Below, piece after piece: positions 1 to 64,000 of a DNA stretch of 64,000 nt. The position numbers and the translations under genes were made by a program. The stretch comes from Opitutia bacterium (lineage in GTDB: Bacteria > Verrucomicrobiota > Verrucomicrobiia > Opitutales > Seribacteraceae): assembly GCA_002730975.1 (NCBI GenBank), contig PCBO01000136.1, positions 1 through 64,000 of the forward strand, read 5' to 3'. The notes under the pieces were generated by a model. That model saw only the letters and a program-made list of their open reading frames with translations, ran no database searches and was not told where the DNA came from. How positions within the stretch are numbered: the stretch's first letter is position 1; each line of letters begins with the position of its first letter.

Positions 1-365
1 CCGGAGAGCTTTCCCTAGCTTTCCTGGGGGATGATGAACTGGCTTCCATCCACGCGGATTTCTTGGCAGATCCTTCCCACACAGACGTCATCACTTTTCC
101 GGGCGAGGCATCCGATGGTCTTGCCGGTGAAATCTGCGTTTCCGTAGAGCGAGCCGAAATGGAAGCCGTGGCCCGAAATGAACCCTTTGAGCGTGAGCTC
201 ACTCTCTATCTCGTGCACGGTTGGTTACACCTTGTCGGCTTCGACGATATAGAAGACACAGATCGTGTACTCATGCGAGAAGCCGAACGGACATCCATGG
301 GGGCTATCGAAAAAGCAGGCCTTATTCCCGATTTTCGACTCGCCCCGAAGTCACTTGCCCAATAG
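1..365 (+). CDS. ybeY: Endoribonuclease YbeY (rRNA maturation factor), 5' partial
   Basis: The reading frame (codons starting at position 3) is open from the window edge, so the N-terminus is missing. YbeY is a zinc-dependent single-strand endoribonuclease involved in 16S rRNA 3'-end maturation and ribosome quality control in the cytoplasm. The visible part contains the family segments FLGDDELASIHADFL, HTDVITFP and GEICVS, and the metal site HGWLHLVGFDD. The first two His ligands are at 216-218 and 228-230. The third ligand position, normally His in H-x3-H-x5-H, is Asp here (246-248). The C-terminus is normal in length. The DUF502 gene follows 27 nt downstream on the same strand. The family call is firm; the ligand change is read directly from the sequence. 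Confidence 0.9.
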   Translation, partial: GELSLAFLGDDELASIHADFLADPSHTDVITFPGEASDGLAGEICVSVERAEMEAVARNEPFERELTLYLVHGWLHLVGFDDIEDTDRVLMREAERTSMGAIEKAGLIPDFRLAPKSLAQ

Positions 366-392
366 TCATTCGGATCACTTTCGTTTCCTTCG

Positions 393-1133
393 ATGTTCAA
401 GAAATTCCGCAACGCCTTCCTCACGGGGCTTCTCATATTCCTGCCTTTGGGCACGACGATCTTCGTGCTCAATTTCTTGCTCGATATGTTTGAGGCACCC
501 GCAATGCGTTTTGCCTTTGAGATGGGTCTTAAGGAAGAGAGCTTCTTCTTCGGCTTGCAGACTTTGCTGGCTGTGGTCGGGCTACTCGTCGGGGTTCTTG
601 CTCTCACTTCTCTTGGTTTTCTTTCCAATTACGTATTAGGCAAATTTTTCATTAATTCTGCCGAGAGAATATTGGATCGAGTGCCTTTCGTTAGCACCGT
701 TTATCGAACGGTGAAGCAAATCGTCGATACCTTCGGAAAAGAAAATCGAGCTGTTTTCAACCAAGTTGTAATGGTCGAGTATCCCCGCCAAGGCTGCTAC
801 ACGATTGGTTTTTTGACAAACGATGCCGAGGGTGAGACCGAAGCTGTGATAGGACGCCAGTTGACCACGGTTTTCGTCCCTACCACTCCCAACCCCACCA
901 GCGGCTTCCTTCTGTTCGTTCCCAGAGAAGAAGTCTTTGCTATGGACATGTCCTTGGGTGAGGGCATGAAGCTGTTGATTTCTGGCGGTGCGGTCATTCC
1001 CGAATACGACGCAAAGAAGGTGAAGAAAAAGGCGCAAAGTTCCTCCAAGCGTTCTTCCACCAAGTCCTTACCTAAAGCTTCCCCTAAAAAAACAGCTATT
1101 AATCCGCCTCGTTCGCGAACGCGTAAAACCTAA
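393..1133 (+). CDS. DUF502 family inner-membrane protein
   Basis: A 246-residue protein of the DUF502 (COG2928) family, whose biochemical role is not established; plant relatives are the LIKE-COV proteins. Two hydrophobic segments are clear, at about residues 9-31 and 54-80. They are followed by the conserved amphipathic stretch ERILDRVPFVSTVYRTVKQI and a soluble beta-rich part with NPTSGFLLFVP. The last 40 residues are a Lys/Ser-rich basic tail (KVKKKAQSSSKRSS), probably cytoplasmic. The ATG at 393 begins with MFKKFRNAF, a usual positively charged N-terminus for this family. It sits between ybeY and recO on the same strand, with short gaps on both sides. Confidence 0.85.
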   Translation: MFKKFRNAFLTGLLIFLPLGTTIFVLNFLLDMFEAPAMRFAFEMGLKEESFFFGLQTLLAVVGLLVGVLALTSLGFLSNYVLGKFFINSAERILDRVPFVSTVYRTVKQIVDTFGKENRAVFNQVVMVEYPRQGCYTIGFLTNDAEGETEAVIGRQLTTVFVPTTPNPTSGFLLFVPREEVFAMDMSLGEGMKLLISGGAVIPEYDAKKVKKKAQSSSKRSSTKSLPKASPKKTAINPPRSRTRKT

Positions 1134-1147
1134 TTGTCTCCTCCTGA

Positions 1148-1765
1148 ATGGTCGCGCCCACCCGTACCCTGCAAGGAATTGTTCTCAGTAGGGAGGAAAG
1201 CGGGGAAGGTAGCCTCCGCATTCGCGTCTTCTCCTCCGAAGAAGGCCTCGTGCTCGTATACAAGCGTTTAGCTTCCAAGCGGGCGTCTGGCTCTTTGCCG
1301 GACCTATTCGACGAGGTCGAATTACGACTCAGTCGCCCACGAAGCGGAGGTGATTCGGTATCCTTCGCTTCCGAGTGGCGACCGCTTCATCGTCGCCCCG
1401 AGTTAGCTCGTGGTCAGCTTCGCCTGGAGACGGCTTCTGCTCTTTCATTGCTTTATCAGAGAAACGGCGCTCATCTCGCCGAACCGGCTCCGGCCGCCAA
1501 GCTCCTCGCGAACGCTCTGGATTCTCTTGTGGCAGGATATTCGCCTGACGCCGTGCATCTTAAAGCCCTTTACCGATTTGCTCGGGTCGAGGGTTACCCC
1601 GTAAAAGAGGACTGGTGGCAATCCTTACCCCTTGAACAGCGGCAGGCTGCTGTCGAAACCCTGAACGTTCCCTTGAGGAAGCTTGTCCAAGATGAGTGTG
1701 CTACTGCTGAAATACTCGAATCACTCCGACTATGGCTCAACGCGGAGACCGAATTGCGTTGCTGA
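1148..1765 (+). CDS. recO: DNA repair protein RecO (short form)
   Basis: RecO helps RecR load RecA onto SSB-coated single-stranded DNA during gap repair. The N-terminus has the typical RecO oligonucleotide-binding-fold pattern: GIVLSREESGEGSLRIRVFS, then GLVLVYKRLASKR. A helical C-terminal half follows. At 205 residues it is shorter than E. coli RecO (242). It has no CxxC zinc-binding pair; Cys occurs only near the end. The ATG at 1148 follows the DUF502 stop by 14 nt. recF lies 2.4 kb downstream, so two genes of the RecFOR pathway are near each other. The C-terminal half is weakly conserved, so the assignment rests mainly on the N-terminal domain. Confidence 0.72.
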   Translation: MVAPTRTLQGIVLSREESGEGSLRIRVFSSEEGLVLVYKRLASKRASGSLPDLFDEVELRLSRPRSGGDSVSFASEWRPLHRRPELARGQLRLETASALSLLYQRNGAHLAEPAPAAKLLANALDSLVAGYSPDAVHLKALYRFARVEGYPVKEDWWQSLPLEQRQAAVETLNVPLRKLVQDECATAEILESLRLWLNAETELRC

Positions 1766-1825
1766 TGTTTCTTCGTCCTACGATCTTGCCAAAACTTGGC
1801 TCCTGAACTATTCAAAATCCTTAAT

Positions 1826-2245
1826 ATGGGTATTTATCGTAAGGAAATCTTAATGCAATCCTCAGGAAAGGGGACTTACGAAATCACCGGCGAGGTTTCT
1901 GAAGCCGTGCGCGAATCGGGGCTTGCTGATGGACTTGCTTCGGTATTTGTACGTCACACCAGCTGCAGCCTCGTTCTCATGGAAAATGCCGACCCAACGG
2001 CTAGGAGAGATCTCGAACGCTTTATGGACGATTTGGTGCCCGACGACTATCCTCACTTCGTTCATACCTACGAAGGGCCGGACGATATGCCCTCTCACAT
2101 TAAGATGGCCCTAACTCGTTCGAGTGAAACCATTCCATTTACCAACAGGCGGCTCCTTCTTGGAACTTGGCAAGGGATTTTTCTTTGGGAACATCGCTTA
2201 GCGCCTCACTCAAGAAAAATCACTCTCTCCTGCGTTGGCGAATGA
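1826..2245 (+). CDS. yjbQ: YjbQ / UPF0047 family protein (secondary thiamine-phosphate synthase type)
   Basis: A member of the YjbQ/UPF0047 family; E. coli YjbQ has weak thiamine-phosphate synthase activity, but the physiological role is unclear. The family signatures are almost complete: VRHTSCSLVLMENADPTARRD, HTYEGPDDMPSHIK, then LGTWQGIFLWEHR. The conserved His, Asp and Glu residues in these stretches form the putative metal or active site. The start is set at ATG 1826 (MGIYRKEIL), since relatives begin just before this strand; an in-frame upstream start at 1796 would add ten unconserved residues. The stop overlaps the next gene's ATG (ATGA at 2242-2245), pointing to translational coupling. 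Confidence 0.88.
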   Translation: MGIYRKEILMQSSGKGTYEITGEVSEAVRESGLADGLASVFVRHTSCSLVLMENADPTARRDLERFMDDLVPDDYPHFVHTYEGPDDMPSHIKMALTRSSETIPFTNRRLLLGTWQGIFLWEHRLAPHSRKITLSCVGE

Positions 2246-3000
2246 AAATACGCTTACTAACGATTCCACTCGTCGCTGCTATCGGGGCCACCTTCTCTTT
2301 TTGGATGGGCTGCGGTTCGTCAAGTCTACCCGACATCGAGGAAAACGATAGCGCCTACGATCGTGGGCGAGGACATCTTCGCCAAGGGAACGAGGAAGAA
2401 GCTCTCGACGAATTTCTCTCTGTCACGCGAAGGATCGTCCAGTCTCCTCAGTCCCATATCGAGGTGGGACGCCTCCTCATGAAGCTGGATAATCGCCGAG
2501 ACCCCGTGTCTGCCATTTACCACTACCGTCGTTTTCTTCAACTCTCTCCTGACTCCAAGGAAGCGGCCACAGTGGAACAGCTTATTGTCACTGCAGAACG
2601 GGAAATTATTCGCAAACTGCCCGGTGAACCTTACGTCGAACATCTCGAAGCCCTTCGGCTGAGGGAGGAAAACAGTCGTCTCAAACGCGAATTAGCCGAT
2701 ATGCGCGTTCGCCTTGGTTTGCCTCTTGATACTGCGGACGCCCTGCTTCCTCTTTCCACTGATCCCAGACCCTCGTCCCCGCCTGCCGGTCCCTCTGCTC
2801 TCGAGATACTGCCCGAGCCTTCCATCGCTCGCACTCATATCATCCAGCAAGGCGACAGCCTTTACGCAATCAGTAGAAAGTTTTATGGCGACTCCGCTCA
2901 TATCGATCTCATTTACAACGCAAATCGAGATGTCTTGATAAACAAACGCAGTCTCAAGATCGGGCAGAAACTTCGTATCCCGCCCCGTCCCGCTCCTTGA
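2242..3000 (+). CDS. LysM-domain lipoprotein with TPR-like region
   Basis: A predicted 252-residue envelope lipoprotein. A hydrophobic signal peptide ends in a lipobox-like FWMGC, with the acylated Cys at residue 24. A helical region with TPR character follows (RGRGHLRQGNEEEALDEFLS, IYHYRRFLQLSPDSKEA), then a short coiled coil (LRLREENSRLKRELADMRVR) and a Pro/Ser linker. A C-terminal LysM domain covers about residues 199-250 (HIIQQGDSLYAISRKFYGD ... LKIGQKLRIP). LysM domains bind peptidoglycan glycan chains, so the protein probably links the outer membrane to the wall. The ATG at 2242 overlaps the yjbQ stop and gives a good signal peptide; a longer in-frame start at 2167 would bury it. Confidence 0.83.
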   Translation: MKIRLLTIPLVAAIGATFSFWMGCGSSSLPDIEENDSAYDRGRGHLRQGNEEEALDEFLSVTRRIVQSPQSHIEVGRLLMKLDNRRDPVSAIYHYRRFLQLSPDSKEAATVEQLIVTAEREIIRKLPGEPYVEHLEALRLREENSRLKRELADMRVRLGLPLDTADALLPLSTDPRPSSPPAGPSALEILPEPSIARTHIIQQGDSLYAISRKFYGDSAHIDLIYNANRDVLINKRSLKIGQKLRIPPRPAP

Positions 3001-3023
3001 ACCGAGGTTCGGAGGCACCAGGC

Positions 3024-4163
3024 ATGGCCTACTTCGACAACAACGCGACCACTCGTCCTTGCGAGGGTGCGCTAGTCAGCTATTCAAAGGCGCTTTCTGG
3101 GGATTGGCGAAACCCTTCCGCGCCTTCTTCGGCCGCCGCTCGCGTCAGGGCGAAACTGGACCTTGCTCGGGAACAGTTGGCTACTTGTCTTGGGGTATCC
3201 CCCGACACGGTTTCCTTCACTTCCGGCGCCACCGAGTCCAATAACGCAGTTTTTTCTTATATCTCTCGTCATGCTTCTTCTGATTCCCGAGTTTTGCTTT
3301 CTCCCGTCGAGCATCCGAGTGTTCGCGAGGCGGCTCGCCGCTATTTTCCCGGTCGAGTGGATGAGCTTGCTGTCGGTGGCTCAGAGATCGTCGACCCTTC
3401 CATTCTTGCTCCTGCACTCGATGCGACTGAAGTCGCTCTCGTTTCAGTCATGGCGGCGAATAACGAGACGGGTGTTATCCAACCATGGGAACAGATCGCC
3501 GAAATTTGCAGAGTTCATGGTGTTCCCTTTCACTGCGACGCTACCCAGTGGCTGGGAAAACTTCCCTCGGGTGAATTCGATGCCTGTGATTACCTTTCCG
3601 CTAGTGCCCACAAATTTGGAGGTGTAAAAGGCGTGGGGATTCTCAAGGCTCCCGCCGAAGTAAGCTTCATCGTGGGAGGAGAGCAGGAGGTCGGTCGGCG
3701 AGCCGGAACTGAAAACTTCCCGGGAGTCGCTGCTATGCTGGCTGCCTTGGAGGAAGCCTATTCCTTTGGCAAAGCGCCTATCCTTGAGCAAGCTCGCAAC
3801 GCGTTTGAGGAATCCCTCCGAGCATCCATCCCCGGTGTCGAGGTCCTCGGAGAAAATCTATCCCGCCTTTGGAATGTCTCCGCCCTTCTCATGCCGAGAT
3901 TCGAGAATCTCCGCTGGGTCGGGAAGTTGGAGAAAATGGGGCACGAGGTGTCCACAGGCTCTGCTTGCGCCACCGGCCAGGATGGTCCATCTCACGTTTC
4001 GGTGGCAATGGGCTTTTCTTCCGAGCAAGCCCGGAGGGTTGTAAGAGTTAGCGGTTCTCGCGAAACTACGCCCGCCGAGTGGTCCAGTCTTGCCGATGCT
4101 TTTCGTCTCGCTTACGCCGAGCTCCAAGCCGATTCGTCTTCCTACGAGGTCGTTTCTATCTAG
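3024..4163 (+). CDS. Cysteine desulfurase (NifS/IscS-type, class V aminotransferase fold)
   Basis: A PLP enzyme that takes sulfur from cysteine as a protein-bound persulfide for Fe-S clusters or thiolated molecules. Key features are the N-terminal YFDNNATTRP, TSGATESNN, HCDATQWLGK, the PLP-lysine motif SASAHKFGG (Lys197) and the persulfide-forming cysteine in STGSACATG (Cys315). The 379-residue length is normal for NifS/IscS. The start at 3024 is backed by GGAGG at 3011-3015, eight bases upstream; an in-frame ATG at 2997 overlaps the previous gene and lacks such a site. No iscU, sufBCD or mnmA is adjacent, so its sulfur acceptor cannot be named from context. Confidence 0.92.
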   Translation: MAYFDNNATTRPCEGALVSYSKALSGDWRNPSAPSSAAARVRAKLDLAREQLATCLGVSPDTVSFTSGATESNNAVFSYISRHASSDSRVLLSPVEHPSVREAARRYFPGRVDELAVGGSEIVDPSILAPALDATEVALVSVMAANNETGVIQPWEQIAEICRVHGVPFHCDATQWLGKLPSGEFDACDYLSASAHKFGGVKGVGILKAPAEVSFIVGGEQEVGRRAGTENFPGVAAMLAALEEAYSFGKAPILEQARNAFEESLRASIPGVEVLGENLSRLWNVSALLMPRFENLRWVGKLEKMGHEVSTGSACATGQDGPSHVSVAMGFSSEQARRVVRVSGSRETTPAEWSSLADAFRLAYAELQADSSSYEVVSI

Positions 4164-4170
4164 CCTCCCC

Positions 4171-5253
4171 GTGCGCCTTCTCGCCCTTAACTTGGAGAAC
4201 TTCCGCAATGTGAAAGTTGCGAGCTTGAGCTTTTCGGGTCAGCGAACCTTTTTCTTGGGACCCAACGGGCAGGGAAAGACAAACCTACTCGAGGCCATTG
4301 CCTTTGCGGGCGTTCTTCGCTCCTTTCGGTTTGGCGGTACCGAGAGCCTCGTCAGGCACGACTCTTCCGAAGCCAGTCTTTTTCACCGATTTCAAGACGA
4401 GGGCGACAACGAGAGTGAAGTTCTCCTGCGTCTCGATTCAAAGGGGGCCAAACGCGTCGAGCTGGATGGGGGGCGGATTACGCGTTTGGCTGATTATGTC
4501 GGCAGATTCCCCTCTGTCGTTCTTTCTTCTCGGGATTTCAGGCTCGTCCGCGATGGGCCCGCCGAACGGCGTCGCTGGCTCGACGTCACTCTGTCGACGT
4601 CCTCCTCCATTTACTTCGAGACTTTGCGAAACTACCACCGCTGCCTTCGTGAGCGCAATGCCCTCCTCAAGCGTGGCGGCGGGGATGCCGAACTGGATGC
4701 CTTCGAGGCTGCCCTCATCCCCGCTGCCGTTGAGCTCACTCGCTTGCGTCGCGAGGCATTGCCCGAGCTGACCGTCCTCTTGGCCGAGCGTTACGCCACC
4801 ATCTCCTCAAGCCGCGAGGAAGCCTCCCTCGGCTACAAGCCAGACCTGGAGGAAGCCGACCATGCCGCCATCGCCGATCGATACCTTGCAGGACGCGAAC
4901 GGGATCGCATCCTCGGGTCCACTCCAAGGGGACCGCACCGCGACGATTTTCGATTCTTGCTAGATTCTCGGAATGCCCGCCACCTCGCTTCCGAGGGGCA
5001 GCAACGCGGACTTGTACTCGCCTTGCGATTGGCGGAGTTTTCTTTCCTTCGTAAGATTTGCGGAACGATCCCCATCTTACTCGTCGACGATGCCCTCGGA
5101 GAACTCGATGCCGAGCGAAAGGCCAACTTCCACAAACTGCTTCCCGACGACGCCCAGGTCTTCGCCACCGGAACCGTTCACCCGGCGGAATCCGGCGATC
5201 CTGAGGCATGGGAAGTCTTTATTGTTAACGCCGGAACCTTTGAGCTTTCCTGA
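4171..5253 (+). CDS. recF: DNA replication and repair protein RecF
   Basis: An SMC-like ATPase that binds gapped DNA and, with RecO and RecR, directs RecA loading. It begins with the family hallmark LLALNLENFRNV. Walker A GPNGQGKT is at residues 30-37, the ABC-type signature region SEGQQRGLVLALRLAE is in the C-terminal third, and Walker B ILLVDDALGELD follows. The chosen start is GTG 4171, seven nucleotides after the cysteine desulfurase stop, giving 360 residues as expected; an in-frame upstream ATG would add 27 residues inside the preceding gene. It is not next to dnaA-dnaN-gyrB as in many genomes, so it does not mark the replication origin. Confidence 0.95.
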   Translation: MRLLALNLENFRNVKVASLSFSGQRTFFLGPNGQGKTNLLEAIAFAGVLRSFRFGGTESLVRHDSSEASLFHRFQDEGDNESEVLLRLDSKGAKRVELDGGRITRLADYVGRFPSVVLSSRDFRLVRDGPAERRRWLDVTLSTSSSIYFETLRNYHRCLRERNALLKRGGGDAELDAFEAALIPAAVELTRLRREALPELTVLLAERYATISSSREEASLGYKPDLEEADHAAIADRYLAGRERDRILGSTPRGPHRDDFRFLLDSRNARHLASEGQQRGLVLALRLAEFSFLRKICGTIPILLVDDALGELDAERKANFHKLLPDDAQVFATGTVHPAESGDPEAWEVFIVNAGTFELS

Positions 5254-5270
5254 ACTCTGCCCGCTCTCTC

Positions 5271-6065
5271 ATGGAATCGCTTACCGTCGCTCACTGGTCT
5301 CTTCTCGCTTTTGGTGCCCTCATAATGGGTATGAGTAAGGGCGGTCTCCCCGGTGCGGGAAACCTTACCGTAGCCATCTACGCTCTCGTGCTCGAGGATG
5401 CCTTGGGCTTGGCCGGCGTGCCTCTTTCCGTGGGTTTGCTCTTGCCCGTACTCATATCGGCTGACGTCACCGCCACCATCGTCTACCGTCGCCATGCCGA
5501 ATGGAAGTTCATCGCCCGTCTTCTTCCCTTTTTCATCATCGGAATCCTTGTCGGGTGGAAGGTGTTCGGTTTCTTTCAGGCAAACGACGAGAGGGTGTCC
5601 CTCTTAAAGGTTCTCATCGGTCTCATCCTTCTTGCTATGACTGTCATGCACTTCACCATGAAGTGGCGGCGAAATCGCAAGGGAGACTTGGAAGGCGAAC
5701 AAAGCTCCCGAACTTCACTCGCATTCGGGGCCTTTCTCGGCTTGCTCGGGGGAGTCGCCACCATGCTTGCCAATGCTGCTGGGCCCGTGGCTCAGTTATA
5801 CCTTTTGGCCATGGCTTTACCAAAGTACGCCTTCATTGGTACATCCGCCTGGTTGTTTCTCATCGTGAATGTGTCAAAGGTTCCCTTTATGATCGATCTG
5901 GAGATCATCACCCTCGAGTCAATGTCCGTTAGTTGGTGGATGTTCATTCCCGCCGTGATCGGGGCCGCGATCGCCCCTCTAGTCGTTCGTCGCATAAACC
6001 AGAAGCTTTTCGAGGGATTGGTCTGGTTCTTTATTGTCCTCGCCGGACTCCGTATGGTGTTTTAG
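5271..6065 (+). CDS. TauE/SafE family membrane permease
   Basis: A 264-residue, very hydrophobic protein of the TauE/SafE (DUF81) family, which includes exporters of sulfite, sulfoacetate and related anions. About eight transmembrane helices can be seen. The family's duplicated layout shows in LLAFGALIMGMSKGGLPGAG near the N-terminus and AFGAFLGLLGGVATMLANAAGPV in the middle. The end (LVVRRINQKLFEGLVWFFIVLAGLRMVF) is typical. Transport direction and substrate cannot be deduced from sequence. Sitting between recF and ruvC on the same strand, it has no obvious metabolic neighbour. Confidence 0.88.
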   Translation: MESLTVAHWSLLAFGALIMGMSKGGLPGAGNLTVAIYALVLEDALGLAGVPLSVGLLLPVLISADVTATIVYRRHAEWKFIARLLPFFIIGILVGWKVFGFFQANDERVSLLKVLIGLILLAMTVMHFTMKWRRNRKGDLEGEQSSRTSLAFGAFLGLLGGVATMLANAAGPVAQLYLLAMALPKYAFIGTSAWLFLIVNVSKVPFMIDLEIITLESMSVSWWMFIPAVIGAAIAPLVVRRINQKLFEGLVWFFIVLAGLRMVF

Positions 6066-6074
6066 CTTTTTTTT

Positions 6075-6656
6075 ATGGCAAGAAGCTCGCGAAAACTTTG
6101 GGCCGAACATTTGGCGGGAAAGGGTAGGGAGGTTACCGCGATCGATCCCAAGGCTCTTCTCAAAAAGGTTCCCTATTCGGGACGTGTCCTAGGCGTCGAT
6201 CCGAGTCTCCGAGGCATGGGCTTGGCGGTTGTCGAGTTTGAGCCCAAACGCCCTCATCGCCTTCTCGATTCGCTTACCCTAAAGCTAAAGCCCAAGGTCC
6301 CCTTCGTCGGTTGCCTCGGCGAGATTCACAAGGCGGTCGCAGACATGGCGCAAAAATGGAACCCTCGCCACCTTTCCTGCGAGGAGACTATCTACGTAAA
6401 CAACTTCAAGACCGCCCAAATCATGGGGGCCGCTCGTGGTTCCGCGCTTTCCGCCGCCGCCATTCGAGGACTTCCCGTTTTTGAATACGCTCCCCTACGG
6501 ATCAAGCAAGCCGTGGTCGGCTTCGGTCGGGCGAGCAAGGAGCAGCTTGCCCGCACCATGGCTCAGATGCTTCAGCTGCCCGAGCCTTTGCCCTACGACG
6601 AGTCCGACGCCGCGGCTACAGCCCTGTGCCATGCCTTTACTTGGATCCCGGACTGA
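6075..6656 (+). CDS. ruvC: Holliday junction resolvase RuvC
   Basis: RuvC cuts Holliday junctions symmetrically during recombination. All four acidic catalytic residues can be placed: Asp42 in GVDPSLRGMG, Glu103/Glu104 in LSCEET, and Asp175 and Asp178 in YDESDAAATALCHA. The last two have the same three-residue spacing as D138/D141 of E. coli RuvC. There is a basic N-terminal extension of about 35 residues before the catalytic core; no later ATG or GTG would remove it, so it is probably real. The TauE-type gene ends 9 nt upstream, suggesting one transcript from recF onward. ruvA and ruvB are not in the window. Confidence 0.92.
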   Translation: MARSSRKLWAEHLAGKGREVTAIDPKALLKKVPYSGRVLGVDPSLRGMGLAVVEFEPKRPHRLLDSLTLKLKPKVPFVGCLGEIHKAVADMAQKWNPRHLSCEETIYVNNFKTAQIMGAARGSALSAAAIRGLPVFEYAPLRIKQAVVGFGRASKEQLARTMAQMLQLPEPLPYDESDAAATALCHAFTWIPD

Positions 6657-6669
6657 GAGGCCTTCTCTT

Positions 6670-7320
6670 TCAGGGGGTCACAAATAAACTGGAGGGCAGC
6701 AGAGGTCTCACCTTGTCCGAGCATGCAAGCAGCTTCACGGTCACTGATACCTCGTTCTTCACTTGATCAAGCATACCTCCTGGATTAATTCCGAATTCCC
6801 CACGCAAGATGGAAAGCGTCGCTTGCACCTCCAACAAATCTCCCGCTCGTCCGTCCAGGCTTCTTCGTCCCGCTCGTTGGTACCGAAACACTGCAGGCAG
6901 AAGCATCTCCTTCGCCTTCCCCTTCAATGTGAGCGTGCCCACGATGTCACCTCGTATTTCTTTGCGCCCCCAACGCAAGTTTTGAATGCCCTTAAAGGCA
7001 AAGGTGATCCGGGGGAAACGCCCGGTGTCGAGCCATGTCGAAGAGTTGACCACTGCTTGCGATTTACCGTGAAAAAGCCTTATGCCGCGGGCATCGATGG
7101 AAACCCTTCCTCGGGCAGTTTCGAGCCGCTCCATCGGGAACTCCATCGTCCCTCCGGCTCCGCGAATTTCCCCCTTTAGCTGTCCGTTTCCAAAAGAGGT
7201 ATTGATACTTACCTTTATCGTATTGAACTGGTCGGGAGTGCGAAAGTCGAAAGTCATGCCGAAGGCGTTCGCCCCGCCCAGTGCGACAACCAAGAACAAT
7301 CTGAAAACTCTACTCGTCAT
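6670..7320 (-). CDS. YceI family periplasmic protein
   Basis: A 216-residue protein with a signal peptide (hydrophobic stretch to about residue 21, VVALGGANAFG) and the beta-rich YceI pattern: residues aligning with family features include FRTPDQFNTIKVSI, a STWLDTGRFPRITFAFK strand pair, then GTLTLKGKAKEMLLPAVF. YceI proteins form a lipocalin-like barrel that binds long polyisoprenoid or lipid ligands in the periplasm. Ligand and role are unknown here. It converges with ruvC (13 nt between stops), and its upstream region abuts the promoter region of the next plus-strand gene. Confidence 0.78.
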   Translation of the reverse strand: MTSRVFRLFLVVALGGANAFGMTFDFRTPDQFNTIKVSINTSFGNGQLKGEIRGAGGTMEFPMERLETARGRVSIDARGIRLFHGKSQAVVNSSTWLDTGRFPRITFAFKGIQNLRWGRKEIRGDIVGTLTLKGKAKEMLLPAVFRYQRAGRRSLDGRAGDLLEVQATLSILRGEFGINPGGMLDQVKNEVSVTVKLLACSDKVRPLLPSSLFVTP

Positions 7321-7461
7321 CTCCTTTCATCCTGTTCAATCCGGCAGTGCAAGTCGAGTGCGAACACTCCTCTCGGATCCTTACCGAATTTTGCATTTCC
7401 GATATCCCCACGATTCGTTATCCGGCACTTGTGTTAGATCACAAAAAAACTTAATTTCCGT

Positions 7462-7490
7462 TTGACCCCTCTTACGCACAGGCTCAAAAT
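7462..7490 (+). promoter_or_regulatory. Putative sigma-70 promoter for the 7512 gene
   Basis: TTGACC (7462-7467) and CAAAAT (7485-7490) are separated by 17 bp, with the start codon 21 bp further on. The -35 matches the consensus well and the -10 in four of six positions. This is sequence reading only; the short leader after the -10 is tight but possible. Confidence 0.4.
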
Positions 7491-7511
7491 TGTCCCATTC
7501 TACTTTAATCT

Positions 7512-8306
7512 ATGTATAAAAAAGTTCATTCCCTTTACGCTTTACTGTCTCTTTTCCCTTTTGGCCTCTCTGCCGCCACCTCTTCGGCGGGTGGGGTCGT
7601 GAACGAAGCCGTAATCGGAGCACCCTTCTACGGGTTCACTTCCGACGCCTCTGGCGCCGTGGCCAACGCCGTGGGCCCCACCGCAGATTTTATTCAGCCC
7701 ATGCGCCTCATCGCTCGTTCGGGCGATTCCAAGGTCAACGCCGGGTCCGCCACCCAGCTGGCGAGCAGCCTCCTCTTGGACGACGGCACCGTCACCAACC
7801 TTCCCTCCGAGGAAGTCGCCTGGGCCGTGGACGCCGCCCTCGCCACTGTTTCTCAGTCAGGTCTACTAACCGCCAAGCAAGTTACCGAACGCGTGCGGGT
7901 CAAGGTCACCGCCACAGCCGAAGGTATTACCGCCGAGGTGCGCGTTCGCCTCGAGCCCCACACCGCAGCGGTTCCCGCGGGCCCTGCATCTTCACTTGTC
8001 GCAGGTTCCGTCGACGTCCCGAACGCCCCGGGATGGAAAAAATCCCCTTGGTTCGGTTCCTTCTACGCTACCGAAAACAACTGGCTCCATCACTCTGATC
8101 TAGGCTGGCTGTTCGTTCAGGAAGCTGGCGACGGTTCTCTCTGGACTTGGGACAATGACCACCAGTGGCTCTGGACCGGTAAAGGCGTCTATCCCCACCT
8201 TTACCGTGCCAAGGATTCCACGTGGCTCTACTTCATGTTGCAAGCGCGACCCAAAAAGGTGTTCTACAACCATACCACCAAGCGGCTCGAAACCTCCCAG
8301 CCTTAA
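7512..8306 (+). CDS. Secreted protein with bacterial Ig-like region and aromatic C-terminal module
   Basis: No specific function recognised. The 264-residue product has a signal peptide (LYALLSLFPFGLSAATS), then a small-residue-rich segment. About residues 75-155 resemble a bacterial Ig-like/cadherin-type domain (MRLIARSGDSKVNAG ... SGLLTAKQVTERVRVKVTATA). About residues 173-250 form a Trp/Tyr-rich module: GWKKSPWFGSFYAT, NNWLHHSDLGWLFVQ, SLWTWDNDHQWLWTGKGVYP, STWLYFML. This kind of C-terminal unit is, from memory, frequent at the ends of secreted proteins in Opitutae-type Verrucomicrobiota. It may serve in surface attachment or sorting, but that is inference. It has its own candidate promoter and converges with queA. 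Confidence 0.7.
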   Translation: MYKKVHSLYALLSLFPFGLSAATSSAGGVVNEAVIGAPFYGFTSDASGAVANAVGPTADFIQPMRLIARSGDSKVNAGSATQLASSLLLDDGTVTNLPSEEVAWAVDAALATVSQSGLLTAKQVTERVRVKVTATAEGITAEVRVRLEPHTAAVPAGPASSLVAGSVDVPNAPGWKKSPWFGSFYATENNWLHHSDLGWLFVQEAGDGSLWTWDNDHQWLWTGKGVYPHLYRAKDSTWLYFMLQARPKKVFYNHTTKRLETSQP

Positions 8307-8436
8307 CCAGCGATTCTCAAACCGCCGCCGAGGTGCAGGCCCTGTATCAGTCGGGGCAGTAGGCGAGGGGCAATTCCCCGCTCACCGGGTATTCGGGACT
8401 TTGGAGCCAGCAGCGACAACAGCGAGGCAAGATTGC

Positions 8437-9498
8437 CTACAGCGCCAGCATGGCGTCGCCGTAGGAGTAGAAGCGGTAGTCGTTGTCGAGAGCTTGGGCG
8501 TAGAGATCCTTTAGTAGATCGAGACCGTCATTCCCTTCGTTTTGCAGGAATGCGGCGACAAGACAGAGCAGGGTGCTTCCGGGCAGGTGGAAATTGGTCA
8601 GGAGGGCGTCCACTCCTAAAAAGGAGTAGGGCGGGCGTATGAAGAGATCGGCCTCGGCTAGGGTGGAGGCTTCCAGATCGGCGTCTTCGCCTTGGACGAG
8701 ATGATGCTCGATCGCCCGCACGGTGGTTGTGCCCACCGCGAGGCGGGGTGGGCCGGGTTCGCGCAGGGCGGCCTTGGCAGCTGGCGGGAGGAGATAGGCT
8801 TCTCCGTGCATGGGATGATCGTCCACGCGTTCGGTTTCGATGGGGCGGAAGGTGCCGAGGCCTACGGAGAGGGTGAGGTCGTGCATGGGGTGTCCGCGCC
8901 TTTCCAGTTGCTCCAATAATTCCGGGGTGAAGTGAAGGCCTGCGGTGGGAGCGGCCACGGCGGTACGCTTGGCATCGTCGGCGTACACCGTTTGGTAGCG
9001 TTCGGCATCCGCGGTGTTTGCGGGTCGCTTTACATAAGGGGGCAGGGGGAGGGAGCCTATGCGATCGGCGAGTGCGGGAAGGTCGGGATCGTTCGGGTGG
9101 ACGAAGTTCACCAGATATTCCCCAGAGGGGAGTGCCTCAAGTACCGTGGCCTCGTATTCTCCGTGCATGGAAAAGGCGCCGGCCTTGGCGGTCTTGGCCC
9201 CCGGTTTGAGGAGGCATCGCCAAGTGTCGAGACTGGCTTCGTCTGGTCGCAACAGCAGGCACTCCACCTTGCCGCCCGTGTCGCGTTGTCCCGGGAGACG
9301 GGCGTTGAGTACGGATACGTCGTTGCGGAATATGCGGGCTCCCGTGGGGAGGAGTTCGGGGAGTTCGCGAAAGCGGTGGTGAGAAGTTTCTCCGGTGTCT
9401 CGGTTGTAGACGAGCAGTCGGGATTCGTCTCGCTTGTCGGTGGGTGCCTGAGCGATTCGTTCCGGAGGGAGTTCGTAGTGAAGTTCGGATGTGAGCAT
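8437..9498 (-). CDS. queA: S-adenosylmethionine:tRNA ribosyltransferase-isomerase QueA
   Basis: QueA transfers and isomerises the ribosyl part of SAM onto 7-aminomethyl-7-deazaguanine in tRNA, giving epoxyqueuosine. The 353-residue protein is full length and carries the family segments LPPERIAQAPTDKRDESRLL near the start, RYQTVYA, the glycine-rich AVAAPTAGLHFTPELLE, SVGLGTFRPI, VGTTTVRAIE and TNFHLPGSTLL. The start ATG at 9498 gives the expected N-terminus. It is divergent from acs across 81 bp. No other queuosine gene is in the window. The region around queA and acs looks more GC-rich than the genes further right. Confidence 0.95.
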   Translation of the reverse strand: MLTSELHYELPPERIAQAPTDKRDESRLLVYNRDTGETSHHRFRELPELLPTGARIFRNDVSVLNARLPGQRDTGGKVECLLLRPDEASLDTWRCLLKPGAKTAKAGAFSMHGEYEATVLEALPSGEYLVNFVHPNDPDLPALADRIGSLPLPPYVKRPANTADAERYQTVYADDAKRTAVAAPTAGLHFTPELLEQLERRGHPMHDLTLSVGLGTFRPIETERVDDHPMHGEAYLLPPAAKAALREPGPPRLAVGTTTVRAIEHHLVQGEDADLEASTLAEADLFIRPPYSFLGVDALLTNFHLPGSTLLCLVAAFLQNEGNDGLDLLKDLYAQALDNDYRFYSYGDAMLAL

Positions 9499-9579
9499 CG
9501 GGAAGATAGGAAAAGCGCATCGACAAGAAGCTCACAATCCCGATATTCTTTTATCTTCGATTAATACCTTCTGCAAATT

Positions 9580-11562
9580 ATGAGCGAAAACGAAAATTTG
9601 GATATCGTGCAACCGCCTGAGACCGCTTCGACTGGCGCTCACGTTAGCAATATGGAGCAGTACCATGAGCTTTACGAAAGGAGCTCCTCTGATCCCGAGG
9701 GGTTTTGGGCCGAAGTGGCGGATGGATTCCATTGGTACAAGAAATGGGACTCCGTGCGGAGCTACAATTACGACATGAATGCCGGACCGATCGAGCTTCG
9801 CTGGTTCGAGGGCGGACGCACCAACGTGTGCCACAACTGCCTCGACAGGCACTTGGAGGCACGTGGCGATAAGACGGCCGTGATCTGGGAGGGCAACGAG
9901 CCGGGCGAGGACGCCACCTTCACTTATCGACAACTGCACGAGCAGGTGTGCCGTTTCGCCAACGTCCTGAAGGCCCGTGGGGTGAAGAAGGGTGACCGAG
10001 TTTCCATTTACATGCCGATGGTTCCCGAAGCGGCCGTGGCGATGCTCGCATGCGCCCGGATCGGCGCCGTGCACTCGATCGTGTTCGGCGGGTTTTCCGC
10101 GGAGGCCTTGGCCGATCGCATAGCCGACTCCACTTGCAAGACCTTGATCACCGCCAATGGAACCTTCCGCGGGGCCAAGGCGATACCGATGAAGCCGAAC
10201 GCCGATCGGGCCATGGCTTCCGCCTCCGAGGCGATGGGCGAGAACGTGGAAACCTGCATCGTGGTGAAGCGGGTGTCGGATGATTCTGGCATCGAATGCG
10301 AGATGCAGGACGGTCGCGATCTCTGGTGGCACGAGGCGGTGGCCGATGCCTACACCGATTGCCCATGCGAGGAAATGGATGCGGAAGACCCGCTCTTCAT
10401 CCTCTATACCTCGGGCTCCACGGGGCAGCCGAAGGGCGTACTCCACACCACGGGCGGTTACATGGTGTACGCCGCGACCACCCACAAGTACGTCTTCGAC
10501 TACCGAGAGGATGACGTCTACTTTTGCGCCGCCGACATCGGCTGGGTTACGGGGCATACTTATATCGTCTACGGTCCTTTGGCCAATGGAGCCACCACCA
10601 CGATGTTCGAGAGCATCCCGACCTATCCGAATCCCGATCGCTACTGGCAGGTGATCGAGAAGTGGAAGGTGAACCAGTTTTACACCGCTCCCACCGCTAT
10701 CCGGGCGATTGCCGCAGCAGGCGAGGAATGGCCCGCGAAGTATGATATGACCAGCCTTCGGGTATTGGGCAGTGTTGGCGAACCGATAAACCCCGAGGCA
10801 TGGAGATGGTACCATCGCAACGCAGGGAAGGATCGCTGCCCAATCGTGGACACCTGGTGGCAAACGGAGACTGGGGGCATTCTGATCACTCCTTTGCCGG
10901 GTTGCACCCCGCTGAAGCCCGGTTCGGCCGCTTTCCCCTTCTTCGGTATTAAGCCCGTGATCCTCGACCCGCAGTCGGGCAAGGAACTGGAGGGCAACGG
11001 CGTGAGCGGCGTGCTCGCGATGAAGGAGCCGTGGCCGGGGCAGATGCGCACGGTGTACGGAGACCACGAGCGCTTCGAGAAAACCTATTTCCAGCAGTAT
11101 AAGGGGTACTATTTTACTGGCGACGGATGTCGACGCGACCAGGACGGCTATTACTGGATCACGGGCCGGGTGGACGACGTCATAAACGTTTCCGGCCACC
11201 GCATGGGCACGGCCGAGGTGGAAAGCGCCTTGGTGGCCCATGAGAACGTCGCCGAGGCCGCCGTGGTCGGGTTTCCTCACGAAGTGAAGGGGGAGGGCAT
11301 TTACGCCTACGTCACACTGAACGCAGGAGTCGAGTACTCCGAGGAACTGCGAGCCGTGTTGCGGCAGCAGGTTCGAACAGTGATCGGGCCGATCGCTACG
11401 CCCGACGTCATTCATTGGGCTCCGGCCCTGCCGAAGACGCGTTCAGGTAAGATTATGAGACGTGTCCTGCGTAAGATTTCAACGGGAGAAATCGATCAAA
11501 TCGGGGACACCTCGACTCTGGCTGATCCTTCTGTGGTTCAGGAACTTATCGACAACAAGTGA
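9580..11562 (+). CDS. acs: Acetyl-coenzyme A synthetase
   Basis: A 660-residue AMP-forming acetate-CoA ligase that converts acetate, ATP and CoA to acetyl-CoA in the cytoplasm. The phosphate-binding loop is [12 protein letters not shown]. Other hallmarks are [39 protein letters not shown] (acyl-site Trp), YFTGDG, the hinge region [15 protein letters not shown], and the C-terminal [11 protein letters not shown], whose Lys is the usual site of regulatory acetylation. Length and motif order are typical of Acs. No acetyltransferase or deacetylase gene is adjacent. Divergent from queA. Confidence 0.96.
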
Positions 11563-11647
11563 AGTTGATCCGCAAGGAACTCGCTCGCCATTTTCCGGAA
11601 ATTTCCCACAATGAAGTCTTTTCGATTAGGTTAAGGGATTTGATTGC

Positions 11648-12514
11648 ATGAAGATTTACTTAAACGGCAAATTCGTCGACAAGGAGAACGCAAAGGTTTC
11701 GGTCTTTGACCATGGTCTGTTGTATGGTGACGGGGTTTTCGAGGGCATTCGCCTGTATTCCGGATGCGTATTCAAGCTCGATGAGCACCTGGAACGTCTT
11801 GAATTTTCCGCCAAGGCGATCCTGCTCGATCTGCCGATGAGTCGCGAGGAACTGGCCGAAGCCGTATGCGAATGTTGTAGGCAAAACGATCTGCAGGATG
11901 GTTACGTCCGTTTGGTGGTCACGCGTGGTCCGGGGCATCTCGGTTTGTCTCCGGACGGTTGCGGACCTGCCGGGGTAATCATTATCGCAGACAATATTCA
12001 GCTATATCCGGAGGTACTGTACGAGACGGGCTTGAAGATAATCACCGTGCCTACGCGTCGGATAAATGCGGCCGCCTTGCCCCCTGCGGTGAAGAGCCTG
12101 AACTATCTGAACAACATTCTCGCGAAGATCGAGGCCAAGAAGGTGGGCTTTCAGGAAGCTTTGATGCTCAACGACAAAGGCGAAGTCGCCGAATGTACGG
12201 GAGACAATGTTTTCGTTTATTCCAAAGGCGTTTTGTATACGCCTCCGCTTGACTCGGGCTCCCTCCGAGGTATAACCCGTGGAACTGTTATGGATATTGC
12301 CGAGGAGCTAAATGTGGAACTGCGAGAGCAGGCCTTGACCCGATACGATTTATGGACTGCGGATGAATGTTTTCTGACCGGTACTGCAGCTGAGGTCATC
12401 CCTTGTGTCGAGGTCGACCATCGGGCGGTAGGTTCGGGGCAACCCGGAGAAATCAGCAAGCGGTTCATCTCTCGTTTTCGAGAAAAGGTGACTAGAGTCG
12501 GTCGAATGATCTAA
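11648..12514 (+). CDS. ilvE: Branched-chain amino acid aminotransferase (class IV)
   Basis: A fold-type IV PLP aminotransferase of 288 residues, best matching the branched-chain (IlvE) group that interconverts Val, Leu and Ile with their 2-oxo acids. Visible marks are VFDHGLLYGDGVFEGIR at the N-terminus, the PLP-lysine region KSLNYLNNILAKIEA, GEVAECTGDNVFV and the C-terminal CFLTGTAAEVIP. D-amino acid transaminase and 4-amino-4-deoxychorismate lyase share this fold. The EGIR and SLNYLNN segments favour IlvE, but substrate choice is not proven. The start at 11648 follows acs by 85 bp. Confidence 0.82.
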   Translation: MKIYLNGKFVDKENAKVSVFDHGLLYGDGVFEGIRLYSGCVFKLDEHLERLEFSAKAILLDLPMSREELAEAVCECCRQNDLQDGYVRLVVTRGPGHLGLSPDGCGPAGVIIIADNIQLYPEVLYETGLKIITVPTRRINAAALPPAVKSLNYLNNILAKIEAKKVGFQEALMLNDKGEVAECTGDNVFVYSKGVLYTPPLDSGSLRGITRGTVMDIAEELNVELREQALTRYDLWTADECFLTGTAAEVIPCVEVDHRAVGSGQPGEISKRFISRFREKVTRVGRMI

Positions 12515-12603
12515 CCCCATGCACTTCTTTCTAACTTGGTTTTTCCTTAAAGTCGCTTTTTGGCGCATTTAGTGCGTTGTGAAATAAGAAGTTTTCGAGT
12601 AAA

Positions 12604-12632
12604 TTGATTTTAGTAACCAACAATTTTAAAAA
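12604..12632 (+). promoter_or_regulatory. Possible promoter upstream of mcsA
   Basis: In the AT-rich 136-bp gap before mcsA, TTGATT (12604-12609) and TAAAAA (12627-12632) are 17 bp apart, each matching consensus at four of six positions. No tandem CtsR operator (AGGTCAAA heptad repeat) is seen anywhere in 12515-12650. Weak, pattern-only evidence. Confidence 0.28.
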
Positions 12633-12650
12633 CGTTTAGTCTCAATCATC

Positions 12651-13196
12651 ATGTCGGAGTCCATGAAATGTCATAGTTGCGAGAAGCCCGCTACCGTGCA
12701 TCTTACTCAGATTCTCAACAATCAGATGCACAAGATCGACTTGTGCGAGGAATGCGCTCAGAAGAAGGGTGTGACCAACACGGGTGACTTTTCCATGGGT
12801 GGATTGATGGATACCGCGGGTATGGAGGCGACCTCCTCCTCGAGCGACCTCGTTTGCGAGAGTTGTGGGCTTACCCATCAGGAATTTAAAAAGGCCGGGC
12901 GTTTTGGTTGTTCGGCTTGTTATGAGGCTTTTAGAGCAGTTCTAAATCCTATGCTAGACGGGATGCATGCTGGCACTCGTCATGTCGGTAAGGTTCCGAA
13001 GGGATTGGTCGCCACTGTTAAGAAAAGTCGCAAGCGAGCGAACGAACAGGAGTCCGCCGCCAAATTACAGGAAAAGATCTTGAGTCTGGAAGCGGACCTT
13101 CAGAAAGCACTGGAGGGTGAAGAATTCGAGGACTGTGCCCGTCTTCGTGATGAGATTCGTACACTTCGCGAATCGTTTGAAAATTTAGTCGTCTAA
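12651..13196 (+). CDS. mcsA: McsA, zinc-binding activator of protein arginine kinase (UVR domain)
   Basis: A 181-residue McsA-type adaptor. The N-terminal half has two treble-clef style zinc sites: CHSCEKP paired with CEECAQKK, and CESCGLTHQEF paired with FGCSACYEAF. The C-terminus carries a UVR coiled-coil motif (LQKALEGEEFEDCARLRDEIR) like that of UvrB/UvrC. In Bacillus, McsA activates the arginine kinase McsB and helps deliver clients to ClpC. The order here, mcsA-mcsB-clpC with gaps of 18 and 26 nt, is the same as in Firmicutes except that ctsR is absent. Two Met codons (12651 and 12663) could start it; 12651 is used. Confidence 0.9.
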   Translation: MSESMKCHSCEKPATVHLTQILNNQMHKIDLCEECAQKKGVTNTGDFSMGGLMDTAGMEATSSSSDLVCESCGLTHQEFKKAGRFGCSACYEAFRAVLNPMLDGMHAGTRHVGKVPKGLVATVKKSRKRANEQESAAKLQEKILSLEADLQKALEGEEFEDCARLRDEIRTLRESFENLVV

Positions 13197-13214
13197 GGTT
13201 GGAGTGGTTGGGAA

Positions 13215-14297
13215 ATGTTTCACACAATTTTGAGAGCCGCCGGGAAAGCGATTCGACGCCCTAAGGCAACTCCGGTTGCCCTCAGTACCAGAATCCGTTT
13301 GGCCCGTAATTTGGATGACTTTCCGTTCCCCGGGCGTGCCGAAACGTCACAGCGACGCGAAGTATTGTCCAAATGCATGGGTGCTCTTGGAGATTTGCGA
13401 GGCATGACAGACTCGGTTTCTTCGGAGATGGACGACCTAAGCGATCTCGACAAACAAATCTTGGTCGAACAGCATTTAATTAGCCCGGAATTATCTCAAG
13501 CCGATGATGGGGCCGGGTTGGTTTTAAGTAAGGATCGCTCTTGCTGCGTGATGATCAATGAAGAAGATCATTTACGCATTCAAGTTCTTAGGAATGGACT
13601 CGACTTTGGAAGCGTATGGAAAAAGGCAAACGCTCTGGACGTCGGAATTGAGTCCAATCTCGATTATGCTTACGACGGAGATTTGGGCTTTCTTACCGCC
13701 TGCCCCACCAATCTTGGCACGGGACTTCGCGCATCGGTCATGATGCATTTGCCCGGATTGGTAATGTCCAAGAATATGGACAAGGTGGTCAATGCTGTTA
13801 ACCAGTTGGGAATAGCGGTTCGTGGAATATTTGGCGAAGGCTCCGACGCCAGCGGAAGCGTCTTTCAAATTTCAAACCAGCAGACTTTGGGCGAGGCGGA
13901 AGGAGATATTCTCGAACGTTTGTCCAAAACCCTCAGTAAGGTAATGGAGCAAGAATTAAATGCCCGCTCCAAGTTGTTCGACGAATCCTCGACCCGTATT
14001 TTAGATAAGGTTGGTCGGGCGTTGTCCATCCTTCGTGGTGCTTGGTTGATGCAGAGCGCCGAAGGTATGGATTATTTGTCGCTTGTTCGATTGGCGGTTG
14101 ACTTGGGTATGCTTCCTGAAAAGTTCAGGAGCATCGCGGATCGTTTGATGATCGAGATTCAGCCTGGCCATGTACAGCTTTCTGCCGGACGCGTAGTTGA
14201 ACCTGATGATCGCGATGTTTTAAGAGCTGAAATGCTCCGCAAGGAATTTAAAAAAGCTCCCGACCCCGATTTCGGCAAGGGTGGGTTGACTTTATAG
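13215..14297 (+). CDS. mcsB: Protein arginine kinase McsB
   Basis: A guanidino-phosphotransferase that phosphorylates arginine side chains of proteins, marking them for ClpC-ClpP degradation in Firmicutes. The 360-residue protein has the kinase core: ALSTRIRLARNL (nucleotide contact), INEEDHLRIQ (acidic and Arg residues), the hallmark LTACPTNLGTGLRASVMMHLPGL with the conserved Cys, and the EGSDASGSVFQISNQQTLG loop. The C-terminal part is the McsB-specific helical extension with RDVLRAEMLRKEF. The start at 13215 lies 18 nt after mcsA. It is in one apparent operon with mcsA and clpC. McsB in a presumed Gram-negative is notable but has precedents among PVC bacteria. Confidence 0.93.
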   Translation: MFHTILRAAGKAIRRPKATPVALSTRIRLARNLDDFPFPGRAETSQRREVLSKCMGALGDLRGMTDSVSSEMDDLSDLDKQILVEQHLISPELSQADDGAGLVLSKDRSCCVMINEEDHLRIQVLRNGLDFGSVWKKANALDVGIESNLDYAYDGDLGFLTACPTNLGTGLRASVMMHLPGLVMSKNMDKVVNAVNQLGIAVRGIFGEGSDASGSVFQISNQQTLGEAEGDILERLSKTLSKVMEQELNARSKLFDESSTRILDKVGRALSILRGAWLMQSAEGMDYLSLVRLAVDLGMLPEKFRSIADRLMIEIQPGHVQLSAGRVVEPDDRDVLRAEMLRKEFKKAPDPDFGKGGLTL

Positions 14298-14323
14298 CTA
14301 TTTAACGGTTATTTTTTTCAATT

Positions 14324-16864
14324 ATGTCTGAGCCAATGAGCAATTTCACTCCTAGAGCCCAACAAGTTTTGGCTCTGGCACGCAAAGAGGCTGATCGCTT
14401 TCACCACAACTATGTTGGGACGGAGCATTTGTTGCTTGGGTTGATCAATCTCGGTCAGGGTGTTGCGGTCAATGTCCTTCAGAAAATGGGTCTCGATCTC
14501 GACACTGTTCGAGGTGCCGTTGAACAACAGGTCGGAACCGGTCCCGAGGCCAAGCCCGCTGGAAATGTTCCCTACACTCCGCGAGTTAAAAAAGTTCTTT
14601 CCCTTGCGGGCAAGGAAGCGAAATCGCTCAATCACAGCTATGTCGGCACCGAACATATTCTACTTGGTCTTCTTCGTGAAGGCGAAGGCGTTGCCGCCCG
14701 TGTTCTCAAGTCTTTGGAAGTAGATGTCGAGGGCTGTCGTTCCGAAATTCTTTCCGAACTCGATCCGAACTTTGCCGCTGGAGACGAGCTTGAGACTTCT
14801 CTCGCCGGGAGTGCCAGCGAGGAAAAGGGTAAAGATGTCAAAACGCCTGCCCTTAAGGCCTTTGGTAGAGATCTTACTGAGATTGCTAAAAAGGGCGAGT
14901 TGGATCCTGTTATAGGTCGCCATTCCGAGATTCGGCGAGTTACTCAAATCCTTTGTCGGCGCACTAAGAACAATCCGGTTCTCATTGGTGAGGCTGGCGT
15001 AGGAAAAACGGCCATAGCAGAGGGGCTGGCTCAGCAAATAGCAGGAGGTCTTGTCCCCGAGAATCTTTTGGACAAGAAGGTGATTACTCTTGATCTGGCG
15101 CTCATGGTTGCCGGCACAAAGTACCGGGGTCAGTTCGAGGAACGCATCAAGGCTGTGATGGACGAAATTCGTCGAGCCCAGAATGTCATAATTTTCATTG
15201 ATGAGTTGCACACCATTGTTGGAGCCGGCGCTGCTGAAGGAGCCATGGATGCTTCCAATATCTTTAAGCCTGCCTTGAGTCGTGGAGAGCTCCAGTGCAT
15301 TGGAGCAACGACCTTGGCCGAATACCGGAAATTCATAGAGAAGGACAGTGCCTTGGAACGACGCTTTCAGTCCGTCAAGGTCGAGCCGCCCTCAGTCGAA
15401 GACACTGTTCTCATTCTTAAGGGCATTCGATCCAAGTATGAGGAGCATCACAATGTCAACTTTACCGACAAATCCTTGGAGACTGCCGCCAAGCTTACTG
15501 ATCGCTACGTTACTGGCCGTTTTTTACCTGACAAGGCGATTGACGCGTTGGATGAAGCGGGTGCCCGTTCGCGTATGGAGTCTTTGAAACGACCTCCCGA
15601 AATCGAAGAACTTTCCGATGAGATCAAAGAGGTTTGCTCAGCCAAGGAACAAGCGATTTCCGAGCAGAATTTTGAGAAAGCCGCCGAATCCAGAGACAAA
15701 GAGAAAAAGCTACGGACTAAACGTGAGCGAGTACTCGAGGATTGGAAGAAATCTCGAGAGGAAAAACGTGGAAATGTGGGCGAAGATGAAATGTATCTTG
15801 TAATTTCCGACTGGACCGGAATTCCATTGAGTCGGATGGAAACGAAGGAGACCAAAAAACTTCTCAATCTCGAAAAAGATCTTCGCAAGCTTGTCGTTGG
15901 TCAAGATTTCGCCACGGAGGTCATCGCTAAAGCATTGCGGCGCTCGAGAGCAGATATAAAGGACCCCAAACGTCCCATTGGTTCGTTTATGTTCCTAGGT
16001 CCCACAGGCGTGGGTAAAACTCACTTGGCAAAGGTTCTGGCCGAAGAAATCTTCGGAGATCAGGAGGCACTCGTTCAGATCGACATGTCGGAGTACATGG
16101 AAAAGCACGCGGTTTCTCGTATGATCGGTTCACCTCCGGGATACGTCGGTTACGAAGAGGGCGGTCAACTAACCGAGACCGTTCGACGCAAGCCGTATTC
16201 CGTAATTCTTTTTGATGAAATCGAAAAGGCTCATCCGGACGTTGTTCAAATCCTTCTGCAAATTCTTGAGGATGGTCGCTTAACTGACAGTCTGGGTCGC
16301 AAGGTGGATTTCCGAAACACTATTCTCATCATGACCTCGAACGTAGGAGCTCAGATCCTCCAGCGTAATGTTTCCATGGGATTTTCCGTCGGTGATGCCG
16401 AAAATAATTTCGATAACATCAAGGACAAGATAACCGATGAGACTAAGAAGGTTTTTAAGCCGGAGTTTTTGAACCGCCTTACTGAAATGGTGATCTTTCG
16501 TCCTTTGAGCAAGGACAGCATGAGCGAGATTGTGGAATTGGAATTGTCGAAGGTAGCCGACCGATTGCGTGACCGTAAACTCAAGCTTGATGTAAGCCTT
16601 GAAGCCAAGAAGTTTTTGATTGAACATGGCTACGATGAAAAGCTTGGTGCCCGTCCGTTGAGACGAGCCGTGGAAAAATATATCGAAGATAATCTGGCTG
16701 AGGCACTGCTGTCGGGCAATGTAAAGAAAAGCCAACCTATCCATGTCGTCGTTTCCAACGATGAGGATGTCGGGTTGACCTTCGAGCAGTCTTCAAAAGC
16801 GAGGAAAAAAGATTCAGCGCCGGTTTCTTCCGCTTCTTCCGACGAGGACTCTGCGGATTCCTGA
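14324..16864 (+). CDS. clpC: ATP-dependent Clp protease ATPase subunit ClpC
   Basis: An 846-residue Hsp100 unfoldase. The double Clp N-domain ([32 protein letters not shown]) covers about the first 150 residues. Two AAA+ modules follow: Walker A GEAGVGKT at about residue 222 with [14 protein letters not shown], and GPTGVGKT at about residue 559 with [16 protein letters not shown]-like middle region ([19 protein letters not shown]) marks it as ClpC rather than ClpA or ClpB. It ends in a Ser/Asp-rich tail. ClpC would feed unfolded substrates, probably including arginine-phosphorylated ones, to ClpP (not in the window). Confidence 0.96.
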
Positions 16865-16918
16865 TTCTCACAGGATTACTTTCTCCTTTCTCCCTCCATT
16901 CCCATTTCTAGTATCTTT

Positions 16919-17356
16919 ATGCCACACAACTCTATGCAAAAATCACTTATATTGCTAAAACCTGATTGTCTCGGCGGAAAAATCGTCGGAGAGGTCATTG
17001 CTCGTTTTGAAAAAGCCGGTTACGACATCGTTGCATGCAAGATGATTCAATTGGATTCAGTAGTTCTCAAGGAGCACTATGCTCATGTCGCGGATTTGCC
17101 TTTTTTCCCGGAGATCGCCAGCTTTATGAGCTCACGGCCCGTAATCGCACTAATTCTTCAAGGTGAAAACGTAGTGGAAGCAGTTAGAGGATTGCTAGGT
17201 CCTACGGATTCCACGCAAGCTCCCGAAGGAACGATTCGAGGAGATCTTGGTACCAACAAGATGAGAAACGTGATCCATGCATCGGACAGCGTCGAGTCCG
17301 CGAAAGTCGAAATCGAGCGATTTTTCTCTTCGGAAGAAATCTTTGAAATAGCCTAG
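16919..17356 (+). CDS. ndk: Nucleoside diphosphate kinase
   Basis: Ndk balances NTP and dNTP pools by transferring the gamma-phosphate through a phospho-histidine. The protein has LILLKPDCLGG near the N-terminus, the PTDSTQAPEGTIRGDLG segment, and the active-site His in RNVIHASDS (residue 120 from this start). About 145 residues is normal. A second in-frame ATG at 16934 (MQKSLILL) is equally possible and gives a length nearer to E. coli Ndk. The stop codon overlaps the convergent ispF stop within a CTAG at 17353-17356. Confidence 0.94.
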   Translation: MPHNSMQKSLILLKPDCLGGKIVGEVIARFEKAGYDIVACKMIQLDSVVLKEHYAHVADLPFFPEIASFMSSRPVIALILQGENVVEAVRGLLGPTDSTQAPEGTIRGDLGTNKMRNVIHASDSVESAKVEIERFFSSEEIFEIA

Positions 17357-17844
17357 ACCAAGTTCGAGATGAGTAGGCACACGGCATGTGCTGCGATCCC
17401 TTCGCCATTTCCAATCCCACCGATGCCTTCATTGGTCGTCGCTTTTATGCCTACTTGGTTAGTCTCTACTTCGAGGATTTTGGATAATCTCTCTTTCATC
17501 GCCTCAACATAGGGAGAAATTCTGGGCTTTTCGGCAATTATCGTGGCGTCTACGTTACCGATGAGATACCCTTTTGTCTCACATTGCTCTTTTGCCTTGA
17601 GCAGGATTTTCATGGAGTCAATCCCTTCTAAGGCTGGTTCGCTTGGTGGGAAGTGAAACCCAATGTCGGGCAGACCAACGGCGCCTAGAATGGCATCTGC
17701 GAGAGCGTGTATTAAACAGTCGGCATCGGAGTGTCCTTCAAGTCCCAGTGCATGGGGAATCTCAATTCCACCAAGTATTAGCTTTCGTCCCTCGGCGAAT
17801 CGGTGAACGTCATAACCTTGGCCGATGCGGAAAGGGTGGTTCAT
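17353..17844 (-). CDS. ispF: 2-C-methyl-D-erythritol 2,4-cyclodiphosphate synthase IspF
   Basis: The fifth enzyme of the MEP isoprenoid pathway, cyclising CDP-methylerythritol 2-phosphate with release of CMP. The metal-binding GYDVHRF (Asp12, His14) and GLEGHSDADCLIHALADAILGA are present, as is the C-terminal IKATTNEGIGGIGNGEGIAAHA. 163 residues is standard. Its ATG overlaps the ispD stop by ATGA (17841-17844), so the two are translationally coupled. The 3' end overlaps the convergent ndk stop. Confidence 0.96.
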   Translation of the reverse strand: MNHPFRIGQGYDVHRFAEGRKLILGGIEIPHALGLEGHSDADCLIHALADAILGAVGLPDIGFHFPPSEPALEGIDSMKILLKAKEQCETKGYLIGNVDATIIAEKPRISPYVEAMKERLSKILEVETNQVGIKATTNEGIGGIGNGEGIAAHAVCLLISNLV

Positions 17845-18548
17845 GCGCTGCCCTTGTTAATTAGAAATTCGATATACGATAAGTCCGAAGGTGTAGTGAC
17901 TTTGGGATTCGGATATCCCGGATCCACGAGTGAAACTGGATGACCGAGTAGTTCTACTGCGGAAGTTTCATCCGTGACGGATAAGTTTTTCGAGACGGCT
18001 CGGGCCAGACCTTCCCGTAGCAGTTTGGCTTGAAAGGTTTGCGGAGTTTCCACTGCCCAGAGTTTGCTGCGGTCGACGGTATGATCGGCAATGGGGTGGG
18101 GACCTTGCCCTTCCCTAGTCTGCTTGAGGGTGTCTCTGACCGGGTGAGCCAGTGCTGCTCCTCCTGTTTCGATTGCTACGGATAGAAGCTTGGTCAAGCT
18201 TTTCGCTTCAATCATAGGGCGCGCGCAATCATGTACGAAGACGATTTTTGTTTCAGGCGGAATCTTCGCAAGAGCATTTTGTACGGAGTGACCCCGTTCT
18301 TCGCCACCTTCCACTAGGATGACGTCGACGTCATCGGGAACCATCTTGGTTATATCGTTAGCCAATCTTTCTTTCTGTGATTCATCGCGATAAGTCACTA
18401 CCCACAAGCTGGCTATGTTCGCCTCGCGAAAAGCAAGCAGGGATTTTGCAAATAACGTGCATCCTCCCACTTTGTAGAGGATCTTGTCGGTTACGCTGTT
18501 CCGCATGCGACTACCGCGACCCGCGGCAAGCAGGATGGCTGCGTTCAT
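17841..18548 (-). CDS. ispD: 2-C-methyl-D-erythritol 4-phosphate cytidylyltransferase IspD
   Basis: The MEP-pathway enzyme that joins CTP to methylerythritol 4-phosphate. The nucleotide loop AAILLAAGRGSRM is at the N-terminus, HDCARPMI lies mid-protein, and VTDETSAVELLG with the final VTTPSDLSYIE are also typical. It overlaps pyrF by ATGA at its 5' end and ispF by ATGA at its 3' end, giving the transcript order pyrF-ispD-ispF. 235 residues is normal length. Confidence 0.93.
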   Translation of the reverse strand: MNAAILLAAGRGSRMRNSVTDKILYKVGGCTLFAKSLLAFREANIASLWVVTYRDESQKERLANDITKMVPDDVDVILVEGGEERGHSVQNALAKIPPETKIVFVHDCARPMIEAKSLTKLLSVAIETGGAALAHPVRDTLKQTREGQGPHPIADHTVDRSKLWAVETPQTFQAKLLREGLARAVSKNLSVTDETSAVELLGHPVSLVDPGYPNPKVTTPSDLSYIEFLINKGSA

Positions 18549-19270
18549 GAGAGAAAAGACGGTTGACTTGAAGACACTTCTTCTTGGATTTGGGCAATGA
18601 CTTTATCGGGATTTTCCGCTCCTAGAATTGGTCGACCGATTACTAGATAGTTAGCCCCCGCTTGAGCAGCCTCGGCGGGGGTCATGACGCGTTTTTGGTC
18701 TCCGAGATCGGTACCTGCTGGGCGAATGCCAGGCGTAACAAAAGACACTCCCGAAGGCAAAGCATCGTAGAGCGAGCTTAATTCTTTGGGTGAGCAGACT
18801 ATTCCTCCGACTCCCGCCTCGGTGGCAAGCTTGGCGAGCTTGGTCACTTGATCTTCGGGGGTATTCATTACTCCCATTCTATTGAGGTTTTCCGCGTCCA
18901 TGGAGGTCAGAACGGTTACCGCGAGTAAGGTCGCTTCAGGGAGTGCCTCGATTATGGTTTCGGAGCAGCGGGCTAAGGCTTCTGTACCGGCCGATGCGTG
19001 AATCGTAAGCATAGAAACTGGAAGGTGTGCCAGACTTTCTATGGCTTTCGCCATTGTGTTAGGGATGTCGTGCAGCTTGAGATCGAGAAAGATTTTTTTG
19101 CCCTCACTCGCCAAATCGCTCACGAATGCTGGCCCGTCACGAAGATAGGTTTGCAGACCGATTTTGATCCACTTCAAGTTTTCTCCCGCAGCTTGAACTA
19201 TCTTTTCGGCTTGGGTCCTAGACTCCACGTCCAGAGCCAGAATGACTTCGGTTGACTTTTGCGTCTGCAT
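18545..19270 (-). CDS. pyrF: Orotidine 5'-phosphate decarboxylase
   Basis: The last step of UMP synthesis, decarboxylating OMP. The catalytic array FLDLKLHDIPNT (Lys-Asp pair) is clear. Other family marks are ILALDVESRTQAEKIV, LTIHASAGTEAL, FVTPGIRPAG and NYLVIGRPI. A TIM-barrel protein of 241 residues, the usual size for the bacterial type. It is first in the pyrF-ispD-ispF operon on the minus strand and divergent from ispE over 89 bp. Confidence 0.95.
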   Translation of the reverse strand: MQTQKSTEVILALDVESRTQAEKIVQAAGENLKWIKIGLQTYLRDGPAFVSDLASEGKKIFLDLKLHDIPNTMAKAIESLAHLPVSMLTIHASAGTEALARCSETIIEALPEATLLAVTVLTSMDAENLNRMGVMNTPEDQVTKLAKLATEAGVGGIVCSPKELSSLYDALPSGVSFVTPGIRPAGTDLGDQKRVMTPAEAAQAGANYLVIGRPILGAENPDKVIAQIQEEVSSSQPSFLS

Positions 19271-19359
19271 CTATGCGAGCATCATGCGCTTAAAGGGAAT
19301 CGGGCAAACTTTTATTTCGGTTCGCCTGAATGGACACTGAATGCTAAACGAACTACTTA

Positions 19360-20256
19360 ATGAAGTCAGGAATTCGAAGTATTAGCGTTTTTTCCCCGGC
19401 GAAGGTGAATTTATTTCTCGCTGTGACAGGCAAGCGCTCCGATGGTTTTCATGAAATTCTTTCCGTTGTTGCTCCTTTGCTTTTTGGAGATGTGGTCACC
19501 ATAAAGGTGAGGTCAGGAAATGGAGAGGTCGAATGCCTCTGTCCGGGCTTACGCTTGCCCCCGGGTAAGGAAAACCTTGCAGCGAGGGCGGCGAGGGCAT
19601 GGTTGAGTAAGGCTAGGCGAGAATGGAATGTTTTCATCACGATCAGCAAGCGTATTCCCATTGGCGGTGGTTTGGGAGGCGGAAGTTCAAATGCAGTGGC
19701 AACTTTAAACGCGTTAAACTTACTTGCCAAGGCTCCCTTGCCTTTGGATAGCCTCTTGGAATTGGCGGGGGAACTTGGGTCGGATTGCCCGCTTTTCTTA
19801 TTCGACGAACCTTGTTTATTGGAGGGAAGGGGGGATTTGGTAAAGCCTCTGTCTGCAGGTATTGCCAAAAGGTTTCGCGGAGCCCGTCTGCTTCTTTTTG
19901 CGCCAAGTTTGGAAATCGATACGCCTGATGTTTACGGTCGCCTTGCTCGTCGCCCCGATTGGTATTCCGACTCGCTTGATGCACGGGCTAGTTTATCTGC
20001 TTGGTCAACAGGAAACGGTGGTATGGATGTTTTGCTGGCAAACGACTTGCAAAAAACCGTCTTTGAAAAATATCCGGGATTTCCTGTACTCCTCGATGAA
20101 TTGAGCAGGAAATTCGGTTGGACATGCGGAATGAGTGGTAGTGGCTCATGTTGCTTTGCTCTTTTGGAGAATGACTGGGAGATTGCCGAGGGAATCTGTG
20201 CAATCCGTTCTGCGTGGGGACAGGAATGCTTTGTTGAAGAAACCGCTTTCGCCTAA
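19360..20256 (+). CDS. ispE: 4-diphosphocytidyl-2-C-methyl-D-erythritol kinase IspE
   Basis: The MEP-pathway GHMP kinase that phosphorylates CDP-methylerythritol. The N-terminus has SPAKVNLFLAVTGKRSDGFHE, the ATP loop is PIGGGLGGGSSNA, then ELGSDCPLF and the C-terminal MSGSGSCCFAL. 298 residues is standard. With divergent ispD and ispF next to it, three consecutive MEP steps (IspD, IspE, IspF) sit within 3 kb. It starts at ATG 19360; ptsI follows after 82 bp. Confidence 0.95.
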   Translation: MKSGIRSISVFSPAKVNLFLAVTGKRSDGFHEILSVVAPLLFGDVVTIKVRSGNGEVECLCPGLRLPPGKENLAARAARAWLSKARREWNVFITISKRIPIGGGLGGGSSNAVATLNALNLLAKAPLPLDSLLELAGELGSDCPLFLFDEPCLLEGRGDLVKPLSAGIAKRFRGARLLLFAPSLEIDTPDVYGRLARRPDWYSDSLDARASLSAWSTGNGGMDVLLANDLQKTVFEKYPGFPVLLDELSRKFGWTCGMSGSGSCCFALLENDWEIAEGICAIRSAWGQECFVEETAFA

Positions 20257-20338
20257 ACGCCGTTCTTCTTTTTTTATGGCGAAATCAACCAATTTAAGGC
20301 ATTATTTTCTTCCCTCAGTTACTTGAGGATCCAATTCC

Positions 20339-22114
20339 ATGCCTGAAGATACTCTAAAACGTGAAATCATCCTTCACGGTATTGCTGCCTCCCCCGGCGT
20401 TGCCCATGGTCGCGTATTTCGGTTTCTTCACGGAGAAGTGGAGGTACCTTGTTACTCGGTGCTCAAGGAAAGTCAGACCGTGGAGATTATTCGTTTCGAG
20501 CAAGCTTTGTTAGAGACCCGCGAACAGATTAAGGCAATTCGAGCTGACGTGGGGAAAAGTCTCGGGGAAAACGAGGCCTCCATTTTCGATGCGCATGTCT
20601 TAGTTCTGGAGGATCAGGCCTTGATCGACGACGTTGTCGGAGAGGTTCATAAAACGGGAGACAACGTTGAGCAATGCCTTCATCGGGTTAGCTCTCGTTA
20701 CCTTGACTTTTTCGATGGACTTGAAGATCAATACTTGCGTGAACGAGCTTCCGACGTTCGTGATGTCACTCGTCGTCTTTTACGTAACCTCCTCGGTGCT
20801 ACGGGATCGGGTACTGCTTTTTTGGATGAGCCCAGAGTGTTGGTTTCCGAAGATCTCACGCCATCTGATACGGCTTCTTTGGATAGGTCTAAGATTCTCG
20901 GCATCGCCACCGATAGCGGTGGTCGTTCAAGTCATGCGGTGATTATGGCCCGAGCCGGAGAGATCCCGGCAGTTGTTGGTCTAAGGGAGTTAACCGTGAA
21001 CTTGCAGGACGGGGATACCGTACTTATTGATGGTTTCGAGGGAACTGTCGTCATCAACCCCGCCGAACAAACTCTTTTCCGCTATGGGAAAGTGCGTTTC
21101 AAGCGGAAGAAGCTTTTGGACCTCGTTGACGATGAAAGTTCCTTACCCTCCGAAACCGCAGATGGCCGACAGTTGTCAGTTTTCGCTAATGCGGATTCTC
21201 CCGAAGAGGTCGTTAAAGCGAACGAAAACGGTGCTCTTGGCGTAGGACTTTTTCGAACGGAGTCCGTTTTTCTTCGGTGCAATCGAATTCCCGATGAGGA
21301 GGAACAGTTTCAAGAATATAAAGCAGTGGTTGAAGCATCTTCTCCCCTAGCGGTGACGATCCGTACTCTTGACTTGGGTGGTGACAAGGTTCTTGGACCC
21401 TCTGCTCGGGTTAAGGAGGATAATCCATTCATGGGCTTCAGAGCCATTCGGTTTTGCCTGCGCAATAAAGATGTCTTTCTGACTCAACTAAGAGCCATTT
21501 TAAGGGCCAGTGCCTTTGGTAAGGTCAAGATCATGTTCCCTATGATTAGCGGAGTTGGTGAAATGGTCAGTGCCCGTGAAGTTCTAGATGAGGCGAAGGC
21601 ACAACTGGAGAAAAGGGGAGAGGCTTTTGATCCGCAAACTCCCGTGGGTTGTATGATCGAGACTCCAGCCGCCGTTACTATTTGTGATCTTTTGGCAGAG
21701 CACTCTGATTTCTTCAGCATCGGAACCAACGATCTCGTCCAGTATCTGCTTGCTGTTGATAGGATTAACAACCAGATCGCCTATCTCTACGAACCCCATC
21801 ATCCTGCAGTGATTCGAGCAATTGGTCATGTGGCTGAAGTTGGTAGGCAGAAGGGTGTCGAAGTGTCCGTGTGCGGTGAAATGGCCGGAGACCCTCACTT
21901 TACGGCATTATTGATGGGCTTGGGTATTGATGAAATGAGTGTAACCCCGCCCCTAATCCCGGAGCTGAAGTTTTTTGCCCGTCGCTTCACCATCCTTGAA
22001 GCGAAACAATTACGCGAAGAAGTTTACCTGATGGAACGACCATCCCAGATTCTCGTGAGAATCAAGGCCTTTCATGATGAGAAGATGGCGGGTGTATACG
22101 ATTTTGACGAATAG
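20339..22114 (+). CDS. ptsI: Phosphoenolpyruvate-protein phosphotransferase (PTS enzyme I)
   Basis: Enzyme I takes phosphate from PEP onto a histidine and passes it to HPr. The swivel-domain histidine lies in TDSGGRSSHAVIMAR (His199). PEP-binding hallmarks include GVGLFRTESVFL, TIRTLDLGGDK, MIETPAAV, FFSIGTNDLVQYLLAVDR and VSVCGEMAGD. 591 residues is close to the E. coli length. HPr is encoded nearby on the opposite strand. No enzyme II is in the window, so the pair could serve regulation rather than sugar import; that is inference. A GAGG motif lies upstream of the start. Confidence 0.95.
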   Translation: MPEDTLKREIILHGIAASPGVAHGRVFRFLHGEVEVPCYSVLKESQTVEIIRFEQALLETREQIKAIRADVGKSLGENEASIFDAHVLVLEDQALIDDVVGEVHKTGDNVEQCLHRVSSRYLDFFDGLEDQYLRERASDVRDVTRRLLRNLLGATGSGTAFLDEPRVLVSEDLTPSDTASLDRSKILGIATDSGGRSSHAVIMARAGEIPAVVGLRELTVNLQDGDTVLIDGFEGTVVINPAEQTLFRYGKVRFKRKKLLDLVDDESSLPSETADGRQLSVFANADSPEEVVKANENGALGVGLFRTESVFLRCNRIPDEEEQFQEYKAVVEASSPLAVTIRTLDLGGDKVLGPSARVKEDNPFMGFRAIRFCLRNKDVFLTQLRAILRASAFGKVKIMFPMISGVGEMVSAREVLDEAKAQLEKRGEAFDPQTPVGCMIETPAAVTICDLLAEHSDFFSIGTNDLVQYLLAVDRINNQIAYLYEPHHPAVIRAIGHVAEVGRQKGVEVSVCGEMAGDPHFTALLMGLGIDEMSVTPPLIPELKFFARRFTILEAKQLREEVYLMERPSQILVRIKAFHDEKMAGVYDFDE

Positions 22115-22142
22115 TTCCGAGCCATCCGCTCATTGACTCGAA

Positions 22143-22421
22143 CTACGCTTCCTGGAAGTTGCCGACGAAGAGCGTGGTCATCTCTTTACAAAAACCTTCG
22201 GCGTTCTCGCAATCTACATGAAATGTGAGTTCGGTTCCTTTTCCGGCGGCGAGCATCATGATCCCCATTATACTTTTTCCGTTTACTCGCTCGCCGTTTT
22301 TTTCAACCCAGATTTCACCAGTATAGTTATTGGCGATTCGTACTATCATCGCGGCTGGGCGAGCATGAACTCCCATCTGATTGGTTACTTCCAATACCAT
22401 CTCTCGTGCCTCCTCACTCAT
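22143..22421 (-). CDS. ptsH: HPr, phosphocarrier protein
   Basis: A 92-residue HPr. The phospho-accepting His19 is in MGVHARPAAM and the regulatory serine Ser50 is in VNGKSIMGIMML; relative to E. coli both are shifted by four positions (His15 and Ser46). The KSIMGI context is the kind phosphorylated by HPr kinase in many bacteria, though no hprK is in the window. The start is ATG 22421 (MSEEAREM); a longer in-frame reading upstream is unconserved. It is last in the pgsA-pgpA-ptsH order on the minus strand, 49 nt after pgpA, and faces ptsI tail-to-tail. Confidence 0.92.
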   Translation of the reverse strand: MSEEAREMVLEVTNQMGVHARPAAMIVRIANNYTGEIWVEKNGERVNGKSIMGIMMLAAGKGTELTFHVDCENAEGFCKEMTTLFVGNFQEA

Positions 22422-22470
22422 CTTCAATATTGATTTGGGCCTTAAAGAGGAAAAAAGACAAAGAAAAAGT

Positions 22471-22980
22471 TCAGGCAAATATCCATAAGCATAATCCGGC
22501 GGCGCATGCGGCTCCGAGATCATCGACTACTACGCCAAGACCTTTGGGTAGCCTTTGGAGGCGATTAATACCAAACGGCTTCCAAATGTCGAAGATACGA
22601 AAAAGAACAAACCCTGCACCTGTTAAGGTCAACTTTTGGAGAGTTCCTTCTGAAAAAAGATCTGAAACGCCCCAGAATACAAGGGGCATGGCAACGAATT
22701 CGTCGATTATGACCACACCTGGATCGCGTTTGGCCAGGATGCGTTCGGCTGCTGAGCAAAGTGGAATTGCGAGCAAGGCCAGCAGTGTAAATCCCCACAA
22801 AATCAAGGAAGTGGGGAGATGCGACCATTCCACTAGTGCGAAAAAGGCAAGCACTCCCGCAAGAGAACCAAAAGTCCCTGGAGCAGGACAAGATGTTCCT
22901 ATAGGACCTAGCGTAGCTAATGCGAGCAACAATCGCCTCGAGCGGGTTTCCTGTGCCGCTGGGAGATGGTCGTCCGTCAC
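22471..22980 (-). CDS. pgpA: Phosphatidylglycerophosphatase A
   Basis: PgpA dephosphorylates phosphatidylglycerol phosphate to phosphatidylglycerol at the inner membrane. The family marks are GTSCPAPGTFGSLAG near the N-terminus and RDPGVVIIDEFVAMPLV with the acidic cluster, followed by FRIFDIWKPFGI and VVVDDLGAA. Four hydrophobic segments are visible. The start is taken as GTG 22980, overlapping the pgsA stop (GTGA), which yields 169 residues; the open frame continues upstream to 23316 but only through pgsA in another frame. Pairing with pgsA, the preceding step, supports the function. Confidence 0.92.
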   Translation of the reverse strand: MTDDHLPAAQETRSRRLLLALATLGPIGTSCPAPGTFGSLAGVLAFFALVEWSHLPTSLILWGFTLLALLAIPLCSAAERILAKRDPGVVIIDEFVAMPLVFWGVSDLFSEGTLQKLTLTGAGFVLFRIFDIWKPFGINRLQRLPKGLGVVVDDLGAACAAGLCLWIFA

Positions 22981-23591
22981 TTCTCTTCCTCGTCCATAAA
23001 GAGATTCCAGTACTTCGCCATGTAAACTACACCCGAAAAGACAGTGAGCAAAGTGGCAAGTATTAAGGTTGCGCTGGCTGCTCCAGATACCGCTTCTAGT
23101 AATGGATAGTAAAAGTTGTCCGTCATTTTTCCGGCCAAATCGTCTTTCATAGTCATTTCTCCAAGAAAAAGGCTGATGCAGGTGAGCTGAATGACGGTCT
23201 TGAGCTTGCCGACCTTTTCTGCTGCCAAGGTTATGCCCTTGCAAGCCGCAACGAGCCGAAGACCAGTAATGAGAAGCTCTCTCGATAAAATAAGCAGTAC
23301 GGGAAATAGAGCCCATCGATGCATTACGCCCATCGTCAGGAGGCTCACGAACATTCCTAGCGTCAATATCTTGTCGCAGAGCGCATCCATAAACTTTCCA
23401 AAATCAGAAACTTGCCCCATGCGCCGAGCTAGCCAACCGTCTAACCAATCCGTAAGAGCTGCGAAAAGGAAGATGAGGAAGGCTGTTAGGCGAGACCATG
23501 GAAAAGCCTCTTCCGGAGGAAAGTAAAGGCAACCGATGACGATAAGCATCAACGGGATTCTCGATAGAGTGATGAGGTTTGGGAAATTCAT
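22977..23591 (-). CDS. pgsA: CDP-diacylglycerol-glycerol-3-phosphate phosphatidyltransferase
   Basis: PgsA makes phosphatidylglycerol phosphate from CDP-diacylglycerol and glycerol 3-phosphate. The CDP-alcohol phosphatidyltransferase signature [20 protein letters not shown], continuing MDALCDK, is intact. The protein starts [13 protein letters not shown], the expected N-terminus, at ATG 23591; an in-frame start at 23750 lies across the divergent coaD start and is unlikely. About 204 residues with several membrane helices. Coupled to pgpA by a GTGA overlap. Confidence 0.93.
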
Positions 23592-23699
23592 GGAGTCGAG
23601 TTTCACTTCTCCTTGTGGGGCCAAGGACTTCTTCCGCAAGTCTTTTCCGCCTTGGTGGTCGACTTTACATGTTTTTTTAGTAAGTTCTGCTATGTTTTC

Positions 23700-24212
23700 A
23701 TGACAACCGCTATTTACCCTGGTACATTCGATCCTATTACCAACGGGCATCTTGATGTCCTCGCTCGAGCTTGTCGTCTCTTCGAAAAGGTAATTGTTGC
23801 CGTTACTTCAGATAACTTTTCTAAGAAAGTAACTTTCGGGGTGGATGATCGAGTGCGTCTGATTCAGGAAAACGTTTCAGATTATCCGCAAGTTTCAGTG
23901 GAGAGTTTTTCAGGTTTACTTGTCGATTACGCCTGCAAAACCGAGGCATCGGTTATTGTTAGGGGACTCCGGGCGGTATCGGACTTTGAGTACGAGTTTC
24001 AAATGGGCCAGATGAATCGTCATCTGGACCCGGAGTTGGAAACTATTTTCTTGATGCCTAATGAGAAGTATTTCTTCACTAGCTCTAACCTCATAAAGCA
24101 AGTCCACCTTCATGGTGGTCGTGAAACCAATGGCTTGGTGCCCCCAAATGTACTTGCGTCTCTTCGTGAGGCAGCTGAAGGAACAGGGCATCTGGGATCT
24201 CTCACTCGATGA
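23700..24212 (+). CDS. coaD: Phosphopantetheine adenylyltransferase CoaD
   Basis: Adenylates 4'-phosphopantetheine in coenzyme A synthesis. The nucleotidyltransferase signature [14 protein letters not shown] is at the N-terminus, [23 protein letters not shown] lies mid-protein, and the C-terminal [14 protein letters not shown] matches the usual ISS(T/S)-x-(V/I)(R/K) motif with Lys in place of Arg. ATG 23700 gives 170 residues as expected; the longer in-frame start at 23613 is not supported. The stop overlaps the ATG of the MFS gene (ATGA). Confidence 0.95.
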
Positions 24213-25540
24213 GCGACAATTCCTCTTCAGTTAACGTACCCAAGCGAGGAGCGTTCGGGGTGGTGTTTTTGACCATTTTTCTTGATATGGTCGGTTTCTC
24301 CGTGATTTTCCCTCTCTTTCCCGAGATGCTAGACCATTATCTTGAAAAAGATGTGGATGGCGGACTTCTTACCCGTTTCATTTCTTCCATTCAGCACCTA
24401 GGTTTTACTTCTGAGAATGCCGGCTTCAGAATAGAAACTGTGATTTTTGGGGGAGTTTTAGGATCCCTTTTTGCGATTCTTCAGTTTTTGTTCGCCCCAA
24501 TATGGGGTCGTTGGTCAGATCGTATCGGTCGTCGGCCTATCATGCTGATGAGCGTAGGCGGAACATGTCTAGGTTATCTTATTTGGATTTTTGCCGGAAA
24601 CTTTTGGGCTCTTGTTCTTTCACGAATTGTAGGTGGCATAGCCAGTGGAAACCTTTCAGTCGCCACTGCTGCAATCGCCGACGTGACACCTCGGGAAACG
24701 CGAGCAAAGGGCATGGCTTTAGTTGGCATCGCCTTTGGACTGGGCTTTATTTTCGGTCCGGCCATTGGAGGCTTGGCTTGGATGTATGGTGGGGCATTTA
24801 CTGAAGATTTGAGTCTCGATTTTTTCGCTCTTAACCCTTTTTCGGCCGCCGGTATCGCCAGTTTCTTGCTGGCACTACTGAATTTCCTTTGGCTTGCCTT
24901 TCGTTTCCGTGAGACTCTGCCCATCGAGAAGAGAAATATCCAACGCCCTGTAAAACCCGGCATCTTTCAGCTTGGGAAAGTTGAAAATATCCCCGTCCGT
25001 CGTTCTTGCCTAGCCTATTTCTTTTATATGATATCCTTCAGCGGGATGGAGTTCACTCTGACCTTTCTTGCTGTCGAGCGTTTTACCTATACTCCCACTG
25101 ACAATACACGAATGTTTCTCCTCATCGGACTGACCTTGATTGTGGCTCAAGGAGTTCTCGTGCGGCGTTTGGCAGGTCCCGTGGGTGAGAGGAATCTTGC
25201 CTTGTGCGGTGTGATTTTCGGTGCTACTGCCTTTTGTGTCCTCGCGGCGGCAGGAGATCAAACTTTTTTCTATTTGGGCCTTCTGCTAATGTCGATTGGT
25301 GTAGCTTTCACCAGCCCGACTCTCACAGCTTTAGCCTCCCTTCATTCAAGTGAAAGCAGCCAAGGTTTTCATTTAGGCGTTTTTCGTTCTTCCGGATCAT
25401 TGGCTCGAGCGATTGGACCGTTATTGGCTGGGGTTGCCTATTTCCAGTTTGGTTCTGCTTTGGCTTATGCAAGTGGGGCGGTATTACTTCTTCTTCCAGC
25501 CATTTTTCTTTTCAGAATCGATCAACCCGAAAAAGTGTAA
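24209..25540 (+). CDS. Major facilitator superfamily transporter (TetA-like)
   Basis: A 443-residue membrane protein with about 12 helices. The MFS signature between helices 2 and 3 is clear ([16 protein letters not shown]), and helix 5 carries the antiporter-type pattern ([19 protein letters not shown]). The closest general resemblance is to TetA/multidrug-type drug:H+ antiporters, but the substrate cannot be read from sequence. An insertion between helices 1 and 2 (about residues 40-75, rich in charged residues) is longer than usual. Coupled to coaD by ATGA, perhaps only for co-expression. Confidence 0.85.
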
Positions 25541-25692
25541 CTTACTTTCACTAGCTTGGATTTTTCCTTTTAAGCAAGATTTCTCTCGCCATTCCCGAGA
25601 AGTTCTTTACTTGTGTTGAAGCAGTTGCTGATTTTCGTGCATATCCTTTTTCTTATATTCTCAGCTCGAAAAGTCTTCTCAACTCAAACCAC

Positions 25693-27582
25693 ATGAAAAC
25701 AGAATATATTGATCGTCTATTGGAGGCTAATCCCAATCTCGCCAAGTCGCGTGAAGTCCTTGATTCGATGCAAGAAGGTGCATACTGCATTCACCGCAGC
25801 TGGGGATTCGGTAAGATCTCCGGATTTAGCGAGGAACGCGGTATGTTGCTTATCGACTTCGAGGAAGGTGATCGCAAAGGCCATGCTATGGATCCCGTAT
25901 TTTGCATCGACAAATTAGAGGTTTTGTCTGACGCGCATGTTTTGACCCGACATCGCACCAATCCAGAGGAGGTCGAGAAAGAAGCGAAGAAAGATCCTGT
26001 ATCTGTAATTATGGGAATTCTGGTCCTCTGTGATAACGAATGCTCCACTGCTCGTGAGATAGAGGTCGTTTTGAATTATCTTTTCGGTTCTGCCAAAGCT
26101 AAAAAATGGTGGGCGAACACAAAAAAACTTTTGATCAAGGACCCTCGAGTTGCTGTTCCGCCTAAGAAGAACGAGCCTTATGTCCTCAGGGACGAACCGG
26201 TAAACCCGGAGCAAGAAATACTGCAGGACTTTTTTGAAGAACGGCGTTCAAAGGAGAAGATTATTCTGGCTGAGAAACTATTTGACCTATCTGCGGAAAA
26301 AGAGGACTTGAAGGATGACCTCCCCCAAGTACTCGAGGAGCTCACCTCCACGATCACAGAGGCACGCAAGCTGAACCAATCTGAACGACTATATGGAGTT
26401 TGGGTTAGAAATAATTTAGCTCGGGACGTTGCAGAGGACGTTGAGCAAATTGAACCTACTTCAGCATCCATAATCAAGGACAGCGAAGGTAATTTGCCAG
26501 AATTGGCCGAGCAACTGCCTTCCAAATTCCATCAACGCTTCCTTGACCTCATTACTCGAGTATACTCTGACGATTGGAAGCAAATAGTCCTTGAGCGTTT
26601 GTTACCCCATTGTTCCATGAAGTTTTCCAGTGAGTCCGCTCACTTCCTCTTGGACCAAGGTGAAGAGAAATTACTTTTCAATTCATTGACTCGCTGGCTG
26701 GATGAGCAGACGATTAAGGGTCCTGTTTTACTCTGGGTTCTCAAGTTTCGCAAATTAGCGAAATTCGAAAAGTTTCTCGAACCTCTGTTGACTCCCAGAC
26801 TTCTTAGTTCCGTATTTTCAGCGATCGATCATGAGGCATTGCAAAACGCCAGTACCCGTCGAATTCCTTTGGCAGAAGTGCTGAGTGAAGATAAGACCCT
26901 TATTCCGGATGTTTTAGTGCAGGCTGATTTGGAAACGGCTCAAGATTTGGTGCAAGCCCTCTTGCTTAATCCTGGTTTTGACGACTTGAGCAAGCGTTCT
27001 TTACTAGCCCGTTTCATTAAGCTGTTCCCTGAGGTTCAAGAACTTCTTGATGGTAGTGATGAGAGCTCTCCCGCCTCCTCCTCCGAGGTGGGCCTCGTCG
27101 ATACTCTTATTGTTTCTAAAGATAGTCTCGCCCAGAGGCTAAATGACTTGGACACGATCACCAATGTGAAGATTCCTGAAAACTCAGTGGCCATCGAGAC
27201 AGCTCGCGAGCACGGTGACCTTCGTGAAAATGCCGAATATCACATGGCAAAGGACGAGCAAAAGCTACTTTTAGCGCGGCAATCCGAATTGCAGTCGGAT
27301 CTTGCCCGTGCTCAATCTACCGATTTCTCGGATGCCCCTTCGGATAGCGTTGGCATCGGTACAGTTGTAAATCTGGTCGATCAATCTTCGGGTGAGACTC
27401 AAACTTACTCGATTCTTGGAGCATGGGACAGCGATCCTGACAACAGTGTCTTGTCCTACGAAACACCCTTGGGTCAAATGCTGCTTGGCAAAAAAGTAGG
27501 CGAGGAAGTCTTGACTGACATCGATGGAGTTTCTCACAGTTGGCGGGTAGAGGGAATGAGTCGTTGGGTCGACCGTAACTGA
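25693..27582 (+). CDS. greA: Transcript cleavage factor GreA with long N-terminal extension
   Basis: A 629-residue protein whose last 160 residues are a complete GreA. The coiled-coil part carries the catalytic acidic tip (EHGDLRENAEYHMAKDEQ), followed by the FKBP-like domain (VGIGTVVNLVDQ ... TPLGQMLLGKKVGEEV). GreA rescues backtracked RNA polymerase by stimulating RNA cleavage. The first 470 residues are alpha-helical and acidic, with a CarD-like or Tudor-like start (GAYCIHRSWGFGKISGFSEERGMLLIDFEEG). Chlamydial GreA also has a long N-terminal extension, which supports a PVC origin. The 152-bp upstream gap holds no gene and no clear Shine-Dalgarno sequence. Confidence 0.88.
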   Translation: MKTEYIDRLLEANPNLAKSREVLDSMQEGAYCIHRSWGFGKISGFSEERGMLLIDFEEGDRKGHAMDPVFCIDKLEVLSDAHVLTRHRTNPEEVEKEAKKDPVSVIMGILVLCDNECSTAREIEVVLNYLFGSAKAKKWWANTKKLLIKDPRVAVPPKKNEPYVLRDEPVNPEQEILQDFFEERRSKEKIILAEKLFDLSAEKEDLKDDLPQVLEELTSTITEARKLNQSERLYGVWVRNNLARDVAEDVEQIEPTSASIIKDSEGNLPELAEQLPSKFHQRFLDLITRVYSDDWKQIVLERLLPHCSMKFSSESAHFLLDQGEEKLLFNSLTRWLDEQTIKGPVLLWVLKFRKLAKFEKFLEPLLTPRLLSSVFSAIDHEALQNASTRRIPLAEVLSEDKTLIPDVLVQADLETAQDLVQALLLNPGFDDLSKRSLLARFIKLFPEVQELLDGSDESSPASSSEVGLVDTLIVSKDSLAQRLNDLDTITNVKIPENSVAIETAREHGDLRENAEYHMAKDEQKLLLARQSELQSDLARAQSTDFSDAPSDSVGIGTVVNLVDQSSGETQTYSILGAWDSDPDNSVLSYETPLGQMLLGKKVGEEVLTDIDGVSHSWRVEGMSRWVDRN

Positions 27583-27604
27583 GTACATCCAATCACGGAA
27601 CAGG

Positions 27605-28573
27605 TTGCCACTTCGCAGTGAGAGATTTGTTACCCACTTACCCTTGAGCGCTTACGAGACCCTCCGTCTACTAGCCGACTCAACTCGTCTGCGAATCCTT
27701 CGCCTTCTTACCGTGGAGGAATTGTCTGTAGCCGAACTTCAGGAAATTTTGGATATGGGGCAGTCACGAATATCTACGCACTTGTCCCTTTTGAGACAAA
27801 GGGGGATCGTCGCTGATCGAAAAGATGGGAAGAAGACCTTTTATGGATTTCGGAATCCTGATAAACCATTTGATAAACTTTTGGTTGCAGCTCTTGAAGC
27901 CTTTTCTTCCGAGCCCGATGCGGAAAAGGATGAAATTGCTTTGCGGCGAATCGTAGATAAGCGCAGGCAAGCCACGGAGAAATATTTTGATACCGTGGCA
28001 GGGCGTCTGGGAAAGAACTATTGCCCGGGTCGTTCCTGGGAAGCCATCGGGCATTTCCTGTTGCGGCTTGTTCCGGAAATCGTGGTGGCTGATCTAGGTG
28101 CCGGCGAAGGGATGGTCTCGCAGCTTCTCGGACGTCGGGCGAAGAAGATTCATTGTATCGATAGCTCTCGCAGCATGGTTCGTGTTGGCAAAGCGCTGGC
28201 CCGTAAGAATGGGCTCTCCAATCTTGTTTACAAGCACGGAGACATCGAGAAAGTTCCGCTTCCTGATGGTTCCGTTGATTTGGCCCTCATGAGTCAGTCC
28301 CTCCACCATGCCCAGCGTCCAGAGGTTGCCCTCGCCGAGGCCTTTCGTATTCTTCGACCTTGTGGGCAGGTCATTGTCCTTGATCTCAAAAAACATACTT
28401 TCGAGAAAGCCCGAGAACTATATGCAGATCGCTGGCTTGGCTTTTCCGAAAACGATCTATATCGCATGCTCCGTGAAGCAGGTTTCCGTAATGTTTCAGC
28501 CGAAGTCGTGACTCGGGAGGTTGAGGAACCTCATTTCAACACCCTGTTGGCCTCCGGTGTAAAGTCTGACTAG
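27605..28573 (+). CDS. ArsR-family regulator fused to a SAM-dependent methyltransferase
   Basis: A two-domain protein of about 322 residues. Residues 15-95 form an ArsR-type winged helix (LADSTRLRILRLLTVEELSVAELQEILDMGQSRISTHLSLLR ... DGKKTFYGF). From about residue 140 there is a class I methyltransferase: motif I VVADLGAGEG, CIDSSRSMV, and DLALMSQSLHHA. The metal-binding Cys/His set of classical ArsR is not evident. Related fusions are often found with SAM-cycle genes, so it may sense SAM or SAH, but that is inference and no such gene is adjacent. There is no ATG start; TTG at 27605 is used, with TTG 27644 as the alternative. Confidence 0.83.
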   Translation: MPLRSERFVTHLPLSAYETLRLLADSTRLRILRLLTVEELSVAELQEILDMGQSRISTHLSLLRQRGIVADRKDGKKTFYGFRNPDKPFDKLLVAALEAFSSEPDAEKDEIALRRIVDKRRQATEKYFDTVAGRLGKNYCPGRSWEAIGHFLLRLVPEIVVADLGAGEGMVSQLLGRRAKKIHCIDSSRSMVRVGKALARKNGLSNLVYKHGDIEKVPLPDGSVDLALMSQSLHHAQRPEVALAEAFRILRPCGQVIVLDLKKHTFEKARELYADRWLGFSENDLYRMLREAGFRNVSAEVVTREVEEPHFNTLLASGVKSD

Positions 28574-28585
28574 CTTGAGATTAGA

Positions 28586-31500
28586 CTATTGAACTAGAGG
28601 AACTTCCTCTTTGTGCCAACCGAGATACTTAATAAATCGGCGCGTCCAATCCCTAAAGTCTTCCAATACGAGATAAAGGGCTGGCACCATGATCAGCGTG
28701 ATTAAGGTGGCGAAAAGTACGCCGAAACCGATCGAGATGGCCATGGGCTTGAGAAACTGAGCCTGCAGACTACGCTCGAAGAGTACGGGGAGCAATCCCA
28801 CGAAAGTCGTCAAAGAGGTTAGCAGGATGGGGCGGAAGCGGGCGGAACCGGCCTTCCTCGCGGCTATCGCCATGGGCATGCCTTCCGCTCGCCTGCTGTT
28901 AACCCAGTGAACGAGTACTAGACTGTCGTTTATGACCACTCCCGTAAGAGCAACTAAACCGAATACTGAAAGTTGACTCATCGTAATGCCGAAAAGCAAG
29001 TGACCTAGCACCGCTCCTATTAGGCCAAATGGGATTACGGACATCACCAGAAAGGGTTGAAGATAAGATCGAAAGGGAATTGCGAGTAGACCGTAGATGA
29101 CGAACAGTGCGATGCCTGCTGCCTGCCCAAGGCCGGAATCGGTATCTTGTTGCTGTTTCCGTTCTCCCACGAAGGAGAAGCGTAAGTCTGGATACTTTTC
29201 GGCGATCCGAGGTATGAAACCTTTTTCCAATTCCGCCTCGATGGCGGATACATCGGCGAGCGCTCTGTTGGCTGATGCTTGTATGTTGACTGTTCGAGAG
29301 CGATTTGCTCGACGGATGGTTGGTGAATCTGGCCCGAACTCGGTTGAAGCGACCTCCTCTAACGGAGTGTCGATACCGCCGGGCGCTCGAATGCGAAGGG
29401 CGGCAAGGGAGGAAAGGCTAGATCTTTCCTCCTTCGGATATCTAAGCATCACTTTAACTTCATCTCGATCACGTTGAATTCTCTGGATTTCCTCGCCGTA
29501 GAAAGCTTGTCGAACTTGACGACCAAGGTCAGACTGACTCAGCCCTAGGGATCTTCCTTCAGGTTTTAGCTTTAATTTTAATTCTCGTTTTCCACCTGCA
29601 TGAGTATCGGAGATATCGAACAGTCCTTCAAAATTTCGTAACTTAGCTTTCGTTTCTTCAGCGGCAGCGGTCATTTGATCAATGTCTAAACCTGAAATCT
29701 CCAAGTCGATTGCAATGGGTCTCCCACCTGCGGCAACATCAAGAAATCTTAATTGCTTCATTCCTGGCAACGGATCTAATCTTTCTCGCCAAAGGGCTGA
29801 AATTTCTGGTGCTGAACGACTTCTTTTTTCAGATTTCAGCAGCTCCACTGAAATTTCTCCGAAGTGGGAAGCCTCGGGAGCAGCGCGAGAACCTGCCGGA
29901 CCACCTGAGAAGGGTTGCGCTCCCATAGTCAGCATCGAATGCCGGAACGGGTTTGGTTCACCCTTTGATTCAAGATACTCGACCACCGCGAGTCGTGCCT
30001 GTTCGATTTTCTGTAGGGCTTTTTCAGTCGAATTTGCGGGCATGCCTTCTTGCATGGTAAGCTTTACCGAGATGTAATCCGAGGGAACCGGAGGAATCCC
30101 TCGTATCGCAGGGACATGACCGCCGAGGATTATTCCCATGATAATGGCGAAGAGGCCAACAAATACTGATAGGCTGAGGTATCGGTGAGTGAGGCACTTG
30201 TCGAGAAAGGGGGAGTAGAATTTCTCAATGAATCGTTCTAACCCCGTGGCCACTCTCTCTTGTATTCGAGATAGGAAAGTGCTTGGAGATTTATTGAATT
30301 TACACAATGAGAGATGAAACGGTAGGATGAACTTCGATTCCACCAAAGAGAAAAACAGCACAGGTATAACTACCAAGGGAATATCTTTCATCAGTTTACC
30401 TAACCAGCCGGGCAAAAAGAGCATGGGAATAAATGCTACAATACTGGTCAGCACTGCGAAGGTCACGGGAACAGCCACGGCATGAGTCCCAGAAATAGCG
30501 GCTTTTAGTGAAGGTTCTCCCGCTCGTCCTCTAGAATATACGGATTCTCCTACTACGATTGCATCATCGACTAGGATGCCAAGAACTACGATGAAGGCAA
30601 ATAGCGAGACGAGATTGATGGATGTCCCCATCGGTCCCATTAAGGCAAAGGCTCCGAAAAAGGAAATCGGTATGCCTAGTGCTACCCACATTGCCAGAGA
30701 GGGTCGCAAAAATAGAGAAAGAACGAAAAATACCAGAATTAAACCTACTATGGCATTTTCAATCATCATTTGCAGGCGACCTCGTAAGTAGTACGAACTA
30801 TCTTGCCACACCGTTAAGTTTATCCCTTCTGGTAGTTCGGAACGCTTCGACTCTACGAATGCTTTTACCTTATCTGAAATATCCAGTGGGCTTTGCCTGC
30901 CTACTCTATAAACACGAAGGGTGACCGCAGGTTGATCCTTGAATCTTGTGTATAGGGATTTGTCCTCGAAACCGTCGGAGACTGTAGCCACGTTTTGAAG
31001 GGGGACGCTCCCACCCTTTTCAGATGATAGTAATTCTATTTCCTCGAATTCGTTCCCAGCTCGTGCCTTACCTGTCACTCGTAGCAGAGTTTCGCCGGAA
31101 GCAGTCTTGGCAACGCCCCCAGGAACATCTACGGACGAACGCCGTAGTTCTGTAGCTACTTGGTTGAAGCTCAAGCCATGTTCACGCAGGGAGCGTTCGG
31201 AGACCTCAATTGCAATTTCCGGTTTTCTAATGCCTGCGATCTCTACTTGAGTGATTCCGGGGATGGCGGTCAACCCATCGCGCATCCGCTCCGCAAGAAA
31301 GCGCAAGGTCTTTTCGTCGCATTGGCCGTGGATGGCCACTGCCATTACACGGCGTTTACTAGTCACAACCTCGACCAATGGTTTTTCCGCTTCCTCGGGA
31401 AAGTTTGCGATAGCGTCCACCCTCATCTTTACCTCATCTGCAACTTGCTCTGTATCCTTTCCCCGCGCTACTTCGATGGAAACTACGCCGACGTTTTCTC

Positions 31501-31747
31501 TGGAATATGAGTTCAGTTCCTTTATCCCCGTAAGATCCCATATCTTCTCTTCGATTTGCTTGCATACTCCCTCCTCCACTTCTGCAGGAGCTGCCCCGGG
31601 ATAGAGCGTGGTAATGGTGATCAGGTCTAAGTCAAACTCCGGAAACATCTCCATTTTGAGGTTTCTAACGGAGAAGAATCCCGCCACGAGAATGACTCCC
31701 ATGAGTAGATTTGCGGCTACTCCGTTTTTGGCAAACCAAGAAATCAT
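28586..31747 (-). CDS. RND efflux transporter, inner-membrane pump (AcrB-like)
   Basis: A 1,053-residue proton-driven resistance-nodulation-division pump. The N-terminus MISWFAKNGVAANLLMGVIL starts helix 1 and leads into NLKMEMFPEFDLDLITITTLYPGAAPAEVEE. Mid-protein are the family segments LGILVDDAIVVGESVY (helix 4 acidic relay residues) and SFFGAFALMGPMGTSINLVSLF; the C-terminal half repeats this layout (FGLVALTGVVINDSLVLVHW). It belongs to the hydrophobe/amphiphile or putative efflux branch rather than the metal (CusA) branch, though the substrate is not readable. The start at 31747 overlaps the adaptor stop (ATGA); the open frame further upstream lies inside the adaptor gene. Confidence 0.93.
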   Translation of the reverse strand: MISWFAKNGVAANLLMGVILVAGFFSVRNLKMEMFPEFDLDLITITTLYPGAAPAEVEEGVCKQIEEKIWDLTGIKELNSYSRENVGVVSIEVARGKDTEQVADEVKMRVDAIANFPEEAEKPLVEVVTSKRRVMAVAIHGQCDEKTLRFLAERMRDGLTAIPGITQVEIAGIRKPEIAIEVSERSLREHGLSFNQVATELRRSSVDVPGGVAKTASGETLLRVTGKARAGNEFEEIELLSSEKGGSVPLQNVATVSDGFEDKSLYTRFKDQPAVTLRVYRVGRQSPLDISDKVKAFVESKRSELPEGINLTVWQDSSYYLRGRLQMMIENAIVGLILVFFVLSLFLRPSLAMWVALGIPISFFGAFALMGPMGTSINLVSLFAFIVVLGILVDDAIVVGESVYSRGRAGEPSLKAAISGTHAVAVPVTFAVLTSIVAFIPMLFLPGWLGKLMKDIPLVVIPVLFFSLVESKFILPFHLSLCKFNKSPSTFLSRIQERVATGLERFIEKFYSPFLDKCLTHRYLSLSVFVGLFAIIMGIILGGHVPAIRGIPPVPSDYISVKLTMQEGMPANSTEKALQKIEQARLAVVEYLESKGEPNPFRHSMLTMGAQPFSGGPAGSRAAPEASHFGEISVELLKSEKRSRSAPEISALWRERLDPLPGMKQLRFLDVAAGGRPIAIDLEISGLDIDQMTAAAEETKAKLRNFEGLFDISDTHAGGKRELKLKLKPEGRSLGLSQSDLGRQVRQAFYGEEIQRIQRDRDEVKVMLRYPKEERSSLSSLAALRIRAPGGIDTPLEEVASTEFGPDSPTIRRANRSRTVNIQASANRALADVSAIEAELEKGFIPRIAEKYPDLRFSFVGERKQQQDTDSGLGQAAGIALFVIYGLLAIPFRSYLQPFLVMSVIPFGLIGAVLGHLLFGITMSQLSVFGLVALTGVVINDSLVLVHWVNSRRAEGMPMAIAARKAGSARFRPILLTSLTTFVGLLPVLFERSLQAQFLKPMAISIGFGVLFATLITLIMVPALYLVLEDFRDWTRRFIKYLGWHKEEVPLVQ

Positions 31748-32964
31748 GGCAGTGTAATGTTGTTCTCTTTCACGGTGGCGAGACGAACCCTCATTCCCTT
31801 GGACACAATGTCCAGTGGAGTAAGGCAAACTCGTTCATTGTTTTGCAATCCGTCTGTAACCCAGATGAAACTATTCGTTTGCTTAATCGTTAAAACTTTG
31901 CGGGTCTCGATTCGGTTATCATCATCGATAATAAGAAGAGTATTTTTTTCACGAAAGGCTGAACGAGGGATTTCAAAGACTTCGATGTCGGGTCCAAAAA
32001 GTCGTGCCTCTACGAACTCACCAGGGCTGAGTGGAGGAGGGGACTTCGGCTTTATTTTTGAATACGGGTCAGCGAACGCTCCTTCAATGCTGGCTACTAC
32101 GTTGGTAAGACGAGTTTTGGAATCCACTGTGCCTTCGGATCTATCGAGATTTCCTCGGTGGGTGAAGCTTTGATCTTTATTAAGAAGTTCCACTTCAGGA
32201 TTTTCGCCGAATCCATCCGACCCGTCTCCGAAATTCAGCAAATCGAGTTCGGACCTACTGAGCGATAAATCGATTTCCGCCATTTCCAATGAGTAGACCT
32301 TCGCTAGTGCGGCCGATGTTCCTCCACCTACTCTTTGGCCAACATCAGCCATTGTTTCCAAAACGCGTCCGCGAAAGGGTGCGCGAACGCTTGCTCTTTG
32401 AAGGTTTCTTACCGCTTGGGCAAGGCGTGCCTCTGCTGCTTTTTCGTCGGCTTCAGCTTTACGAATCTGGGGTAGACGTTTAACCAGTTCGGGAGCATCC
32501 GCCCAATTTCTATCTAGCTCCCATTCCGCTTTTGCCTGTTCGGATAGAGCACGTTCTTTTTCCAACTGCAGTTGCGCTGCCCGGAGGTAAGCCTCGGCAT
32601 CTGCCTTGACCGCACGATGATCTACATCCTCGATTCTCACCAACAAGTCACCTTGTTCGAAGAATCCACCAGGGCGAAAGGATGCCGGAGGACCACTGCG
32701 GTTGTCGTCTAAGTTTTGGAAAGGAGCAACGGCTTCTATTACTCCGGGAGACCCTGCCAGCAAGGTGGTGCTGGTGCGTGGGCGAACGGTACCGAATGCA
32801 TCCACGAATACTCGCTGAGTTTTTCGTTCTGCTAGAACGAATTCCACTACGGGTTCATTCGGGGGAGGGGCACTGCGTTTAGGTTCTGGTTTCAAGGCGA
32901 TGAGCACCCATGCTCCGATTCCCGATACGCCCAAAACGAGGGGAGGTAAAATATATTTTTTCAT
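31744..32964 (-). CDS. RND efflux periplasmic adaptor (membrane fusion protein)
   Basis: A 406-residue HlyD/AcrA-type adaptor linking the inner-membrane pump to the outer-membrane channel. The N-terminal membrane segment is IGAWVLIALKP after a short cytoplasmic start. The lipoyl-type halves are seen at VDAFGTVRPRTSTTLLAGSPG and VRAPFRGRVLETMADVGQRV. Between them is a long coiled-coil hairpin with Ala/Glu/Lys-rich heptads (DAEAYLRAAQLQLEKERALS). The usual C-terminal barrel and membrane-proximal regions follow. Coupled by ATGA overlaps to the OMF gene upstream and the RND gene downstream. Confidence 0.9.
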   Translation of the reverse strand: MKKYILPPLVLGVSGIGAWVLIALKPEPKRSAPPPNEPVVEFVLAERKTQRVFVDAFGTVRPRTSTTLLAGSPGVIEAVAPFQNLDDNRSGPPASFRPGGFFEQGDLLVRIEDVDHRAVKADAEAYLRAAQLQLEKERALSEQAKAEWELDRNWADAPELVKRLPQIRKAEADEKAAEARLAQAVRNLQRASVRAPFRGRVLETMADVGQRVGGGTSAALAKVYSLEMAEIDLSLSRSELDLLNFGDGSDGFGENPEVELLNKDQSFTHRGNLDRSEGTVDSKTRLTNVVASIEGAFADPYSKIKPKSPPPLSPGEFVEARLFGPDIEVFEIPRSAFREKNTLLIIDDDNRIETRKVLTIKQTNSFIWVTDGLQNNERVCLTPLDIVSKGMRVRLATVKENNITLP

Positions 32965-34358
32965 GGATGGTGAGGGAGAGCCTCGTCTCCCAGGGCTAAG
33001 TGTAAATCAATACGATTGAGGAGGCGTTCGCGCCGAAGCAAAAGGAAGCGACTTTCAGCTTCGAATGCCCGACGTCGGGACTCTAAAGTTGCAAAGATTC
33101 CTTCGAGACCGCGTTGGTATCGTTCCCAACTAAGGTCAGCCGCCGCCAATGCCGACATTGCGGCTTCTTTCAGCTGTGTTGCTTCTTCGCTCAAAAGGCT
33201 TTCCGCTGCAAGAGTCGTTTCCACTTCTCCAAATGCTTTTAGAGCTGCGGCTTTGTAGGAATCAATGGAAGCAAGTCGAAGCGCTTCTGTTCGACGAATA
33301 TTTGCCCGAAGGCGACCGCCTTGGAAAACCGGTTGTATGAGGTTGGCTGTAATTCCCCATATCCGAAATTGCTGGTCGAGCAAATCATTGAATTCTTGAG
33401 AGCGACTGCCTGGTCCACCTGTGAGGGAGAGCGATGGTAAAAGGTTTTTCTTTGCAATAGTCTTTTCGAGACCGGCTGCCTTCATCCGCAAACGTTTTGC
33501 ACGGATATCCGGACGTTGTTCCAATGTTTGGGCCGGTGGTGAAATAGGCGGAGCCCGTCGAGGTTCGTGTAGATCCAGGGGGAATGTCGCGTTACCGTCT
33601 GGGTGACGTCCTAGCAGGGTTTGCAGAGTCCGCGTGGCCAAGTCGAGTTGTCTTTTTTTGTGCACTTTATTGGCTCGAGTCGATGCAAGCGTCGCTTGGG
33701 CGAGGTTATGATCAAGAGCATTGGCGAGTCCTCGTTCGAAACGAGTGGCGATGTAGGAAGCGTTTTTGGCGTACGATTGCTCTGTTTTGTAGGCCAATTC
33801 CACTTGACGCCTGCCCGCGATGGCCGAGTACCATGCCTTGGCGACTTGCCCGGCAAGTGACAGACGGGCTGCTCGATAGTCCTCGACAGAAGCTTCCCAT
33901 GTGGTTTTTGCCACTTTTCGGGAATCACTTAGCTTACCCCACAGGTCCAATTCCCAACTCACGTTCATGTTCAAGCCGTAATTTTCGGATGTGAAAGAAA
34001 CGCTTTTTCCAGGAAGGAAGCCCACTAAGTTGCGTTTACTGCTAGTGCCCGAAAAAACCATTCCAGCTTGCGGCAAGCGATCGGCTCCAGCCATGACCGC
34101 TTGTTCGCGAGCCATCTCAACCATTCGGGATGCTCCCGAAAGGTCGGGGCTGTTTGCCCATGCCTCTCGGACTAAAGCGGTAAGGTTTGCATCCCCGAAG
34201 TCCTTCATCCAATAGGTGACGTTGGCATCGATGGAGGCGATAGTCGGAGTCGACCAAATTTTGGGAAGGTTTACAATTATGGTCGCTTTACGGTCTTTTT
34301 TTGGCAAGCACCCAAAAAATACAGGAATAATTGCAAGTGATATGGCTAGGGTTTTCAC
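32961..34358 (-). CDS. Outer-membrane efflux lipoprotein (TolC/NodT family)
   Basis: A 465-residue outer-membrane factor. The signal peptide ends in a lipobox-like VFFGC (Cys17). The first TolC repeat contains WMKDFGDANLTALVREAWANSPDL and the second contains TLEQRPDIRAKRLRMKAAGLEKTIAKKNLLPSLSL, the usual NodT pattern. Both have the conserved coiled-coil helices (LRANIRRTEALRLASIDSYKAAALKAFGEVETTLA). It would form the exit duct of the pump. Its ATG overlaps the tetR stop (34355-34358), so it is second in the operon. Confidence 0.92.
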   Translation of the reverse strand: MKTLAISLAIIPVFFGCLPKKDRKATIIVNLPKIWSTPTIASIDANVTYWMKDFGDANLTALVREAWANSPDLSGASRMVEMAREQAVMAGADRLPQAGMVFSGTSSKRNLVGFLPGKSVSFTSENYGLNMNVSWELDLWGKLSDSRKVAKTTWEASVEDYRAARLSLAGQVAKAWYSAIAGRRQVELAYKTEQSYAKNASYIATRFERGLANALDHNLAQATLASTRANKVHKKRQLDLATRTLQTLLGRHPDGNATFPLDLHEPRRAPPISPPAQTLEQRPDIRAKRLRMKAAGLEKTIAKKNLLPSLSLTGGPGSRSQEFNDLLDQQFRIWGITANLIQPVFQGGRLRANIRRTEALRLASIDSYKAAALKAFGEVETTLAAESLLSEEATQLKEAAMSALAAADLSWERYQRGLEGIFATLESRRRAFEAESRFLLLRRERLLNRIDLHLALGDEALPHHP

Positions 34359-35038
34359 TGGTTGGAATTTGTTTCTATATTTCGGATGCTTGAGGCGAAT
34401 CCGCCAGTCGCGAACACGATCAACCGCTGAATCATTTCAGCCACGTCTTTATCTTTACAGAGACCGCCCGAGAATGGTGCCAACCTTCTGTGGTTAGCTA
34501 AAGCTCCGAGCATGGTTGCCACTACAAAGTGTAAATTCCAAAACAAGTCTTCCTCCTGCGCCTTTGGATGACTCAGTTTCAATTCAACCATGAAAGTATC
34601 TGATAATTCACGAAACAGACGACGATGAACCTTTTCTAGAAAACTGGCCGGTTCCGTAAAACTTCTTCCTACCAACTGCATGAAGCTTGGGTCAGGACCT
34701 TTGGAGCCGGTTGCGGCTTGTCCGATTGGAAGCAGTAAAGCTTTGAATATGTTGATGGGCTTGAGAGGCTTGCCTCCGGACTGACGTTTAGCCTCTTCCA
34801 GCAAACGTAGACGCTCCGCATTGATGGGAGCGATGCGGTGTCTCAGCATTTCGATTACCAAGCCTTCTTTCGATCCAAAATGATAGTGTGCCGATGCCAC
34901 ATTAGTTTGGGCTTGGCGAGCGACCTCTCTCATCGTCACTCCGGCAAAGCCCCGTGCAGTGAAAAGATGTTCGGCTGCAGTTAGTATGCGAATCCTGGTA
35001 CCTGTTCCTCGAGGCACCGACTTGGTGGACTTTTTCAT
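34355..35038 (-). CDS. TetR-family repressor of the efflux operon
   Basis: A 227-residue regulator with an N-terminal TetR helix-turn-helix (RIRILTAAEHLFTARGFAGVTMREVARQAQTNVASAHYHFGSKEGL). Its helical ligand-binding domain resembles the CecR/DUF1956 group (LRLLEEAKRQ ... FMQLVGRSFTEPASFLEKV). It is first in the operon tetR-OMF-MFP-RND, each gene coupled by ATGA. The start is placed at ATG 35038 (35044 is an alternative) because a perfect 16-bp palindrome at 35055-35070, most likely its operator, would otherwise fall inside the coding region. The inducer is unknown. Confidence 0.88.
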   Translation of the reverse strand: MKKSTKSVPRGTGTRIRILTAAEHLFTARGFAGVTMREVARQAQTNVASAHYHFGSKEGLVIEMLRHRIAPINAERLRLLEEAKRQSGGKPLKPINIFKALLLPIGQAATGSKGPDPSFMQLVGRSFTEPASFLEKVHRRLFRELSDTFMVELKLSHPKAQEEDLFWNLHFVVATMLGALANHRRLAPFSGGLCKDKDVAEMIQRLIVFATGGFASSIRNIETNSNQ

Positions 35039-35054
35039 TATCATTATCTTCTTT

Positions 35055-35070
35055 TTAAACGATCGTTTAA
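35055..35070. promoter_or_regulatory. Palindromic operator candidate for the TetR regulator
   Basis: TTAAACGATCGTTTAA is a perfect 16-bp inverted repeat, 16 bp upstream of the tetR start at 35038. Its size, symmetry and position at the head of the efflux operon are those of TetR-family operators. Autorepression of the operon is the simple inference; it lies within the divergent gap to rpsP but far from the rpsP start. Confidence 0.65.
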
Positions 35071-35233
35071 TAAAAGGCAAACCTTCTGCTGACTATTTTA
35101 ACGGTCGGAAACGGAATTACATTTTATCGTAGGAGCCGTTCTAACTGGCGATTCCCATTGACGTTGCCTTTCAAATAATATTTTTTCCTTATCTTTTCGC
35201 CCTAATAGGAAACCGTAACTTCAAAGCGGAAAC

Positions 35234-36094
35234 ATGCTTAAAATTCGTTTACAGAGACACGGGGCTAAGCACGCCCCATTTTATCGATTGGTCGTGACTG
35301 AGGTCACTGCCCCGCGCGACGGGAGGTTCATTGAAATACTAGGAACCTACGACCCTCAATGTCATGCCAAAGAGGATGAGCTCAAGCTCAAGATGGATCG
35401 TATTGATCATTGGCTAGGCGTTGGAGCCCAACCTACTGACACGGTTCGCAGTCTCATTCGGCAAGGTCGCCTAGATCCTGAAGAATGGCTAGCTCGTGCA
35501 GAGAAAAAGTCTCAAAGCAAAGCCACTCGCCGTTTGAAAGGTGCGACTTCGACTCCTTCCATGGACGACTCGACTGGCGATTCTCCTGCTGAGGATAGTT
35601 CCCCTTCTTCTGATGATAAAACTGAAGCACCTGATCAAGAAACAGTTGCTTCCGAGGCAGTTGCAAGCGAACCATCTTCGGAAGCATCTACTACTGATGA
35701 TAATGGGGATAGCGATTCTGCGGATTCCGAGGATTCTACAGTTGTTGAAGAATCTGCCGCGGACAAGGATGTCGCAGTTGACGTCAGTTCCGGAGATAGC
35801 TCCGAGAAAAAGGTTGTTGAGGAATTAGTGAGCGAGGATGAATCCGAAGTTGACCCTGCAGATGCACCCGCCGAAGATGAACCAGTTCCTGCCGAAGATA
35901 GTTCCGGCGATTCCTCCGGGGAAGAGGTTACGGAAGAATCTTTGAACGAGGATGAACCCTCAACTGAATCTGCAGATGCACCCGCCGAAGATGATTCCGC
36001 CGCCGACACTCCCAAAGAGGCATCGGCTGAAGATGAATCCACTGCCGAAGAAGAAAGTGATGGCGAAGGCGAGGAAGAAAAGGCCAAAGACTGA
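35234..36094 (+). CDS. rpsP: Ribosomal protein bS16 with long acidic C-terminal tail
   Basis: Residues 1-85 are an ordinary bS16 (MLKIRLQRHGAKHAPFYRLV, APRDGRFIEILGTYDP, PTDTVRSLIRQG), a small-subunit protein. After a short basic linker, residues about 109-286 form a low-complexity tail dominated by Ser, Asp, Glu and Ala. bS16 is usually 80-90 residues. Part of the tail is a tandem duplication: 35786-35899 and 35900-36013, two 114-bp (38-codon) units both starting SSGDSS and both containing ADAPAED. The frame is intact, there is no internal stop, and trmD follows 48 nt later. The tail is expected to be disordered; whether it stays on the mature ribosome is unknown. Confidence 0.9.
   Translation: MLKIRLQRHGAKHAPFYRLVVTEVTAPRDGRFIEILGTYDPQCHAKEDELKLKMDRIDHWLGVGAQPTDTVRSLIRQGRLDPEEWLARAEKKSQSKATRRLKGATSTPSMDDSTGDSPAEDSSPSSDDKTEAPDQETVASEAVASEPSSEASTTDDNGDSDSADSEDSTVVEESAADKDVAVDVSSGDSSEKKVVEELVSEDESEVDPADAPAEDEPVPAEDSSGDSSGEEVTEESLNEDEPSTESADAPAEDDSAADTPKEASAEDESTAEEESDGEGEEEKAKD
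35786..36013 (+). repeat. Tandem 114-bp duplication inside rpsP
   Basis: Two direct units of 114 bp, 35786-35899 and 35900-36013, with an identical 25-bp stretch in each (35856-35880 and 35970-35994). They encode two 38-residue acidic units and explain part of the growth of the bS16 tail. The divergence between the units shows the duplication is not recent. Confidence 0.8.
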
Positions 36095-36142
36095 TCCGGT
36101 TTTTTTGCCTTCTGATCATCGCAATAATGTTATTACTATCCA

Positions 36143-36835
36143 ATGATTCGAGTGATGTACGAGCCCTTGCGATTCGACTTGTTGTCGCTTTTTCCCGAAA
36201 CCTTGAATGGTTTTACCAGCGAGAGCATTATAGGAAGAGCCTGTGAACAGGGTCTTATCAACGTCCAGTCTCTAGACCTTCGGAATTGGGCCGAAGGTCG
36301 TCACAGGGTAACTGACGACCGACCATTTGGTGGAGGTGCTGGCATGGTGTTGAAACCCGAACCGATTTTTGCCGCAGTCGAGGAACTTCGTAACCCTGAA
36401 TCCAAGGTTTTGTACATGGCGCCTGACGGAGAAACACTTTGTCGTGAAGTTTGCCAAGAGTTGGCCGAGGAAAGCCATTTAATTCTTCTAAGCGGGCATT
36501 ACGAAGGCATTGATCAACGTGTTAGAGACGAGCTTGTTGATCGCGAAATCAGCGTTGGCGATTTTGTTCTTACTAATGGAGCCTTGGCTGCCGCCACTTT
36601 GATTGACTCCGTTTCTCGTTTTGTTCCCGGAGTCTTGGGGGAAGAGGGTTCCCTTTCTCAAGATAGTTTTACGGGAGGGCGTCTTAGTTTTCCTCAATAT
36701 ACCCGTCCCGCCGATTTTCGTGGGATGAAGGTTCCGGAAGTCTTGTTGTCGGGAGATCATGGAGCAATTGCCCGCTGGCGAGATGAACAAATGGTTGAAA
36801 AAACCCGAGTGCGTAGACCAGATCTTTTAAACTAA
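36143..36835 (+). CDS. trmD: tRNA (guanine-N1-)-methyltransferase TrmD
   Basis: Methylates G37 of tRNAs with a G at position 36, preventing frameshifts. It is a SPOUT-fold enzyme. Signatures are RFDLLSLFPETL, DDRPFGGGAGMVLKPEPI, LILLSGHYEGIDQRV (the knot and SAM site), SVGDFVLTNGALAAATLID and SFTGGRLSFPQYTRP. About 230 residues is standard. It starts at ATG 36143, with a second Met codon at 36155. Order rpsP-trmD-rplS is the classical ribosomal operon, but rimM, usually between rpsP and trmD, is absent. Confidence 0.96.
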   Translation: MIRVMYEPLRFDLLSLFPETLNGFTSESIIGRACEQGLINVQSLDLRNWAEGRHRVTDDRPFGGGAGMVLKPEPIFAAVEELRNPESKVLYMAPDGETLCREVCQELAEESHLILLSGHYEGIDQRVRDELVDREISVGDFVLTNGALAAATLIDSVSRFVPGVLGEEGSLSQDSFTGGRLSFPQYTRPADFRGMKVPEVLLSGDHGAIARWRDEQMVEKTRVRRPDLLN

Positions 36836-36848
36836 CAGAGGAATTGTA

Positions 36849-37220
36849 ATGAGCGATACCATAATCCAAGAAATCACAAAAGAACAATTAAAGGAAGGTC
36901 GAGATCACTTTAAGGTGGGCGACGGCGTAAAGGTGCATGTGCTTGTACGGGAAGGCGGCAAGGAACGTGTTCAAATTTTTGCCGGTATAGTTCTTGCCCG
37001 TAAGGGTGGCGGGATTCACGAAAGCTTTACGGTGCGTCGAATTTCCTCGGGCGTCGGTGTTGAGCGAGTTTTTCCTGTTCATTCACCTCTAATTGACAAG
37101 GTGGAGGTTGATCGTGAAAGCATCACCATGCGTGCCCGAATGTATTACTTAAGGGATCGCGTCGGAAAGGAAGCCACCAAGGTCAAGGAGAAGCGTATTC
37201 ACGAGCAGAGCCGAAAGTAA
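36849..37220 (+). CDS. rplS: Ribosomal protein bL19
   Basis: A 123-residue large-subunit protein at the subunit interface. The conserved core GDGVKVHVLVREGGKERVQIF, GIVLARKGGGIHESFTVRR and VERVFPVHSP is present. It starts at ATG 36849 with a purine-rich AGAGGA about 8 bases upstream. It follows trmD by 13 nt and ends the operon. Confidence 0.96.
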   Translation: MSDTIIQEITKEQLKEGRDHFKVGDGVKVHVLVREGGKERVQIFAGIVLARKGGGIHESFTVRRISSGVGVERVFPVHSPLIDKVEVDRESITMRARMYYLRDRVGKEATKVKEKRIHEQSRK

Positions 37221-37321
37221 TGCGTTGAATATATATATGCATTCGTCATGACTTTTGGATATCTGTCTTTCCGATTTAACTTGTGAAGCCAAACGCTAGC
37301 GCCTACTCGGCGTTGTAGCGA

Positions 37322-40300
37322 ATGATGAGGGCTTTCCACTTTAAACTAGGACTTTGTTCCGTCTTGTTTGTATGCCTTGCCTGGTGGGTTGTCTTTAGTT
37401 ATTGGTTGCCTTCGCGTATTGAAGATTCGATTCGCATTTATTTTGGTGAGATAGATGTAGAGATTGACGATATTGATCTTACCTGGGGTGAGGGGGAGAT
37501 TCGTTCGATCCGTCTTTCAGGGCCATTTATAGAGGCAGATTCCGCGAGAGTGTACTTCTCTTATTTCCCGATGGAGTGGTGGTTTGGCAAGTCTTCATCG
37601 ATCAAGATTCTTCAGATCACAAATTTGCGTATTAAAGCTCTTGAAGGCAAGCGTTCAGCTGAGGCGTTTTGGAAGTGGATGGAGGCTAATCGCAAGGATG
37701 ATGAGCTTTCAGCTCTTGAATCCCTTTCTGTCGCTGGCGAGTTCGAGTTTGCCGGAGCAAATTTCCCTTTTGAGCTTCATGGACGTTTGCCGGACTTCGG
37801 CGGAGGGGCTCGTCTTCCTTTTTCGATAGATGTGAATGCCACACGACAATTGCTTCCTTTTGGTTTGATCACAAGAGAAAAACTTAGCGGGACATTTCTT
37901 TGGGACAGATCCGGAAATGGAGAATCTGGTCATTTGAATTTGGGTATATTGTTTTCGGAAGGTGTTGATTTACAAGCTTTTGCTTCTTCTTCTGCACAAG
38001 GATTTTCCTTTCGCGTCGGAGACAGGGAAATCCCTTTACTGAATCTTGAAGTCGAGCGTCTTATTGGAGAAAGTGCTTTTTCAGGGGAGTGGAATTCCTC
38101 TATGGTCGGAGCTGATTTCGTTCCTTATTTCCCTGTTGTGGCGTTGTTTAAGGCTCAAGCTTCATTCGGCGGGGAGATTGTTTGGCATCCGTCGACTAAT
38201 TCCATCGAGGGCGTCGCTGCCTTGTCTTCGGAAGTTTCGTCTTTTCTTTTTCGCGACGAAGGCGTTGTTAAGACTGATGCAACGGCTCGCTTCTTGTTGG
38301 ATACAAACGATACTTTAAGCATTATTGAAATATCAGCGGAATTATCCGATCAACTGGGTGAAAGAATTCAACTTCAATCTAGGCAACCTTGGAAAGTTGG
38401 ACGAGAAAAAGCTTTGATGCGTGTTGTTGCCGATGGATTTCGTCTGGGTAGATTTTCAACCTATTTCCCCCCTTCGGTGTCCTTTTCCGGTGAATTGGAT
38501 GCCGAATTCGATTCCGACGGGGTTTTGTCTCGATTTACTCATGTCTATTTGAGGCGAGAAGGAGAAGACTGGGCGAGGCTCTCTGGATTCGTCGAGGCAG
38601 TCTTTTCCCGTGACGAAGATACTCCCGTGACCTTTTCCCTTGAATTTGAACCAGGTGCGGAAATGCTTGTAAGTTTGTTCCCTCCGGGAGGAGTCGGTGA
38701 AGTCTTTGGGGAAGCAGGTGCTCAAGGAAAAGTGAAGTTGGCAGGTGGCTGGAAAAGGGGATCGCTCGAACTCGATGTCTTTGAAGGAAGTCTTTTCACT
38801 ACCTCGAAAGAACGTCAGCTCAAGGTCCGGGGGCTAAGTCCCGTGAAAGTATCCTTTCACCAGGGGAAACCGATTCTTACAGCGATAAGTGGAGAGGTTG
38901 CAGACATCTTCCGCCTTTCGGTTAAGAAGTTACCTATCGATGGGTTGCTGAATTGGCGTAGTGGCCGTTTTCAGGGAGACCTTTTTGAAGGGAACGGGAC
39001 AGTTTTTTTCGAGGACGGTAGACTTGGGTTTCGTTCGGATCGGATTCAAGTGGAGCATGGTCGTGTCTTTCAGAATTCAAAGTTGGTGGGGGAAAACCTT
39101 AACTTAAGCACAGTCCTCAAATTTCTTTCTCTACCCGCAGGTGGAGGCGAGCTGGAATTGTCCGACCTGAACTTGCTTGTCGAGGGAACTGAAATCGCGT
39201 CGGGTGATATTTCTTTGACCTTAGCTAGGGATGAAGAAGCAAATGCCAGTGTGGTAACCCGATTGGAGTCCGTCAACTTTGATGCGGACTTGACTCAATT
39301 GGCAACAATCGGCTTACCGGCATTTCGAAATCTATCAGAGGCGCGATTACGAACAAACAATCTCAAAGTGCGTTCCGGAGAAAAGCTATCAATCGAGATG
39401 GACGGATTTCTTTCCGGGCAAGGGGCTCTTCTTAATGAAGGAGATAGATCACCGTCCTTCAAAGCCGGACTTCGCTTAACCGGGGAAGGAAGTTTGCACG
39501 ATTTTTCCAAGTGGGTCGGACTACGGTTGGAGGGGCGGTCTGCAGCGACCAATGTTGAAGTCGATTTTGCTCCTGCTTCTGCCTCTGCGAAACTAATGGG
39601 AGAGAACTTGACCGCACTAGAATTGGCTTCTTTCTTACTTTGCTTTTCTCCTGAAGATTCTGAAGGTTCACCAAGGACCCTGGGAGAACTTATTGGGCTG
39701 ATTTCGAGAAATTGGCAGATTGACCTCGGATTCCTTAACCTTGGTAAAAATCTATCTATAGCCAAAATGACTGGGTCGGCGAATGCCTCTGATTTAGGAG
39801 TCTTCGACATCCGGATTGAAGGTGAATCCGGAGGAGGAAAAGTAATGTCCAGAGGTCGCTTGGAATGGAGTGATGATGATGCGTTAATTCCAGTTGTGGA
39901 CAATTTGCTGATTTCGGGAAGAGATTGGAATGCAAGTCGAGTCGGTTTGTTCAAGGAATCGTTTTTTCGATTGAATGGATTTCTGGATTGGGATGCTAAC
40001 GGATCATTTGTTCCTGAATCAGGTTTTGTGGGCGAGGTTGATGCCGTGGTAAAGGCTTGTTCTCTGAATACCTTGAGCGATGCAAACAGTTCAGCTCGAA
40101 TGGATAGTTTGCGTAAGAGTTTCTCTCGAGTATTGGGCTCTGAACCCATTTTGGCTAATGACAAGAGTCAAATACTAAGTCGTTTTTGTCTTTTACCTGC
40201 CGAGTTCAATGTTGCGGAGGCTAGACTTCGTACCCGGCGTAACATCGAAGGCAAAGTGGAGATTCAGGAATTATTTCTTCTCGCCGATGATTTTTTTGTT

Positions 40301-40534
40301 AGAGGTGCCGGCGAAGTTTTTCAGAGCGGGAAACAAAAGCTTTCGCTTACAATTGGGGCGAAAGGAAACTTCGGCTTAATCTTGGATGCCGCGGGGATGT
40401 TATCGGATGGCAAGCAAGATATGGGTTATCGATTATTAAAGGTTGAGCCGATTGTCGTTGAAGGAACTTGGCGAGAACCCGATTTCGTTAATCTCATCCG
40501 CTTGCTTGCATCCGGCTTGGACTTGGCTCCATAA
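37322..40534 (+). CDS. Large AsmA/YdbH-like envelope protein
   Basis: A 1,070-residue protein with one N-terminal membrane segment (about residues 9-30, GLCSVLFVCLAWWVVFSYWL) and a very long periplasmic beta-rich part. The start (VEIDDIDLTWGEGEIRSIRL) and the C-terminal region (QSGKQKLSLTIGAKGNFG ... VVEGTWREPDFVNL) are like AsmA-family proteins, which are thought to bridge inner and outer membranes and move phospholipids. The DUF group within the clan cannot be named. It seems to stand alone, 101 bp after rplS. The minus-strand open frames within it are shadows. Confidence 0.68.
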   Translation: MMRAFHFKLGLCSVLFVCLAWWVVFSYWLPSRIEDSIRIYFGEIDVEIDDIDLTWGEGEIRSIRLSGPFIEADSARVYFSYFPMEWWFGKSSSIKILQITNLRIKALEGKRSAEAFWKWMEANRKDDELSALESLSVAGEFEFAGANFPFELHGRLPDFGGGARLPFSIDVNATRQLLPFGLITREKLSGTFLWDRSGNGESGHLNLGILFSEGVDLQAFASSSAQGFSFRVGDREIPLLNLEVERLIGESAFSGEWNSSMVGADFVPYFPVVALFKAQASFGGEIVWHPSTNSIEGVAALSSEVSSFLFRDEGVVKTDATARFLLDTNDTLSIIEISAELSDQLGERIQLQSRQPWKVGREKALMRVVADGFRLGRFSTYFPPSVSFSGELDAEFDSDGVLSRFTHVYLRREGEDWARLSGFVEAVFSRDEDTPVTFSLEFEPGAEMLVSLFPPGGVGEVFGEAGAQGKVKLAGGWKRGSLELDVFEGSLFTTSKERQLKVRGLSPVKVSFHQGKPILTAISGEVADIFRLSVKKLPIDGLLNWRSGRFQGDLFEGNGTVFFEDGRLGFRSDRIQVEHGRVFQNSKLVGENLNLSTVLKFLSLPAGGGELELSDLNLLVEGTEIASGDISLTLARDEEANASVVTRLESVNFDADLTQLATIGLPAFRNLSEARLRTNNLKVRSGEKLSIEMDGFLSGQGALLNEGDRSPSFKAGLRLTGEGSLHDFSKWVGLRLEGRSAATNVEVDFAPASASAKLMGENLTALELASFLLCFSPEDSEGSPRTLGELIGLISRNWQIDLGFLNLGKNLSIAKMTGSANASDLGVFDIRIEGESGGGKVMSRGRLEWSDDDALIPVVDNLLISGRDWNASRVGLFKESFFRLNGFLDWDANGSFVPESGFVGEVDAVVKACSLNTLSDANSSARMDSLRKSFSRVLGSEPILANDKSQILSRFCLLPAEFNVAEARLRTRRNIEGKVEIQELFLLADDFFVRGAGEVFQSGKQKLSLTIGAKGNFGLILDAAGMLSDGKQDMGYRLLKVEPIVVEGTWREPDFVNLIRLLASGLDLAP

Positions 40535-40556
40535 AGCCGGTGATGTCTCTTGGCCT

Positions 40557-41987
40557 TCACTCTGTCCGTAGAAGATTTATTCGCTCGGGGTTTAGAAAAT
40601 GTTTTAGAAGAACATTGCCGTCCAGATTATCCACGGGACCATGTTTAGAAGAGGCGAGTTCTTTGTATATGATCCATAAACGCTCGGCATAAGCATGCTG
40701 AGAGAAGTTTTTGAGAACTGAGGAACAGTTCGCTTTCAGTGTTCTGTTCGAAAGGTTACCGAGGTTGGATTGAGCTTGGATCGCACGGCCGAGGTCGGTG
40801 CTGTCGGCGACGATGGAAACGAGAATTTCCTGAAAGGGTTCATCGAGACGACCAAAGTCGATTTTCCCATTCTGGCAAATGGAGCTTTTTGCCATATCCA
40901 AGGCTTTTTTTGGGAGCGGCCGTTCGTAGTCGGCGTAAAGCTTCTTTAGCACCGATGCGATTCGGTTTTCAATTTCTTGTTCCGAAAGAAGATCGAGGGG
41001 AAGATCCATACGGGAGTAAAGATGACCGAGGTCTAGACCCAAGACCGCAAAGTCTTCCGTGACTTCAGGAATGTTTCGCCCGTACAGATTTTTTCCAAAG
41101 GTCCAAGGCTCGAGAAATCCCAACCCGAAGCCTTCTGCTACACTTGTGGTGACGAGAGCCTGTGAGGCGGTTACTACTTGGGAGAACGACAGGTCTGGAT
41201 TTTCGCCAATACCAAAAGTGAGAGGCAGGTCTCGTTCGGCGGAAAAGGCTTTCCATCTTTCGTATTTAAGACGAAATTGAGGATTGGTCGGCCCGAGACT
41301 ATTCGCGAAATGAAGATCGGAGTGTGCGGCTGCTAGGAGCGCTAGTTCACCGAGATTTTTCCGTCGAACCGCTCGCACGGGGTAAAGGTGCAATTGTTCT
41401 GGAAGATCAACTTTTTCACAAGGAGACTTAGCATGAGCTTGTTCGGGAATGGCATTTGGGAGGAGAAGAGGGGCGGGATGACCTGAAGACAGATCGGCTA
41501 AGAAATGGTGGTCACGTCGATTGAGCGCGGCGTACCGAATATGAGAGGCAGAAGGGTAGAGTCGATTGCGAACTGCTGAGAGGGCACGATAGTTTCCCGG
41601 TCGGCCGTCCTCCGCGAAGTCGTGAATGTGAAGCAGTAAAGGATTTCCCCGTTCGGCCAGTTGGTAAATTGCTTCGGTCAATGCAGGGTTTTTACCGAGA
41701 GAGTGGTTGTGCACATGCCACAGGTCGGGAGCACTTCCTAGACTTTCCCTTGCTGCCTTTTCGAGACTTTCTCTTAGCTGGGTTGGGTCCGGAGTTTGTG
41801 GCGGATCGCTGTAGTCGAGTCCCTCGATAACGGAAAAGTCTTTTATCTTTTGGCCGAAATAAGGGCGGCCTGAAAGAACCACGAATTGGAGTCTTCCCTG
41901 AGACTGATCGAAAGCATCTAAGGTGTTTTCGATGACTCGGGTTACTCCGCCCGGTTCAAGATGATAATGGACGACGGCAATCTTCAA
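40557..41987 (-). CDS. Glycosyltransferase family 4 protein (first GT4)
   Basis: A 476-residue GT-B glycosyltransferase. N-terminal VHYHLEPGGVTRVIENTLDAF is a GT4-type acceptor-side loop. The C-terminal half has the EX7E donor motif AEGFGLGFLEPWTFGK. The protein carries about 100 extra C-terminal residues rich in Asn and Ser with no recognisable motif. It is last in the minus-strand order M20-like - gpgS - GT4; the gap to gpgS is only 17 nt, suggesting they work together. Donor and acceptor are unknown; glucosyl- or mannosyl-type transfer in a glycerate-based solute is inference from context. Confidence 0.8.
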   Translation of the reverse strand: MKIAVVHYHLEPGGVTRVIENTLDAFDQSQGRLQFVVLSGRPYFGQKIKDFSVIEGLDYSDPPQTPDPTQLRESLEKAARESLGSAPDLWHVHNHSLGKNPALTEAIYQLAERGNPLLLHIHDFAEDGRPGNYRALSAVRNRLYPSASHIRYAALNRRDHHFLADLSSGHPAPLLLPNAIPEQAHAKSPCEKVDLPEQLHLYPVRAVRRKNLGELALLAAAHSDLHFANSLGPTNPQFRLKYERWKAFSAERDLPLTFGIGENPDLSFSQVVTASQALVTTSVAEGFGLGFLEPWTFGKNLYGRNIPEVTEDFAVLGLDLGHLYSRMDLPLDLLSEQEIENRIASVLKKLYADYERPLPKKALDMAKSSICQNGKIDFGRLDEPFQEILVSIVADSTDLGRAIQAQSNLGNLSNRTLKANCSSVLKNFSQHAYAERLWIIYKELASSKHGPVDNLDGNVLLKHFLNPERINLLRTE

Positions 41988-42004
41988 GGTGGAGGTGTTT
42001 GTCT

Positions 42005-42994
42005 CTACGGTTGTTTGGATAGCTTGCGTCGAGCAAGGTAGGCTTCTACTTCGATCATTGGTGGTCGTTCTTCTTCCACTACCTTGTGAGTAAGTTGCCG
42101 ATAGTGACCTTCCTCAACTTCGAACTGCCTGTAGACAGTCTCCATGTCCGGCAGTTGTTCGACGCGTCCATGTGATCGCAAGCGATTGAGAAAGGTCTGG
42201 AGGATCCCGAAGCTCATTTTGCCAAGTGCGTTGGTAGTCTGATTCCGGTGAACTCGACGATCGAGGTCCGTCTGGGCAAACGCTTCTATCCCGTATTCTT
42301 GATAGAGGTCCAGTAGATGAGCGGTTTCAACTCCGTAACCGATGGGAAAGGGGATGCGCTCCAAGACTTCTCGCCTGGCGGCGTATTCTCCCGACAAGGG
42401 TTGGACGATATTGGTCAACTCGGGGTAGAATAAGGAAAAGAGAGGTCGAATCAGAATTTCCGTGACACGTCCGCCACCACTAGGTCGCAGGCCGGAGGAG
42501 TAGTTTAGTGGTCGGTCATAAAAGGCTTTTGCGTATTTTATTTTCTCATATTGAATCAGCGGTGCCACTAGACCGTAGACGAAACGTGGGTGAATGTTTG
42601 ATATGTCGGCATCGACATAGCAGATAATGTCTCCCTTCAGCAGATATATGGCTTTCCACAGATTCTCACCCTTACCGCGTTTGTTACCCATTTCCGGAAG
42701 AATGTCGGAGGCAAGGTACACGTCGGCGCCGTAGGCGGACGCCACCTCTCTCGTACGGTCGTCCGATCCTGAATCGATAACGGCAAACTCGTCCACCAAT
42801 CCATATCGCTCCATTAATTCCGAGCGGAGAATCAGCACTTCTTTCCCGATGGTTTTTTCTTCGTTAAGAGTCGGTATGCAGAGAGAAATGGTAAGGCCTT
42901 TCCGCTCCTTTTCCTCGACTAGCTTGCGGAGATCCCAGAAATCGCTGTGGTGGAAGGTGTTTTGTTCCAGCCAACTGTTTGTGTCCTTCGTCAT
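42005..42994 (-). CDS. gpgS: Glucosyl-3-phosphoglycerate synthase (GpgS-like, GT2/GT81)
   Basis: A GT-A glycosyltransferase closely matching the GpgS group, which transfers glucose from a nucleotide sugar to 3-phosphoglycerate. Key parts are SLCIPTLNEEKTIG, FAVIDSGSDDRTREVA, GKGENLWKA, the metal motif YVDADISNIHPRFVYGL, FYDRPL, GGGRVTEILIRPLFSLFYPEL, IVQPLSGEYAARREVLE and GYGVETAHLLDL. The start ATG 42994 overlaps the M20-like stop (ATGA); a Met codon three residues upstream is less likely. The dedicated phosphatase GpgP is not visible in the window. Glucosylglycerate is a compatible solute in salt- or nitrogen-stressed bacteria. Confidence 0.87.
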   Translation of the reverse strand: MTKDTNSWLEQNTFHHSDFWDLRKLVEEKERKGLTISLCIPTLNEEKTIGKEVLILRSELMERYGLVDEFAVIDSGSDDRTREVASAYGADVYLASDILPEMGNKRGKGENLWKAIYLLKGDIICYVDADISNIHPRFVYGLVAPLIQYEKIKYAKAFYDRPLNYSSGLRPSGGGRVTEILIRPLFSLFYPELTNIVQPLSGEYAARREVLERIPFPIGYGVETAHLLDLYQEYGIEAFAQTDLDRRVHRNQTTNALGKMSFGILQTFLNRLRSHGRVEQLPDMETVYRQFEVEEGHYRQLTHKVVEEERPPMIEVEAYLARRKLSKQP

Positions 42995-44178
42995 GCGTCG
43001 CAAAGTCCCTCATCGATAGTTCTCAAGAGTGCAATCAGCTGAGCGAGACCCTTGAAGAGAGGTTCCAGAAGTACGGTTTCGTTTTCGTCGCGAAGGTTTT
43101 CGGCAGTGGTGAGTCCGAGAGTCACGCCGGGGTGACCTGCTTGGACGATTGCGTTTAGGTCTCCCGTACTTGGATCCACCTTGGGAGTGATTGCGAGGGA
43201 GTCCATGATTGCTCGGGTAGTCTTGACCAATGGATGGGTGAAAGGAATACCGCAGTTGGGTCGCCGGGCTACGATTTCAAGTTTCACTTCGGTGCCGGAT
43301 TCCAAGGAAAACTCCTCGGAAAGGTCTCGGACTTGGCTCTCCAGATCTGTCACTACAGTGTCTGCCTCGCTAGTTATTTCGAAGCGAAGCGAGCCGCGTT
43401 TGGGAACTGTGTTGTAGGTTGACCCGCAACGGAGTCCCCCAAAAACGACACTGGTCTTTGGCTCGCGCGGTACCGGTATTTCCATGATTCGCCCGACTAA
43501 GCGAGAAAGGTGGGCTATGGCACCAGACGCGCCGAATCTGTTCCAGTCGTAATCGCCTGGGATTCGCAAGTTGATCTCGCATCGCAAGGCACCTAGGCCA
43601 GAGTAGCTCAAGCGTCCTAGTGTCGCTCCTTCCACGCAGATACCGGCCCGAAACGGCCGTTGAGTTGTTTCCAGAAAGTGATGGGCGCCTTCGAGGTTTC
43701 CCCGACCTAGGCTTTTGACATTGGCGAGAAGAAGCAGGTCGTCTTTAAGCTTGAGTCCAAGTGCGTCGAGGAGTGCTGGGAGAGTGAGGATTGAGGAGAG
43801 ACCAATGGCATTGTCCGCGATGCCCGGACCTATGATTCTGTCAGAGCCCACTGTCATCGCGTGGTTGGTTTCCTGATCAAAAACGTTATCGGCGTGAGCC
43901 ATTACTAGAATGGTGTTTACTCCCTCGGAACCTGGAAGAAGAGCCGAAGCGTTTCCGCAATCATCAATGACGGGTGCAACTAATTCGTTTTCCCGAAATC
44001 GATCGATTACGAAACGAATTCTGTCTCCTTCTCCGAACGTAGGAGCAGGGATTTCGCCTAACAAAACTGCATTCGCGAGGAGTTCTTCTCGAACTGCACT
44101 TAGTCTTTCGACTTGTCCGGGAATTTCACCCAAGAGTTCGGACAGAATTTCTTCTTCTTTGATAAGTTTGCTGTCCAT
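42991..44178 (-). CDS. M20-family metallohydrolase-like protein lacking the catalytic Glu pair
   Basis: A 395-residue protein with the two-domain M20 layout. The His/Asp pair is in LVMAHADNVF and the bridging Asp in GPGIADNAIGLSS. However, where M20 enzymes have the adjacent Glu-Glu (general base and metal ligand), this protein reads ANVKSLGRGNLEGAHHF, so the pair is replaced. The later EGATLGRLSYSGLGALRCEI and the C-terminal HPGVTLGLTTAENLRDENE keep the dimerisation domain and the final metal-site region. It is first in the operon with gpgS (ATGA overlap). It may be a pseudoenzyme, or have altered chemistry; its link to the solute genes is inferred. Confidence 0.72.
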   Translation of the reverse strand: MDSKLIKEEEILSELLGEIPGQVERLSAVREELLANAVLLGEIPAPTFGEGDRIRFVIDRFRENELVAPVIDDCGNASALLPGSEGVNTILVMAHADNVFDQETNHAMTVGSDRIIGPGIADNAIGLSSILTLPALLDALGLKLKDDLLLLANVKSLGRGNLEGAHHFLETTQRPFRAGICVEGATLGRLSYSGLGALRCEINLRIPGDYDWNRFGASGAIAHLSRLVGRIMEIPVPREPKTSVVFGGLRCGSTYNTVPKRGSLRFEITSEADTVVTDLESQVRDLSEEFSLESGTEVKLEIVARRPNCGIPFTHPLVKTTRAIMDSLAITPKVDPSTGDLNAIVQAGHPGVTLGLTTAENLRDENETVLLEPLFKGLAQLIALLRTIDEGLCDA

Positions 44179-44312
44179 CCTTCTTTCCCTTTAGGAAAAA
44201 GGAGCCTTACTGGCCACGTCAAAGTTTCCGAGAGGTCTTTGTTGTTGAAAACTTTAGTCATTTGGACATGGGTTTACTCAAGTCGCGATAAGAGCGATCA
44301 TTGTAGCATCTC

Positions 44313-45569
44313 ATGTCAAAAAAAATCGGATTTGTCTCTACTCGCTTTGCCGGGCAGGACGGTGTTTCTCTCGAGAGCGCTAAATGGGCGGAAGTTCTTT
44401 GGGAAGATCGACACGTCAGTTTTTGGTACAGTGGTAGAAGTGATCGCGAAGCTGACATCAGTCATATCGTGCCCGAGGCTTACTTCGGGTTTTCCGAGAA
44501 CGAATGGATAAACGAACTTATATGGGGAACCGAGCGTCGCAGTCGTCTATTGACCGAAAGGATCAGAGATCTTTCGGAATACCTAAAGAGTACCCTTTAT
44601 CAATTCGTCGAGAAGTTCGAGATAGATATCCTGATTCCTCAAAACGTGCTGGCTATTCCGATGCACATTCCCTTGGGGATTGCTCTGACGGAGTTTCTCT
44701 CCGAAACCCGTATGCCGGCTATTGCCCACCACCATGATTTCTACTGGGAGCGCACACGGTTCTCAGTGAATGCAGTGCCCGAATATCTAGATATGTCCTT
44801 CCCCCCTGATCTGGTGAATATGCGAGACGTTGTAATCAATCAGGAAGCTCAGGAGCAATTGGCCCTCCGCAAGGGGATTTCTTCTTTGGTGATTCCCAAT
44901 GTCTTTGATTTTGACAACCCACCCGCTCCGCCCGACGATTACGCGGCTGATGTGCGCCAAGAGTTGGGATTGGCTCCCGATGACTTTTTCATTCTTCAGC
45001 CTACTCGGGTTGTCCCTCGCAAAGGGATCGAGCAATCAATCAAATTGGTGAGTCTTCTCAAAAAACCAAAGTGCAAGCTGGTCATTTCTCATGAAGCAGG
45101 TGACGAGGGTTACGAGTATTACGGGATGCTCGAACAACTCGCCAAAGAAGAAGGTGTAGACCTCCGTTTGGTCGCCGACCGGGTTGGCGAAGTGCGGCAG
45201 CGTGATTCGAAAGGTCGAAAGGTTTACACGCTTTGGGACCTTTATCCTCACGCTGACTTCGTTACTTACCCGAGCATTTACGAAGGCTTTGGCAATGCTC
45301 TTCTTGAGGCGGTTTACTTCCGCAAACCGGTCTTGATCAACCGCTATTCGACCTTTGTCCGCGATATCGAACCCAAAGGCTTTCGCCTGCTAACCATGGA
45401 CGGTTTCGTTTCTCCATCCCTTGCCGACCATGTCCAACATGTTCTCCACAACGAATCTTACAGAAATGAAATGGTAAATCACAACTACGAGATTGCTCGG
45501 CAGTTTTACTCCTACTCTGTCGTCCGCAGTAATCTGCGAGCCTTGATTTCAAGCCTCACAGGCTATTAG
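44313..45569 (+). CDS. Glycosyltransferase family 4 protein (second GT4; possible mannosylglucosylglycerate synthase)
   Basis: A 418-residue GT-B enzyme. The N-terminus is KIGFVSTRFAGQDGVSLESAKWA, mid-protein carries MPAIAHHHDFYWERTRF, then ILQPTRVVPRKGIEQSI, and the donor-site EX7E motif is YPSIYEGFGNALLEAV. Proteins of this kind occur with GpgS and GH13_18 genes in marine bacteria, and GT4 enzymes (MggS) add mannose to glucosylglycerate in Rhodopirellula. That is the most attractive role, but the donor and acceptor cannot be read from the sequence. It begins a plus-strand pair with the sugar phosphorylase 9 nt downstream and is divergent from the M20-like gene over 134 bp. Confidence 0.78.
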   Translation: MSKKIGFVSTRFAGQDGVSLESAKWAEVLWEDRHVSFWYSGRSDREADISHIVPEAYFGFSENEWINELIWGTERRSRLLTERIRDLSEYLKSTLYQFVEKFEIDILIPQNVLAIPMHIPLGIALTEFLSETRMPAIAHHHDFYWERTRFSVNAVPEYLDMSFPPDLVNMRDVVINQEAQEQLALRKGISSLVIPNVFDFDNPPAPPDDYAADVRQELGLAPDDFFILQPTRVVPRKGIEQSIKLVSLLKKPKCKLVISHEAGDEGYEYYGMLEQLAKEEGVDLRLVADRVGEVRQRDSKGRKVYTLWDLYPHADFVTYPSIYEGFGNALLEAVYFRKPVLINRYSTFVRDIEPKGFRLLTMDGFVSPSLADHVQHVLHNESYRNEMVNHNYEIARQFYSYSVVRSNLRALISSLTGY

Positions 45570-45578
45570 TCGTTTTAA

Positions 45579-47333
45579 ATGAACAGCATCTCGTCCATCG
45601 TGAAGCATGTCTCCAACTCCAAGTTGAAGACTATTCGCCGTCGCTTTCAAAAGCTATACGGAGCCACCATCGCGGATCAATTGCTTGAGCGTTTTTATCA
45701 CACCCTCGGTCGCTATGGAGTGGGAATCGATGCTCGCCGAACTGAGCGTTTGTGGAGCGAGAAAGACGCCGTCCTCATTACCTACGCCGACATGGTTCAC
45801 CAAAAAGGCGAGGTTCCCCTCGAGACTCTTCGCCACTTTTGCACTGAACATTTGAAAGGCGTCTTTTCGATAGTACATCTTCTACCTTTTTATCCTTGGT
45901 CTTCCGATGATGGTTTTTCCGTCATCGATTACCGTGAGGTGGACGAGCGCTACGGGGATTGGAAGCATGTTCGGAGCTTTTCATGCGAGTTCGATCTAAT
46001 GTTCGATCTCGTCCTCAATCACTGTTCCGCAGGAAGCGACTGGTTTCTCGATTATGTCTCCGGAATTGAACCTGCTATCAACTATATTCGGGAAGAAGAC
46101 CCGGAGGCCGATCTCACCGCTGTAGTAAGACCCCGTCCTTCTCCTCTTTTGACTCCGACCTCCACCCGTGATGGAGAGCGTTACGTATGGACTACTTTCA
46201 GTTCCGATCAAGTTGATCTTGATTGGCGTTCTCCCGATCTGCTCTTTGAGTTTCTCGACATTGTAATGAAATACGTCTCCGAAGGTAGTCGGATTCTTCG
46301 ATTGGACGCAGTGGCTTTTCTTTGGAAAGAAATCGGAACAAACTGCTTGCATCTGCCCGAGACTCACGAAGTGGTTAAGCTCTTGCGAAACTTTCTGGAA
46401 GTCATAGCCCCCGACGTCATCATCTTGACAGAAACGAATGTTCCGCATGATGAAAACATAAGTTATTTTGGTCGAGGTGACGAGGCTCACATGGTTTATC
46501 AGTTCACTCTACCTCCCCTTGTCTTGCACGGTTTGCTCAAGGGCACCGCCTCTCACCTTACTCAATGGGCGACCCATTTGGCACCTCCGCCTCGCGGTTG
46601 CTCCTTCCTCAATTTTACGGCCAGTCACGATGGAATCGGAGTTCGCCCTCTAGAGGGTATACTTTCACAGGAAGAAATTCTTGCCCTTGCCGAAATGGTG
46701 AAGGCACGTGGAGGGCTTGTCTCGACGAGGTCCCTTGAAGACGGTTCCGAGGTTCCCTACGAATTAAATGTTACCTACTTCGGCGCCCTTGCCGAACCTG
46801 CAGACGATGCAATTGGAGAAGCTCGTTTCCTTTGTTCCCAAGCGGTGGCTCTTGCCATGCAAGGGGTTCCGGCTGTTTATTTCCATTCTCTCACCGCAAC
46901 TCCCAACTATATTCAAGGGGTTGAGCAAACCAGTCAAAATCGGACTATCAACCGTCGAAAATGGGAGCACGGTGAACTTACGGAACTTCTCGATGATGCC
47001 GAATGTCACTGTGCTCGGGTTTTCGACTGGTTGTCGCGTCTGATGCGACGTCGGTCATCCTGTCCTGCTTTTCATCCTGATGCGCCTCAGGTCATTAAGG
47101 AATACGGTTCCGATTTGTTTGCCATCGAGCGCACATCTCTCGACGGTTCTCAAACTGTTATTTGTCTCTTCAATTTCACGAATGCTCCTGTTCCTATTCC
47201 CTCAGTAATCGCCATTGAGGAACTTTTTCCCGATGGTAAAGTTCGTGATCTTGCCGGCGGTTCCGATATTGCCATTGGTCCGGATGGTATTGTTCTAAGG
47301 CCTTACCAGACTCTTTGGCTTGCTCCACTTTGA
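45579..47333 (+). CDS. GH13 subfamily 18 sugar phosphorylase (glucosylglycerate phosphorylase candidate)
   Basis: A 584-residue alpha-amylase-fold phosphorylase of the sucrose phosphorylase group. Catalytic residues are Asp243 in RLDAVAFLWKE (nucleophile) and Glu285 in ILTETNVPHDENISYFG (acid/base); the third acidic residue is in NFTASHDGIGVRPLEG. Other marks are VHLLPFYPWSSDDGFSVIDY and LNHCSAGSDWFLDY. E. coli YcjM, of the same subfamily, is a glucosylglycerate phosphorylase, and the GpgS gene nearby makes that substrate the best guess, releasing glucose 1-phosphate and glycerate. Sucrose or glucosylglycerol remain possible. The GT4 stop is 9 nt upstream, and rsmE starts inside its stop. Confidence 0.86.
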   Translation: MNSISSIVKHVSNSKLKTIRRRFQKLYGATIADQLLERFYHTLGRYGVGIDARRTERLWSEKDAVLITYADMVHQKGEVPLETLRHFCTEHLKGVFSIVHLLPFYPWSSDDGFSVIDYREVDERYGDWKHVRSFSCEFDLMFDLVLNHCSAGSDWFLDYVSGIEPAINYIREEDPEADLTAVVRPRPSPLLTPTSTRDGERYVWTTFSSDQVDLDWRSPDLLFEFLDIVMKYVSEGSRILRLDAVAFLWKEIGTNCLHLPETHEVVKLLRNFLEVIAPDVIILTETNVPHDENISYFGRGDEAHMVYQFTLPPLVLHGLLKGTASHLTQWATHLAPPPRGCSFLNFTASHDGIGVRPLEGILSQEEILALAEMVKARGGLVSTRSLEDGSEVPYELNVTYFGALAEPADDAIGEARFLCSQAVALAMQGVPAVYFHSLTATPNYIQGVEQTSQNRTINRRKWEHGELTELLDDAECHCARVFDWLSRLMRRRSSCPAFHPDAPQVIKEYGSDLFAIERTSLDGSQTVICLFNFTNAPVPIPSVIAIEELFPDGKVRDLAGGSDIAIGPDGIVLRPYQTLWLAPL

Positions 47334-48049
47334 ACCTTTTACTCTTTGAAGATCAGGCAAACGAAATCCTTTTGCCCACTGATGATCCTCGGACTATACA
47401 TGTCCGAAAGGTATTGAGGCGCCTACCTGGAGACGGCTTCGACGTTGCCGTTGTAAATGGTCCTAAGGGCAAAGCGACCATCTTAGATGACGGTACCGCC
47501 GGATTGCGTCTTTCTTTTCTTTGGCAAGAAAGTATTGTTGATGATCGAAATCCAATTCGTCTTCTTGTCGGTCTTCCAAGACCGCAGACTGCTCGTAAAA
47601 TTCTACAGCAAGCAGCCAGTTTAGGTGTCGAGGCAATGGACTTTTTTGGAACAGATAAAGGCGAGCCTTCGTATGCCGACAGCAAACTTTGGAGTTCGGG
47701 CGAGTGGCGTCGCCACCTCCTTCGTGGAGTCGAACAAGCTTTCTCTTCCTTTCTTCCCATCGTGAATCATAATCCTAACCTCGAGGCCGCTCTTGCCGAA
47801 TTATCTGGTTCCTGTAGCCGTTTCGCCCTCGATGTATACGAAGCCGCTTCACCGCTGACTTTTGCCGATTCTGGCCTTCCGCGAACCCCGTGCCGGCTCG
47901 CCGTTGGCCCCGAACGTGGTTGGTCCGAACAAGAACGTGAACTCCTGAGAGAATCTGAATTCGAATTTCGCCATCTTGGTCATCGTGTTCTTCGCGAAGA
48001 AACTGCCTGCGTTGTCGCGCTAGGAATACTTTCCTCTGGGTGCTGGTGA
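47330..48049 (+). CDS. RsmE-family 16S rRNA (uracil-N3)-methyltransferase, divergent copy
   Basis: A 239-residue SPOUT-fold protein of the RsmE type, which methylates U1498 of 16S rRNA. The knot region is present (CRLAVGPERGWSEQERELL, then FRHLGHRVLREETACVVALGIL). The N-terminal PUA-like domain shows HVRKVLRRLPGDGFDVAVVNG. The match to the canonical GPEGG motif is altered to GPERG. The start is placed at TTG 47330, whose TTGA overlaps the phosphorylase stop at 47331-47333. It may be a second, specialised enzyme, as a more canonical RsmE lies 0.7 kb downstream. Confidence 0.8.
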   Translation: MNLLLFEDQANEILLPTDDPRTIHVRKVLRRLPGDGFDVAVVNGPKGKATILDDGTAGLRLSFLWQESIVDDRNPIRLLVGLPRPQTARKILQQAASLGVEAMDFFGTDKGEPSYADSKLWSSGEWRRHLLRGVEQAFSSFLPIVNHNPNLEAALAELSGSCSRFALDVYEAASPLTFADSGLPRTPCRLAVGPERGWSEQERELLRESEFEFRHLGHRVLREETACVVALGILSSGCW

Positions 48050-48053
48050 AGAT

Positions 48054-48626
48054 TCAGGCGGAAGTCGGTCGAAAAAAAGCCAAGTTTGGCGCTCCCTTGC
48101 GAGCTTTTCCCAAACGACGTTCGCATTGCCAGCCTTCCGCATCTAGCTCGACTTCACCTGGTAATTCAACAATGACGAGGGAACTTTTGTTCGCCAGACC
48201 TTCCACAAGTAACCGAGCAAATAGTTTTGGAGCAATCTTCGTGAGAATAAGGTAGGGGGGGTCTGCGAAAATTAGGTCGAATGGTCCTGCTCGGCAAGGT
48301 TTGGCTCGGAGGGCATCACCGCTTATCACTTCAAAACTTTTCGGAGAAACGTTGGCGCTCTTGCACACAGCAATCAGATTTTTTTGAATGCATGATGTCG
48401 TGTGCACGTCTTGCTCGATGAATGCTCCACTCTCAGCTCCGCGGCTGAGTGCCTCCAATCCATAGGAACCTGTTCCCGCAAAGAGATCGAGGAATTTCGC
48501 ACCTGACACCAGATCTCCCAATGAGGAAAACAAACGTTCGCGAACTGGTTCTGCCGCAGGTCGCAAGGGACTACCTTTCGGTATTCTCAGCTTTATACCT
48601 TTGGCTTTCCCTCCTGAAATCCTCAT
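48054..48626 (-). CDS. rsmD: 16S rRNA (guanine-N2)-methyltransferase RsmD
   Basis: Methylates G966 of 16S rRNA. The SAM site is KFLDLFAGTGSYGLEALSRGAE and the catalytic motif is DLIFADPPYL. The N-terminus MRISGGKAKGIKLRIP and the VRERLFSSLGD segment are typical. 190 residues is normal. It is convergent with the divergent rsmE copy, with only 4 nt between the stops. Often next to coaD in other bacteria, but here coaD is 24 kb away. Confidence 0.93.
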   Translation of the reverse strand: MRISGGKAKGIKLRIPKGSPLRPAAEPVRERLFSSLGDLVSGAKFLDLFAGTGSYGLEALSRGAESGAFIEQDVHTTSCIQKNLIAVCKSANVSPKSFEVISGDALRAKPCRAGPFDLIFADPPYLILTKIAPKLFARLLVEGLANKSSLVIVELPGEVELDAEGWQCERRLGKARKGAPNLAFFRPTSA

Positions 48627-48692
48627 CTAATTAGAAGCTTCATTGAACGTCGAAGTGGAACTGCCTGACTCAAAAAATACATTTTCATGGTA

Positions 48693-48720
48693 TTGAGATG
48701 TTTGAATGCCCTGATATAAT
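48693..48720 (+). promoter_or_regulatory. Strong sigma-70-like promoter upstream of rsmE
   Basis: TTGAGA (48693-48698) and a perfect TATAAT (48715-48720) with a 16-bp spacer, pointing toward the plus-strand rsmE gene. It lies in the 163-bp gap between divergent rsmD and rsmE and probably drives rsmE together with the vWA-like and DsbD-like genes that follow closely. Confidence 0.6.
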
Positions 48721-48789
48721 TATCTGGTTACAAATGCACTCTCTTTAAACGGTGCTTTTTGCTGTACTCGTTGTCAGATTCCTGCAGAA

Positions 48790-49551
48790 ATGGTCAATCG
48801 CATTCGACAAACAATGAGCCGGACCTACCGAGTATTCGCAACGGATGACCTTCCATTGGAGGAAGGCATGTTTCACTTGCAGGGAGAAGAAAGTCGTCAC
48901 CTTTCGAGAGTCTTGCGGGTTAGAGTGGGAAATGCTGTCGAGGTCTTGGACGGGCGAGGGACAATTTTTCGGACTGAGGTCGTTGGCGTGAACGGAAGGG
49001 TTGTTGTTCTGAAAAATCTTGAATCTGTTCAGGTCGCTAAACCTCGGGTGGCCTTCGACCTCGGGGTCTCTTTGCCAAAGGGTGGAGGAATGGATGATAT
49101 CGTTCGGCAGCTCACTGAACTCGGAGTTTCGTTTATCAGCCCTCTATTTTCGGAACATGGCGATGTTGCGAACGTGGAGCATCGGGCAGAGGCCAAGATG
49201 GGTAAGTGGTCGCGGATTTCGTCAGAGGCTTGCAAGCAGTCGGGGAATCCCTGGGCGCCCGTGATCCGAGAACCTCGCTCTTTCGATCGGTGGTTACGAG
49301 AATTACCTGCCGGTGGCGTTCGTTTGATCGGTTGCCTTGGAGCTAATGCAGTTTCAGTATCTTCTGTGTCGAAGAGTTTCGCAACGGACATTGCTTTTGC
49401 GATCGGTCCGGAAGGTGGATTTTCCGAAGTGGAGAAAGCAATTGCCGAAGATGCGGGGTTTGTTCCCGTCTGTTTAGGACCCCATACTATGAAAGTAGGG
49501 ACGGCGGCTATTTGCGCATTGGCAGTTGCATGCGAAAAATTTGGCGTTTAA
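48790..49551 (+). CDS. rsmE: 16S rRNA (uracil-N3)-methyltransferase RsmE, canonical copy
   Basis: Makes m3U1498 in the decoding region of 16S rRNA. The signature GPEGGFSEVEKAIAED, the preceding helix RISSEACKQSGNPWAPVI and the end FVPVCLGPHTMKVGTAAICALAVAC fit the family well, as does the N-terminal HLSRVLRVRVGNAVEVLDG. It may start at ATG 48790 or at 48814 (MSRTYRVF), which is closer to relatives. It is transcribed from the promoter at 48693-48720 and is followed after 25 nt by the vWA-like gene. Confidence 0.93.
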   Translation: MVNRIRQTMSRTYRVFATDDLPLEEGMFHLQGEESRHLSRVLRVRVGNAVEVLDGRGTIFRTEVVGVNGRVVVLKNLESVQVAKPRVAFDLGVSLPKGGGMDDIVRQLTELGVSFISPLFSEHGDVANVEHRAEAKMGKWSRISSEACKQSGNPWAPVIREPRSFDRWLRELPAGGVRLIGCLGANAVSVSSVSKSFATDIAFAIGPEGGFSEVEKAIAEDAGFVPVCLGPHTMKVGTAAICALAVACEKFGV

Positions 49552-49576
49552 TTATAATTATCTCAAACTGATTTTA

Positions 49577-51025
49577 ATGGCAAAGCATTTTAGTGGAGAA
49601 GAAAAACTGCGGATCGTACTGGAGTCGATCATTCGTGGTATATCTAAGGACGAGCAATGCAAGAAATACGAGTGCTCGGAAACCGATTTCGATGCATGGC
49701 GCGAACATCTTGTTACAAATGGTGGAAAAGTTTTCGAGCCAGGATACGGTATTGTTGCTAAGAAATCGATCCATCCTTCCAGTGGTGGATGGTTTTCCAA
49801 GTTCGTCCTTAGCTTCAGCATCTTAGTGAATATTGCTTTTGTGAGCGCTGTACTTGCATGGCAAATGAAATGGATCGATCTTGGAAGCTATTTACCCAAG
49901 TCTCAGGTCGCGTCCACAGCGGAACCCTCATCTCCTTCCATGTCCGGAACCGGTGTTAAGGGAGTCGAAACTTTGGAGTCACTTTCGCTTATGACCAAAT
50001 CTTCTACCGCCAAACAGAGCACTTTGTCTTCTTCTGGTGCGAGCTCGCGAACAGATTCTTCCCCGATGCCTGTTGTTTCGGTTCCGATCCCCTCTTCTAC
50101 AAAAGCACCGATGTATTCTGGGTTGGCTGGAAGACCTCGACCAACCTTCGAAATCGACGCTTTCGGAGTCCGTACACTTGGCCGTCAGATCGTTTTTGCC
50201 TTGGACGCGAGCGATTACATGACTCGAGGAAGTCGAGTTGGACAGTTTCGTGAATTGAAAGAAAAGTTACGATTGGCAATATCCAGACTTTCTGAAAAGA
50301 ATCACTTCAACTTATTAGTATTTCGCAACTTGCGGGAAATTGAAATGTTCGGAAAAACTATTCTTTTAGCCAATTCCACGAATAAAAGTCTTGCCTTGAA
50401 GTGGCTTAAGGAAATTGGAGAACCTTACGAGAAAAAGCAAGCTGCCTCAATTCGTCGTCCTAATGATAGGGACATCATGGATAAACCACCTCCGGGCACC
50501 GTAGGCCCTTGGTATGCCCTTTACTGTGCGATAAAAAACTATCACCCCGATGCAGTCTTTGTTTTGACTGGAGAATGCTCTTCGATGCGTCCTCAGGATT
50601 TTTCGTCCGTTGATTCCACAAAATCTGATTTAAGGAAAACAGGAGATCCCGATGATTTATTTAAATGGGAGTTACGGACAAAAACTCTTCGTCGCACAGC
50701 TGTCAAATGGCTGCTGGTTTCCATGAAAGCTGATGAGATGCCCCCCACAACACAAGACGAATTGGAGCTTCTCGCTTTGGCCCGTCTTCAAATGACGTTA
50801 CCACCCAAACCTCAAGTCTCATCCAGTGCTTCATGGCCATGGCGCGACGTTTATCAGAAGTTTCGTGACGCCTTGAACCATGGAGAGTCGGACCTGCCGA
50901 TCGTTCATTTCGTTGTTGCTTTACCCGAGGGCGTCACTTGGCCTGCGGATTTGTCAGATACTGCGGGTGAATTTGCACGCATGGCCAAAGGGCAATTAAT
51001 GTTCACCAATGCAACCCCTCCCTGA
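49577..51025 (+). CDS. Membrane protein with transposase-type HTH and vWA-like domain
   Basis: No function recognised. The 482-residue product has three parts. Residues about 4-55 (KHFSGEEKLRIVLESIIRG, ECSETDFDAWREHL) closely resemble the HTH of IS3-type transposase OrfA proteins. A single membrane helix follows at about 76-98 (FVLSFSILVNIAFVSAVLAW). After a Ser/Thr-rich linker, from about residue 195 there is a vWA-like Rossmann domain (GRQIVFALDASDYMTRGSRVGQFRELKEKLRLAI). The MIDAS DxSxS is degenerate (DASDY). It starts at ATG 49577; an in-frame start at 49526 overlaps rsmE. With no insertion sequence around it, the HTH is probably captured by the host. The DsbD-like gene follows after 15 nt. 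Confidence 0.7.
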   Translation: MAKHFSGEEKLRIVLESIIRGISKDEQCKKYECSETDFDAWREHLVTNGGKVFEPGYGIVAKKSIHPSSGGWFSKFVLSFSILVNIAFVSAVLAWQMKWIDLGSYLPKSQVASTAEPSSPSMSGTGVKGVETLESLSLMTKSSTAKQSTLSSSGASSRTDSSPMPVVSVPIPSSTKAPMYSGLAGRPRPTFEIDAFGVRTLGRQIVFALDASDYMTRGSRVGQFRELKEKLRLAISRLSEKNHFNLLVFRNLREIEMFGKTILLANSTNKSLALKWLKEIGEPYEKKQAASIRRPNDRDIMDKPPPGTVGPWYALYCAIKNYHPDAVFVLTGECSSMRPQDFSSVDSTKSDLRKTGDPDDLFKWELRTKTLRRTAVKWLLVSMKADEMPPTTQDELELLALARLQMTLPPKPQVSSSASWPWRDVYQKFRDALNHGESDLPIVHFVVALPEGVTWPADLSDTAGEFARMAKGQLMFTNATPP

Positions 51026-51040
51026 TTCTAGTTTGTGTTG

Positions 51041-52417
51041 ATGAGGATCTCATCCGTGCCGTTACGGGTTTTCCCTAGACTTCTTTTACTGGGCATTCTG
51101 CAGTGTGGAATCGCATCGATTGCTTCTTCGGATACCGGTAGCAAAGCTTCAACCATTCCCGAAATAATCACTGACGATTATTCGACTTTGTGGGTACTTC
51201 TAGGTTTGGTTTTGGCATCTATGGCCACTTGGGTTTTTGGGCGTTGGGGTGGGCTTGCTGTGCCCCTCTCTACACGTCGGAAGGCTTGGCTCGTTTCTTT
51301 ATCTTTGTTGGCTAGTGGTGTTTGGCTTGGTTACCCTACGGAAAAGGATGATTTAAACGCATTAAAATGGGAGCAGTGGTCACCTGAGCGCGAACTCGAA
51401 TTGTTGGATTCGGGCAAGGCTGTGTATATCGATTTTACGGCTAAGTGGTGCATTTCGTGTCAAGTCAACAAGCGAGTGTTTTATCGTGAAGACGTAATAA
51501 GGAAAATTCGAGATCTCGAAATCACTCTTCTCAAAGCTGATTGGACAGATAAAGGACCTGTTATTCTGAATGCATTGCAAAAACACGGTAGAGTGGCGGT
51601 ACCACTCAATGTATATTATAAGTCATCCGGCGAAGGAGATCTTGTTTCCACTCCTATCCTTTTGCCTGAAGTGCTGACCAACTCTATTATTCTCGAAGTC
51701 CTTGAAACAGGTAAACCTTATTTCGAACGCAAAGAACTAGGATTCATTGGGATACTAGGTTTTGCCTTTATCGGAGGTCTAATCTTGAATTTAATGCCGT
51801 GCGTATTTCCTGTGCTTGGACTAAAAATCATGGGGTTTGTCAAACAGGCAGGTGAAGATAGGAAGAAGATTGCTCGTCACGGTTTTATTTTTACGGCTGG
51901 GGTTTTGATTTCTTTTTGGCTTTTAGTCGGTATTCTCTTGTGGTTGCGTAATACGATGAAGCAGGAATTGGGCTGGGGCTTTCAATTACAGGAACCCGGT
52001 TTCGTCTTTGTGTTGGCCCTTGTGCTCTTGATCTTCGCTTTGAGTCTGAGCGGTGTTTTCGAGATAGGTCTATCTCTTGCCGGGACGGGTTCCAAGCTCG
52101 TTCGACAATCAGGTTACGCGGGTTCATTCTTTTCGGGCGTACTTGCCGTGGTGGTTGCCACACCCTGTATGGCGCCTTTCCTGGGTGTCGCTGTGGGAGC
52201 GGCATTGGCGATGACGTGGTTCCCTGCCATTGCGGTGTTCACTTTTGTCGGATTGGGATTGGCCTTTCCCTATCTTCTCTTGTCCTTGATGCCGAATTTG
52301 ATAAGTCGATTACCCAAGCCAGGAGCTTGGATGGAATCTTTTAAGCAGGGGATGGCCTTTCCGATTTACGCTACGGTCGTCTGGCTTGTCTGGAACTTGT
52401 CTGCCCAACTAGCCTGA
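51041..52417 (+). CDS. Thiol-disulfide reductase of the DsbD type with permuted domain order
   Basis: A 458-residue protein with the parts of DsbD in unusual order. A signal-like start is followed by two membrane segments (about 47-67 and 82-98) and a thioredoxin domain with CISC (Cys137 and Cys140; VYIDFTAKWCISCQVNKRVF ... LLKADWTDKG). From about residue 233 comes the DsbD transmembrane domain, with its two redox cysteines in LNLMPCVFPV (Cys254) and ATPCMAPFLG (Cys376), ending at VVWLVWNLSAQLA. In canonical DsbD the thioredoxin part comes after this end. The protein should carry electrons across the membrane to periplasmic thiols. The ATG at 51041 is used rather than upstream GTG 51035. Confidence 0.8.
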   Translation: MRISSVPLRVFPRLLLLGILQCGIASIASSDTGSKASTIPEIITDDYSTLWVLLGLVLASMATWVFGRWGGLAVPLSTRRKAWLVSLSLLASGVWLGYPTEKDDLNALKWEQWSPERELELLDSGKAVYIDFTAKWCISCQVNKRVFYREDVIRKIRDLEITLLKADWTDKGPVILNALQKHGRVAVPLNVYYKSSGEGDLVSTPILLPEVLTNSIILEVLETGKPYFERKELGFIGILGFAFIGGLILNLMPCVFPVLGLKIMGFVKQAGEDRKKIARHGFIFTAGVLISFWLLVGILLWLRNTMKQELGWGFQLQEPGFVFVLALVLLIFALSLSGVFEIGLSLAGTGSKLVRQSGYAGSFFSGVLAVVVATPCMAPFLGVAVGAALAMTWFPAIAVFTFVGLGLAFPYLLLSLMPNLISRLPKPGAWMESFKQGMAFPIYATVVWLVWNLSAQLA

Positions 52418-52423
52418 AAAGAG

Positions 52424-52792
<369 letters not shown>

Positions 52793-54142
52793 TTATTGAA
52801 TACTGTAACCATTCTCGCCATGTGAAGCTTGGTCAAGCCCCTTCGTTTCATCATCTTCGGAAACCCGAATTCCACCTGTAATTGCTCCGACGATTTTAAC
52901 AATGACAAAGGTCGCCACCACCGAAAGCGCTATTGCAGCTAGACAGCCTTGGGCTTGTACGATTAATTGCTCGGTCCAAGTGAAGTAAGCTCCATCGCTT
53001 TCTTCCCCATGGCGGCTGATCCCTTGTCCGCCCAAGACTCCGAGTTGACCAAGGTAGGAAACCATCAGCGTTCCAAGTATGCCACCCACGCCGTGAACGG
53101 CCGCCACGTCAAGCGAGTCGTCTATGCCAAGCTTCTCTTTGATGAAACCGCAGGCGAAGTAGCAGACGATCCCTGCGGAGGCTCCGATGATGATCGCACC
53201 CATGGGACCGACAGCGCCGGAGGCAGGCGTGATTGTCGCTAGACCGGCGATAGTGCCGGTGACGATACCGACCAAGCCTGGCTTTCCGGTTTTTTTCCAC
53301 TCGATGAACATCCAGACCAAACTTGCAGTTGCCGCTGAAAGGTGGGTTACTAGCATTGCCATGCCTGCATTACCATCGGCTGCTCCGGCACTTCCTGCAT
53401 TGAAGCCAAACCATCCGACCCAAAGCATGGATGCTCCGATCATGACCATGCCTGGGTTGTGAGGAGGTTTTAGGTTTTTCGGATAACCATGCCTGCGTCC
53501 AAGCATCCAAGCTAGCGTCAGGGCAGATGCTCCGGCAGTTGCATGAACTACTATACCACCTGCAAAATCAATGACGCCGGCTTTCATCAACCATCCGCCT
53601 CCCCAAACCCAATAACAAACCGGGCAATAAACGACTATCAACCACAAGGCAGTGAAGAGCATGACCGCTGTGAACTTGATCCGTTCAACAAAGGCACCCA
53701 CGATCAGCCCCGGGGTGATAATGGCAAAGGTCATTTGGAAAATAACCCATACGGAAGAAGGGAATCCGTTGCTTTCCAAGCCCTCCTCCGTCAAGCCTTG
53801 GAGAAAAAATTGTTCCTTGCCGCCAATCCAGGATTTCCCACTTCCCTCCGTCAGAGCCAAGCTGTAACCGACGCAAACCCAAATTATGGAAGCCAGGCAG
53901 GCGATAGCGAAGCAATGCATGAGGACCGAGAGCACATTCTTGGACTGAACCAAGCCGCCGTAAAAGAGAGCGAGCCCTGGCAAGGTCATGAAAAGCACTA
54001 GAGCCGTAGCAGTTATCATCCATGCGGTGTTCCCCGGTTGGAGGGCAACTTCTTCCCCGTTGGGCTGGGCAAAGCCAGTCGCGTTCAAGAGTAGGAAAAC
54101 TAGGATGGCTAGGCCAACTTTAAGGCAAGGTAAGTTTTTCAT
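52793..54142 (-). CDS. amtB: Ammonium transporter AmtB (first copy)
   Basis: A 449-residue ammonium channel of the Amt/Rh family with an N-terminal signal-like segment (LVFLLLNATGFAQPNG) and about 11 transmembrane helices. Diagnostic segments are WMITATALVLFMTLPGLALFYGGLVQSKNVLSVLM, FQMTFAIITPGLIVGAFVERIKF, DFAGGIVVHATAGASAL (pore His), GWFGFNAGSAG, and DVAAVHGVGGILGTLM with the second pore His. The C-terminal cytoplasmic tail, where GlnK docks, ends GLDQASHGENGYS. A sigma-54-like promoter lies 40 bp upstream. Confidence 0.95.
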   Translation of the reverse strand: MKNLPCLKVGLAILVFLLLNATGFAQPNGEEVALQPGNTAWMITATALVLFMTLPGLALFYGGLVQSKNVLSVLMHCFAIACLASIIWVCVGYSLALTEGSGKSWIGGKEQFFLQGLTEEGLESNGFPSSVWVIFQMTFAIITPGLIVGAFVERIKFTAVMLFTALWLIVVYCPVCYWVWGGGWLMKAGVIDFAGGIVVHATAGASALTLAWMLGRRHGYPKNLKPPHNPGMVMIGASMLWVGWFGFNAGSAGAADGNAGMAMLVTHLSAATASLVWMFIEWKKTGKPGLVGIVTGTIAGLATITPASGAVGPMGAIIIGASAGIVCYFACGFIKEKLGIDDSLDVAAVHGVGGILGTLMVSYLGQLGVLGGQGISRHGEESDGAYFTWTEQLIVQAQGCLAAIALSVVATFVIVKIVGAITGGIRVSEDDETKGLDQASHGENGYSIQ

Positions 54143-54180
54143 AGATTGGATTGTTTTGGTTTTAGAAGACAGAACCCTAT

Positions 54181-54197
54181 TGCAAGAATCAAGCCAT
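54181..54197 (-). promoter_or_regulatory. Sigma-54-like promoter for the first amtB-glnK pair
   Basis: On the minus strand the sequence ATGGCTTGATTCTTGCA carries TGGC and TTGC with the correct 10-bp spacing between the GG and GC dinucleotides. It differs from the consensus TGGCACG-N4-TTGCA mainly in the positions after TGGC. It lies about 40 bp before the amtB start, leaving room for a short leader. Sequence match only. Confidence 0.55.
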
Positions 54198-54348
54198 GAA
54201 GAGCATTTATGCTGAAAATGAATAAAAATAATTCACTTAATTCGCTCTGTTGTATTTGTTTTGTCCACATTTAAACTTACTTTCGCAAAAATTACGGTTC
54301 GCAAAGAAATTAGTTTGGGTTGTTCGGTCTAGATTTATTAATATTATT

Positions 54349-56149
<1,801 letters not shown>

Positions 56150-56218
56150 GGCATCTCTTTCTTATCAATTTGCAGTTGAGTGGTTTATGGATGGATTAAC
56201 TCCATCTAACATTCAAAC

Positions 56219-56235
56219 TGCAACTACCGTACCAA
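56219..56235 (-). promoter_or_regulatory. Sigma-54 promoter for the second amtB-glnK pair
   Basis: Minus-strand TTGGTACGGTAGTTGCA matches the sigma-54 consensus YTGGCACGRNNNTTGCW at every fixed position but one (T for C after GG). The GG and GC dinucleotides have the required 10-bp spacing. The predicted transcription start would be about 60 bp before the amtB ATG. Sigma-54 control of amtB-glnK by NtrC is well known in other bacteria. Confidence 0.75.
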
Positions 56236-56269
56236 CTGTTCCTAAGAATAGAAAATGACTAAAAATATG

Positions 56270-56308
56270 TCAGGAAATGAAATTGTTTCATGATTACTCA
56301 TTTCCTGA
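56270..56308. repeat. Inverted repeat upstream of the sigma-54 site
   Basis: TCAGGAAATGA (56270-56280) and TCATTTCCTGA (56298-56308) form perfect 11-bp arms around a 17-bp loop. On the minus strand the arms are followed by ATATTTTTAG, so this could end aspS transcripts, though the stem is AT-rich and 182 bp from the aspS stop. Alternatively it is a dyad binding site for an activator of the sigma-54 promoter 35 bp away. Confidence 0.55.
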
Positions 56309-56490
56309 GTACTCGCTTTGTGCTTTCAGATTTTCTGCCGGAGTAGAATAAATCACAAGCAAGCTTGTTTGACCAAAATCTCCATCAGTAAATGATGCGA
56401 TTCTATGCGTTTTCGGGCTGATCCCGCAATTTGTATTGTCAGGATTTGTATTGCCCCAGAGAGCTTTTGTTTCTGAAAGACGATTATCGG

Positions 56491-58278
56491 TTAATCGCTT
56501 TCAGGAAGAACCGAACGAATATGAAGATCCCGAAGTTGTTTGTCAGTGGCGACGCTTGGGCTGTCCGTCATTAGATCCTGACCTTTCTGAGTCTTCGGGA
56601 AAGCTATAACGTCTCGGATACTGTCTCTCCCTACCAGAATGGCGACGAGGCGATCTAAACCAAGTGCAATCCCGCCATGAGGAGGAGCGCCAAAGGTAAA
56701 GGCTTCCAGCATGTAGCCGAACCGGCTTTTTACGACGTCGGCAGGTATAGCGAGAATTTCTTCGAAAACTTTCTTTTGTAAGTCGGGTTGGTGGATACGA
56801 ATGGATCCGCCGCCGAGTTCAACCCCGTTGAGCACTATGTCATAGTGTTGTCCTCTAACTTTCTTAGGTTCCGAGTCCAGCAGTTCAATGTCTTCCGGCA
56901 CGGGAGAAGTGAAAGGGTGGTGAGTGGCTACGTAGCGGCCCTGTTCCTCGTCGTGGCTCATGAGAGGAAATTCGATCACCCATAAGAATTTCCAGTCCGT
57001 CGGGGATCGTTCGATCTTTCCTCTTTTCTCCAAGAGGGTGGCGGACTCCAATCGAACGCGACCTAGAATGTTGCAGGAGCTTTCCCAATCGCCTGCCGCA
57101 AAGAAAATTATGTCCCCGTCTTCTACGGAGAGATCTTCTCGAAGTTTGTTTTGTTCGGATTGCGAGAGGAATTTGAGGATTGGCGATTTCCATTCGCCGT
57201 TTTCAGATTTGATGAACGCCAAGCCCTTGGCGCCAAGGGACTTGGCGGTTTCCTCAAGGTGCTTAAGCTCTCCTTGAGTTAGGTCGGCCAACCCTTTGGC
57301 ATTGAATGCCTTTACCGAGCCACCGCTTGCGATCGTTCCGGAGAAGACCTTGAAGTCAGATTCCCGAAAGGTGTCGGAAAAGTCTTTTATTTCAAGGCCG
57401 AAACGCAAGTCTGGTTTGTCGGAGCCGAAGCGGTTCATTGCGTCTTCGAAGGGCATGCGAAGAAAGGGAGTCTCAATTTCAGTTCCCAGCGTTTCTTGCC
57501 AAACTTTTTTCAACAATCCCTCAATCAGGCCGTACATGTCTTCGCGATCGATGAACGACATCTCGACGTCCACCTGAGTGAACTCGGGTTGACGGTCTGC
57601 CCTTAGATCCTCGTCGCGGAAGCAGCGCGCCATTTGGTAGTAGCGCTCCACGCCCGCGACCATTAGCATTTGCTTGTATTGCTGAGGCGATTGAGGTAGG
57701 GCATAGAATTTGCCCGGATTGAGGCGACTGGGGGCGAGGAATTCACGAGCTCCTTCGGGAGTGCTCTTGAACAGCATGGGTGTTTCCACGTCGAGAAAGC
57801 CATTGGCGTCGAAATAGTCGCGAATGGCTTTGCTGGCCTTGTGGCGAAGTTTGAGGGTCTCTAGGTTTTTTGGTCTTCGGAGATCCAAATAGCGATAGGC
57901 GAGTCGCAACTCCTCGCCTACTCGGTCTGCCTCGTCGTCCATCGGGAAAGGAGGCGTCTTGGATTGGTTGTGGATCAGCAAGTCTACGACATGAATTTCG
58001 ACTTCGCCAGTGGGGAGGTTTACATTTACTGTATCCCCATCTCGTTCGTGGACTTCACCGGATGCTTGGATGACGCTTTCCGGCTTAAGCTCGCCAAAAA
58101 TCTTTGTCAGCTCCGAGTTCTCGGGGTCCAGCACGAGTTGGGTTTTGCCCTCGCGATCCCTGAGGTCGATGAACAGAATTCCTCCGTGATCTCGTACGGA
58201 GTCGATCCATCCCACTATGTTGGCGGGGGATCCGGCGTCGGCTTTGCGAAGTTCGTTGCAGTGATGAGTGCGTTTCAT
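56491..58278 (-). CDS. aspS: Aspartate-tRNA ligase
   Basis: A 595-residue class II aminoacyl-tRNA synthetase of the bacterial type. The N-terminal OB-fold includes VGWIDSVRDHGGILFIDLRDREG. Class II motif 2 is ARCFRDEDLRADRQPEFTQ and motif 3 is GGIALGLDRLVAILVG; the bacterial GAD insertion lies between about residues 290 and 420. The protein ends normally. Whether it also charges tRNA-Asn depends on residues and partner genes (gatCAB, asnS) not visible here. It is divergent from the ManC-like gene over 168 bp. Confidence 0.96.
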   Translation of the reverse strand: MKRTHHCNELRKADAGSPANIVGWIDSVRDHGGILFIDLRDREGKTQLVLDPENSELTKIFGELKPESVIQASGEVHERDGDTVNVNLPTGEVEIHVVDLLIHNQSKTPPFPMDDEADRVGEELRLAYRYLDLRRPKNLETLKLRHKASKAIRDYFDANGFLDVETPMLFKSTPEGAREFLAPSRLNPGKFYALPQSPQQYKQMLMVAGVERYYQMARCFRDEDLRADRQPEFTQVDVEMSFIDREDMYGLIEGLLKKVWQETLGTEIETPFLRMPFEDAMNRFGSDKPDLRFGLEIKDFSDTFRESDFKVFSGTIASGGSVKAFNAKGLADLTQGELKHLEETAKSLGAKGLAFIKSENGEWKSPILKFLSQSEQNKLREDLSVEDGDIIFFAAGDWESSCNILGRVRLESATLLEKRGKIERSPTDWKFLWVIEFPLMSHDEEQGRYVATHHPFTSPVPEDIELLDSEPKKVRGQHYDIVLNGVELGGGSIRIHQPDLQKKVFEEILAIPADVVKSRFGYMLEAFTFGAPPHGGIALGLDRLVAILVGRDSIRDVIAFPKTQKGQDLMTDSPSVATDKQLRDLHIRSVLPESD

Positions 58279-58446
58279 AATTCTTCAAATACGGAAAAGC
58301 CTTGGCATCATGTAGAAAGCAGTCGTCATGGCAAGAGCGATGCCGGATTTGATTTTCCCAAAAAAAGTATGCAATCGGATGCTTGAGTTTTTCTAATTGG
58401 CCTTTTTTCTCGCCAAAGAGTTCATTCATTCGTTGCTTCTAGGGTT

Positions 58447-59535
58447 ATGAATAACCGATATGTGGTAATTATGGCGGGCGGCCGCGGGGAACGTTTTTGG
58501 CCCCAAAGTCGTTTGCGTCGTCCCAAGCATCTCTTGCCCATCGTGGGAGACGAGCCCATGCTCGCTCAGACAGTGAATCGTCTTGGTGGCTTGGTCTCGG
58601 TCGAAAACATTTTCGTTGTTACCAACTCCGAGCAAAGGGATGCAGTTCTTGAAACTTGTCCCAATCTTTTGCCCGAGCGGGTCGTTGGAGAACCGGAGGG
58701 TAGAGACACCGCCGCAGCCGTTGCTCTCTCGGCCCTGCTTGTTCAGCGAGAGAATCCCACCGCTGCTTTTGCGATGTTGCCTGCGGATCATGTGATCGAG
58801 GACAACATAGGTTTTCGAACCATTCTAGATTCGGCTTTCGAGGCAGCCGAATCCCAGAATTTGCTTGTGACGATAGGTATTCGGCCAACCGAACCGGCGA
58901 CTGGCTACGGCTACATACAACGCGGAGAACCTTGTGGCGAACCCAGCGGGCGAACTCTCTACAATGCCGTTCGCTTCGTCGAGAAGCCTGATCGCGAGAC
59001 TGCCGAAAACTACATTGCCTCAGGCGATTATCTTTGGAATGCTGGTATGTTCGTCTGGCGTCCCGAGGTCATCTTGAAAGCAATTGCGAGCCATGCACCC
59101 GATCTTGCCAAAGGTATTGATGAACTGGATTCTGCTTGGACTGCAGGGGTTTCTCTAGATGAAGCCATGCAGTGCGTATATCCTAGCTTAACAAAGATAT
59201 CAGTGGATTTCGCGGTTATGGAAAAGGCAGACAACGTCGCGGTGCTGGAATCGGCTTTCGACTGGGACGATGTGGGCGAGTGGCCCGCAATCGGGCGTCA
59301 CTTTCCTGCGGATGAAATGGGAAACGTTTTTCGAGGGGCAGGTCTCGCCTTGGAGTCAAAGGGCAACGTGACCTATGCCGAGGACGGACACATGGTGGCT
59401 TTGTTCGGCGTGGATGATCTAATTGTCGTGCAGTCCGACGATGTTACTTTGGTTTGCCGGAAAGACATGGCTCAGGGCATAAAGGAACTTACTCGAAAGG
59501 TAGTTGAAGCCAAAGATGGCGAAAAGCTCGTTTAA
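58447..59535 (+). CDS. manC: Mannose-1-phosphate guanylyltransferase
   Basis: A 362-residue nucleotidyltransferase that makes GDP-mannose from mannose 1-phosphate and GTP. The signature loop is VVIMAGGRGERFWPQSR followed by RPKHLLPIVGD. Then come AMLPADHVI, VTIGIRPTEPATGYGYIQRGE, FVEKPDRETAENY, YLWNAGMFVW, SVDFAVMEKADNVAVLE and FDWDDVGEW. It lacks the C-terminal phosphomannose isomerase domain of bifunctional ManC. GDP-mannose could serve glycan synthesis or, speculatively, the GT4 enzymes at 40.5-45.6 kb. Confidence 0.92.
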   Translation: MNNRYVVIMAGGRGERFWPQSRLRRPKHLLPIVGDEPMLAQTVNRLGGLVSVENIFVVTNSEQRDAVLETCPNLLPERVVGEPEGRDTAAAVALSALLVQRENPTAAFAMLPADHVIEDNIGFRTILDSAFEAAESQNLLVTIGIRPTEPATGYGYIQRGEPCGEPSGRTLYNAVRFVEKPDRETAENYIASGDYLWNAGMFVWRPEVILKAIASHAPDLAKGIDELDSAWTAGVSLDEAMQCVYPSLTKISVDFAVMEKADNVAVLESAFDWDDVGEWPAIGRHFPADEMGNVFRGAGLALESKGNVTYAEDGHMVALFGVDDLIVVQSDDVTLVCRKDMAQGIKELTRKVVEAKDGEKLV

Positions 59536-59551
59536 TTCGTTTTGTTACCCC

Positions 59552-60010
59552 ATGCCCAATTATCTTGGAATCGACTATGGCCGCAAGCGGATCGGATTAG
59601 CTTTTGCCGATGAGCTTGGCGTTGCCATGCCCATCTCTGCAATTCCCGGAGTTGAGTTGGAGAGTAGTTTAGAGGAACTTGGCAATGTATTAGATAACCG
59701 TCAGGCGGACGAACTCGTTATAGGTTATCCACTAAATATGGATGGCACTTCGGGCACCAGAGCTCGGGAGGTCGACGCTTATGTCGTCGAACTTGAGAAA
59801 CGTTTCGGAATACCTATCCGGAAGGTAGACGAGCGACTAACTACGCATGCCGCTTCGGAAGATTTGAAGGCATCGCGAAAAAGAATGCCCGGAAAAGAAT
59901 CAGGTGAGTTGGATTCCGCTGCAGCTACATTGATATTGAGAGATTTTCTAGAGGAACGAAATCCATTCCTTTTGCCCGATCCGGAAGATTTTACGGAGTT
60001 TGAATCTTGA
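59552..60010 (+). CDS. ruvX: RuvX/YqgF, putative pre-16S rRNA nuclease
   Basis: An RNase H-fold nuclease involved in 16S rRNA 5'-end maturation. The N-terminal Asp lies in YLGIDYGRKRIGLAFAD; LVIGYPLNMDGTSGTRAREV and VDERLTTHAASEDL follow, and the final acidic cluster is GELDSAAATLILRDFLE. 152 residues is normal. It starts at ATG 59552, after the ManC stop; an in-frame start at 59504 overlaps ManC and is not conserved. The stop overlaps the TTG of truA (TTGA). Confidence 0.93.
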   Translation: MPNYLGIDYGRKRIGLAFADELGVAMPISAIPGVELESSLEELGNVLDNRQADELVIGYPLNMDGTSGTRAREVDAYVVELEKRFGIPIRKVDERLTTHAASEDLKASRKRMPGKESGELDSAAATLILRDFLEERNPFLLPDPEDFTEFES

Positions 60011-60783
60011 GGCATTCGAATGCCACACCTAGTCGATGGAGGTGTCTCTGCTCCTACGACGGAACTAATTACTGTGGTTGGCAAAAACAGCCCCAAGGGC
60101 ATTCTGTTCAAGGCTGTATCGAGCAAGCCCTGCAAAAGACTTTTACCAAAAAAACAAAAACAATAGGGGCGGGACGAACGGATGCAGGTGTTCACGCAGT
60201 CGGTCAAGTTTTCCATTTCGATGCGGCATGGGGGCACGGTTCGGATAAGCTTTTAAAGGCGCTGCGAGTACGGCTACCCGAGGATATTCAGCCGCTCGAC
60301 CTGGTTGAGGTTCCTTCGAGCTTTCACGCCCTTTGTTCCGCTAGAGGCAAGTCTTACGTTTATCAGGCTGTGGAGGGATATGCTCTGCCCATGGAAATGC
60401 GCTATGTTCACTCGTTGAAGAATCGAATGTTGGATATTAGCTCCATGCGCAAGGGTGCCGATCACCTTGTCGGGCGTCATGATTTCTCTTCTTTTGCAGC
60501 CTCTCGAGGCAGTGGCGAAGTAGAGAGTCCAATTAAGGAATTATGGCGGCTTGAGGTCATTCGTTCGGGAAGGCGAATAAAGATCAAGGCATTGGGCGGT
60601 GGCTTCTTGTACAAGATGGTTCGGAGTATAGCCGGTGCCCTGTTCGACGTCGGAATTGGTACACTTAAACCGGATGACATTTGCGACCTGCTCGAGAACC
60701 GTGAACGAACGCGAATCGTAAAAACTGCGCCGGCTCGAGGGCTTTGCCTGGAAAAAGTGTACTACCGAAGGCCAAAAGTATGA
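60007..60783 (+). CDS. truA: tRNA pseudouridine synthase TruA
   Basis: Makes pseudouridine at positions 38-40 of many tRNAs. The catalytic Asp is in GAGRTDAGVHAVGQVFHF. The usual N-terminal SYDGTNYCGWQKQPQGHSVQ, the central FHALCSARGKSYVYQA, HDFSSFA and the C-terminal GGGFLYKMVRSIAGALFDVG segments are present. The start is TTG 60007, overlapping the ruvX stop; no in-frame ATG exists near it. The stop overlaps the comF ATG (ATGA). 258 residues is standard. Confidence 0.94.
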   Translation: MRHSNATPSRWRCLCSYDGTNYCGWQKQPQGHSVQGCIEQALQKTFTKKTKTIGAGRTDAGVHAVGQVFHFDAAWGHGSDKLLKALRVRLPEDIQPLDLVEVPSSFHALCSARGKSYVYQAVEGYALPMEMRYVHSLKNRMLDISSMRKGADHLVGRHDFSSFAASRGSGEVESPIKELWRLEVIRSGRRIKIKALGGGFLYKMVRSIAGALFDVGIGTLKPDDICDLLENRERTRIVKTAPARGLCLEKVYYRRPKV

Positions 60784-61520
60784 GTTTCCCTAAGATTATT
60801 CTTCAGACGGTGCAAGCCCTGCTCGAGATATTGATGCCTGGGGATTGCCCCGGATGCCACGAACCTGTCGAGGGCGGCCCTTTTCGGCGACTTTGTAAAT
60901 TGTGCGCCGGTAATATCGACTGGATATGTCGGCCATTTTGTGACCGTTGCGGTTTGCCTTCCCCCAGTGTCGCCATGGTCTCTCGCCACTGTTCCCACTG
61001 CAGGGATTTGCAACCCTCTTTCGGAAAGGGGCGTGCCCTTTTTCTTTCGACTGGAGTTGGTCGGAGTTTCATCCATGAGGTGAAATATCATGGCGATCGT
61101 ACGCTTTTAAGTGATTTGCCATCGCTTATTCTAAGCAATCGTGACTTTCTAGATCACTTGGAAAACGCGGTTTTAGTCCCGGTTCCCTTGCATCGTCGTC
61201 GCTTGCGCCATCGTGGCTACAACCAAAGCGTTTGGATTGCGGAAGCTCTTTCGGCGTGTTTTGATATACCTTTGAAAGTCGATCCAATTCTTGTCAGGAC
61301 CCGTAATACTCGTACTCAAACTCGTCTCAGTCGAGAGGCTCGTATGGCAAACGTCAAAAATGCCTTTGCTCTTAAACCCGGAACGCGCTTGGATAATAGC
61401 AGAAGATATGTGGTTGTTGATGATGTATTCACTACTGGTTCCACTCTTGACGCTTGCGCCGGAGTCCTTCTCGAATCCGGATTGGAGCAGGTAGATGTTG
61501 CAACACTCGGTCACGGTTAA
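60780..61520 (+). CDS. comF: ComF-family phosphoribosyltransferase-like protein
   Basis: A 246-residue protein related to ComF/GntX, involved in DNA uptake in some bacteria although many carriers are not known to be competent. The N-terminal double zinc finger is seen in [26 protein letters not shown] and HCSHCRDL. The C-terminal phosphoribosyltransferase domain has [18 protein letters not shown] and the PRPP loop [16 protein letters not shown]. The ATG at 60780 overlaps the truA stop. Confidence 0.9.
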
Positions 61521-61543
61521 AACCCAGTAACGAACTTCGAATC

Positions 61544-62518
61544 ATGGCTATTTTTTCAAAACCTCAATATTCTACCGTAAAGGCCAGGTCCAGAGACAGT
61601 ATTCCCAAGGGTATGTGGACCAAATGTCCCGACTCAGGGGAAATGGTTTACGTCAAGGACCTCAAGAAAAACCTAATGGTTGTTCCAACCAGTGGGTATC
61701 ATTTCCCCTTGCACGCACCAGAGCGAGTGGAATCGCTCTTGGATAAGGATACTTTCGTCGAGTGCGACGCAGGCGTTTTCTCAAAGGATCCTCTCAATTT
61801 TACTGGAGCGGCATCCTACAAAGATAAATTAGAGGCAAACATTAAGAAAGCCGGGATGGCGGATGCCGTACTCTGTGGCGTCGGTAAAATGAAGGGTCGC
61901 GAGGTGAGCTTAGCTGTTATGGATTTTCGTTTTCTTGGTGGCAGCATGGGTTCTGTCGTGGGTGAAAAAATTACGCGTGCGATCGAACGTGGACTCGAAC
62001 GCGGTTTGCCCGTGATAATCGTTTCTGCCTCGGGTGGGGCTCGTATGTACGAAGGCATTCTGAGTCTTATGCAAATGGCTAAGACAAGTGCAGCTCTTTC
62101 CAAGCTTGCCAAAGCTAAACTACCTTATGTTTCGGTGCTTACAAATCCCACTATGGCCGGAGTTATGGCTAGCTTTGCTTCTTTGGGAGATGTGATTATC
62201 TCCGAACCTGGAGCTCTTGTTGGTTTTGCTGGTCGTCGAGTAATCAAGGATACCACTCAAGCCGATTTACCGGAGGGCTTTCAGACTGCAGAATTTCTAT
62301 TGGACCGAGGTCTCCTCGATCAAATTGTTCCACGACATGAACTTCGTGAACGCATTAGTAACTTATTGAATCTATTTTGTGGCACGCAAAAAAAGTCTTC
62401 TGCTAAACCCAAATCCGCAGCGAAGAAACGTTCGGCCGCCCAAACCAAGTCCACCGCCAAAGTTTCTGCCTCCAAGAATGGAAAAAATCCATCGCGGAGC
62501 AGGCGAACCGATTCCTAG
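61544..62518 (+). CDS. accD: Acetyl-CoA carboxylase carboxyltransferase subunit beta
   Basis: AccD forms, with AccA, the carboxyltransferase that makes malonyl-CoA for fatty acid synthesis. The core [58 protein letters not shown] and [12 protein letters not shown] is intact. Of the four N-terminal zinc-ribbon cysteines only Cys28 remains; the positions equivalent to the others are Ser31, Val47 and Ser50. After the domain ends there is a Lys/Ser/Ala-rich basic tail ([15 protein letters not shown]). The start at ATG 61544 follows comF by 23 nt. The tail overlaps the likely folC start by 41 nt. Confidence 0.92.
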
Positions 62519-63782
62519 ATTGCCTACCTCGATCGAGGACGCCGTAAGCTTTTTGTTTGGCCTGCGAAATCGCGGGTCGACTTTTGGTATTCATCGCATG
62601 AAGGCCTTCGCCGAACTCTTGGGGCATCCGGAACTCGAATATCCGGTCATCCATGTGGCGGGAACAAACGGCAAAGGCTCCGTTTGCGCTATGCTTGAAG
62701 CATGTTTTAGAGCGAACGGCTTGAAGACAGGCCTTTTCACTTCACCTCACTTGGTACGACTTGGTGAACGCATTCGGGTCGACGGCCAAGAGATTTCTGA
62801 TCAAGTAATCGTTGATTGTGCCGAATGGATGCGTTCGCTCGCTGATCAAGTTTTATCGAGTTCGCCTGAATTATATCCCTCCTTTTTTGAATTTGTCGCC
62901 GCAATGGCTTTTCATGTCTTTGCTCGTGACCAGGTGGATGTCGCTATTGTGGAAACAGGTTTGGGTGGCAGACTGGATGCCACCAATATCGTGAAACCGG
63001 TCGTGTCCATAATCACTTCGATAGGGTTGGACCATTGTGATATTCTAGGTTATGACATTGCTTCCATCGCTCGCGAAAAAGCTGGTATTCTAAAAATGCA
63101 AAAACCAGTAGTTCTGGGATGGTTGCCCGAGGAAGCGGAAGCCGTTGTGCGTGAAATCGCCGCGAACCTCGAATGCCCTGTTGTCGTGACTTCTCGGCTT
63201 CAGGGCATGGAGTTACCCAAGACTTCTCTCGCGGGGTCTTTTCAAAGAAGAAACGCTGCTGTGACCATCGCCACCTGCGAATTGCTCCGCGATCGTTTTG
63301 CTTTGCAAATCTCCAAATGTCGTAATGCTCTTCTCGGAGTCCAATGGCCCGGGCGCTGGCAAAAATTACAAGTGTTCGGGAGGACGGTTATTTTAGATGC
63401 CACCCATAATGCCGAGGGCTGTCTTTGCCTTGACGAACATCTTAATGGTTTGAGAGAAAAGCCCATTGTCTTAGTCGGAACCTTAGGAGAAGTTCGAGCG
63501 AGTGATCTAATGAAGGTAGTTGCTCGTTATGCTCGAGAAATTCGTCTACTTGTTCCGAGTCAACCCCGTGCCTGTTCCTACGATATTTTGGAGAAAGCTA
63601 TTCCCCAAGAATTTTCCGGAAAAGTTACCCGTTCTTCAATTATGCAGGAGTTCCCTCTTGCTTACTCATGCGAAGTGGAAGACGTGCCGATTGTGGTTAC
63701 TGGATCGATTTACCTTCTCGGAGAAGTTTTAGCTAGAATCGAGGGGAATAATTGTCACACTCCCCTTCAGGATTGGGTTTGA
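62478..63782 (+). CDS. folC: Folylpolyglutamate / dihydrofolate synthase
   Basis: Adds glutamate to folates (and to dihydropteroate in bifunctional forms). The ATP loop is [16 protein letters not shown], followed by [47 protein letters not shown] and AREKAGI. Later the Mur-ligase-type [11 protein letters not shown] lies in the C-terminal domain. The start is taken as ATG 62478, overlapping accD by 41 nt; TTG 62520, just after the accD stop, is an alternative. About 434 residues is normal. Confidence 0.93.
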
Positions 63783-64000
63783 ATGGCCGTTGTTATTTAA
63801 GTTAGCTTTGCCCAGTGTAGCCACTTCTTTTGTTGGCTAGAACTCAGAGAAGTCGGATGTGAACAACTCCGGGAGAAGTCGGGGACAATTTTGAACAACT
63901 TTTTCTTGCGAAAGGGTTAATAAAAAAGGTTTACTAATTCATCTTAAAAAAGGCCTTTAAGCGAACCTTTTTGATTTTTGCGAAATTATTATAAATTCAC
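63783..64000. other. Non-coding region after folC, reaching the window edge
   Basis: No gene seen in these 218 bp. It contains short imperfect direct repeats: GAGAAGTCGG at 63847-63856 and 63873-63882, and TGAACAACT at 63860-63868 and 63892-63900. A possible hairpin follows near the end. No DnaA box, tRNA or ORF was found. Confidence 0.5.
63947..63972 (+). terminator. Possible Rho-independent terminator
   Basis: AAAAAGG (63947-63953) pairs with CCTTTTT (63966-63972) around a 12-bp loop, and the run of T continues nearby. The stem has only two G-C pairs, and the site is 165 bp after folC, so it is weak. Confidence 0.28.

Follow-up and report, generated by a model that had tools for sequence, protein, structure and literature searches.

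The dsbD gene of the window

The window, by which we mean the whole 64,000-nucleotide stretch of Opitutales DNA that we analyzed, carries at positions 51041 to 52417 of its forward strand an open reading frame (ORF) of 458 codons plus a stop codon (458 aa). The frame encodes, in order, a signal peptide, TM7-8, a gamma thioredoxin module with a CISC motif, and TM1-6 (PF02683), without an alpha domain. DsbD is a membrane protein that exports electrons from bacteria and thereby keeps disulfide bonds in order. In its canonical form, a periplasmic alpha domain at the N-terminus is followed by a beta domain of eight TM helices and, at the C-terminus, a periplasmic gamma thioredoxin domain; electrons flow from thioredoxin to beta, to gamma, and then to alpha (PMC4460558). 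The window protein does not meet the canonical order of alpha, TM1-8, and gamma but presents it rotated. We assigned the following features.

51041 to 52417, forward strand: whole ORF, a permuted DsbD with no alpha domain (Pfam; blocks aligned to canonical relatives; module scan)
51041 to 51178, forward strand: signal-peptide-like N-terminus and short leader, residues 1-46 (hydrophobic stretch; low pLDDT)
51179 to 51349, forward strand: TM7-TM8 hairpin module, residues 47-103 (hhalign to canonical TM7-8; modelled helices 46-69 and 76-97)
51350 to 51718, forward strand: gamma thioredoxin module, residues 104-226 (PF13899; best PDB folds are DsbD gamma)
51449 to 51460, forward strand: CISC active site, Cys137 and Cys140 (CxxC in 41/41 rows of the same order)
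51719 to 51736, forward strand: new gamma-to-TM1 junction, not present in canonical DsbD (comparison with canonical relatives)
51737 to 52414, forward strand: TM1-6 module, a DsbD_TM/CcdA-like core, residues 233-458 (PF02683; positions 173-383 of the NF001419 DsbD profile)
51800 to 51802, forward strand: Cys254 in LNLMPCVFP, first membrane redox cysteine (motif in 41/41 rows of the same order)
52166 to 52168, forward strand: Cys376 in ATPCMAP, second membrane redox cysteine (motif in 41/41 rows of the same order)

The start at 51041 is backed by a methionine conserved in three congeners. Pfam matched Thioredoxin_7 at residues 110-193 and then DsbD_TM at residues 238-450 (PF02683, above the cut-off), and it found no alpha domain (PF11412) in the ORF. 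A gamma thioredoxin with CxxC is thus present by PF13899 and by PDB fold matches, as is a DsbD_TM core with one redox cysteine per half. The count of eight TM helices rests on TM7-8 homology, TM1-6, and the helices in the model and is a prediction only. Residues 1-46 evolve fast, with a dN/dS of about 0.5-0.6 versus 0.05-0.3 elsewhere in the protein.

The original prediction, made from the sequence alone, had described a DsbD with rotated domains at this locus; that observation is confirmed, and its interpretation is supported. It had also placed CISC in an N-terminal thioredoxin with Cys254 and Cys376 behind it and had stated that all redox cysteines are kept. Both claims held: CISC is at Cys137/Cys140, and the membrane cysteines are Cys254 and Cys376, as it had given them. 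The protein does end at WLVWNLSAQLA, as it had said, and in canonical relatives this is the point just ahead of the start of TM7. The break, which it had placed between the last two parts of the canonical protein, needed refinement: it lies between TM6 and TM7, within the canonical eight-helix membrane domain.

The dsbD stop codon lies 6 bases before the end of the next gene, and by eye we saw no TM7-8 remnant downstream of it. Two tandem glnB-amtB pairs lie at 52424 to 56149; the second amtB is only ~30% identical in other genera of the family and seems replaced or diverged. Immediately upstream of dsbD, at 49526 to 51025, is a gene whose product is kept beside dsbD in the family (about 28-78% identity), has no Pfam match, and looks von Willebrand A-like by eye. 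At 47315 to 49551, an RsmD-like gene on the opposite strand has an RsmE-like rRNA methyltransferase gene on either side, each matching PF04452, an arrangement that is conserved in the family.

The rotated order is family-wide and under purifying selection

We searched the window protein against 92 related genomes. Canonical relatives matched it as two abutting blocks in swapped order; in one of them (G043), a match to query residues 238-457 was followed directly by one to residues 45-224, with zero bases between. A module scan of the loci gave the same swapped order. TM1-6 of the window protein is ~47-65% identical to that of canonical Opitutales relatives. The short TM7-8 hairpin is a potential weak point of the case for permutation. 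A TM7-8 family profile, built from 25 permuted proteins, matched canonical TM7-8 by hhalign with a probability of 99.6 (E=1.5e-23), while five TM1-6 blocks run as controls against the TM7-8 profile all gave probabilities of <1%.

Structure prediction agreed with the alignments. AlphaFold2 modelled the window protein with pLDDT 81 and pTM 0.72 and the beta-gamma part of a canonical relative with pLDDT 85 and pTM 0.77; the two models contain the same elements in rotated order. The top PDB fold matches of the window model are the DsbD gamma structures 2fwf, 4ip1, and 1uc7. A search of the gamma sequence against the PDB gave weak matches only, DsbD among them.

The three congeners have the same order as the window protein, at 82-84% identity. 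In all, we found TM7-8/gamma/TM1-6 in 31 genomes of the family, including the window's, and in 26 of these beyond the three congeners it is one open frame with no internal stop. Among the named records with this order are metagenome-assembled genomes (MAGs) that came out of several independent projects. Among the congeners, dN/dS was 0.05-0.24 for gamma, 0.09-0.32 for TM7-8, and 0.05-0.07 for TM1-6, and within the genus dN was greater for gamma than for TM1-6. CxxC and both membrane-cysteine motifs were present in all 41 rows with the window's order, a count that includes some genomes fetched twice. Taken together, these data show that the order TM7-8, gamma, TM1-6 is real, family-wide, and under purifying selection, with the four redox cysteines retained. 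The term "circular permutation" fits the beta-gamma unit only, since alpha, where present, stays N-terminal. In the one remaining genome (G015; loci L115 and L038), an apparent frameshift breaks the permuted dsbD at a point between the TM7-8 and gamma modules, and whether this is a sequencing error or a pseudogene is undecided.

The three checks that the original prediction had proposed were thereby run: aligned separately, the parts match canonical domains in swapped order; in structure prediction, the thioredoxin part best matches DsbD gamma structures; and the same order occurs in 30 other genomes of the family. It would have been refuted by a missing or frameshifted part, but the order runs through a single unbroken frame in the congeners and in other genomes of the family. 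It would also have been refuted by an alpha-type N-terminal region, but that region matches gamma, and relatives carry alpha as a distinct piece at the N-terminus. Its claim of a circular permutation held for the beta-gamma unit. It had not mentioned the lack of PF11412 in the ORF, the alpha domain ahead of the permuted part in most relatives, or the third order found elsewhere.

We compared the protein with known systems. It shares TM1-6, TM7-8, gamma, and the redox cysteines with DsbD (protein-disulfide reductase; PRK00293/NF001419; PF11412-PF02683-PF13899), from which it differs in being rotated and, in its genus, in lacking alpha. It scored 68.5 bits with NF001419 against a cut-off of 330, and annotation by profile may score permuted DsbDs that far below the cut-off. 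Like CcdA, it has a TM core with two redox cysteines and no alpha; however, CcdA is the beta membrane domain only (PMC4460558), and the window protein has gamma in the same ORF, so it does not qualify as a TM core alone. TsoB and ScsB also have a DsbD-type TM domain. The TsoB profile (NF045694) matches TM1-6 of the window protein, but in two pieces and with 110 of 805 bits, far under the cut-off. The large N-terminal domain of ScsB is missing, with ~46 residues preceding TM7, as judged from length and the model; no ScsB profile was run. The window protein has the core features of DsbD but neither its order nor its alpha domain. Our search of the open-access literature, which did not extend to subscription papers, turned up no account of a permuted DsbD.

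The alpha domain and the proposed function

Proteins of the window's genus (g1) are ~458 aa long and lack alpha, and most others of its family (f1) are ~720 aa long and carry alpha (PF11412) ahead of the permuted part. We concluded that the window's genus lost the fused alpha domain. Two permuted DsbDs (L013 and L015) have a shortened region before TM7, where alpha would lie, and a total length of 615-626 aa; they could represent a stage towards that loss.

The window's genome has a single PF11412 ORF, which stands alone on another contig (L031:1066-1908, contig 8). PF11412 occurs only stand-alone in G000 and G003, and G003 has a close relative of L031. In the g2, g3, and g4 genomes that we checked, fused and stand-alone copies are both present. 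L031, L146, and L143 are stand-alone secreted DsbD_N (alpha-like) proteins with an unusual cysteine pattern, CGPEPKQCC. We considered whether L031 is the detached alpha of DsbD and rejected this as the simplest account: G010 has both a relative of L031 (L143) and a fused alpha, and therefore L031 is probably an older separate gene and not a detached domain. The alpha tree did not include fused alphas. It remains possible that L031 is a partner of the alpha-less permuted DsbD.

The window protein is likely a working DsbD-type thiol reductase with a circularly permuted beta-gamma unit, although its activity is inferred, with no biochemistry. We infer a working DsbD/CcdA-type reductase because the predicted topology is preserved. 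Cytoplasmic thioredoxin would reduce the membrane cysteine pair Cys254/Cys376 of the TM1-6 core, and electrons would then go to the periplasmic CISC (Cys137/Cys140) of gamma and onward to periplasmic acceptors. Without alpha, gamma may pass electrons directly to separate periplasmic proteins, possibly via L031, but the acceptor is not identified. Because TM7-8 forms a hairpin and the TM1-6 bundle has an even number of helices, moving either one would leave the orientation of gamma and of the core unchanged, and gamma is predicted to be periplasmic in every order. The Arg/Lys-rich TM7-TM8 loop (GRWGGLAVPLSTRRKAW) is expected to be cytoplasmic in all orders. Sidedness would thus be unaffected by rotation because the moved units have even numbers of TM helices and this basic loop stays cytoplasmic.

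Module orders, their history, and rival explanations

We call TM1-6, TM7-8, gamma order A; gamma, TM1-6, TM7-8 order B; and TM7-8, gamma, TM1-6 order C. Across Opitutales, Verrucomicrobiota, and the other phyla with matches, order A is the general one. Order C was found only in f1, in genera g1, g2, and g4. Order B, as alpha, gamma, TM1-6, TM7-8, was found in f1 genus g3 (G006 and G009) and in about 36 genomes, counted by hand from the survey table, of another Opitutales family (f19). The gamma-first loci of the two families are L112, L113, L135-L140, L040-L042, and L114, and by eye we saw no TM7-8 remnant between alpha and gamma of these proteins. Alpha, wherever present, is always N-terminal, and the cyclic order TM1-6, TM7-8, gamma is unbroken in all of about 130 loci. 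All three rotations of the DsbD core therefore occur within Opitutales.

In the concatenated tree, order C forms one clade (96/87) whose sister is order B of f1 (family 100/99), and order B of f19 lies elsewhere. A single clade of all gamma-first genes was rejected (p=0.0003), and a single clade of B plus C was not rejected (p=0.154). Families with order A separate f1 from f19 in the rpoB tree. Two canonical-order f19 genomes (G077 and G091; loci L183 and L184) nest inside the f19 order B clade, and their genus contains both orders; an f19 gamma-first clade without these canonical members was rejected (p=4e-9). The nested genes may reflect reversal, repeated gain, or exchange. Since f19 order B is separate from f1 order B and canonical genes nest within it, the order changed several times. 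The gene trees were built on about 400 columns. Transfer of the gene between families is not excluded. The gamma-only and TM1-6-only trees both group f1; therefore, the modules moved within one gene lineage, and no foreign part was gained.

The f1 gene adjoins glnB, amtB, and aspS in g1, g2, and g4 and also in the order B genome G009 (L189), although aspS falls within the compared stretch for only some f1 genomes. The presence of the gamma-first form and the window's form beside the same genes suggests stepwise rotation in place. Among f19 genomes of differing order, we found no common neighbours in the stretches compared. The simplest path would run from A through B to C, the last module of the beta-gamma unit having moved to its front one module at a time. 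The placing of B before C is inferred and rests on two MAGs (G006 and G009, the latter with 7% contamination). The route may have been a partial tandem duplication with subsequent loss, like that put forward for VKOR/DsbB (PMC4555120); this is only inferred, since none of the about 130 loci proved to be an intermediate carrying a module twice.

Four other explanations deserve consideration. A canonical gene could have been misjoined in the MAG: the window's assembly has 152 contigs and 91% completeness, and MAG misjoins happen. However, the same order in one open frame recurs in the three congeners and the 26 other genomes of the family, independent projects yield it, flanking genes are shared across the genomes that have it, and dN/dS is far under 1 in every module. 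The independent genomes rule out the artefact and frameshift readings, and we regard a misassembly as virtually excluded. Alternatively, the protein could be a new fusion and not a permutation, in which a CcdA-like TM1-6 acquired an unrelated TM-hairpin-thioredoxin N-terminus and shed its original C-terminal part. Both thioredoxin domains and TM hairpins are widespread, and it is plausible for thioredoxin-like domains to fuse with CcdA-type cores. Against this, the hairpin matches canonical TM7-8 specifically, TM7-8 and gamma retain their canonical mutual order, both module trees show the family as a single group, and gamma matches DsbD gamma folds best, all of which makes such a fusion most improbable.

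Two further alternatives accept the permutation, and neither can be dismissed. The alpha-less protein could feed a single partner in the manner of CcdA, for instance in cytochrome c maturation, and no longer act as a general DsbD. This is consistent with the absence of alpha across the window's genus, with the excess of gamma dN over TM1-6 dN there, and with the view in the literature that CcdA, which lacks alpha and gamma, serves cytochrome c maturation only (PMC4460558). Yet gamma is retained and constrained (dN/dS 0.05-0.24), and the neighbours glnB, amtB, and rsmE give no pathway hint, so we lean modestly away from a changed role. Finally, orders C and B could have arisen separately from canonical DsbD, for example from one tandem-duplicated ancestor by different deletions. 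Both forms would follow directly from such an ancestor, a route put forward for VKOR/DsbB (PMC4555120), and the tree leaves the ancestral order of f1 unsettled. However, the gamma-first form is the sister of the window's form, in the same family and with the same neighbours; one more rotation explains it, and no duplicated form was found. We find a single jump the slightly weaker account.

We thus prefer a working DsbD whose beta-gamma unit was rotated stepwise. A bolder reading, to which we give a slight preference, is that DsbD order rotates repeatedly in Opitutales, with all three cyclic orders used and at least four changes: a shift of gamma to the first position in each of two families, another rotation that produced order C, and a return to canonical order or further gains in f19. 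This would be a natural experiment in the permutation of a polytopic membrane enzyme, a multi-helix protein reshuffled by evolution more than once. Few natural circular permutations of helical membrane proteins have been documented, and the authors of the VKOR/DsbB study called theirs the first report of one (PMC4555120). The two cases are alike in that both concern helical membrane thiol oxidoreductases and circular permutation, with TM helix pairs moved and duplication and deletion proposed. The VKOR/DsbB relation is ancient and was inferred from the folds of distant families, whereas the DsbD relatives are alignable and show three extant rotations in one order of bacteria. Because permuted and unpermuted DsbDs are close and alignable, tolerated breaks and movable units can be read directly: the breaks are TM6/TM7 and TM8/gamma, and the moved units are an even-numbered TM block and a periplasmic domain.

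A separate observation concerns G009, in which a 1563-aa open frame (G009:C47:6514-10434) shows several weak scattered rpoB matches alongside a normal rpoB; it may be a divergent RNA polymerase-like gene or lie on a foreign contig.
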